Shown here piece by piece: positions 1-35,542 of a stretch of DNA of 35,542 nucleotides. Numbering within the stretch: position 1 is the stretch's first letter; the number at the start of each line of letters is the position of its first letter. A program made the position numbers and the translations under genes. The stretch comes from Ignavibacteriota bacterium (GTDB taxonomy: Bacteria > Bacteroidota > Ignavibacteria > UBA10030 > UBA6906). The notes beneath the pieces are model-generated. The model had not been told where the DNA came from and ran no database searches. It worked only from the letters and a program-made list of their open reading frames with translations. The stretch spans positions 32,262 through 67,803 of the forward strand of contig PMNE01000049.1 in assembly GCA_003162635.1 (NCBI GenBank). Direction: 5' to 3'.

Positions 1-1194
1 TTAGACCATGCCTACACGCTCCATGCGGAGGCATACAAGAAGATATTCACGCGATGCGGACTGCGTTTCTTTGTCGTCGGCGCATCGAGCGGGGCCATGG
101 GGGGAACCGGCTCGCAGGAGTTTATGATGGAGTCGGATGCTGGCGAAGATGTCATCGCCCTCTCTGCAGACGGCCGGTATGCGGCAAACGTGGAAGTTGC
201 GTCGTCCGACGTGCCGAAGGGCGTTCGGCACTCAGAGAACCCTCCCGTGGAAGAGATACACACGCCTGGCGTCAAGACGATCGATGAACTTGTGGCATTC
301 CTGAAGGTTGACGAAGCGCGGCTGGCGAAATCGGTGGTCTACTGGGGAGGCGAGAAGCCCATCCTGGTCCTGATGATGGGAAACGACGAGTTGAATGAGG
401 CGAAACTGGGTAGTGTTCTGGGATTGGATGTGCATCCGATGGAAGCAGAGCGTCTCCTTGCACTGACGGGGGCTGACGGCGGTTCTATTGGGCCTGTCGG
501 CTTGAAGGGATTCACGATTCTGGCGGATAAGCGGCTTGAGGGAGCCAACGGCCTTATCAGTGGCGCGAACCGTAACGACTATCATGTGAAGAACATCGAT
601 CTGAAACGCGATTGCGTGATTGACGGCTATCATGACCTCAGGACCGTGCGCGAAGGCGAGCAGGCGCCGAACGGCGGGGGCCCCTTGCGGATCGTGAAGG
701 GAATCGAGCTTGGCCATATCTTCAAACTCGGAACGAAGTATGCGGATGCCCTTCATGCGACCTTTCTCGACGAAAACGGGAAGGAAGCATCCATCATCAT
801 GGGGAGTTACGGGATAGGGATTGAACGCATCGTTGCGTGCCATATCGAGCAGAATCACGATGCGAATGGGATCATCTGGGACAAGGCCCTCGCTCCTTTT
901 GATCTGCATGTGATCGGCGTCGCCATGAAGAGCCAGGCGGTGGCGGATGCCGCGGAATCGATCTATGAGGAACTGCAGGCGGATGGATTCGATGTTCTGT
1001 TCGACGATCGAAAGGACATCAGCCCCGGATTCAAGTTCAAGGATGCCGATCTCCTCGGGATGCCCTTGCAGGTGATCATCGGGGAGAAGAACCTCGCTGC
1101 CGGAAAGATCGAAATAAAGAACAGGCGAAGCGGTGAAAGAACGCTTGTGGACAGAGGAAACCTGGCAGCGACGATTCGATCATTCCTTTCGTGA
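1..1194 (+). CDS. proS: Prolyl-tRNA synthetase, C-terminal part (5' truncated by window)
   Basis: Class II aminoacyl-tRNA synthetase that charges tRNA-Pro in the cytoplasm. The open frame runs from base 1 with no start, so about 397 C-terminal residues are present of a family usually near 570. Reading order: the end of the catalytic core (GTGSQEF), a YbaK-like editing insertion from about residue 87 (HTPGVKT) to about 220, which hydrolyses Ala-tRNA-Pro in this family, then class II motif 3 region (MGSYGIGIERIV) and the anticodon-binding domain (DDRKDISPGFKFKDADLLG). The insertion marks the bacterial-type rather than the archaeal/eukaryotic-type enzyme. The stop TGA (1192-1194) abuts the following aldehyde dehydrogenase gene, suggesting co-transcription. 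Confidence 0.97.
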   Translation, partial: LDHAYTLHAEAYKKIFTRCGLRFFVVGASSGAMGGTGSQEFMMESDAGEDVIALSADGRYAANVEVASSDVPKGVRHSENPPVEEIHTPGVKTIDELVAFLKVDEARLAKSVVYWGGEKPILVLMMGNDELNEAKLGSVLGLDVHPMEAERLLALTGADGGSIGPVGLKGFTILADKRLEGANGLISGANRNDYHVKNIDLKRDCVIDGYHDLRTVREGEQAPNGGGPLRIVKGIELGHIFKLGTKYADALHATFLDENGKEASIIMGSYGIGIERIVACHIEQNHDANGIIWDKALAPFDLHVIGVAMKSQAVADAAESIYEELQADGFDVLFDDRKDISPGFKFKDADLLGMPLQVIIGEKNLAAGKIEIKNRRSGERTLVDRGNLAATIRSFLS

Positions 1195-1205
1195 TGGGTG
1201 GCGCC

Positions 1206-2627
1206 ATGAAAGCGGTGAAGTTTCTTGTCAATGGTGAATGGAGAAGTTCAGGAGTCAAACGTCGGGTGTTCAATCCGTACCGGACTGAAGCGGTCGCCGA
1301 GGTCTGCCAGGCATCGTCGGACGATATCGACGATGCGATCGGTGCGGCCGCGGAGGCGTTCGATGTGACCCGGCGGCTTTCCTCGGGGGAGCGCGCAGCT
1401 CTCCTGGATTCGGTTGCAGAGAGCATTGACAAGAAGAAGGCGGAGTTCGCCCGCATGATAACCGAGGAGACCGGGAAACCAATTTCGTTTTCACGAGCGG
1501 AGGTGGAACGGTCCACGTTCGTCTTCCGGACCGCCGCCGAAGAGGCGAAGAGGATGTACGGGGAGGTCATCCCGCTTGATCTTCTTCCTCAAGGGGGGGA
1601 CAGGAGCGCACTGGTGCGCCGCTTCCCGCTTGGGGTGGTTGCGGGAATTACGCCGTTCAACTTTCCGCTGAACCTCGTGGCCCATAAAGTCGCTCCCGCA
1701 ATGGCGACAGGGAATACCGTTGTGCTGAAGCCGTCATCGAAAGCGCCGCAGACGGCGCTCCTGCTTGGGGAGATTCTGTGCTCGTGCGGCATCGCTCCCG
1801 GTGCTGTCAATATGGTTATATGTGAGGGAAGTGAAGCGGAACAACTCATTACGGATAAACGAATTAAGCTTGTCAGTTTCACGGGAAGTCCGGTGGTTGG
1901 ATGGGGGATAAAGGTCCGAGCCGGACGCAAGAAGGTTTGCCTGGAACTTGGGGGAAACGCGGCGGTTATTGTTGCACCAGATGCCAATCTGGATGAGGCG
2001 CGGCAGAAGATCCTTCAAGGGGCATTTGGGAACGCCGGGCAGTCATGTATCTCGGTGCAAAGGATCTTTCTTCACGAGAGCATCGCAGACGCGTTTATTG
2101 CGAAATTTGTCAAGATGACCACGTCGCTGGCAGTCGGCGATCCGATGGATGATCGCACCGTGGTGGGGCCGATGATAGACGAGCAGGCCGCAAAGAGGAT
2201 CGAATCCTGGATCGCGGAGGCGCTCGACGGCGGGGCAGAGCTCCTCTGTGGGGGGAAAAGAAAGGGCTCTTTCTTCGAGCCGACGGTTCTGACGGGGGTG
2301 CAGCCAACCATGAAGGTGAGCTGCCAGGAAGCATTCGCGCCGGTGGTGACCATTGATCGATACACCGATTTCAAGGAAGCTGTGGCGTCGGTCAATGCAT
2401 CGAGCTTCGGACTCCAGGCTGGCGTTTTCACCAACAGCGCTTCCGACATATTCACTGCGTACAGGGAGCTTGAGGTTGGAGGAGTGATCATCAACGATTC
2501 CTCGGCCTTTCGCGTGGACCACATGCCGTACGGAGGGATCAAGGAATCAGGACTTGGGCGCGAAGGTGTCCGCTTTGCCATGGAGGAGATGACGGAGCAG
2601 AAACTGCTCTCCATAAACTTCTCATGA
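1206..2627 (+). CDS. NAD(P)-dependent aldehyde dehydrogenase family protein
   Basis: Oxidises an aldehyde to the acid with NAD(P)+. With the ATG at 1206 the protein is 473 aa, normal for the family, and begins MKAVKFLVNGEWR, a typical ALDH start; in-frame ATG 1194 and GTG 1191 are alternatives that would overlap the proS stop. Visible motifs are the cofactor-fold segment GITPFNFPLN, the general base Glu247 in LELGGN, and the catalytic Cys281 in GNAGQSCISVQR. The C-terminal YGGIKESGLGREG is also typical. The overall look is closest to the lactaldehyde/succinate-semialdehyde/GapN side of the superfamily, but the substrate cannot be told from sequence. It lies 11 bases after proS and may be translated from the same message. 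Confidence 0.93.
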   Translation: MKAVKFLVNGEWRSSGVKRRVFNPYRTEAVAEVCQASSDDIDDAIGAAAEAFDVTRRLSSGERAALLDSVAESIDKKKAEFARMITEETGKPISFSRAEVERSTFVFRTAAEEAKRMYGEVIPLDLLPQGGDRSALVRRFPLGVVAGITPFNFPLNLVAHKVAPAMATGNTVVLKPSSKAPQTALLLGEILCSCGIAPGAVNMVICEGSEAEQLITDKRIKLVSFTGSPVVGWGIKVRAGRKKVCLELGGNAAVIVAPDANLDEARQKILQGAFGNAGQSCISVQRIFLHESIADAFIAKFVKMTTSLAVGDPMDDRTVVGPMIDEQAAKRIESWIAEALDGGAELLCGGKRKGSFFEPTVLTGVQPTMKVSCQEAFAPVVTIDRYTDFKEAVASVNASSFGLQAGVFTNSASDIFTAYRELEVGGVIINDSSAFRVDHMPYGGIKESGLGREGVRFAMEEMTEQKLLSINFS

Positions 2628-2754
2628 ACGGGAAGCTCTTTCGTCGTGCATGACAAGGTTATACCCCTGTTGGGGTGAAGAAACGACTCTGCAGTCCTGC
2701 CGTTTTTCTGCGTGCTGCAGGCAAAAGTTGTGAATAAGTTGTCCGTCCCGCCTC

Positions 2755-2783
2755 TTGCTTTTCGGCTCCTGCTTCTCTACAAT
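2755..2783 (+). promoter_or_regulatory. Candidate sigma-70 promoter for dnaE
   Basis: TTGCTT (2755-2760), a 17-base spacer, then TACAAT (2778-2783). The -10 matches TATAAT at five of six positions and the -35 at three of six. The predicted start of transcription is about 15-20 bases upstream of the dnaE ATG. It sits in the 179-base gap after the aldehyde dehydrogenase gene, which also holds a weak hairpin (ACCCC/GGGGT, 2663-2676). This is pattern matching only. Confidence 0.4.
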
Positions 2784-2806
2784 TCGGCGTCTTTCAACAG
2801 AAGGCA

Positions 2807-5800
2807 ATGACTCAATTCGTCCATCTTCACAATCATTCTCACTACAGTCTGCTTGACGCCGCGTGCCGCGTTGAGGATCTGGTCCATGCCGCGGTGGAGA
2901 ACAATATGCCGGCGGTCGCGCTGACCGACCACGGCGTGATGTTCGGCGCCATTGAGTTCTACAAGAAGGCGAAGAAAGCCGGGGTGAAGCCGATCATCGG
3001 TATGGAAGCGTATATCGTGACAAAAGGGGACCGGAGAGAGAAGTCGCGCCAGGAGACGGAGTCCGGGGGGAAGCGGGGGGCGTACCATCACCTTGTTTTG
3101 CTCGCCAAAGATGCCACCGGCTTCCGGAATCTTCAGAAGCTGTGCACCATTGCGCATTTGGAGGGTTTTTACTACAAGCCGCGGATCGACACGGAGGTCT
3201 TACGGCAGTACAGGGACGGATTGATCGCTCTTTCTGCCTGCGCAGGAGGCGTGGTGTCCGCTCACCTGGCTTCCGGGAACGATGCGGAGGCGTATGCTGC
3301 CGCGCAGATTTACAAGGAGATTTTTGGCGAAGATTTCTATATCGAGATCCAGAATCACGGGATCGACCGGGAGAAGACGATTCGGGAGAAAGCCCCTGCC
3401 TTGGCAAAGGAGCTCGGCCTCAAGCTCATCTGCACCAATGATGTGCACTACCTCAAGCGTGAACACGCGCTCGCCCATAATATCATGCTGTTCATCCCGG
3501 ATGCCAGTTCAAGCAGCACGTCCGAGTACACACAGTTGCGCTATCAAACCGATCAGGCATACTTCAAGTCGACTGCTGAAATGGTCGAGCTGTTCAAGGA
3601 TTACCCGGAGGCAATTGAATCTACGCTTGAAGTGGCGGAGAAGTGCAATCTCGTGCTTGAACTTGGGGCCAACCATATGCCCAGGTTCCCCATCCCGGCG
3701 GAATCCGGATCCGTCACTCTGGACGAGTATTTCGTGTCGCTGGCGAGGAAGGGCTTTGCACGGCGCTATCCCGCCGCGGACGAAGCGCTCCAGGCACGGT
3801 TGCAGCATGAACTTGACGTTATCACGCGGATGGGGTATTCCGGGTACTTCCTGATCGTCCAGGACTTCATCCACGCTGCCCGCGAGATGGGCGTGTGTGT
3901 CGGTCCGGGAAGAGGAAGTGCTGCGGGAAGTGTGGTCTCTTATTCCCTTGAAATCACAAACGTTGACCCGATCAAGTACAATCTTCTCTTTGAGCGGTTC
4001 TTGAACCCCGATCGTGTCAGCATGCCTGATATCGACGTCGATTTTGCTGATAACAAGCGGGACCTCGTCATCAAATATGTCCGCGAGAAGTACGGTGAGG
4101 ATTCGGTATCGCAGATCATCACGTTCGGAACTCTTTCGTCACGCGCGGTCCTGAAGGATGTCGGCCGGGTTTTGGGGATCCCCCTGGCAATCGTGGAGTC
4201 CATCACGAAGCAGATTCCGGTGGAACAGGGGAAGGTCCGCCCTCTCGCGGAGGCGCTAGAGACGATTCCTGACCTGAGATGGGTGAAGGACAGCACCGAC
4301 CCGAAGATTCAGACGCTTGTCAGCGCCTCGCTTGTTCTGGAGGGGATGAACCGAAACGCCGGGATGCATGCGGCGGGCGTGGTGATCGCGCCGGGGAACA
4401 TCAGCGACTACGTTCCCCTGTACAAAACGCCGAACACCGAGGTCATGACGCAGTACAGCATGAAGGACCTTGAAGCGGCGGGATTGCTCAAGATGGACTT
4501 CCTTGGCCTGCGGACCCTCTCCGTGATGGAAAACTGCCTCCGGATGATCAGGGAAAACCACGGCGTGTCACTCGATCTGGATGCCCTGCCGGAAGACGAC
4601 GCGAAAGCATTCGACCTGTTTGCCCGCGGGGACACGGTCGCCCTCTTCCAGTTTGAATCGTCCGGGATGCAGGACTGGCTGCGAAAGCTCAAGCCGACGT
4701 GCATTTCCGATCTTGTGGCGATGAACGCCCTGTACCGCCCCGGACCAATGGAAATGATCGGCGATTTTATCGCGCGCAAGCACGGCACGCAGAAGATCAC
4801 CTACCTTGATCCGAAACTTGAACCCGTTTTGCGCGAGACGTACGGCGTGATCGTCTACCAGGAGCAGGTGATGAAGATCGGGAGCGACATCGCCGGCTTC
4901 ACACTGGCGAAGGCCGACCTGATGAGGCGGGCGATGGGAAAGAAGGACAAGAACCTCATGGCCGCCCTGAAGAAGGAGTTCACGGATGGGGCCGCTGCTC
5001 TGGGGACGCCGAAGAAGATCGCGGGTGAGATCTTCGACCTGATCGAAAAATTCGCTTCCTACGGCTTCAACAAGTCGCACAGCGTTGCCTATACGGTCAT
5101 CGCATATCAGACTGCCTATCTGAAAGCCCACTATGCTGCGGAGTTCATGGCAGCGACGCTCTCGTCGGAAATCGGGAGTACGGAGAAGATCGTCAAGCTC
5201 ATCGAAGATTGCCGGAAGATGGGGATCGACGTGCTGCCGCCGGATGTGAACGAAAGCAGTAACGATTTCAGCGTCATCGCCGGAAGGATCCGGTTCGGAT
5301 TATGCGCGATCAAGAACGTGGGGGAGAGCGCGATTGAGACAGTTCTGCGCGCCCGCGGCGAGGGGGGAAGATTCCTCAACATCTTCGACTTCTGCAGCCG
5401 CGTCGATCTCCGCCTCGTGAACAAGAAATGCCTCGAAAGCCTGGTGCAGGCCGGTGCTTTCGATTCCATGGGAGCGCATCGGGCCGCATACATGGACAAC
5501 GTAGAACGGGCGGCATCGTTCGCGCAGTCCGTCCAGGCGAGCGCGCAGGAAGGACAGTCGAGTCTGTTTGAATCGAACGGCCCGGCGGCGCAGGCGGTCT
5601 ACCCGGCCATGAACGAGATATCCCCCTGGATCGATGCAGAAAAGCTTGCCCGGGAGAAGTCGGTCCTGGGGTTCTTTGTTTCCGGGCATCCCCTGATGAA
5701 ATTCAAGAGAGAGATCGAAGAGTTTGCCACAGTGAGCATGGGCGATCCCTCCTCGGTTCATGGAAGCGCGAGTGTGAGGGCATGCGGAATCGTTGTGTCC

Positions 5801-6265
5801 GTGAAGAAGAAGATCGACAAGCGGAACAACACGATGGCATTCCTCTCCCTTGAGGATTTTACCGGCCGGGGCGAGTGCATTGTGTTTGCCGATACCTACG
5901 CCAAGTTCCAGTCTCTGCTGCAACCCGATGAGATGATCATGGTCATCGGAAAAGGGGAAGTCAACGGGGACGTGCTGAAGATCCTCGTCAATGAGGTTGT
6001 CCCCCTGGAGAAGGTGCGGGAAAAGTTCACGAAGAGCGTCACCCTGTCGATTACCCTGGGGAAAGTGGAGGAAAACACCGTCAGCCGTCTCCGGGAGATA
6101 TTTGAGGAACATAAGGGCTCATGTCCTTGTTATATCAATGTCCGGGACGCCGATGCAGTCCTGCGTTTCCACACCCGGCGCTATGCGATTGAGCCATCGA
6201 AGAGCTTCCTGGAGGATGTCCAAAAGGCGCTCGGGCCGGAATGCGTGCATTTCAACAGTCAGTAG
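2807..6265 (+). CDS. dnaE: DNA polymerase III subunit alpha
   Basis: Replicative DNA polymerase, 1152 aa, the usual length for DnaE (type 1). An AGAAGG ribosome site lies just before ATG 2807. The N-terminal PHP domain (about 1-280) keeps the expected metal ligands: His8 and His10 (HNH), Asp17, His42 (LTDHG), Glu67 (GMEAY), His94/95, Cys145, and Asp212/His214 (NDVHYL). The polymerase core has GPGRGSAAGS near 367 and the catalytic aspartates in PDIDVDF (Asp408, 410, 412). A beta-clamp binding motif QSSLF lies at 917-921, and the C-terminal OB-fold follows from about 975. Because the PHP site looks complete, unlike E. coli DnaE, built-in 3'-5' proofreading is possible; that is inference from the family. 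Confidence 0.98.
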   Translation: MTQFVHLHNHSHYSLLDAACRVEDLVHAAVENNMPAVALTDHGVMFGAIEFYKKAKKAGVKPIIGMEAYIVTKGDRREKSRQETESGGKRGAYHHLVLLAKDATGFRNLQKLCTIAHLEGFYYKPRIDTEVLRQYRDGLIALSACAGGVVSAHLASGNDAEAYAAAQIYKEIFGEDFYIEIQNHGIDREKTIREKAPALAKELGLKLICTNDVHYLKREHALAHNIMLFIPDASSSSTSEYTQLRYQTDQAYFKSTAEMVELFKDYPEAIESTLEVAEKCNLVLELGANHMPRFPIPAESGSVTLDEYFVSLARKGFARRYPAADEALQARLQHELDVITRMGYSGYFLIVQDFIHAAREMGVCVGPGRGSAAGSVVSYSLEITNVDPIKYNLLFERFLNPDRVSMPDIDVDFADNKRDLVIKYVREKYGEDSVSQIITFGTLSSRAVLKDVGRVLGIPLAIVESITKQIPVEQGKVRPLAEALETIPDLRWVKDSTDPKIQTLVSASLVLEGMNRNAGMHAAGVVIAPGNISDYVPLYKTPNTEVMTQYSMKDLEAAGLLKMDFLGLRTLSVMENCLRMIRENHGVSLDLDALPEDDAKAFDLFARGDTVALFQFESSGMQDWLRKLKPTCISDLVAMNALYRPGPMEMIGDFIARKHGTQKITYLDPKLEPVLRETYGVIVYQEQVMKIGSDIAGFTLAKADLMRRAMGKKDKNLMAALKKEFTDGAAALGTPKKIAGEIFDLIEKFASYGFNKSHSVAYTVIAYQTAYLKAHYAAEFMAATLSSEIGSTEKIVKLIEDCRKMGIDVLPPDVNESSNDFSVIAGRIRFGLCAIKNVGESAIETVLRARGEGGRFLNIFDFCSRVDLRLVNKKCLESLVQAGAFDSMGAHRAAYMDNVERAASFAQSVQASAQEGQSSLFESNGPAAQAVYPAMNEISPWIDAEKLAREKSVLGFFVSGHPLMKFKREIEEFATVSMGDPSSVHGSASVRACGIVVSVKKKIDKRNNTMAFLSLEDFTGRGECIVFADTYAKFQSLLQPDEMIMVIGKGEVNGDVLKILVNEVVPLEKVREKFTKSVTLSITLGKVEENTVSRLREIFEEHKGSCPCYINVRDADAVLRFHTRRYAIEPSKSFLEDVQKALGPECVHFNSQ

Positions 6266-6293
6266 AGAAGGTCCGTTTCCAATCACAGCAAAC

Positions 6294-6310
6294 CGCACCA
6301 GCACGGTGCG
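6294..6310 (+). other. Short hairpin ahead of trxA
   Basis: CGCACC (6294-6299) pairs with GGTGCG (6305-6310) around a five-base loop, in the 64-base gap between dnaE and trxA and just upstream of the trxA ribosome site (AAGGAG, about 6318-6323). There is no T-run, so it does not look like an intrinsic terminator. It could be chance. Confidence 0.25.
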
Positions 6311-6329
6311 TCTTCCGTAAGGAGCAAGC

Positions 6330-6656
6330 ATGAAACCTATTGAGTTCACAGATGCTAATTTCAAGAGCGAAGTCCTGGAATCGGCCGTTCCTGTTCTGGT
6401 CGATTTCTGGGCCGTGTGGTGTGGTCCGTGCAAGATGGTCGCGCCTGTCGTGGAGGAGATCGCGGCGGAATTCGACGGAAAACTCAAAGTGGGGAAGATC
6501 GATGTCGACCAAAATCCGGAGACGTCGATGCAGTTTGGGATCCGGAGCATCCCGACGATCATGATCTTTCGGGGGGGGAAAGTCGTGGAGCAGATTATCG
6601 GCGCAGTTCCCAAGAAGAATCTGCTCGAGAAGCTCAGCGCGCACGTTGCCGCCTGA
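6330..6656 (+). CDS. trxA: Thioredoxin
   Basis: Small cytoplasmic dithiol-disulfide oxidoreductase, 108 aa, the standard thioredoxin length. The active site WCGPCK is at residues 30-35 (Cys31, Cys34), followed by the canonical KIDVDQNPE stretch and the cis-proline loop RSIPT before MIFRGGK. It has no signal peptide, so it acts in the cytoplasm, for example as electron donor to ribonucleotide reductase and peroxiredoxins. A good ribosome site AAGGAG sits seven bases before ATG 6330. It follows dnaE by 64 bases and is closed by a long hairpin at 6677-6710. Confidence 0.97.
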   Translation: MKPIEFTDANFKSEVLESAVPVLVDFWAVWCGPCKMVAPVVEEIAAEFDGKLKVGKIDVDQNPETSMQFGIRSIPTIMIFRGGKVVEQIIGAVPKKNLLEKLSAHVAA

Positions 6657-6676
6657 ATCCGGGCGGGGATGGAGTC

Positions 6677-6717
6677 AACGACCCGATCAGCGAGTGCTGG
6701 TTGGGTCGTTCCGTTTT
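6677..6717 (+). terminator. Intrinsic terminator of trxA
   Basis: Bases 6677-6691 pair with 6696-6710 to give a 15-bp stem closed by the tetraloop GAGT, followed by TTTT at 6714-6717. Two of the pairs (6685/6702 and 6687/6700) are G-U on the + strand, but would be C/A mismatches on the - strand. The stem is therefore better in trxA mRNA than in the convergent acyltransferase mRNA. The U-tract is short. Confidence 0.65.
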
Positions 6718-6733
6718 CGCGGCAACCGCAGGT

Positions 6734-7516
6734 TTACGCGGAGGAGCGGTCGGAAGAGTCTCGCAGCGGCACGCCGCCTGTGCGCACCGCATGCCACTCA
6801 TCCAATTGGGCCTGGATCATGTTTCGGACCTGCTCGCGAAGGCGGGGCGCATCCGCGGCGGTCATACCGCTCGTCGGGGCAGCGGGGAGGACGCGGACGT
6901 TGATGTCCACCGGCGGCCCGAATTTCCACGTGTTCCGGGGGAGGCAGGGACTGGATCCGTCAATCACGACGGGAAGGACGGACACGCCTGCCGTGATGGC
7001 AAGGTGAAAGGCGCCGTCATGAAATCGGCCGAGCGTCGTATCCCTGGAACGGGTTCCCTCCGGGAAGAACATGACTGAGCATTTCCGCCGCAAGGTCCTG
7101 TGAGCCGCCAGAAGCATCGCCGCACCGCTGCGGGGATCCGAACGATCAACCGCAATATCCCCCGCAAGGCGCATCATCCAACCGACGAAAGGAACCCGGA
7201 AGAGCTCCTCCTTCGCAACCCATTTCATTTCCCATGGCAGGTGGGAGAGGAGGGGGATGTCGGCGAGCGATTGATGGTTGCTGACAACCACGTAGGGGGC
7301 ATGGGGATCCCCGGCCAGCGAACTATCAACATGGATCCGCCATGCCGGATTCACTTTGGTCATGGCCACCCCGAGATTGCGGAAGAGTCGGCCGGTGGCA
7401 TAGCGCACGGGATCCCGGTCGAACAAGCGGCGCAGCGCGACGAGGGGGCACCACGCAATCACAAGAGCGGCGATGGCGGTCCATATGGCGGCGGAGCGTA
7501 TGGCGGGGATGAGCAT
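6734..7516 (-). CDS. plsC: 1-acyl-sn-glycerol-3-phosphate acyltransferase (PlsC-like)
   Basis: Transfers an acyl chain to lysophosphatidic acid to make phosphatidic acid at the inner membrane. The protein has 260 aa with a hydrophobic N-terminal segment (about residues 9-28) that probably anchors it. Family motifs are present in order: NHQSLAD with the catalytic His81 and Asp86, a motif-II-like stretch near WMMRLAGDIAVDR, FPEGTRS at 151-157, and PVVIDGS near 183. It is a single gene on the - strand, convergent with trxA and divergent from the MarR cassette. Other glycerolipid or lyso-ornithine acyltransferases share these motifs, so the exact acceptor is uncertain. Confidence 0.9.
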   Translation of the reverse strand: MLIPAIRSAAIWTAIAALVIAWCPLVALRRLFDRDPVRYATGRLFRNLGVAMTKVNPAWRIHVDSSLAGDPHAPYVVVSNHQSLADIPLLSHLPWEMKWVAKEELFRVPFVGWMMRLAGDIAVDRSDPRSGAAMLLAAHRTLRRKCSVMFFPEGTRSRDTTLGRFHDGAFHLAITAGVSVLPVVIDGSSPCLPRNTWKFGPPVDINVRVLPAAPTSGMTAADAPRLREQVRNMIQAQLDEWHAVRTGGVPLRDSSDRSSA

Positions 7517-7587
7517 GGGAAAAGATACTGTTTTTCGCGCAGGGAACCAAGGAATGGAAGGATTGTGCCGTTCTCATGAGAAGGGGC

Positions 7588-7616
7588 TTGACAATACAGT
7601 TTGAATTATATATATT
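7588..7616 (+). promoter_or_regulatory. Strong sigma-70-type promoter of the marR-yceI-doxX cassette
   Basis: TTGACA (7588-7593), exactly 17 bases, then TATATT (7611-7616). This is the closest match to the housekeeping consensus in the window. The -10 element runs into the palindrome at 7615-7626, and the marR GTG follows about 30 bases after the likely transcription start. Confidence 0.75.
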
Positions 7617-7626
7617 CTAATTAGAA
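7615..7626. promoter_or_regulatory. 12-bp palindrome, probable MarR operator
   Basis: TTCTAATTAGAA is a perfect inverted repeat that overlaps the last bases of the -10 element and the probable transcription start of the marR gene. MarR-family dimers bind short palindromes in their own promoters, so autorepression by steric block is the simplest reading. Binding itself is inference. Confidence 0.6.
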
Positions 7627-7652
7627 CTATTTAAACTTAAACTGGTGACGAC

Positions 7653-8105
7653 GTGGCGCACTCCTACGGCAAGAAAGCTGACCTTGCCCTGTCGATGTCG
7701 GTAAAGCTTGCACGCGCAGCGGCGACGTTCGCGCAATGTACCCAGGAGGACATCCGTCGATACGGGTTGACGCTTCCCCAGTTCGGCGCGTTGGAATCGC
7801 TTGGCCATCTTGGCAGGATCACGCTGGGGGAATTGTCGAAGAAGCAGCTTACCAGCGGAGGAAATATCACCGTCGTAGTCGACAATCTTGAAAAGGAGGG
7901 CCTCGTCGAGCGGCAGCCATGTAAGGAGGATCGCAGGGTCATTTACGTGGCATTGACGGAAAAGGGGAAAGAGCTCTTCCAAAGGATATTTCCACAGCAC
8001 GCACGTTTTGTTGCGGACAAGGCCTCCATCCTCACAAGGAACGAGCAAGCGGAACTAAGTCAGCTCTTGAAGAAACTCGGGACCGGCCTCTCAGCACATT
8101 CGTGA
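7653..8105 (+). CDS. MarR family transcriptional regulator
   Basis: Winged-helix DNA-binding repressor of 150 aa, usual for MarR. It starts at GTG 7653, since no ATG lies nearby in frame. The middle shows the helix-turn-helix (TLGELSKKQLTSGGNITVVVDNLEKEGLVER) and the wing with the conserved DRR (CKEDRRVIYVALTEKG). Two cysteines, in FAQCTQ and RQPCKE, could serve as redox sensors as in OhrR/MhqR-like members, but this cannot be decided here. It is the first gene of a cassette with yceI and doxX and has a palindromic site over its own promoter. The likely role is control of the two downstream envelope genes and itself. Confidence 0.93.
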   Translation: MAHSYGKKADLALSMSVKLARAAATFAQCTQEDIRRYGLTLPQFGALESLGHLGRITLGELSKKQLTSGGNITVVVDNLEKEGLVERQPCKEDRRVIYVALTEKGKELFQRIFPQHARFVADKASILTRNEQAELSQLLKKLGTGLSAHS

Positions 8106-8195
8106 CGAAGAGCGCCTCCCCCCCGGGGGAGCGGAAAACGGCAAGCGGATTTGCGAGTTCACAGATACTCATATCCATGCACAAGGAGAGACACT

Positions 8196-8777
8196 ATGGT
8201 GAAAAGAACGGCACTTGTCTTTGCGCTCTTCATCGCTGCGACGTCGACGCTCGCCGCCCAGACGACCTGGAACACGGATCTCGCGCACAGCGCGGTGAAA
8301 TTCACAGTTGCGCATCTCGTGATTTCCGAGGTGGAGGGGAGTTTCAAAAGCTTCGACGCGACATTCACAACGTCGAAGGATGACTTCTCCGACGCGACGC
8401 TTACCGCGACGATCAAGGTGGCAAGCATCTTCACGGACAACGAGAAGCGTGACAATCATCTCAAATCCCCTGATTTCCTCGATGCCGCGAAGTATCCCGA
8501 AATAACGTTCAAGAGCACCTCGTTCTCGAAGACCGGGGAAGCGACGTACAGGATCGCAGGCGACCTGACCATCCGCGGCGTCACGAAGCCGGTCGTTCTC
8601 GATGCGGTGTACAAGGGACGCGTGCAGGCATGGGGGAAGACGGTGATTGCATTGTCGGCCATCACGGAGATCAACCGGTTCGATTTCGGCGTCAAGTGGG
8701 ACGCCAAGATCGAAACGGGGGGATTGGTCGCCGGCGAAAAGGTGAAAATCGCCATTACATTCGAAGGCACAAAATAA
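8196..8777 (+). CDS. YceI family periplasmic polyisoprenoid-binding protein
   Basis: Lipocalin-like beta-barrel protein; family members bind an isoprenoid chain such as a quinone or polyprenol. ATG 8196 is chosen over an upstream in-frame start at 8151 because AAGGAG lies seven bases ahead and the protein then begins with a clear signal peptide (residues 1-22, ending AAQ), giving 193 aa. Typical YceI stretches follow: DLAHSAVKFTVAHL, a VASIFTDNEKRDNHLKSPDF segment and FGVKWDAKIETGG. It lies between marR and doxX with 90 and 21 base gaps, so is probably in the same transcript. The gap before it holds a C/G-rich hairpin (8116-8131) without a T-run. Confidence 0.93.
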   Translation: MVKRTALVFALFIAATSTLAAQTTWNTDLAHSAVKFTVAHLVISEVEGSFKSFDATFTTSKDDFSDATLTATIKVASIFTDNEKRDNHLKSPDFLDAAKYPEITFKSTSFSKTGEATYRIAGDLTIRGVTKPVVLDAVYKGRVQAWGKTVIALSAITEINRFDFGVKWDAKIETGGLVAGEKVKIAITFEGTK

Positions 8778-8798
8778 GGAAAAGGAGGTAGGAATAGC

Positions 8799-9230
8799 AT
8801 GGGTCACGAAACAGCAGTGTCATTTGCGCTTCTCATCGCCCGCCTTGGGCTGGGCACTGTAATCTTTGCGCACGGCGCGCAGAAGGTGATGGGGTGGTTC
8901 GGAGGACAGGGGCTCGAAAAAACAAGAGATGTGTTCGTCACCTATATGAAGATCCCTCCCCCGTTGTTCTATGTTCTCGCGTTCACGGAATTCCTGGGCG
9001 GAATCGGCATCTTGCTGGGGCTCTTCACCAGACTGGCAGGTCTTGGCATTTTCATCGCGATGACCGTGGCGACGCTGAAGGTGCATCGGCCGGCAGGATT
9101 CTTCCTGAGTTCCGACGGCAAGGGGGGGCAGGGGATGGAGTTCACGATCGTGTTGGCTGCGGTTGCGCTCGCTCTCTGCTTCGCGGGACCGGGAAGCTTC
9201 AGCATTGAGGGATTCATCATGACGCGGTAA
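8799..9230 (+). CDS. DoxX family membrane protein
   Basis: Integral membrane protein of 143 aa with four predicted helices: about 7-25, 50-70, 75-92 and 115-135. The N-terminal pattern LLIARLGLGTVIFAHGAQKVMGWFGG is characteristic of the DoxX/DoxD family, whose members are linked to quinone- or thiol-dependent redox. It has the best ribosome site in the window (AAAGGAGGT) upstream of ATG 8799. It is the last gene of the marR-yceI-doxX cassette. In Bacillus, MarR/DUF24-type regulators control DoxX homologues in quinone stress, so a quinone or electrophile response is plausible here. That is inference. Confidence 0.9.
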   Translation: MGHETAVSFALLIARLGLGTVIFAHGAQKVMGWFGGQGLEKTRDVFVTYMKIPPPLFYVLAFTEFLGGIGILLGLFTRLAGLGIFIAMTVATLKVHRPAGFFLSSDGKGGQGMEFTIVLAAVALALCFAGPGSFSIEGFIMTR

Positions 9231-9274
9231 ACGGTTTCCCTGATGCTACGGACGAGCGTCGCGCCAGCGGGACG

Positions 9275-10915
9275 TCATAACTTCGGGCCTGCTTTCCGGA
9301 TTTCCGGGGGGCAGGCCTCTTCATATTTCTTGAAATTCTCGACGTACCGGGCGGCAAGCTCCTTGTAGCGCCGCATATACCCCTCCTTGTCGGCCCAGGA
9401 ATCAGCGGGGGCGAGCACGTGCGGCGGGATTCCCTCGCACGACGTCGGAACCTGATAGCCGAAGACGGGATCGACGATCGCAGGAACCCGAAGGAGGGAC
9501 CCGTCGAGCGCTGCGTTGAGGAGCGCGCGCGTGTACCGGATGCTGATCCGTTTGCCGACGTTGTACGGGCCTCCAACCCAACCCGTATTGACAAGCCAGC
9601 ATTCGGCCCCGTGCTTGAGGATCTTGCGCTTGAGGAGATCCGCATAGAACGCCGGATGGTGAACCATGAAGGGCGCACCAAAGCAGGTGCTGAATGTCAA
9701 TTCCGGTTCCCGGCCCAATCCAACTTCCGTCCCTGCAATCTTGGATGTGTACCCTGAAATGAACTGATACAGTGCCTGATCGGGCGTCAAATGCGCGATG
9801 GGAGGCATCACGCCGGAAGCATCGCAGGTCAGGAGAATGATCGTCCGGGGGTGTCCGCCGGCCTTTTCGGGAACTGCATTGTCGATGGAGGTGAGCGGAT
9901 ACGATGCGCGGGTATTCTCCGTTATCGTATCGTCGTCCAAATCGATCATCCGCGTCACGGGGTCGAAGACCACATTTTCAAGGATCGTTCCGTATTTCGC
10001 AGTGCACGCATGAATCTCCGGCTCCGCCGAAGCGGAGAGCTGAATCACTTTCGCGTAACATCCCCCTTCGAAGTTGAACACGCCTTCGTCGCTCCAGCCG
10101 TGCTCGTCGTCTCCGATGAGCTTGCGGTGGGGGTCCGCAGACAGCGTTGTCTTTCCGGTTCCCGACAGTCCGAAGAACACCGCTGCATCGCCGTCAGGCC
10201 CGATGTTCGCTGAGCAATGCATCGGCATGACTCCGTTGAGCGGAAGGAGGTAGTTCAGGATGGTGAAGACCGATTTCTTGATCTCTCCCGCATACGCCGT
10301 GTTGCCGATGATGCAGAGCTTTGCCGCAAAATTCAGGACGATAAACGTTCCGGATGTCGTGCTGTCGATCTGCGGGACTCCCTTGAACGACGGGGCACAC
10401 ACGATCGTGAATTCGGGAATATGCCGTTGATACTCTTCCTTCGTCTGCGGAAGGAGAAACATGTTCCGCGCAAAGTGACTGTGCCACGCAAGTTCCGTGA
10501 TCACACGGATCGGCATCCGATACGCAGGATCGGCTCCCGCAAAACAGTCCTGGACGAACACATCGCGCCCCTGCAGGAATCCCTGGAGGCGGCTGAAGAG
10601 CTCATCGAACTTGTCGCCGCTGAACGGCCTGTTGTATTCCCCCCACCAAATGCGCCCTTCCGTGCTTGCTTCGCGCACGACGAACTTGTCAGATGCGGAG
10701 CGCGCTGTGTGTTTTCCCGTGTGCGCGACGATGGGACCGCCCCGCGTGATGCGCGCCTCGCGCCGGAAGGCCACTTCTTCGTACAGCGCTTCGGTCGGCA
10801 GGTTCCAGTATGCCATGCGCAGGTTGGTCAGGCCATGGTTCTCCAGGCCGTAGTCGCTTCTCAATGCGCGCGCTTCCCCCTCGGCGGGGGTGGAGATGTT
10901 CAGGATGTTGTTCAT
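9275..10915 (-). CDS. pckA: Phosphoenolpyruvate carboxykinase (ATP)
   Basis: Converts oxaloacetate plus ATP to PEP and CO2, the first committed step of gluconeogenesis. The 546-aa length fits the ATP-type enzyme. Visible motifs are the substrate-binding DCFAGADP, the kinase-1a P-loop GLSGTGKTTLS (249-259, Lys255), the metal-binding kinase-2 LIGDDEHGW (Asp269/270), the FEGGCYAK segment and a C-terminal RYTRALLNAALDGSL. The GTP-type enzyme has different motifs. Its ATG (10913-10915) overlaps the TGA of the upstream aminotransferase gene as ATGA, so the two are probably translationally coupled. It converges with doxX, 44 bases apart. Confidence 0.97.
   Translation of the reverse strand: MNNILNISTPAEGEARALRSDYGLENHGLTNLRMAYWNLPTEALYEEVAFRREARITRGGPIVAHTGKHTARSASDKFVVREASTEGRIWWGEYNRPFSGDKFDELFSRLQGFLQGRDVFVQDCFAGADPAYRMPIRVITELAWHSHFARNMFLLPQTKEEYQRHIPEFTIVCAPSFKGVPQIDSTTSGTFIVLNFAAKLCIIGNTAYAGEIKKSVFTILNYLLPLNGVMPMHCSANIGPDGDAAVFFGLSGTGKTTLSADPHRKLIGDDEHGWSDEGVFNFEGGCYAKVIQLSASAEPEIHACTAKYGTILENVVFDPVTRMIDLDDDTITENTRASYPLTSIDNAVPEKAGGHPRTIILLTCDASGVMPPIAHLTPDQALYQFISGYTSKIAGTEVGLGREPELTFSTCFGAPFMVHHPAFYADLLKRKILKHGAECWLVNTGWVGGPYNVGKRISIRYTRALLNAALDGSLLRVPAIVDPVFGYQVPTSCEGIPPHVLAPADSWADKEGYMRRYKELAARYVENFKKYEEACPPEIRKAGPKL
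9286..9331 (+). terminator. Candidate doxX terminator inside the pckA 3' coding end
   Basis: On the + strand 9286-9299 can pair with 9304-9317 (GGCCTGC, then TTT, then CCGG against CCGG, GGG, GCAGGCC) around the loop ATTT. The result is 14 pairs, three of them consecutive U-G. A T-rich but interrupted tail follows (9318-9331). On the - strand the three wobbles become A/C mismatches, so the structure favours doxX transcripts over pckA mRNA. The bases also encode the last residues of PckA. Confidence 0.5.
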
Positions 10916-12129
10916 AGCCAGTCACGCACTAGTTTTCGTTCGCCGATATAGATTTCGTTGGGTGACGAAGGATCAAGAGCCCACGTGATCCGCTCAACTC
11001 CCTGCTTCACGTCCTTCACCGTGGTCGCATAACTCAACCGGAGGTGCCCCTCCATGCCGAATTCCTTGCCGGGGACGGTAACCACGAGCGCTTTGGACAA
11101 GAGGAACCGCGACAGAGCGACAGAATCGGAGGAGTACGCGCGAAAATCAGGGAGACAGTAGAATGTTCCTCCCGGCTTGACGGTCTTCACCCCGTTCAAC
11201 GATCCCAACTCCTGCATCATCACGTTCCGGTTGTTCTCCAACATGAGTCGGAGGGCATCAACCGCACTCTGCAACCCCGTCAGCGCCCCTTCTGCCGCGG
11301 CCTGGAGCAAGATCGAGGTACACGAGGTCGTCTGCGATTGGACATTGATCATGACGGCGCTGAGAGCTCTGCTGGCAACGGTCCAGCCGATGCGGAAACC
11401 GGTCATTCCATAGAGCTTGGAAATGCCGTTGATCGTGATGATTTTTGTCGATTCGATGTCGCGTTTGGTATATCTGTACGCCGGGACTGCCACGTTCCCG
11501 TCGAAGACGAGCTTGTGATAGATATCGTCCATGATAAGGTAGATGCCGCGGGCCTCACAAAAGGCGACGATGTCGGCGATGAATGACTCGGGATAGACAG
11601 CACCGGAAGGATTATTCGGACTGTTGACGATGATGGCCCGCGTGTAGGAACTCACGGCGCGCTCGATGTCTTCCATCCGCGGAATGAATCGTCCGTCCTC
11701 CGATGCGACGATGACCGGGCGGCCATAGACCATCTTGATCATTTCGGGGTAGCTGACCCAATAGGGCGCGAGGAGGATGACTTCGTCCTGAGGGTTGAGC
11801 AGGGTAAATAGAAGATTGTACAAGGACTGTTTCGCTCCGGCGGAAACGATGACATTCTCCGGTCCGACGAGGCGATCGTAGTTTTCCTCCGTGTAACGAA
11901 TAATGGCCTTCTTGAGCGAGGGGGTCCCGTCGACGGGCGTATACTTGATGTCTCCCGCGGTCAACTTGGCGGCAGACTGGAGAATCGCGTTGATGGGCGC
12001 CTTGTTCTTCGGCTCGCCGATCCCCAGGTGGATGACCGCTTCCCCTTTTTCCCGAAGAAGGCGGGCTTGCTCGTTGAGACTGAGGGTGGGCGATTCCGCG
12101 ATCGAGCGTGCAAGCTGACTGATACTCAT
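10912..12129 (-). CDS. PLP-dependent class I aminotransferase (aspartate aminotransferase-like)
   Basis: Transfers an amino group using pyridoxal phosphate; 405 aa, fold type I, subgroup resembling aspartate aminotransferase. The Schiff-base Lys238 lies in NGISKLYG, with the phosphate/ring contacts NSPNNPSG (about 169-176), DDIYHKL (201-207), the arginine in GFRIGW (Arg246) and the substrate-carboxylate arginine in LRLSYAT near the C-terminus. A GAAGGGA-type ribosome site precedes ATG 12129. It heads a two-gene operon with pckA (four-base overlap). Conversion of aspartate to oxaloacetate and on to PEP would make a logical pathway. Other amino donors cannot be excluded. Confidence 0.92.
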   Translation of the reverse strand: MSISQLARSIAESPTLSLNEQARLLREKGEAVIHLGIGEPKNKAPINAILQSAAKLTAGDIKYTPVDGTPSLKKAIIRYTEENYDRLVGPENVIVSAGAKQSLYNLLFTLLNPQDEVILLAPYWVSYPEMIKMVYGRPVIVASEDGRFIPRMEDIERAVSSYTRAIIVNSPNNPSGAVYPESFIADIVAFCEARGIYLIMDDIYHKLVFDGNVAVPAYRYTKRDIESTKIITINGISKLYGMTGFRIGWTVASRALSAVMINVQSQTTSCTSILLQAAAEGALTGLQSAVDALRLMLENNRNVMMQELGSLNGVKTVKPGGTFYCLPDFRAYSSDSVALSRFLLSKALVVTVPGKEFGMEGHLRLSYATTVKDVKQGVERITWALDPSSPNEIYIGERKLVRDWL

Positions 12130-12604
12130 GAATTGCTTTCCCTTCTGGACGCCCTACGCCTGGTGATGGCCGGAATCGAGGCGCAGACAGGTCGGGACGG
12201 AGCCGACAACACTTGTCGTGAAGAACGGGGCTGCGGTAATCGCATGCCGGAGGCAGGAGAATACGGGCTGGCACCAGCGTGCCAGTGCCTGAAGGTACAG
12301 AAGTGGGACGCGGAATGCAACCGCGCGACGCAACGCGAGAGCCGGCAGCGTCCAGGGGTGGATGCTGACCTGCGTTTCCCAGCGTGACATGGCGCACACG
12401 TGCGACGGTCCATCTTGATTCTCCCTTGTATCCTCGCTACCATCGTAGAGAAGTTTGTCCCTCGGCGTCACGCGGTTTTCTTGTGGTTTTGCGATCGGAC
12501 GTGTTGTGGATGTGATTGTGCGGAATGTCCCCCCCGGATTGCAGAGCGGATTCCGTGTTGGGGGTTATCGCATCCACACTACGCACAATCCAAAGGGAAG
12601 AATC
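12130..12604. other. 475-base intergenic region between divergent genes
   Basis: I see no convincing gene here. The open frames on either strand lack ribosome sites and family features. It should hold the promoters for the aminotransferase (-) and the lipoprotein (+). A weak + candidate is TTGATT (12415-12420), 17 bases, TACCAT (12438-12443), which would give a 5' leader of about 150 bases. A perfect hairpin CTGGCAC/GTGCCAG with a four-base loop lies at 12268-12285, with no T-run. No tRNA-like T-loop was found. Confidence 0.5.
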
Positions 12605-13615
12605 ATGCAGAGACTACCGATCAAGCAGGCGATAGTGGTGTTCGTGGCGACGTTTCTGGTACTGCAATGGGGGTGCAACAAAAAGGATAACGGTCCCACG
12701 GCAGTTCAGACCGTCCCCACATATTCGGTTTCCGTTACTGTCCAGGATCCCAGCGGCGTCGTTCAGGGAGGTGCGCTTGTGGCGTTGCAAAATCCTCCGT
12801 ATGCGGATCCGACCTTCCAGGCCTATACTGATAGTTCGGGAAAAGCGACGATTAAGAGCCCTGCGGGAGCCCAGACAATTCTCGCATCAATAGGAACCGC
12901 GTTCCAGGTGACGATATCCGTGACGGTGACGGCGTCGACCACCCCTCTGATCATCGCGCCTGTTCGGTTGCACCAGAATACGGCGTTGAAAGTCCTCGTC
13001 GTCCTGGCCGATGCTGAGCAGCTGGAGGCGGTGCTCCATACGATTGGATTTGCCGTCTTCGACTCGATCTATATCGACGACCTCCGGGATTCCGTCCTGG
13101 CTGACTCCGCCAAGGCGCTCGCCAAACTTAGAACATATTCCCTGGTCTTCTCCGATTGCGATGGTAGCACAGAGGGCGGTGACAACTATGCACCTCTTTC
13201 TCGCGTCTATGGCCGCTACGTCACGGGCGGAGGGAAGATGTACGGTGGGCACTACAATTACTATCATCTGCAGAGAATCTGGACGAGCAATTACCAGCAG
13301 TTTGACGGGCAGGACCTGACGCCCAACGACTCCCTGCAAATCCTCGATGCGAACTTGTCCAGCTACGTCGGGTTCAGCGTTGCCAAATGGAATTCCACTG
13401 ACCCCCGTTACCTTTCGGAGTATGAGAAGTTTTTGGACCTTCCGTCGAATGCCAAAATCTATGGCGTTATCAGAGGAACGAGCCCTGCTATCGGAGTCAT
13501 CGTGGAGAACCATATTGGGAGCGGGAAGTATCTCTGGACCGACTATCACAACCAGGATATCAAGGACGACGTGAAGCTGGTGAAGCTGGTCAAGTATTTC
13601 CTTTATTCGTTGTGA
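12605..13615 (+). CDS. Predicted lipoprotein with N-terminal beta-sandwich and GATase-like C-terminal domain
   Basis: Function not recognised. ATG 12605 is chosen because AAAGGGAAG precedes it and the product then begins with a lipoprotein signal ending LQWGC (lipid-bearing Cys24), giving 336 aa; an upstream in-frame ATG (12455) would bury this signal. Residues 40-120 look like a carboxypeptidase-regulatory/Ig-like sandwich (SVTVQDPSGVVQGGALVAL, then DSSGKATI). From about 126 (ALKVLVVLADAEQ) there is an alternating beta-alpha pattern like a class I glutamine-amidotransferase or ThuA-like fold, including LVFSDCDGS at about 179-187 and the GGGKMYGGHY turn. No catalytic Cys-His-Glu triad can be assigned. 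It is monocistronic, closed by the hairpin at 13708-13743. Confidence 0.75.
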   Translation: MQRLPIKQAIVVFVATFLVLQWGCNKKDNGPTAVQTVPTYSVSVTVQDPSGVVQGGALVALQNPPYADPTFQAYTDSSGKATIKSPAGAQTILASIGTAFQVTISVTVTASTTPLIIAPVRLHQNTALKVLVVLADAEQLEAVLHTIGFAVFDSIYIDDLRDSVLADSAKALAKLRTYSLVFSDCDGSTEGGDNYAPLSRVYGRYVTGGGKMYGGHYNYYHLQRIWTSNYQQFDGQDLTPNDSLQILDANLSSYVGFSVAKWNSTDPRYLSEYEKFLDLPSNAKIYGVIRGTSPAIGVIVENHIGSGKYLWTDYHNQDIKDDVKLVKLVKYFLYSL

Positions 13616-13707
13616 TGGCGCGCTGTGCGAGAGTTCTCGGGGGACGAGCGTTGCAAGAGCCCCCTCAGAGGTGATCGCCTGACGCGGGAGAAACTACAAA
13701 AGAACAC

Positions 13708-13743
13708 CAAAGGGCCGGTGCGCAGGAGCGGACCGGCCCTTTG
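13708..13743 (+). terminator. Terminator after the lipoprotein gene
   Basis: Twelve perfect pairs: 13708-13719 (CAAAGGGCCGGT) against 13732-13743 (ACCGGCCCTTTG), with a 12-base loop. The A-run on the 5' side and T-run on the 3' side are inside the stem, as in many compact bacterial terminators. It ends 21 bases before the next ATG, so it should insulate the membrane protein gene from the lipoprotein gene. Confidence 0.7.
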
Positions 13744-13764
13744 CATGAACCAGGTATCGGAAAT

Positions 13765-14691
13765 ATGAAAAGACCGCAGACCATGCCTCGATCTGTTCTT
13801 CTCTGGATCATCGCTTTTTTCGTGACCGTTGGAACTGCGTACGTTCAGCGGGTCACGGGGCCGACGTACCCGCTGTCAGGCCGCTTCTCGCTCGGTGAGC
13901 ATGAAGGGAGCTATCGCCTCTTGCAGAGCTGGGAGAGCGGGTCGGACGCGCCCGTTGCGGTCGTCGTCGGTGATTCGTCAGCACTCGGAAGGGTTCTCTG
14001 GAGGCGCGTGCCAAGCGATGACGAGTGGGATTCGATCCCGATGAGAAGGCACGGCGACACGCTGACCTCATGGCTTCCCGGGCAACCGCCGGCGGGCAAG
14101 GTTGAGTATTGCGTGGCAATCGTTGCCGGCGATCAGCGGTTGATGCTGCCGGAAGAGAGGTTTGCAGTGATGAGATTCAAAGGGGCGATACGGGCACCGG
14201 TCCTGATCATTCACATCGTCCTGATCTTCATCGCAATGCTCCTCTCCACGCGCGCGGGCTTGAGCCTGTGGGACCCCAAAGGCATGTCAGCACCTCTTAC
14301 TGCATGGACGCTGGGGACGATGTTCCTGGGGGGACTGGTTCTTGGTCCCATCGTACAGAAGGAGGCATTCGGGGCCTACTGGACGGGATGGCCGCTGGGA
14401 ACGGATCTCACGGACAACAAGACGCTCCTGGCCTTCCTCGCATGGGTGGGGGCGGCATATGCGTTAAAGAGGAAAGCGAAACCGGAACTGTGGGCTGCCG
14501 TTGCCGCCGTGGTCACGCTCCTCGTCTTTCTCATTCCCCACAGCATGTTTGGGTCGGAGATCGACTACCGAAAGGAAGGAAAGCGTGGTGGGAAGATCGT
14601 CGCGGCACCACGAGATCAATCCCCGTCATCGTCGGTCTCGTCCGGCACTCGGACGAACGCGCTCCTGACAGGCGGCGGCATCGGAACCTGA
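13765..14691 (+). CDS. Uncharacterised five-helix membrane protein
   Basis: Not recognised. The start at ATG 13765 gives 308 aa; the frame stays open upstream into the terminator hairpin, which argues against an earlier start, and ATG 13783 is an alternative. An N-terminal helix (about 11-28) is followed by an extracytoplasmic region of about 120 residues rich in beta-strand character (GRFSLGEHEGSYRLLQSW), then four helices at about 150-172, 180-200, 222-238 and 244-262. The helix region ends LIPHSMFGSEIDY. A polar tail of about 35 residues follows, encoded in the stretch that overlaps the opposite-strand phosphoesterase gene by 76 bases. The arrangement suggests a membrane-bound subunit with an external domain. 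No function can be assigned. Confidence 0.75.
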   Translation: MKRPQTMPRSVLLWIIAFFVTVGTAYVQRVTGPTYPLSGRFSLGEHEGSYRLLQSWESGSDAPVAVVVGDSSALGRVLWRRVPSDDEWDSIPMRRHGDTLTSWLPGQPPAGKVEYCVAIVAGDQRLMLPEERFAVMRFKGAIRAPVLIIHIVLIFIAMLLSTRAGLSLWDPKGMSAPLTAWTLGTMFLGGLVLGPIVQKEAFGAYWTGWPLGTDLTDNKTLLAFLAWVGAAYALKRKAKPELWAAVAAVVTLLVFLIPHSMFGSEIDYRKEGKRGGKIVAAPRDQSPSSSVSSGTRTNALLTGGGIGT

Positions 14692-17051
14692 TCCCCCTTG
14701 ACGGATCGCCACACGATCTCTCCGAATTGGAAATCGGGAGCGGCATCCTCGCGCGTGAAATCCATCTCCTCGCTCTCCTTCCACCCGAACGCTCCGGGTT
14801 TGTTCTTCTCCTCCAGATCGATCCTTGCGCTTCTATGGCGATACGGGTGAACATCGGGGACGGAAGTGAACGACGCGTCCATCGGCGTCGCAGCGGCGTC
14901 AAACTGAGAAAGGGGCGGGAGTCCCAGGATCATCTCGATGGTGCGTACCATGCTGCTGGTGGAATATAATTCACTGTCGACAAAATGCCTGCGTGTGTAC
15001 GGGCTTATCACAAGGGCAACCGTTCTGTGCGCGTCCACATGGTCGGCCCCGTTCTGTGCATCATCCTCGACGACGAAGATGGCGGATGAGGTCCAATAGG
15101 GGCTGTGCGATATTCTCTCGACGATCATCCCCAGGGCAACGTCATTCTGCGCAACGAATGCCCGAGGCGTGAGCGTCCCGCGGTGCGTTCCCTCGGTGTG
15201 ATCGTTCGGAAGTTTGATCGTTTGAAACCGGGGAAGCCCCCCTTCCCGCTCGTACCGGTTGAATTCTTTCTCCCAATCCTTGTATCGGCTGATATCGGAA
15301 TAGCGCAGGTCCCACCCTCTGCAGAACGGAGCGACATGCCCCGCAAGAACTGGGAGCAGGGCTTTTGCGGAATCTCCTTCGCGGGCGGGATTCCCGACGA
15401 ACTCTCCATAGGTCCGGTAGGAGATGCCCTGCCGGGAGCAGTTGTCCCACAGGTAACCGCCCGAAGGAGAGACGATCGGATATCCTCCTTCGAACTCATA
15501 TTCTCCCCCGCGCCCGCCGTACGACGTGGGCCAGGTCTTCTCCGTGTAGTCCGTGGCATACGCACCCATCGTCCAATTGTGCCCGTCTGCGCTTACCTCC
15601 GCATCGGCGTAGAAGTTGTCGAGCAGCACGAATTCTCCGGCCAGAGCGTGGTGGTTCGGGGTGATTTCCTCCCCGAAGAGGCAAAGTGAAGGATCGCCGT
15701 TCCCTTCCGGCATATCCCCGAACACTTGGTCATACGTCCGGTTTTCTTTGATGATATAGAAGACGTGCTCGATGGGCGAACGGGCGTCCTTTCCGCCGGT
15801 CAGCCACCCACGGTCGGGGGGAGTGACGGGGGGATGGTGTATCTTCGAATTGGCATACACCGCCTGCGTAAAGACGGCCATAGCCCGATCGTCGGGAGGA
15901 TCGATGCGTGAGAGTGATCCCAGGAAAAGCGAACCGATGTATTCGCTGGACTGTCTTGGGTTGTCCGGATTGGGCCCGCCCGGATTTGCTTTTGATTCGC
16001 CCCCCTTGCCATTTGCGACAACGATCGTCCCGCTGGAGGCCAGAACGCGGACCGACGTGGGATACCACCCGGTGGGGATAAACCCCAGGGAGCGGGCCAT
16101 GCCCGGACGGCTGACATCCATGACGGCAAGATAATTGTTGTCGGCATTTGCGATATACAGCGTTCGTCCGTTAGGGGAAAGCGCAAGGGCGTTGGGCGTG
16201 CTTCCGTAAGGAAGGCCGGGAGCAAGTGCTGAAGAGAGCGTTTCCGTGACCCGCCCCTCACCAACATTGACGACCGAGACGGTGTTGGTGTTCGCGTTCG
16301 CGACAAAAAGCCGGCGCCCATCCGGCGATTCGATCATGTCGCAGGGATGATCTCCGACCGGAACGGTACGAACGATCGTGTTCGTGTTCCGATCGATGAA
16401 CGCGATGGATGCTCCGCCCCAGAGGGAGACGAAGAGGAGATCGTGCCGGGTCGATACGAGACACGTGTAGGGGATAGAGGGGAGGGAAAGACGCGCAATC
16501 ATCATCCTGTTCCGAAGGGAAATGACGCTGAGAGTCCGGTCTTCCTTGCCGGCGGCGTAGACAAGCCCCCGCCGTTCATCGATGTCGAGACCGGCAACCC
16601 AGACTCTGGCCTGAGAAGGAAGAAGGGGGATCGAGAGCGAGTCGATCATCCGAAGGTTGCCATCCTTGAACGCATAGATGTCGATTCTATTATCGTTCCC
16701 GCCGGAAACGGCAACTTTCCTCCCATTGTCAAACAGGCGGATGCCGAGCCATGATTTTGCGACCGGGATGCTCTGGACGACGCGCCAGGACGGGACGTCA
16801 ACGACCGACAAAGACTGCCGCGCGGTGCCGTCGTCGGTGGTGATGACAAAACGCTCGTCCGGTGTAACAACCATATTGAGGGGGAGCTCACCCACTTCCA
16901 CCTGGCTTCCTGCAGGGGAGAGATACCAGCCATTAGGGAGGCGGACCCTCCCATCCGGCAGTTTTCCCGGTAAGACGTACTGGCGTAAGTCGGAGCATCC
17001 GGCAATAGAGAGGAGGAAAAAAAGAGTGGCAATAGACAACGATGTCTTCAT
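14616..17051 (-). CDS. Lipoprotein: YncE-like beta-propeller fused to phosphoesterase (alkaline phosphatase superfamily)
   Basis: A two-domain exported protein of 811 aa. The start is set at the ATG ending at 17051, which gives a lipoprotein signal with lipobox LSIAGC; an in-frame start 14 codons earlier would mask it. Residues about 40-380 carry YVTN/YncE propeller repeats (DGRRLFVANANTNTVSVV, then NGRTLYIANADNNYLAVMDV). Residues about 415-790 match the PF04185 phosphoesterase family: IIKENRTYDQVFGDMPEG, DNFYADAEVSADGHNW, FVVEDDAQNGADHVDAHRT and ISPY. Substrates of this fused family are not known to me; phosphodiesters or phospholipids are possible. It has its own divergent promoter and its 3' end overlaps the convergent membrane protein gene. 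Confidence 0.9.
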   Translation of the reverse strand: MKTSLSIATLFFLLSIAGCSDLRQYVLPGKLPDGRVRLPNGWYLSPAGSQVEVGELPLNMVVTPDERFVITTDDGTARQSLSVVDVPSWRVVQSIPVAKSWLGIRLFDNGRKVAVSGGNDNRIDIYAFKDGNLRMIDSLSIPLLPSQARVWVAGLDIDERRGLVYAAGKEDRTLSVISLRNRMMIARLSLPSIPYTCLVSTRHDLLFVSLWGGASIAFIDRNTNTIVRTVPVGDHPCDMIESPDGRRLFVANANTNTVSVVNVGEGRVTETLSSALAPGLPYGSTPNALALSPNGRTLYIANADNNYLAVMDVSRPGMARSLGFIPTGWYPTSVRVLASSGTIVVANGKGGESKANPGGPNPDNPRQSSEYIGSLFLGSLSRIDPPDDRAMAVFTQAVYANSKIHHPPVTPPDRGWLTGGKDARSPIEHVFYIIKENRTYDQVFGDMPEGNGDPSLCLFGEEITPNHHALAGEFVLLDNFYADAEVSADGHNWTMGAYATDYTEKTWPTSYGGRGGEYEFEGGYPIVSPSGGYLWDNCSRQGISYRTYGEFVGNPAREGDSAKALLPVLAGHVAPFCRGWDLRYSDISRYKDWEKEFNRYEREGGLPRFQTIKLPNDHTEGTHRGTLTPRAFVAQNDVALGMIVERISHSPYWTSSAIFVVEDDAQNGADHVDAHRTVALVISPYTRRHFVDSELYSTSSMVRTIEMILGLPPLSQFDAAATPMDASFTSVPDVHPYRHRSARIDLEEKNKPGAFGWKESEEMDFTREDAAPDFQFGEIVWRSVKGDQVPMPPPVRSAFVRVPDETDDDGD

Positions 17052-17105
17052 GGCGTGATTCCCGCGGACGGAGAACGAACTTCCAGCGGGCAATATACGA
17101 ACTGC

Positions 17106-17134
17106 TTGAGAAGATCACAATTATTGCGTATTGT
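17106..17134 (+). promoter_or_regulatory. Candidate promoter of the RDD gene
   Basis: TTGAGA (17106-17111), 17 bases, TATTGT (17129-17134). The predicted transcript starts about 35 bases upstream of ATG 17178. Its -10 element is the same DNA as the -10 of the opposite-strand promoter at 17130-17157. Confidence 0.5.
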
Positions 17135-17157
17135 ACAAGGGCCACATCACCAGTCAA
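17130..17157 (-). promoter_or_regulatory. Candidate promoter of the propeller-phosphoesterase gene
   Basis: Read on the - strand: TTGACT (17157-17152), 16 bases, TACAAT (17135-17130), each hexamer five of six to consensus. The leader to the ATG at 17051 would be about 70 bases. It overlaps the + strand RDD promoter at the -10. Confidence 0.55.
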
Positions 17158-17177
17158 CTATCGCCGGAGGCCCTCAC

Positions 17178-17660
17178 ATGGAACAAACACAACCCGTGTA
17201 TGCTGGATTTTGGCTCCGTTTCGTTGCCCACATCATCGATATGATCATTCTTGGGATCGTCAGCTTCGTCATTCTCATCCCTTTGCTGGGGGTCCTTGGC
17301 CTTGCGGCCTTCATGGGAAATTCTCATGAGGCGTTCGACGGAGAAACCCCGGGGTTCATCGTCGCGATGGTGAGCACGTATCTTGTTTTCGGACTTGCGA
17401 TTCTTGCCTGCAGCTGGCTGTACTTCGCGCTCATGGAATCGTCCGCCAAAGGGGGGACGCTGGGCAAGATGGCCATCGGCATTATGGTGACCGACATGAC
17501 GGGGAACAGAATCAGCTTCGGCCGCGCGACCGGAAGGTATTTCGCGAAGATCCTCTCACAAATGATTTTGATGATCGGGTTTCTCATGGCCGGTTTCACA
17601 CAGCAGAAACAGGCGCTTCATGATATCCTTGCGGGCTGCCTTGTCGTAAGGAGCCGCTGA
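17178..17660 (+). CDS. RDD family membrane protein
   Basis: Small integral membrane protein of 160 aa. ATG 17178 is chosen because GGAGG lies eight bases upstream; the frame remains open upstream but without family sequence. The defining RDD residues appear in FWLRFVAHIIDMII near the N-terminus, and the conserved GGTLGKMAIGIMVTD segment lies after the second helix. Predicted helices are about 15-42, 64-92 and 128-146. RDD proteins are poorly characterised; some are implicated in ion transport. It lies 64 bases before aspS and may head the long operon, with its own promoter at 17106-17134. Confidence 0.88.
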   Translation: MEQTQPVYAGFWLRFVAHIIDMIILGIVSFVILIPLLGVLGLAAFMGNSHEAFDGETPGFIVAMVSTYLVFGLAILACSWLYFALMESSAKGGTLGKMAIGIMVTDMTGNRISFGRATGRYFAKILSQMILMIGFLMAGFTQQKQALHDILAGCLVVRSR

Positions 17661-17724
17661 CCGGAAAAGACTCACCGTTGCTGCATTTCACTATGTGATC
17701 ATTTATTGCGATCGGGGAACAGGA

Positions 17725-19491
17725 GTGGCTTCATTTCCAAAGCGTACACGCACCTGTGGCGAACTGCGGGCCCAGGATATCGGCACCACCGTGACGTTGA
17801 ACGGATGGGTGGATACCCGGAGGGATCTCGGCGGGGTGATTTTCATCGACTTGCGTGACCGGTACGGAATCACCCAAATCGTTTTCAATCCGCAGCGAGG
17901 TTCTGATGCCCATGCGGCGGCCAAGGAACTCCGGAGCGAATTCGTTCTCTCGGTCACGGGGACCGTGGAGCGCCGCCCGGAAGGGACGGCTCATCCCGGC
18001 CTGGAAACGGGCGAGATCGACGTGATGGTCTCCGCACTCATGATTCTCAACAGGGCGGAGACCCCGCCGTTTCCGATGGATGAGTCGGCGGAAACCGCGG
18101 AGGATCTGCGCCTGAAATACCGGTACCTCGATCTCCGTCGGCCGTCACTTCAGAGGACATTGATGTTCCGGCACAGGATGTATCAGATCACGCATCGGTA
18201 TTTCGATTCCCGCGGCTTCATCGAGATCGAAACGCCGGTTCTCATGAAGAGTACGCCCGAGGGGGCGCGGGACTACCTTGTCCCGAGCAGGGTGCACCGG
18301 GGGCGCTTCTATGCACTTCCGCAATCGCCTCAGACCTACAAACAGATTCTCATGGTGTCGGGGTTCGACAAGTATGTCCAGATCGTGAAGTGCTTCCGCG
18401 ATGAAGATCTGAGAGCCGACCGCCAGCCGGAATTCACGCAGATCGACATCGAGATGTCTTTTGTGGATGAGATCGATATCCAGAACCTCGCGGAAGGTCT
18501 GATCGCAACCTTCTTCAAGGAGCTGAAGGGGATCGACATCCCGCTTCCTCTCCCGAGGTTCACCTATCGGGAGGCGATGGAGACCTACGGGAGCGATAAA
18601 CCCGATACGCGGTTCGGTCTGAAGTTCTGCGATATTACGGACCTCGTGGGCAGGTCCGGATTCAAGGTGTTTGCCGACAATGTTCAACGCGGCGGTGTCG
18701 TTGCGGGATTCGTTGTTCCCGGTGGCGCTTCGTTGACGCGCAACCAGATGGATACCATTGTCGACTTCACCAAGGGTCTTGGCGCCGGGGGGTTGGTCTA
18801 TTTCAAGTGGACGGAGCAGGGACTCGAGACCGCCGTCGAGAAATTCCTTGGGAAGGACATCGTGGCGGCTATTGCGGCGCACATGGGTGCCGCAAAGGGC
18901 GATCTCATCCTGCTTGTCTCCGATGTGTGGCTCAAGGCCTATACTATCCTCGGATCACTGCGCCTTGAAATGGCGCGGCGTCTCAACCTTATCGATGAGA
19001 CGCGGAACGACCTCCTCTGGGTAACGGAGTTTCCGATGTTCGAATACAGCGAAGAAGAGAAGCGCTTTGTGGCGATGCATCACATGTTCACCGCTCCCCA
19101 TCCGGACGACATCGAGCTCCTCACAACCGATCCCGGGAAAGCGCGTGCCAGGGCGTACGACATTGTGCTCAACGGGAATGAGATCGGGGGAGGGAGCATC
19201 CGGATCCATGACAGAGAACTTCAGTCGAAAGTGTTCGGTCTTCTCGGCATGGGGCCGGAGGAAGCGGAAAAGAAGTTCGGATTCCTTCTGGGGGCGTTCC
19301 GGTATGGTGCGCCGCCGCACGGAGGGATCGCCCTCGGCTTTGACCGGATCGTCATGCTGATGACGGGGATGAAATCCATCAGGGATGTGATGGCATTTCC
19401 GAAAACGGCGAGCGCCATGTCGCTGATGGACGAGGCGCCCAGCGAAGTGGAAGACAAACAACTGAGAGAGTTGCACATCCGGGTCGTGTGA
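17725..19491 (+). CDS. aspS: Aspartyl-tRNA synthetase
   Basis: Class II synthetase that charges tRNA-Asp (and tRNA-Asn if non-discriminating, which I cannot decide). The GTG at 17725 gives 588 aa and an N-terminus (KRTRTCGELR) that aligns with known enzymes; another in-frame GTG at 17695 would add ten unlikely residues. Order of parts: OB-fold anticodon domain (1-110, GWVDTRRDLGGVIFIDLRD), catalytic core with motif 2 (FRDEDLRADRQPEFTQ, about 223-238), the bacterial GAD insertion (about 290-420) and motif 3 (GGIALGFDR, 533-541). The stop is two bases from the AtuA-like ATG, so the downstream genes are probably co-transcribed. Confidence 0.97.
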   Translation: MASFPKRTRTCGELRAQDIGTTVTLNGWVDTRRDLGGVIFIDLRDRYGITQIVFNPQRGSDAHAAAKELRSEFVLSVTGTVERRPEGTAHPGLETGEIDVMVSALMILNRAETPPFPMDESAETAEDLRLKYRYLDLRRPSLQRTLMFRHRMYQITHRYFDSRGFIEIETPVLMKSTPEGARDYLVPSRVHRGRFYALPQSPQTYKQILMVSGFDKYVQIVKCFRDEDLRADRQPEFTQIDIEMSFVDEIDIQNLAEGLIATFFKELKGIDIPLPLPRFTYREAMETYGSDKPDTRFGLKFCDITDLVGRSGFKVFADNVQRGGVVAGFVVPGGASLTRNQMDTIVDFTKGLGAGGLVYFKWTEQGLETAVEKFLGKDIVAAIAAHMGAAKGDLILLVSDVWLKAYTILGSLRLEMARRLNLIDETRNDLLWVTEFPMFEYSEEEKRFVAMHHMFTAPHPDDIELLTTDPGKARARAYDIVLNGNEIGGGSIRIHDRELQSKVFGLLGMGPEEAEKKFGFLLGAFRYGAPPHGGIALGFDRIVMLMTGMKSIRDVMAFPKTASAMSLMDEAPSEVEDKQLRELHIRVV

Positions 19492-19493
19492 TC

Positions 19494-20852
19494 ATGGATT
19501 GCATCCGCATTGCAAGCGGGCAGGGGTTCTGGGGCGATCTCCTCACGGCGCCGGTCGACCAACTGACAAAGGGACCGATTGATTACCTCGTGATGGATTA
19601 CCTCGCCGAGGTGACGATGTCCATCCTCCAGAAGCAGAAAAAAAAGGACCCCGCGCTCGGCTACGCACGCGATCTGATTCCGCTGATGGAGCAAATCCTG
19701 CCGCTTCTTTCCGCACGGAACGTCAAAGTGGTCACCAATGCGGGGGGCGTCAACCCGCTCGCGTGCCGCGACGCGATCTTCGACGTTGCCCGGAGGATCG
19801 GCATTTCGCCGCTGAAGATCGGCGTTGTCCGGGGAGATGACATACTCGGTCAACTGGAGGAGCTGGCGCTGGCGGGCGTTCTTCTCGACAGCATGGAAAC
19901 CGGCGACAAGCTGGCGACGGTGATCGATCGTGTGAGCAGCGCGAATGTGTACTTCGGCGCAGCGCCCATTGCGGAAGCGCTGGCGCGTGGCGCGGATATC
20001 GTCATCACCGGGAGGACGACGGATACCGGTCTGACGCTTGCGCCCATGATCCATGAATTCGGATGGCGGTCGGATGAATGGGACAAGCTTGCCGCAGGGA
20101 CGGTTGCCGGTCACGTCCTGGAATGCGGCGGGCAGGCCAGCGGAGGAAACTTTGCAGCCGATTGGCGGGCGGTTCCCGATCTTGCCCATATAGGATTCCC
20201 GATCGCCGAGGCATCGCCCGATGGAAGCGTCGTGATCACGAAGCACAAGGGAACGGGAGGGCTCGTTTCGCAGCAGACGATCAAGGAACAGCTCCTCTAT
20301 GAGATCGGTGATCCGACGACGTACATCACTCCCGATTGTATCGCGGACTTTACCACCATCCGGCTTGCGGATGACGGGCCGGATCGCGTCCGTCTGAGCG
20401 GGATCAAGGGAAGGCCGGCAACCGACAGCTATAAAGTGTCGATGTCGTATCTCGACGGCTACACAGCGCATGCAACGTTGACCTATGCATGGCCGGATGC
20501 GGTGGAGAAGGCGGAAGCCGCGGACCGTATTCTGCGAACCCGCCTGGCGGATCTCGGACTGCGGTTCGACGAGATTCGCACGGAACTGCTCGGAGTCAAT
20601 TCGTGTCACGGGCCTCTCGCGCCCCGACCGGATATTGTGGGTGAAGTTGTTCTCCGCATTGGCGTTCGCGGGAGGGAGAAAGGGGCGGTCGAGCGGTTTG
20701 GCAAGGAGATTGCGCCGCTCATTCTTACCGGACCGCCGGGCGTCACGGGCTTTGCGGGGGGACGCCCGAAACCGAGCGAGGTCGTCGCCTATTGGCCTGC
20801 CCTCATCCCGAAGTCCGCTCTCCGACCCAACGTGATCATGGAGGAGCAGTGA
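19494..20852 (+). CDS. AtuA-like (DUF1446) acyclic terpene utilisation family protein, large subunit
   Basis: 452 aa matching the AtuA/DUF1446 family by the N-terminal RIASGQGFWGD, LVMDYLAEVTMSIL, VVTNAGGVNPLACRDA and the central ADIVITGRTTDTGLTLAPMIHEFGW. AtuA is named for citronellol/geraniol catabolism, but this family is widespread and its reaction is not established to my knowledge. The ATG at 19494 is preferred to GTG 19488. No acyl-CoA carboxylase genes lie nearby, unlike the classic atu context; instead it is inserted between aspS and prfB. Its last bases (GGAGGAG) are the ribosome site of the next gene, and the stop overlaps that gene's GTG, so the pair is translationally coupled. 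Confidence 0.9.
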   Translation: MDCIRIASGQGFWGDLLTAPVDQLTKGPIDYLVMDYLAEVTMSILQKQKKKDPALGYARDLIPLMEQILPLLSARNVKVVTNAGGVNPLACRDAIFDVARRIGISPLKIGVVRGDDILGQLEELALAGVLLDSMETGDKLATVIDRVSSANVYFGAAPIAEALARGADIVITGRTTDTGLTLAPMIHEFGWRSDEWDKLAAGTVAGHVLECGGQASGGNFAADWRAVPDLAHIGFPIAEASPDGSVVITKHKGTGGLVSQQTIKEQLLYEIGDPTTYITPDCIADFTTIRLADDGPDRVRLSGIKGRPATDSYKVSMSYLDGYTAHATLTYAWPDAVEKAEAADRILRTRLADLGLRFDEIRTELLGVNSCHGPLAPRPDIVGEVVLRIGVRGREKGAVERFGKEIAPLILTGPPGVTGFAGGRPKPSEVVAYWPALIPKSALRPNVIMEEQ

Positions 20853-21196
20853 AAGTTCTGTTGCTTCGCATCGCACATGCCCGGTCGGGTGACAAGGGAG
20901 ACACCGCAAACGTGGGGGTGATCGCGCGGCGCGAGGAGTACTACCCTTTTCTCCGCACGGAGTTGACCGCCAAACGCGTCAAGGCCCATTTCGCCGGCAT
21001 CGTCGAAGGGCCGGTTGAGCGATTTGAACTGCCGAACCTGTGGGCGCTCAATTTCCTCCTCCATGACGCACTCGGTGGAGGGGGTACCCTTTCGCTGAAG
21101 AACGACGCGCAGGGGAAGACCTTGAGCAGCGCAATGCTCCGCATGGAAGTGGATATACCACCAACAATCATACTGCCGGACGAAGGCCATGTTTGA
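20849..21196 (+). CDS. AtuA-like ferredoxin-fold protein, small partner
   Basis: 115 aa starting at GTG 20849, which overlaps the stop of the AtuA-like gene (GTGA) and has GGAGGAG upstream. The sequence [21 protein letters not shown] is the signature of the domain found at the C-terminus of full-length AtuA proteins, where it takes a ferredoxin-like fold. Here it is a separate polypeptide, so it probably forms a complex with the preceding protein. The rest ([31 protein letters not shown]) is also typical. There are no cysteines for an iron-sulfur cluster, so the name refers only to the fold. The gene's end overlaps the prfB start by eight bases. Confidence 0.88.
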
Positions 21197-22302
21197 AGCC
21201 CAAAGGACACGAATCACCGAACTTGCAGCGCGTCTTCAGTCGCTCCGGAGGTATCTTTGACATCGATCTGAAGGAAAAGGAAATCGGGGAGCTGCAGAAG
21301 AAGACCGAGGCACCGGAATTCTGGACCGACAATGTTGCGGCGCAGAAGGTGATGCAACAGATGTCGTCGCGCAAAGAATGGACCGACGGGTTTCAGCGTC
21401 TGCAGCGGACCCTTAACGACGCGACATCGCTGGCGGAACTTGCCGAGGAGTCGGCGGACGAGGGGATGGCGGTCGATATCGATAAGGAATTGGGAACCGT
21501 TCTGCAAGGGATTGGCGACCTCGAGTTTCGCAACATGCTCAGCGGGGACGACGACGAGCGAAACGCGATCCTCACGATCCACGCAGGTGCCGGCGGCACG
21601 GAAGCGCAGGATTGGGGGGAGATGCTCCTCCGGATGTACATGCGTTGGTGCGATACGAAAGGGTACAAATCCACTCTTGTCGACCGGCAGGACGGGGACG
21701 GGGCCGGAATTAAGAGCGCAACAATGGAAGTGTCCGGCAAGTTCGCGTACGGTTATCTCAAAGCGGAGAACGGGGTGCACCGGCTGGTGAGGATCTCTCC
21801 GTTCGATGCCAATGCGAGGAGGCACACCTCGTTTGCCTCCGTGTTTGTCTACCCGGAACTTGATGAAGACGTGGAGATCGAGATCAATCCGGTGGATCTC
21901 AAGATCGATACATACCGGTCGGGCGGGAAAGGCGGACAGAACGTCAACAAGGTCGAGACCGCGGTCCGGATTACGCACGTTCCTTCAGGCATCATCGTTG
22001 CGTGCCAGCAGGAGCGGTCGCAGTTCCAGAATAAGGAGCGCGCGTTGAAGATGCTCAAGTCGCAGCTTTATCAGCGGCGGAAGGATGAAGAGACGGCGCG
22101 GCTTGACGCCATCGAGAGCACGAAGAAACGAATCGAGTGGGGAAGCCAAATCCGGTCGTACGTTTTTCACCCGTACAACCTTGTGAAGGACCACCGTACC
22201 GACACGGAGACCAGCAACGTGCAGGCAGTCATGGACGGTGATCTCGATGTCTTCATCAAGGCGTATCTGATGGAGTTCAGCGGAAAGGGAACTGCCCGGT
22301 GA
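21189..22302 (+). CDS. prfB: Peptide chain release factor 2 (programmed +1 frameshift)
   Basis: Recognises UAA and UGA stop codons and triggers peptide release. The gene starts at ATG 21189 (GAAGG ahead). It reads 23 codons to CTT (21255-21257), meets in-frame TGA (21258-21260), and continues after a +1 shift with GAC at 21259; the joined product is 370 aa, close to E. coli RF2. Both sides of the shift give RF2-like sequence ([16 protein letters not shown] then [17 protein letters not shown]). The SPF anticodon-mimic tripeptide is at 203-205 and the catalytic GGQ at 248-250. It overlaps the AtuA-partner gene by eight bases and precedes the lol genes by seven. Confidence 0.97.
21247..21261 (+). 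promoter_or_regulatory. prfB: prfB programmed frameshift site
   Basis: An internal Shine-Dalgarno GGAGG (21247-21251), three bases (TAT), the slippery CTT, then TGA followed by C. This is the same arrangement as the E. coli prfB site. When RF2 is scarce the ribosome pauses at UGA and slips +1, making more RF2; this autoregulation is established for the family. Confidence 0.93.
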
Positions 22303-22309
22303 TGGACGC

Positions 22310-23527
22310 ATGAGTTACGTCTCATTCATCTCGCAAAGATATCTGCGCTCGGGCCGGAACGGCGGTTTCTTCTCGTTCATCACGACGATTGCGATCCTGG
22401 GCGTCATGCTGGGATCGGCAACCCTGATCGTCGCACTGTCGGTCCTCGGCGGATTTGAACGGGAGATCACGGAAAAAGTGATCGGGTTCACGAGCCACGT
22501 TCAGGTCGTCGGTTTTCAAAACCAACCGTTGCACGACTTCGAAGAGAACGCTGCGCGCATCAGCCGTGCCTTTCCCGTGGTGACTGCGGTAACCCCGTTT
22601 GTCGGGCGGGAAGCGCTCCTCCGTTCCCGGACGGGTGTGGACGGCATCTACCTGAAGGGAATCGATCCGCTCCGCGATGTCTCCACGACAAGGCGCTACA
22701 TCGTGGCCGGGAGATATGACCTCGACCGTGAGCAGGGTGGGTTGCCGAAGATGGTGTTGGGGAGGCGGCTGGCATCGCGTTTGGCTGTCGATGTCGGGGA
22801 CAAGGTGACCGTGTTTGGCATCGGCCGGCTGGCAGAGCAGGGAGCGGCGCGGGTCATGCAGTTCCGCGTGGTCGGACTCTACGAAAGCGGCATGGCCGAG
22901 TACGATGATGTGTACGCGTTCACCGATCTGCGGGATGCGCAGACCCTGTTTCAAATGGCCGAGGGTGTTTCGGGATTCGATATCCTTCTTTCTTCCGTTG
23001 ACAGCGCGGCGGTGGTTGCCGACGGCGTCCAGGATCTGCTCGGGTATCCCCACTATGCGCGGACTGTGTACGAATCGTACAGGAATCTCTTCAGCTGGAT
23101 CGAACTGCAGAAGAAGCCCATCCCGATCATCCTCGGCCTGATTACCATCGTCGCCACTGTGAACATCATCGGTACCCTCCTGATGATGGTGCTCGACAAG
23201 ACGGGGGAGATCGGCGTCCTGCGCGCCATGGGTGCGACCCGCATGGGGATAACGGGTATCTTCGTCCGGCAGGGGATGATCATCGGCCTGATCGGGACGA
23301 TTCTCGGAAATGTTCTCGCGTGGGCTCTGTGCTACACCCAAGAGGTTTTCCACGTCATCTCGCTGCCGAGCGATATTTATTTTATGTCCTCCGTTCCCAT
23401 TCTGCTCCGCGGCCAGGATTTCCTTCTCGTGTCGTCGGTGACGCTGGCGTTGTGCTTTCTGAGTTCGCTTCTTCCTGCCCGGCTTGCAGCCCGGCTTCGT
23501 CCCGTCAATGCGATACGGTTCTCCTGA
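22310..23527 (+). CDS. lolC: ABC transporter permease, LolC/LolE family (first)
   Basis: Inner-membrane subunit of an ABC exporter that releases lipoproteins from the inner membrane toward the outer membrane. The 405 residues follow the four-helix MacB/FtsX layout. An N-terminal helix (about 21-45) carries the typical SFITTIAILGVMLGSATLIVALSVLGGFE, a periplasmic domain spans about 46-265, and three C-terminal helices follow (about 266-290, 315-340, 365-395). The cytoplasmic coupling segment is GEIGVLRAMGATR. It starts seven bases after prfB, and its stop overlaps the second permease start by one base. Whether this or the second permease is the true LolC equivalent cannot be told; the symbol is nominal. 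Confidence 0.88.
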   Translation: MSYVSFISQRYLRSGRNGGFFSFITTIAILGVMLGSATLIVALSVLGGFEREITEKVIGFTSHVQVVGFQNQPLHDFEENAARISRAFPVVTAVTPFVGREALLRSRTGVDGIYLKGIDPLRDVSTTRRYIVAGRYDLDREQGGLPKMVLGRRLASRLAVDVGDKVTVFGIGRLAEQGAARVMQFRVVGLYESGMAEYDDVYAFTDLRDAQTLFQMAEGVSGFDILLSSVDSAAVVADGVQDLLGYPHYARTVYESYRNLFSWIELQKKPIPIILGLITIVATVNIIGTLLMMVLDKTGEIGVLRAMGATRMGITGIFVRQGMIIGLIGTILGNVLAWALCYTQEVFHVISLPSDIYFMSSVPILLRGQDFLLVSSVTLALCFLSSLLPARLAARLRPVNAIRFS

Positions 23528-24756
23528 TGGGCTACGAATACTTCATCGCGCGCAGGTATCTCCGATCGAAACGACAACTCCGGTTCATCAATATCATTAT
23601 GCTTGTTTCGGTCGTCGGTATCACCGTGGGAGTTGCGGCGCTTATCATCGTCCTCTCGGTGTTCAACGGGTTCAATAGCGTTGTGACCAACGTCCTCATC
23701 GGCTTCGACCCTCACGTGCGCATCGAGCCCGTGCGGGGCAAGAGCGTCGCTGTTTCCGACACTCTTCTGCGCATGGTCGCGAGCGATCCGCGCGTTGCCG
23801 CTGCCGCTCCCTACATCGCAAGCAAGGCCCTTCTCATCACGTCCCACGTCAACAGGGTGGTGCTCGTGAAAGGAGTGGTCGATTCGACGATCGACGAGGT
23901 GTCGGGCGTCAAGAAGAGCATCGTGCTGGGGGCGTTCCGCTTCCACGACACGCCGGAGGAGGGGGGGATCGTACTCGGACTGGCACTCGCGGATCGCCTC
24001 GGGACGATGGTGGGCGGCGAGGTTTCGGTGGTAAGTCCGGTCGGTGTGGATGCGATGATGACGCAGTTCGGACAACCGCTGATGCGCAAATGCACTGTGG
24101 CCGGCATCTACGATTCGAACAACAAAGACTACGACGCACACTACGCCTTTATTTCCATCGAATCGGCCCGCCAGCTGTTTCAGTTCGGCAACTCGTACAG
24201 CGGCATCGAAATACGTCTCCATTCCATCAAGGATGCTGAAGATGTAAAAGAGGATCTTGAGGCAAAACTCGGCGGCGAGTACCGGATCTCGACGTGGTAC
24301 GATCTGCATCGCGACCTGTATTCTGTCATGCGAATTGAACGGTGGTCGGCATATATCATCCTTTGCCTCATCGTGGGCGTGGCAACATTCAACGTGCTCG
24401 GCTCGCTGACGATGGGCGTCGTTGAGAAGCGTCGGGATATCGGCGTTCTCAAGGCGATCGGGGCTACCCGCACAAGCATTACCCGCATCTTCATGTTCGA
24501 AGGACTGCTTGTGGGAATCCTCGGCACTGCGGCCGGCCTGCTTCTTGGTACCGTCGTGTGCCTCCTCCAGCAACGGTACGGACTCTTTCCGCTCGATCCC
24601 ACGGTGTACATTATTCCGGCGATTCCGGTCGAACTCCGATGGACCGATGACCTTGCCGTGGTCCTTGCTTCCATGCTGCTCAGCACTTTTGCGTCTTTGT
24701 ACCCGGCCCGAAGGGCAGCGCGTTTGCTCCCCGTGGATGCCATCCGATGGGAATGA
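23527..24756 (+). CDS. lolE: ABC transporter permease, LolC/LolE family (second)
   Basis: Second permease of the lipoprotein-releasing system, 409 aa, homologous to the previous gene but clearly diverged. The start ATG 23527 shares one base with the stop of the first permease; an open stretch upstream in this frame is just that gene read in another frame. Layout: helix at about 21-45 (INIIMLVSVVGITVGVAALIIVLSVFNGFN), periplasmic domain about 46-270, three helices at about 275-300, 325-350 and 372-395, and the coupling segment RRDIGVLKAIGATR. The pair probably forms a heterodimer around one LolD dimer. The gap to lolD is four bases. Confidence 0.88.
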   Translation: MGYEYFIARRYLRSKRQLRFINIIMLVSVVGITVGVAALIIVLSVFNGFNSVVTNVLIGFDPHVRIEPVRGKSVAVSDTLLRMVASDPRVAAAAPYIASKALLITSHVNRVVLVKGVVDSTIDEVSGVKKSIVLGAFRFHDTPEEGGIVLGLALADRLGTMVGGEVSVVSPVGVDAMMTQFGQPLMRKCTVAGIYDSNNKDYDAHYAFISIESARQLFQFGNSYSGIEIRLHSIKDAEDVKEDLEAKLGGEYRISTWYDLHRDLYSVMRIERWSAYIILCLIVGVATFNVLGSLTMGVVEKRRDIGVLKAIGATRTSITRIFMFEGLLVGILGTAAGLLLGTVVCLLQQRYGLFPLDPTVYIIPAIPVELRWTDDLAVVLASMLLSTFASLYPARRAARLLPVDAIRWE

Positions 24757-24760
24757 TCCG

Positions 24761-25465
24761 ATGAAACGACGAACAGAAGTCATCATTCATCTCGCAGAAA
24801 TCACAAAGACATTTCCAGGCGGCGACGCGCACGACGGTGCGCTCGTTGTGCTCCGCGGGATATCACTCGATGTCCACCAGGGAGAGATCATCGCCGTGGT
24901 TGGCGCGTCGGGCGCGGGCAAGAGCACCCTCTTACATATCGTGGGTACCCTCGAGAAGCCGACGTCGGGGAAGGTCCTGTATGACGGTGCAAACGTGTTT
25001 GCAATGGGGGAGGAGGAACTCGCTCGCTTCCGCAACGAACGGATTGGTTTCGTATTTCAGTTCCACCACCTGCTTCCCGAATTCACGTCTCTCGAAAATG
25101 TGGCCCTCCCAGCAATGATCGGGGGAAAAACCCTGGCCGAGGTGAGGGGGCTTGCGCTGGAGCTTCTCCGGGAGGTGGGGCTCGAGGATCGTGCTGAGCA
25201 AAAACCGCCAAAACTCTCGGGAGGAGAGCAACAAAGAGTTGCGGTGGCGCGCGCGCTCATGAATTCACCCCGGATCATCCTTGCAGATGAGCCGTCGGGG
25301 AATCTGGACAGTGAAAATGCCAAGAATTTGCACAAATTGATATGGATGCTCAGCCGCAACCGGGGTCAGACCTTCATTGTCGTCACCCATAATGAGGGGC
25401 TGGCGAAACAGGCCGATAGAATCGTCCATATCGCAGATGGGATGATCAAGGGGGCAGGGCGCTGA
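24761..25465 (+). CDS. lolD: ABC transporter ATP-binding protein LolD
   Basis: Cytoplasmic ATPase that powers lipoprotein release with the two permeases. The ATG at 24761 gives 234 aa, usual for LolD; the frame is open further upstream but overlaps the permease gene and has no family sequence. Motifs: Walker A GASGAGKST (48-56), a Q-loop followed by FQFHHLLPEFTSLENV, the signature LSGGEQQRVAVARAL, Walker B RIILADEPSGNLD, and the H-loop VVTHNEGLA. FHHLLPEFTALENV-like sequence after the Q-loop is characteristic of LolD and separates it from FtsE and MacB. It is the last gene of the aspS-to-lol run. Confidence 0.93.
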   Translation: MKRRTEVIIHLAEITKTFPGGDAHDGALVVLRGISLDVHQGEIIAVVGASGAGKSTLLHIVGTLEKPTSGKVLYDGANVFAMGEEELARFRNERIGFVFQFHHLLPEFTSLENVALPAMIGGKTLAEVRGLALELLREVGLEDRAEQKPPKLSGGEQQRVAVARALMNSPRIILADEPSGNLDSENAKNLHKLIWMLSRNRGQTFIVVTHNEGLAKQADRIVHIADGMIKGAGR

Positions 25466-25530
25466 TGAAAACGACGTTTGCCCCCCCCATCGTCCAAAAA
25501 GCCGGCGGAACGGCAGAGCGAAAATAGGCC

Positions 25531-25558
25531 TTGACAAATTGCGGGAATTGTCTAAATT
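25531..25558 (+). promoter_or_regulatory. Sigma-70-type promoter downstream of lolD
   Basis: A perfect TTGACA (25531-25536), 16 bases, then TAAATT (25553-25558), four of six to TATAAT. Transcription would begin near 25565, directly before two hairpins. It lies 66 bases after the lolD stop. Confidence 0.55.
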
Positions 25559-25564
25559 GGAGTA

Positions 25565-25647
25565 TGACCGTTACAACAGTTTCTCCCCTGACTGTTGTAT
25601 GGTGTATGGTCAAGCCCGGCGTTCCCCCCAACGCTGGGCTTTTTTTG
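25565..25647 (+). ncRNA. Candidate small RNA or leader with two C-rich hairpin loops
   Basis: Between the promoter and an excellent terminator there is room for a transcript of about 83 bases. Hairpin 1: TACAACAGT (25572-25580) pairs perfectly with ACTGTTGTA (25591-25599) around the loop TTCTCCCCTG. Hairpin 2 is the terminator with the loop CCCCCC. C-rich loops that can pair with Shine-Dalgarno sequences are a known theme in small RNAs of Firmicutes such as RsaE/RoxS. Alternative readings are an attenuator leader of the DUF3098 gene 40 bases downstream, or simply the lolD operon terminator. I know of no described family that matches it. Confidence 0.4.
25613..25647 (+). terminator. Rho-independent terminator
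   Basis: AGCCCGGCGTT (25613-25623) pairs with AACGCTGGGCT (25630-25640) in 11 pairs including one G-U, with a loop of six C, followed by an unbroken run of T (25640-25647). This is the clearest intrinsic terminator in the window. It closes either the aspS-lol operon or the short transcript starting near 25565. Confidence 0.9.
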
Positions 25648-25687
25648 TACGGGAATTTGTTGACACACTTGCAGGAAGGAGTACGCA

Positions 25688-25972
25688 GTGGCAAAACCCA
25701 TAAGGGCACGAAAAGAGAAAAAAGGGAAATTGTATTTCAGCGAGGGTCTGTCCCTCACTCGGGACAATTACCGGATACTTGGCGTCGGACTTCTCGTCAT
25801 CGTCGCCGGATACGCGGCGATGCTCGAGGGATCGGTGGAGGGAATCCTCCCGCTGGTGGTTTCGCCGATTCTTCTCGTCATCGGTTACTGTGTCGTCATC
25901 CCGATGGGGATCCTGTACAAGAAGGCAGGAACGAAGAACGATACCCCTGCCAGCGCAGCAACAAAGGGATGA
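25688..25972 (+). CDS. DUF3098 family membrane protein
   Basis: 94 aa, starting at GTG 25688 with AAGGAG seven bases upstream. After a very basic N-terminus (about residues 1-14) come two hydrophobic helices, about 31-47 and 55-80, with the pattern NYRILGVGLLVIVAGYAAM then SPILLVIGYCVVIPMGI. This matches DUF3098, a family found largely in Bacteroidota-type genomes, often near ftsX and uppP. Here neither is adjacent, but LolC/E permeases, which share the FtsX fold, are upstream. The role is unknown; cell-envelope function is a guess from context. Its message may be controlled by the hairpin/terminator 40 bases upstream. Confidence 0.82.
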   Translation: MAKPIRARKEKKGKLYFSEGLSLTRDNYRILGVGLLVIVAGYAAMLEGSVEGILPLVVSPILLVIGYCVVIPMGILYKKAGTKNDTPASAATKG

Positions 25973-25993
25973 ACTGATTTCCGGAAGACGCCT

Positions 25994-26374
25994 ATGGTCA
26001 TCCACGGCAGCGTTGAGGGGGGAACACGCCGGGTGAGCCTCTTGTGGGCTCTTCTCCTGTTCGCTGTGTCCGCTGCGCCCCATCACGCGGCGGCGCGGGG
26101 GAACCCGGCCACGATGCGGGAGTTCCTTTCCCGGTTTGCGGGGAAAGAGATTCTCATTGTCAACCTTCTGGAAGAGAACCTCCAGTTTGACGACGCTGAT
26201 TCCTTAACCCGGTACGTCGTGGTCCTTGATAGTGTGGCTTCGGAACACATGACCGTGCACCGGGCAGCAGGGAGCGATCGCCGTTCATTTGAATACCCCC
26301 TTGCAGAGATCCGCAGAATTACGTATCTCTTTGACGGGAAACCGTACCCACGGATAGTCATCGAAACGCAATGA
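25994..26374 (+). CDS. Small exported protein of unknown function
   Basis: Not recognised. 126 aa from ATG 25994; an in-frame GTG at 26033 would give a tidier signal peptide (SLLWALLLFAVSAAPHHAAA) and 113 aa, so the start is uncertain. The mature part is about 90 residues and appears beta-rich: EFLSRFAGKEILIVNLLEEN, then YVVVLDSVASEHMTVHR, then YPLAEIRRITYLFDGKPYPRIVIET. The alternation of short strands with a turn at FDGKPYP suggests a compact SH3-, Sm- or PRC-like barrel, but this is only an impression. It lies 21 bases after DUF3098 and 88 bases before the next gene. Confidence 0.6.
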   Translation: MVIHGSVEGGTRRVSLLWALLLFAVSAAPHHAAARGNPATMREFLSRFAGKEILIVNLLEENLQFDDADSLTRYVVVLDSVASEHMTVHRAAGSDRRSFEYPLAEIRRITYLFDGKPYPRIVIETQ

Positions 26375-26462
26375 TATCGGTTTCCGTTCGTTTCTCGCGG
26401 CTTCCTTCTTCTCTGGTCGTCTTCCCCCGCCTTGAAAATCAGCCCTTTCTTTCGTACGTTGG

Positions 26463-27137
26463 ATGTATGGGTCGATGATTTCCACATCAGAGGTCCGGTG
26501 GGTGCAACGCCTTCGGTATGCCATGTTGACGTTCATTTTCTTCACACTCGCTGTGGGCCTGGCTCCAAGCCTGAGGTGCCAGGAAGCGGAGGAGACTGTC
26601 TCCACGAACCTCGGTCTGTACCAGCAATTGGCGGCCTGTATTGCGGATTCCATGGCAGTGCAGGATTCCGGCATGACCCGCTCCTCCGTCCGGGTGATGA
26701 TCGCACCATCCGACGTTCGATGGTTTCTTCAAGATGCAGTGGATGGATCGTTCCGCGCGCGCGGATGGCATGTGGATCTCTCCGATACGGCCGTGCGCAT
26801 AGCGGAAATCGGCATCCTGCAGATGCAGGTCCGCTACGGGGAAGTCCGGCGCGAGGGATTCCTCGGTGAGCGCATGACCGATCGAAGCGTCCGCATGGTT
26901 GCGCACACGAGATTGTACAGTCCGAGAAGCGGAGTCGTTCTCTCTACCGGCGACGTCACGGCGCATCACGAAGACACGGTCGCGGTCTCCCTGTTGGGCA
27001 CGATCGAGAATCCCCTGATCCCCGTGACGAAGGGATACCTGCCGCCGGAGGGATTCTTCTCCACGTGGGCGGAGCCGCTCGTCGTCATCGGCGCTATTGC
27101 CGTCGCCGTGTATCTTTTGTTCACGGTCCGGAGTTGA
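26463..27137 (+). CDS. Exported protein with C-terminal membrane anchor, function unknown
   Basis: Not recognised. 224 aa from ATG 26463, with in-frame ATGs at 26475 and about 26520; the last would start directly at the signal sequence (MLTFIFFTLAVGLAPSLRC). The mature region (about 40-195) has a segment VRVMIAPSDVRWFLQDAVDGSFRARGWHV, a mixed alpha/beta pattern seen in small periplasmic domains that bind or regulate envelope machines. A single helix near the C-terminus (about 204-221, PLVVIGAIAVAVYLLFTV) ends in a short basic tail. The product is thus a bitopic protein with most of its mass in the periplasm. It is 14 bases before the CapA-like gene and probably in the same operon. Confidence 0.65.
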   Translation: MYGSMISTSEVRWVQRLRYAMLTFIFFTLAVGLAPSLRCQEAEETVSTNLGLYQQLAACIADSMAVQDSGMTRSSVRVMIAPSDVRWFLQDAVDGSFRARGWHVDLSDTAVRIAEIGILQMQVRYGEVRREGFLGERMTDRSVRMVAHTRLYSPRSGVVLSTGDVTAHHEDTVAVSLLGTIENPLIPVTKGYLPPEGFFSTWAEPLVVIGAIAVAVYLLFTVRS

Positions 27138-27151
27138 GGAGCAGAGGAGTA

Positions 27152-28222
27152 GTGAAGGGAGTCTTTCGGATCCCAGGAGCCGTGCTTGCCGGTTCCGTCG
27201 TTCTGTTCTTTGCGGTGCTTCACGGCGGCTCCCCGGTCGCTCCTCTTCCCGTTGCAGCAGGAAGACAAGCCGATGTCGGACGGGCAACGGCCGTCCGCTT
27301 GCTGGCGTTCGGCGATGTGAACCTTGCGCGGCGCCTGGGCCAGCGTTTGGTGGAGGGGGATACGCTGTATCCGTTTGAGGGCGTCAAAGACACCCTTTCA
27401 ACGTACGACATTGTTTTCGCGAACCTCGAATCCAACATATCGGAGCAGCATGGACGGACGGAGGATCCGAGAAGCAATGTGGTTTTCACCGCTCCTCCCG
27501 CGGCGGCACGTGCACTCCAACGGGCCGGCATCACCGTCGTTTCCACGGCCAACAACCACGCGCTGGATTTCGGGCTGCGCGCATTGCGTGAGACCCTTGC
27601 GTTTCTGGATAGTGCAGGCGTGGCACATGCAGGAACTGCTGTCGATGCGGCAGCTCTCTACCGCCCCGCAATCGTGACCGTGAGGGGATTCCGTTGTGCG
27701 TTCTTTGCAGTGACCGATATCATGAACGGGGGTGGTGATGAGTGGAAGCGCTGGGTGGCGGCGGCAGATACTGCGCAGATCTTCCCCGCGGTGCGGAAGA
27801 TCCGTGGGAACGTTGATCTCGTTGTGCTCAGCTTCCATGGAGGGGACGAATATGCCGATGTTGCCTCGGAGAGAACGCGTTGGTTTGCCCGTGCCGCTCT
27901 GGACAATGGCGTTGACATCTTCCTTGGACACCACCCGCATGTCCCGTACGGAATAGAGGTGCGGGGACGGGGTATCGCTGTCCATTCGTTGGGCAACTTT
28001 GTTTTTAAACAGCCGGGAAGATTCTGGACCGAACATGGCTATGCGCTGTCATGCACCCTGACGAGGGCGGGCGGTGCAGCAAACGTGGGGGAGATCAGAA
28101 TTCTCCCTTTGAGGGCGGGTTTTCAGCCGGTGTTTGTTACCGAACGGGATGAGTTCCAGAAGGTGTATGATCGCGTGAGGACACTGTCTCAACAGCAGGC
28201 ATGGGAAAGACTGAAATGGTGA
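27152..28222 (+). CDS. CapA family protein (metallophosphoesterase-like)
   Basis: CapA/PgsA-type protein, 356 aa from GTG 27152, with GAGGAG-like sequence ahead; the frame is open upstream but there overlaps the previous gene. An N-terminal signal/anchor (about 7-25) is followed by the calcineurin-like CapA domain: FGDVNLARRL, VFANLESNIS, STANNHALDFG, LSFHGGDEYAD, GHHPHVPYGIE and HSLGNFVF. In Bacillus, CapA acts with CapB and CapC in poly-gamma-glutamate export, but no CapB/C lies here, so another envelope role is as likely. Its 3' end overlaps the bamD start by seven bases. Confidence 0.88.
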   Translation: MKGVFRIPGAVLAGSVVLFFAVLHGGSPVAPLPVAAGRQADVGRATAVRLLAFGDVNLARRLGQRLVEGDTLYPFEGVKDTLSTYDIVFANLESNISEQHGRTEDPRSNVVFTAPPAAARALQRAGITVVSTANNHALDFGLRALRETLAFLDSAGVAHAGTAVDAAALYRPAIVTVRGFRCAFFAVTDIMNGGGDEWKRWVAAADTAQIFPAVRKIRGNVDLVVLSFHGGDEYADVASERTRWFARAALDNGVDIFLGHHPHVPYGIEVRGRGIAVHSLGNFVFKQPGRFWTEHGYALSCTLTRAGGAANVGEIRILPLRAGFQPVFVTERDEFQKVYDRVRTLSQQQAWERLKW

Positions 28223-29043
28223 GAACACTTTCAATAGCGGCAGTTGCCCTTCTTCTCGTCGGGCTTGTGGGGTGCGGATCGAGTAATGAAATTGCGAACC
28301 TCCCTGTGGAGGAACGTTACTCGAGGGCAAAGGCGCTCTTCGACGAAGAATCGTACCTTGATGCCATCAATGAATTCACGGTGGTCACCCTCCAGTATCA
28401 GGGAAGCCAGTTCGCCGCTGATGCCCAGTTCTATCTCGGAGAATGCAGGTATAACCGGCATGAATTCCTTCTGGCGGGATTCGAGTATGGCGTGGTCAAG
28501 CGCAGCTACCCGGCAAGTCCGCGGGTCCCGGAGGCGCAATACAAGCTCGCGATGTCGTATTATATGCTGTCACCGAAATCGTCGCTTGACCAGCAGTACA
28601 CGCGCAAGGCCGTCGACGAATTCCAGACATTCGTCGAGTACTATCCCAAGAACCCTCTGGCCGATGATGCTTCCGCAAAGATCCGGGAATTGAACACGAA
28701 GCTTGCGAAGAAACTGTACGATGCGGGATTGCAGTACGTGAAGCTCGAACGCTACAAAGCGGCGATCCAGTACTTCGACAACGTCATTGAGAAGTACCAT
28801 GATACGGAATTCGCGCCGCTTGCGTTCCTTGACAAGACGGAAATCCTCATCGACCGGAAACGCTACAGCGATGCCAGCCTGGAGCTCGCCCGGTTTTACA
28901 AACGATTTGCCAACAGCGTGCTCCGTGCGAGGGCGGACGCTCTGCGCGACCGACTCGCGGCGGAATGGAACGGGGCAGTCCCGCAGGCACCTCCGATTGT
29001 TGCTCCACTGACATCCAGTGAAACACGCACCGGAGATCGCTGA
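28216..29043 (+). CDS. bamD: Outer membrane protein assembly factor BamD
   Basis: TPR lipoprotein of the BAM complex that helps insert beta-barrels into the outer membrane. ATG 28216 gives 275 aa with a short signal and lipobox LVGC (Cys20); ATG 28201 would add five residues. Tetratricopeptide-like repeats run from about 30 to 240: RYSRAKALFDEESYLDAINEF, FYLGECRYNRHEFLLAGFEYG, and YVKLERYKAAIQYFDNVIEKY. The length and the SYLDAI..F pattern fit the BamD/YfiO family. Start overlaps the capA-like gene and the stop overlaps the thioesterase ATG by one base. Its presence shows a diderm envelope. Confidence 0.92.
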   Translation: MVRTLSIAAVALLLVGLVGCGSSNEIANLPVEERYSRAKALFDEESYLDAINEFTVVTLQYQGSQFAADAQFYLGECRYNRHEFLLAGFEYGVVKRSYPASPRVPEAQYKLAMSYYMLSPKSSLDQQYTRKAVDEFQTFVEYYPKNPLADDASAKIRELNTKLAKKLYDAGLQYVKLERYKAAIQYFDNVIEKYHDTEFAPLAFLDKTEILIDRKRYSDASLELARFYKRFANSVLRARADALRDRLAAEWNGAVPQAPPIVAPLTSSETRTGDR

Positions 29044-29510
29044 TGGCGCCGAAACGAGTGGCCGAGTCCCGGGTGGTCACGACGAACCTCGTGCTCCCGA
29101 ACGACACGAACCAGTTGGGCAACCTGCTCGGCGGTACGATGATGCACTGGATCGACGTGTGCGCAGCCATCGCCGCGCAACGACATTCGGGACATGTGTG
29201 CGTCACCGCCTCTGTCGATGACCTCGTGTTCCACGATCCGATCAAACTGGGGGACGTCGTGACGTTGACGGCGTTCGTGACACGGGCATTCCATTCTTCC
29301 ATGGAGATTGGCGTTACCGTTGGCGCCGTCTCGACGGGTGGAAGGCAGATAGCGAGGGCTACTTCGGCATTTCTTACGTTTGTGGCCATCGATGAGGCAG
29401 GACGCACCGTGGCGATACCACCGCTGCTTCCCGAAAATGATGAGGAAAAACTTCTTTTCGATCAGGCGCTGGTACGCCGGGAACTTCGCCTCAAGCACAG
29501 GCAATCGTAG
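29043..29510 (+). CDS. Hotdog-fold acyl-CoA thioesterase
   Basis: Hydrolyses an acyl-CoA to free acid and CoA in the cytoplasm; 155 aa, single hotdog domain, YciA/BACH-type. The conserved active-site region is LPNDTNQLGNLLGGTMMHWIDVCAAIAA (about 18-45), with the catalytic Asn/Asp region in this family, followed by VTASVDDLVFHDPIKLGDVVTL. The chain ends in a basic tail. Its ATG shares one base with the bamD stop, so translational coupling is likely even though its cytoplasmic role is not obviously linked to BamD. Chain-length preference cannot be judged. Confidence 0.9.
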   Translation: MAPKRVAESRVVTTNLVLPNDTNQLGNLLGGTMMHWIDVCAAIAAQRHSGHVCVTASVDDLVFHDPIKLGDVVTLTAFVTRAFHSSMEIGVTVGAVSTGGRQIARATSAFLTFVAIDEAGRTVAIPPLLPENDEEKLLFDQALVRRELRLKHRQS

Positions 29511-29526
29511 GAGGCGATCGCGTCCA

Positions 29527-31752
29527 GTGATCTTTCTGAGAGGCCGTATCTTCGGGCCGCTGCTGCAGCATTCTCCCCACCGACGGATGATGTTCGGCTT
29601 TGTGACCGCCAATCTGCTCTGGTCACAGGGATTGTGCGGCCAACGACTCTACAGCACGTTCGGTGCGGTCGCCGAGTTACCCCTCGACTACACGCCCGCC
29701 GGGCTCGCCGTGAGGAACCTCCCGTCGTCCACGCACAGAGAGGTAGCACTCCTCTCTCAGAACCCCCCGGCAATCCAGACTTATGCGCTCAGCGATTCCG
29801 GCACGATCCAGCAACGGGCATCCATTCCCCTGGCGCGCACGTGCCAGGGGTTGATGTGCCAGGACATCGACGGTGACGGCGAGCCGGAGTTTGTTGCCCT
29901 GTCTTCCGATGGTTCCTTGATCAGCGTTGTGAAACGTGTCGGTACGAAATTCCGCATATCCGATTACCCCTCCCCGGCAAAGGCGCAGCATCTTGCGCTC
30001 GCCGATATCAACAACGATGGCGTCGTGGACATCCTTGTTTTCGGCAAGACGATGACCGGCGTGGGGACGCTTCTTGGCAGGAAGGGAGGGGGGTTTCGGC
30101 GGGGCCCCGATCTGTTTCCCGAGATCTCCGTGAGCAGCCTGCAGACGCTTGATGTCAATGGCGACGGCATCCTTGACGTCATTGTGTGCAACTGGCTTTC
30201 CAACCAGTTGACCCTGTTCTACGGGATCAGTCGTATGGTCTTTTCGGAACAGATCACGATAGACCTCCCGGCGGAGCCGGGCAGCATGTCCGCCACATGG
30301 CTCAGTCGCAAGTCCGGGCTCGGGATTGCGGTCACTCTTCCGTCGGAGAAGAAGGTCGCCCTCCTCCGCTGTAGTCCGGCGGGTGATCTGCAACTGGACG
30401 GCACCATGCAGATACCGGGGTGGCCAACGGGGGTGGCTCTGGGCATGATCAACGAAGACCAGTATCCGGATATGGCGGTCGCGACGGACAAGGGAATCGC
30501 GGTTGCTCTCGGCGTGGAGAATTTCGGATTTCTTCCCCCTGTCTTCTTCGGCCCCGGGGCGGCCTCGGTCGGCTTCTGCCTGGTGGATCTCGATGGGGAT
30601 CGCCGGCTTGATCTCGCCGTTGCCGAGCGACTTCCCCAAAAACTCGTTTTCCTGGCAAACGAACACCATTCCGACCGTGTCCGGTGGCCGTTGACATATG
30701 CTGTGGGGAGCAGACCGCGCGGACTCGCGGTTCACGACATCGACGGCGACGGACTTCCCGATATCGCGGTGGCAAATTCGAACTCGTCAACGATTTCCGT
30801 GTTATTGAATACGGGGAAGGGGACGTTCCACGGACAGCAGAGCATGGCAGTGGCGGAGCGCCCGGTGCACCTGTGCATTCCTGAAACAGGTCACGCAGAG
30901 GTCCACACCATCGTCAGTTCCCACACGACCATGGAGATGATTGGCGTTGCCTCGTGGGATTCTCCTTTTGATCGCGTCTCCTCATTCTCGATCCCCGCCG
31001 GCATGCGGCCTCAAACGCTCTCTGCGTGGCAGGACACGGCTTCACTCTCCATGCTCGTCCGCTACCCTCCTCATGGGCGCAGCTCCGTCTCATTGTCGCT
31101 CTTTGAACAGATCAGCGGAAAACAGTTCCTTGAGCGAAGCATCAGGGCGACTCTCCCCGAGAGGATATCGGCGGTGACCGCGACGAGAAATTCCCCGTCA
31201 AGTTATATGGTTTCGTTTGTGACGTTTGATGAGTCGACAAAGAAATCGACAGTCTCCGTTGCGTACGCCGACCGCTCTCTTGTTCTGGGGTCGATGCAGC
31301 AGCTCACACTCCTTGATGATTCGACAGGGGCCACCCAGGGACTGCTCCCGGTGTCCCTTGGACCCGGCCGTTCGTCCGACCTTCTCATCATCCTCGGCAA
31401 ACCGTATGAAGCGCTTGCCATCCTGCGGGGGATGGGGGCAGGACCGGGGAACGATACGTTGACATGGATACGCGACGTGCGCGTGGACGACGACAACGAT
31501 ATTATCGTGGCGGACGTGGATGGGGATGGACTGATGGATATCGTCGTGAGGAACGATGAGAATGATACGGTCATGGCGTATTACGGACGGAAGAATGGGG
31601 ATTTCGAAGGACTCCCTGTCTGCTCAGCCGAAGGAATCGATGCCATCGCCGTGGGATCCTTCATTCTCCCCGGTGTCCAGGATCTTGTTGTGTCTCACAC
31701 CGCCGCAGGGACAATCTCGCTCGTCCCGGCGCCGTTCCGGCGGAGACCATGA
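29527..31752 (+). CDS. Exported FG-GAP/VCBS-repeat protein
   Basis: 741 aa if the GTG at 29527 is used, which places HRR before a hydrophobic stretch (MMFGFVTANLLWS) like a signal peptide; ATG 29587 is the alternative. At least seven FG-GAP-type calcium-binding loops are visible: DIDGDGEPEFVAL, DINNDGVVDILVF, DVNGDGILDVIVC, INEDQYPDMAVA, DLDGDRRLDLAVA, DIDGDGLPDIAVA and, near the C-terminus, DVDGDGLMDIVVR. They would form an integrin-like beta-propeller. A long stretch between the sixth and seventh loops lacks them. No C-terminal sorting domain is apparent. It lies 16 bases after the thioesterase and overlaps the metalloprotease gene by four bases; surface adhesion or binding is the usual role of such proteins. 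Confidence 0.85.
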   Translation: MIFLRGRIFGPLLQHSPHRRMMFGFVTANLLWSQGLCGQRLYSTFGAVAELPLDYTPAGLAVRNLPSSTHREVALLSQNPPAIQTYALSDSGTIQQRASIPLARTCQGLMCQDIDGDGEPEFVALSSDGSLISVVKRVGTKFRISDYPSPAKAQHLALADINNDGVVDILVFGKTMTGVGTLLGRKGGGFRRGPDLFPEISVSSLQTLDVNGDGILDVIVCNWLSNQLTLFYGISRMVFSEQITIDLPAEPGSMSATWLSRKSGLGIAVTLPSEKKVALLRCSPAGDLQLDGTMQIPGWPTGVALGMINEDQYPDMAVATDKGIAVALGVENFGFLPPVFFGPGAASVGFCLVDLDGDRRLDLAVAERLPQKLVFLANEHHSDRVRWPLTYAVGSRPRGLAVHDIDGDGLPDIAVANSNSSTISVLLNTGKGTFHGQQSMAVAERPVHLCIPETGHAEVHTIVSSHTTMEMIGVASWDSPFDRVSSFSIPAGMRPQTLSAWQDTASLSMLVRYPPHGRSSVSLSLFEQISGKQFLERSIRATLPERISAVTATRNSPSSYMVSFVTFDESTKKSTVSVAYADRSLVLGSMQQLTLLDDSTGATQGLLPVSLGPGRSSDLLIILGKPYEALAILRGMGAGPGNDTLTWIRDVRVDDDNDIIVADVDGDGLMDIVVRNDENDTVMAYYGRKNGDFEGLPVCSAEGIDAIAVGSFILPGVQDLVVSHTAAGTISLVPAPFRRRP

Positions 31753-33425
31753 GAACACGCGGGAAATCTCTTCTCCTTCTCCTCGCCGCTTTCTGCCTGT
31801 TGCACAGAGCTGACGGCCAGGTGCATCTCGCGGGCGCCGATCGGGCCGCACTCCTCGGCACCGTCGCTGCGGGACTGGGGCACGCCATCGCGGAAGGAGA
31901 GCCGATCAAATGCGGGACTCCACTGATCATGTCGGCCCGCGCGGCCCGTTCGTCTCTCCCGTTGTCGGCACAGGCGGCGCTTGAAGCTCTCGATGCGCGA
32001 CCAAGCGGGCCTGACACGAATCAGACCTCCATTGTTGGGAACGGCTTCTGCATCCATTTCGACACAACGGGAGGCAATGCGGCAGCACTCCTCGATGCCC
32101 AGCACCAGCCGATCGCAGGGAGCGCGCGTGCCTTTGCCGATTCGGTGGTCTCGATCATGGGAACGGTGGTTGCCGAAGAAATCGGCGTTCTTGGCTTCGA
32201 ACCACCGCCGACGGACGGCACGCTTGGCGGAGGTCCTGAATATGATATCTACGTGACGAACCTCGGGAGTGAGTACGGCGAAACCGCCGCGGACCTGTTC
32301 ACCGGAAACGGAAGCAGGTCGACCACATTCATTACCATAGACAACGACTTTACGTTTGTGGTGCCCGACAGCAACAAAGGACTTCCCGCTCTTCGCGTCA
32401 CCCTCGCTCACGAATTTCACCACGCCATCCAGATCGGCAGCTACGGCTATTGGGCGGATGATGTATGGTTCCATGAAATCACGTCGGTCTGGATGGAGGA
32501 TGTCGTCTTCACGGGCGTCAATGATTATTACAATTACCTTTGGGCTTCATGGAGCCAGTTCTTCAACCCGGAGACGCCGTTGAATAGCAACGACCTGATC
32601 ATGTACAGCCGGGGAATCTGGGGACAGTTCATGACAAAGAAGTACGGCGCCGACGCGATGCGGCATGCCTGGGAAGCGGCAAGGACGGTGGCGCCTCTCC
32701 AGGCATTGGATCAGTCGCTGAGAACAAACTCGAGTGTGACGCTTCCGCAGGCCTTTGCGGAATGGTGTTCCTGGAACGCTTATACGTGGAAACGCGCAGA
32801 CGCCGACCGGTACTACCCGGAAGGTGCCGCCTACCCGCCGATGGCCGAAATACATTATGATATTCCCGGGGGATTGCGGGAAGTCGATGGTACGCTGCCG
32901 TGCCTTGCCTCCAAGTACTATCGCCTCTCCTCCGGAGTCGATACTGTGGCGATCATCGCTGTCCATTCGACGATGGATTGCGGAACGTCCCAATCTCCGT
33001 TTACGTTCTTCGTCAGCACATCAAAGTGGGATGACAGTTACAAGCCGACACAGGGCGGATTGTTCCTGAAGACGTCATTTCCATCGGGTTCCGATTGGGT
33101 GGTGTGGGAGGAAGGGAGCCAAGGCACCGTCTCCGCATCGATTGCTGCGGAGGGGACCGTGTTCCCCAATCCGCTTCGCGTCGACGGTTTATCATCTGCC
33201 TACATCCGCGCCGATGCGCAGGAGGCGATTGTGTCGATCTATTCGAGCAACATGACCCTTGTCTATCAACGGGACCAGACAGCGCAGACCATGCTGGGGA
33301 GAACGGTCTTCACGTGGACCGGCTGCACGACCGGGGGAGAGAGGGTTGCATCGGGGATTTACATCTTCGTGCTGAACGCTTCGGGAAGAACCATTCGTGG
33401 CAAGCTGGCGGTGGTCAGGAAATGA
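31749..33425 (+). CDS. Secreted zinc metalloprotease with T9SS-like C-terminal domain
   Basis: 558 aa with a signal peptide (about 1-24, ending ADGQ). The zinc site is HEFHH (His221, Glu222, His225), and Glu243 in FHEITSVWMED, 18 residues on, fits the third ligand of a gluzincin. The layout resembles the MXAN_6640-type putative metalloproteases. The C-terminus (from about residue 470) reads VFPNPLRV, then a short-strand region, then GERVASGIYIFVL and GKLAVVRK, the pattern of the FlgD-Ig/type A sorting domain of type IX secretion substrates. Cell-surface or extracellular action is therefore likely. It overlaps both neighbours by four bases (ATGA), tying it to ccmA. Substrate unknown. Confidence 0.85.
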   Translation: MRTRGKSLLLLLAAFCLLHRADGQVHLAGADRAALLGTVAAGLGHAIAEGEPIKCGTPLIMSARAARSSLPLSAQAALEALDARPSGPDTNQTSIVGNGFCIHFDTTGGNAAALLDAQHQPIAGSARAFADSVVSIMGTVVAEEIGVLGFEPPPTDGTLGGGPEYDIYVTNLGSEYGETAADLFTGNGSRSTTFITIDNDFTFVVPDSNKGLPALRVTLAHEFHHAIQIGSYGYWADDVWFHEITSVWMEDVVFTGVNDYYNYLWASWSQFFNPETPLNSNDLIMYSRGIWGQFMTKKYGADAMRHAWEAARTVAPLQALDQSLRTNSSVTLPQAFAEWCSWNAYTWKRADADRYYPEGAAYPPMAEIHYDIPGGLREVDGTLPCLASKYYRLSSGVDTVAIIAVHSTMDCGTSQSPFTFFVSTSKWDDSYKPTQGGLFLKTSFPSGSDWVVWEEGSQGTVSASIAAEGTVFPNPLRVDGLSSAYIRADAQEAIVSIYSSNMTLVYQRDQTAQTMLGRTVFTWTGCTTGGERVASGIYIFVLNASGRTIRGKLAVVRK

Positions 33426-34048
33426 CGAACGCGCTCACACTCTCCGGCAAAGGGCTCGGCAAGTCGTTCAATGGTCGCGCGGTGTTCCACGATGTCTCTT
33501 TCTCCGTGGCCGAGCATCAGACCCTCCTCATCACGGGACACAACGGTTCCGGGAAATCCACCCTGATGAAGATCATCTGTCAGGTGCTCACGCCGAGCGC
33601 AGGCCATGTCCAGGTTGGCCGCGCCGACTCGGCCGGGGACGGCGGGAGGGATCTCTTCGGGTTCGTCTCGCCGTACCTCCAGATGTTCGAGGAATTCTCC
33701 GCCATGGAAAACCTCGCCGTCGCCATGGGAATCCGCGGACGGCAGTGGAACAAACGAGAGGCGGCTGCGTTGCTCGAACGTGTGGGCCTGGACCCGGACC
33801 GCGACGAGCCTGTCCGCACGTATTCGTCCGGTATGAAACAGCGCGTCAAGTATGCCTTCGCCCTGCTTCACCATCCGCCGGTTCTCCTGCTTGATGAGCC
33901 GGCGGCCAACCTGGACGCAGAGGGGGTTTCGGCCGTCCGCTCGATCATGGCGGCGCAACGGAAGGCAGGAATCCTCGTGGTGGCCACGAACGATCCCGGC
34001 GATGTCGATACCCCTGACGTGATGGTGGACCTCGATGCCAGGCGATAG
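33422..34048 (+). CDS. ccmA: ABC transporter ATP-binding protein CcmA (cytochrome c maturation)
   Basis: ATPase of the CcmAB complex, which in System I drives release of haem from CcmE. The ATG at 33422 overlaps the protease stop as ATGA and gives 208 aa, right for CcmA; the frame is open upstream but inside the protease gene. Motifs: Walker A GHNGSGKST, signature YSSGMKQRVKYAFALL, Walker B VLLLDEPAANLD and switch region VVATND. The signature YSSGMKQR rather than LSGGQ is common in haem-exporter-type ATPases. The identity rests mainly on the following ccmB and ccmC genes. Confidence 0.87.
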   Translation: MTNALTLSGKGLGKSFNGRAVFHDVSFSVAEHQTLLITGHNGSGKSTLMKIICQVLTPSAGHVQVGRADSAGDGGRDLFGFVSPYLQMFEEFSAMENLAVAMGIRGRQWNKREAAALLERVGLDPDRDEPVRTYSSGMKQRVKYAFALLHHPPVLLLDEPAANLDAEGVSAVRSIMAAQRKAGILVVATNDPGDVDTPDVMVDLDARR

Positions 34049-34730
34049 CACACGCATGTCCTCCTATGCGCGTTCCGTGATGTCCGTCTTTCTGAAGGAT
34101 TGGCGCTCGGAACTTCGCACACGCTATGCCATGAACGCCCTCCTCATGTTTGTCGTGACGACGATTGCCATCGTGCTCTTTTCGCTTGGGAGCGAGGGAG
34201 CCCCGTCCGATGCGCTGTCGGGAATGCTGTGGACGGTCATCTTCTTCTCCGCTATGTCGGGTCTTTCGCGCACATTCGTGATGGAAGAGGAACGGGGGAC
34301 GACATTCACCCTGCAGCTCCTCGCCCCCCCGAGCGCGGTATTCTTTGGCAAATTGCTTTTCAACCTGGTGCTGGTTCTGGGGCTGAACGCCGTCACGATT
34401 CTTCTCTACCTCGCCCTCATCACCGGTTTTGTCATACAAACCCTTTCGATATTCCTGGTCGCCGTTCTTCTCGGAAGCCTCGGCTTTGCGGCGGCGGCCA
34501 CCGTCATTGCTGCCATTATTGCCAGGGCCAACACGAGGGGAACCCTCTATCCCGTCCTGTCGTTTCCTGTATTACTCCCCCTGCTGTTGACCGTGATCAA
34601 CGCAACGCGGCTGGCGTCGGAGGGAGCCTATTTTCAGGAAGCGTATGGTGAATTTCAGATTTTGATTTCGTATATTGTCGTGGTGGTTGTCGTCTCCTCC
34701 ATGCTCTTTGAGTATATCTGGAAAGACTGA
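34035..34730 (+). CDS. ccmB: Haem exporter membrane protein CcmB
   Basis: Integral membrane partner of CcmA, 231 aa from ATG 34035 (14-base overlap with ccmA); ATG 34056 is an alternative giving 224 aa. Six helices are predicted. The conserved N-terminal KDWRSELRTRYAMNALLMFV and the loop FVMEEERGTTFTLQLLAPP after the second helix are typical of CcmB. The chain ends SSMLFEYIWKD, also a family feature. Together with ccmA and ccmC it indicates a haem-handling system for c-type cytochromes, and so probable cytochrome-based respiration. Confidence 0.92.
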   Translation: MPGDSTRMSSYARSVMSVFLKDWRSELRTRYAMNALLMFVVTTIAIVLFSLGSEGAPSDALSGMLWTVIFFSAMSGLSRTFVMEEERGTTFTLQLLAPPSAVFFGKLLFNLVLVLGLNAVTILLYLALITGFVIQTLSIFLVAVLLGSLGFAAAATVIAAIIARANTRGTLYPVLSFPVLLPLLLTVINATRLASEGAYFQEAYGEFQILISYIVVVVVVSSMLFEYIWKD

Positions 34731-34733
34731 CCT

Positions 34734-35432
34734 ATGGCCTGGAAGATCTTCATGGGTGTCCTGCTTACCCTCGTCATCGTCCTTGGCATCGGTCTCCCCA
34801 TGTCGCCCCATCCGCAGACATGGTATGAACTCCCCGTCATACCCGGCCTCGAAGAAAAAGCCCGCATCATCTTCTTTCACGTTCCCACCGCATGGCTGAG
34901 CACGCTCGCGTTCCTCACGAGCATGGCCTATGCAATCCAGTATCTCCGCAAGCGCGATCCGCTCGACGATATCAAGTCGTCTGCGGCGGCGGGACTCGGC
35001 TTCGTGTTTTGCGTCCTCGCGACACTGACAGGTGCGGTGTGGGCAAAGTTCAACTGGGGATCCTACTGGAACTGGGATCCGCGCGAGACGTCGATCTTCG
35101 TCCTTCTCCTGATCTACGGCGCGTATTTTTCACTCCGCTCGGCGGTGGAGCAGGAGGAAAAACGCGCGGCCCTCTCTTCGGTCTATTCGATCATCGCCGC
35201 CGTGACGGCCCCCTTCTTCATCTTCATCATGCCAAGGATCATGACCGGACTGCATCCGGGCGCCAAAGGTGATCCCAATGGGGCGGGACCTGTCGTGGAG
35301 TTCAAGATGGCGCCACCGATGAGGGTGATCTTCTTCGCGTCCCTTATCGGATTTACGCTCCTGTTCATCTGGATGTTCAGGCTGAGGGTACGCACGGCAC
35401 AACTGGAACAAGCACATCACGCAAAGGGATAA
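34734..35432 (+). CDS. ccmC: Cytochrome c maturation protein CcmC
   Basis: Membrane protein that presents haem to CcmE; 232 aa, standard length. It has six helices and the tryptophan-rich haem-handling motif WGSYWNWDPRET (108-119) on the periplasmic side. The two likely axial haem histidines are His49 (FFHVP) and His174 (GLHPGA). It starts three bases after ccmB and ends three bases before ccmD. CcsA (ResC) shares the W-rich motif but is longer; the length and operon place this one as CcmC. Confidence 0.95.
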   Translation: MAWKIFMGVLLTLVIVLGIGLPMSPHPQTWYELPVIPGLEEKARIIFFHVPTAWLSTLAFLTSMAYAIQYLRKRDPLDDIKSSAAAGLGFVFCVLATLTGAVWAKFNWGSYWNWDPRETSIFVLLLIYGAYFSLRSAVEQEEKRAALSSVYSIIAAVTAPFFIFIMPRIMTGLHPGAKGDPNGAGPVVEFKMAPPMRVIFFASLIGFTLLFIWMFRLRVRTAQLEQAHHAKG

Positions 35433-35435
35433 CTA

Positions 35436-35542
35436 GTGGAATTCCTTGCACAGAACCAGTTATATATCGTCATGGTGATCGTTCTGGCGATCTGGCTCGG
35501 ACTGTTCGCTTACCTCTTCCGATTGGACAGCCGGCTGAAGAA
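35436..35542 (+). CDS. ccmD: CcmD family protein, N-terminal part (cut by window end)
   Basis: A short frame starting at GTG 35436, three bases after ccmC, with AAAGGG about eight bases ahead. The 35 visible residues read MEFLAQNQLYIVMVIVL and continue as one helix ending FAYLFRLDSRLKK before the edge. This is the pattern of the small single-helix CcmD proteins, which stabilise the CcmABC complex, in the variant I associate with Bacteroidota. It is too short and truncated to say more. Confidence 0.85.
   Translation, partial: MEFLAQNQLYIVMVIVLAIWLGLFAYLFRLDSRLK

Follow-up and report, generated by a model that had tools for sequence, protein, structure and literature searches.

A candidate trans-acting small RNA of Ignavibacteria with an invariant C-rich loop, comparable in type to 6C, ar14 and LhrC

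In the 6C RNA (B11) of Actinobacteria, C-run hairpin loops pair redundantly with G-tracts at ribosome-binding sites, and PMC10470900, citing Mai et al. 2019, describes it as acting without a known chaperone. The ar14 RNA (NfeR1) carries three hairpins with the loop motif CCUCCUCCC, and its C-rich loops pair at ribosome-binding sites (PMC10746234). LhrC of Listeria blocks Shine-Dalgarno (SD) sites with redundant UCCC sites and works without Hfq (PMC4132741), and in RepG of Helicobacter a C/U-rich terminator loop pairs with G-repeats (PMC8295292). Here we describe a locus of an Ignavibacteriota bacterium with a predicted RNA that is comparable to these in design; in the literature searched, which had subscription journals and preprints outside its scope, we found no earlier description of it.

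The window analysed is a stretch of 35,542 nucleotides (contig PMNE01000049.1). The initial annotation had placed a promoter, two C-rich hairpin loops and an RNA of ~83 nt in a 222-base gap between two genes. The gap is indeed of that size (25466-25687), the promoter TTGACA-N16-TAAATT and the perfect 9-bp hairpin with its C-rich loop (25572-25599) are both present, and the terminator has the 11-pair stem and CCCCCC loop described, its tail being of seven T and not eight. A 5-bp helix (P1) that closes the hairpin (P2) had been overlooked (Table 1). Transcription is predicted to start at about 25565 and to end within the T tail, and the length first given was apt, the model match spanning ~82 nt. 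The locus scores 104.7 bits with covariance model R1 and 99.5 bits with model R2, and these models found no second match above noise within the window.

The gap is flanked by a transporter gene, for which the name LolD, taken from the initial annotation, agrees with permease-like genes upstream, and by a gene for a DUF3098-type small membrane protein. With 24.4 bits the latter falls just short of the Pfam cut-off of 25, and the family search of its own genome did not recover it; the Pfam DUF3098 model is apparently too restrictive for this class. Further downstream, the reading frames 25994-26374 (126 aa) and 26463-27137 (224 aa) have no Pfam match.

Table 1. Features of the small RNA locus in the window, and coordinates of the tRNA-Met-linked copies in their own loci.
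Feature	Position	Strand	Remark
-35 element TTGACA	25531..25536	+	TTGAnn-N15-18-TAnnnT pattern also upstream of relatives
Promoter spacer, 16 nt	between TTGACA 25531-25536 and TAAATT 25553-25558		
-10 element TAAATT	25553..25558	+	ends 6 nt 5' of the RNA
Small RNA gene, 82 nt	25565..25646	+	model match spans all 82 positions
5' domain, helix P1 enclosing hairpin P2	25565..25612	+	folding, co-variation
Helix P1, 5 bp	TGACC 25565-25569 with GGTCA 25608-25612	+	
Hairpin P2, perfect 9 bp, TACAACAGT/ACTGTTGTA	25572-25580 with 25591-25599	+	
C-rich loop 1, TTCTCCCCTG (= UUCUCCCCUG)	25581..25590	+	UCCCCU in all distinct sequences of the order
Intrinsic terminator with C-rich loop 2 and seven-T tail	25613..25646	+	
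Terminator stem, 11 pairs including one G-U	25613-25623 with 25630-25640	+	
C-rich loop 2, CCCCCC	25624-25629	+	
Seven-T tail	25640-25646	+	
Upstream gene, LolD-like ABC transporter ATPase	24761..25465	+	ABC_tran 119 bits
Downstream gene, DUF3098-type small membrane protein, 94 aa	25688..25972	+	GTG start
tRNA-Met-linked copy L175 (family f25)	2443-2524	-	
tRNA-Met-linked copy L324 (family f25)	991-1070	+	
tRNA-Met-linked copy L325 (family f25)	1022-1104	-	

How does this RNA compare with the described families? No Rfam family reaches its gathering threshold within the window, and the nearest models, all of them below threshold, are ar14 (RF02344; 30.6 bits in the window and at best 35 in relatives, threshold 58.8), anti-hemB, RsaE/RoxS (RF01820; 21.1 bits against 79) and 6C (RF01066; 16.9 bits against 47, E = 3 for 151 bases). 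The likeness to RsaE/RoxS drawn in the initial annotation was thus apt, as RsaE is among these neighbours. Like ar14, which is the nearest model by score, the RNA combines ultraconserved C-rich loops with free stem sequence and a terminator hairpin in last position, but it has two loops, UUCUCCCCUG and CCCCCC, and no CCUCCUCCC. The two hairpins with C-rich loops recall 6C, a match of type and not of descent; the RNA differs from 6C in its first loop, which is not a plain C-run, in its extra closing helix and in its phylum. With LhrC and RsaE/RoxS it shares C-rich sites in a loop and in the terminator loop, as well as multiple copies. LhrC, from which it is set apart by description alone, is 111-114 nt long, has a third, single-stranded site and belongs to unrelated bacteria; RsaE/RoxS likewise comes from unrelated bacteria (Firmicutes), and its score lies far below threshold. 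Finally, the C-rich terminator loop is reminiscent of RepG, in which, however, the seed is the terminator loop alone, whereas in this RNA conservation is strongest in the hairpin loop.

To follow the locus across genomes we used DNA comparison and covariance models. At the DNA level a match was found in 47 of the 100 genomes searched, the window's own included, and many of the alignments begin where transcription is predicted to start. Within the window's family, 19 sequences share 89% identity over the 82-nt RNA; the corresponding figures are 25% before the -35 element, 42% in the promoter spacer and 26% in the 25 nt past the tail. The covariance search that the initial annotation had proposed was run over 98 genomes of the order with a model built from 30 sequences: it detected the sRNA in 63 of them, several having two to six matches. 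One apparent absence (G006) is due solely to an assembly gap that interrupts the member. A model from 65 sequences detected the sRNA in 67 of the 197 class genomes sampled and, at the level of the phylum, in 42 of 395; all 42 belong to the same class, and none was found outside it in the phylum sample. An exact-pattern scan of named genomes returned 45 stretches, mostly from MAGs labelled Ignavibacteriae, Ignavibacteria, Ignavibacteriales or Bacteroidota/Bacteroidetes.

The segment 25564-25649 folds at -38.9 kcal/mol (z = -6.6), and none of 200 shuffled sequences folded as low. When the region was scanned by itself, promoters (3 found, 1.6 expected) and terminators (6 found, 4.8 expected) were near chance, so that the weight of the case rests on conservation. 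Across 62 distinct sequences, 96.6% of the cells hold standard pairs. Stem co-variation, a second check suggested at the outset, is apparent in 15 of 25 pairs, which change on both sides in 133 cells as compared to 33.6 in shuffles (0 of 500 shuffles); structures slid along the alignment gave just 11-34 such cells. All three helices contribute: (i) P1 and P2 are paired in 95.1% and 98.9% of cells, with two-sided changes in 9 of their 14 pairs; and (ii) the terminator stem is paired in 95.4% of cells, with two-sided changes in 6 of 11 pairs. Since A3-A5 are model-fitted alignments, they lean towards the structure; the first covariance model came from an independent sequence alignment of the DNA matches (A1). 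The RNA must be read from the plus strand because G-U pairs would lower pairing on the minus strand to 88% of cells. An RNA with a GGGGA loop from the reverse strand is ruled out by these G-U pairs and by the T tail.

The loops, whose conservation was another check proposed at the outset, behave differently from the stems. UCCCCU of loop 1 occurs in 62 of 62 distinct sequences of the order, and CCCC in 25 of 25 from a second alignment covering other parts of the class, where it sits on quite different stems (for example GGGUUCUCCCCUGCCC or AGCUUCUCCCCUCGCU). The terminator loop is mostly C5-C7, its columns being mostly 90-100% C in the order. Either loop can be lost while the other is retained: family f14 has lost the hairpin C-loop and kept a CUCCCCCC terminator loop, and three members (L083, L324, L325) have lost the terminator C-loop and kept that of the hairpin. 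In ten loci, mostly of f14 (L311-L316, L318-L321), the RNA lies mostly 5' of short DUF3098-like frames; the first C-loop is gone, and most have CUCCCCCC in the terminator. One genome (G063) has degenerate extra copies without the hairpin loop (L074, L084, L085); its dispersed copies (these and L089) mostly retain promoter-like and terminator parts and are possibly decaying or mobile derivatives.

What do the loops bind? By analogy with the RNAs described above, they may pair with SD/ribosome-binding sites. We screened 21 genomes for CAGGGGAG-N3-11-ATG and for a reversed control, and the motif exceeded its control in 20 of them, the remaining one (G012) giving 10 and 10. Reading 80 of these sites in five genomes, we found that most open only short frames and that no two encode related proteins; thus, no target is supported by the screen. 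No recurrent or conserved target emerged in the five genomes read; the screen is a weak one, as it lacked gene calls and the true seed may be shorter. A search for the 16S tail CCTCC found it in 6 of 15 sampled genomes; this pattern was too strict, since it missed 9 of the 15, including the window's own. A search of 15 genomes for Hfq found none, the positive control having worked, and in this the RNA again resembles 6C. The rigidity of the loop 1 sequence, together with the lack of a conserved target and of Hfq in these searches, would also fit C-rich loops that bind a protein, either an RNA-binding regulator or a sponge, and not mRNAs. We consider this unlikely: the second loop varies from C5 to C7 or is lost, which is what pairing would predict and a fixed protein site would not, and among the nearest Rfam models the best-studied RNAs pair with mRNAs.

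Could the conserved element instead be translated, as the initial annotation had allowed in pointing to a short frame? An open frame from ATG 25564 (MTVTTVSPLTVVWCMVKPG...) is present in the window, and 80 of 91 members have the loop in that frame. The alignments nevertheless contradict a leader peptide and leave it with a negligible probability, for the start codon is not conserved: 8 of 91 members have ATG at that place, many having a stop or non-start codon instead, 55 of 91 lack any ATG frame of 10 codons starting within the RNA, and in 11 the frame is displaced by differences in length.

Upstream of the RNA, the pattern TTGAnn-N15-18-TAnnnT was found in 75 of 90 members as compared to 1.0% of random stretches, and in 67 of these 75 the -10 element lies 5-6 nt from the RNA. 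This promoter bears on the proposal that the element does no more than terminate the transporter operon before it. It does lie 3' of the upstream stop codon on the same strand, and would end that transcript too. A mere terminator, however, would hardly have its own promoter at a fixed distance, nor a second conserved domain with an invariant loop, and copies occur in unrelated contexts; we rejected this reading, which is extremely improbable, on the promoter and the second domain.

In most members, over several families, a DUF3098 gene follows a few tens of nucleotides 3' of the RNA, and the gap in the window holds a single promoter and a single terminator. Such an arrangement suggests a cis-acting leader or attenuator of DUF3098, another of the original alternatives, in which the terminator would stop the transcript unless a signal permits read-through. 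Yet the RNA is not always 5' of DUF3098. Free-standing copies were found in the order (L060, L062, L064, L082, L087, L078) and in other families of the class (L159, L161, L162 and L168 in f24; L172-L174 in f18/f19). L060, L062 and L064 have no DUF3098 gene downstream, their loops are intact and their promoters often so, and their genomes also carry a linked copy; linked and free copies coexist within G029, G054 and G076. Conversely, the DUF3098 loci examined in families f2 and f3 of the order lack the RNA, and no alternative antiterminator fold was evident in folding. In f24, one locus (L166) holds a near-identical tandem pair (2450-2531 and 2655-2736), 205 nt apart, in a genome where the copies total at least four. 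Three loci of family f25 have the RNA directly 3' of tRNA-Met (Table 1). Because the RNA begins at the end of the tRNA-Met gene, it would be expressed there by another route, and from its position it looks like a 3' trailer released from the tRNA-Met transcript. Thus, free-standing, tandem and tRNA-linked copies make a plain attenuator insufficient and favour action in trans, and we regard attenuation as quite improbable. At the same time, action in trans alone is not enough to explain why the RNA stays so steadily linked to DUF3098 in several families.

Taken together, comparison across genomes shows a real, uncatalogued sRNA gene, as far as sequence can tell: a conserved, non-coding structured RNA with a predicted promoter, a predicted terminator and an invariant loop. 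Its fold, strand, loops and independence from a single genomic position are likewise supported by comparison. On the same comparative grounds it shares with C-loop trans-acting sRNAs several features, namely its own promoter, an intrinsic terminator, a short untranslated RNA and unpaired C-rich loops that are conserved while the stems change. We propose that the element is probably a gene standing on its own, for an Hfq-independent sRNA of ~82 nt that acts in trans by pairing its C-rich loops with ribosome-binding sites rich in G, and this trans-acting reading appears to fit better than the alternatives first listed beside it. Stem co-variation and loop conservation, the two comparative checks suggested at the outset, both agree with the initial reading. 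A sigma-70-type promoter of its own would drive the RNA and the intrinsic terminator would end it; the transcript would form a 5' domain of two helices followed by a terminator hairpin, both with an unpaired C-rich loop exposed. These loops may serve as redundant seeds for G-rich (AGGGGA or GGAG-type) ribosome-binding sites, and pairing with the mRNA would block translation, as in 6C, LhrC and ar14. The RNA would work like the 6C/ar14/LhrC group but is a member of none of the families tested; the most fitting description is a new sRNA family within a known functional kind.

The literature searched gave us no account of how Ignavibacteria and other members of their class regulate genes post-transcriptionally. 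An sRNA with an invariant seed, whose stems are rewritten between families, provides a concrete entry point to regulation in these bacteria, and it adds another case, probably independent, of C-rich loops as seeds for ribosome-binding sites. The steady linkage to the RNA also gives the uncharacterised DUF3098 protein a testable context. A bolder view, which is doubtful at present, is that the RNA may act as a core riboregulator throughout a class of Hfq-less bacteria: it would be abundant and constitutively transcribed, and its invariant anti-SD-like loop would tune translation of many mRNAs with G-rich leaders at once, with the DUF3098 membrane protein as its functional partner.
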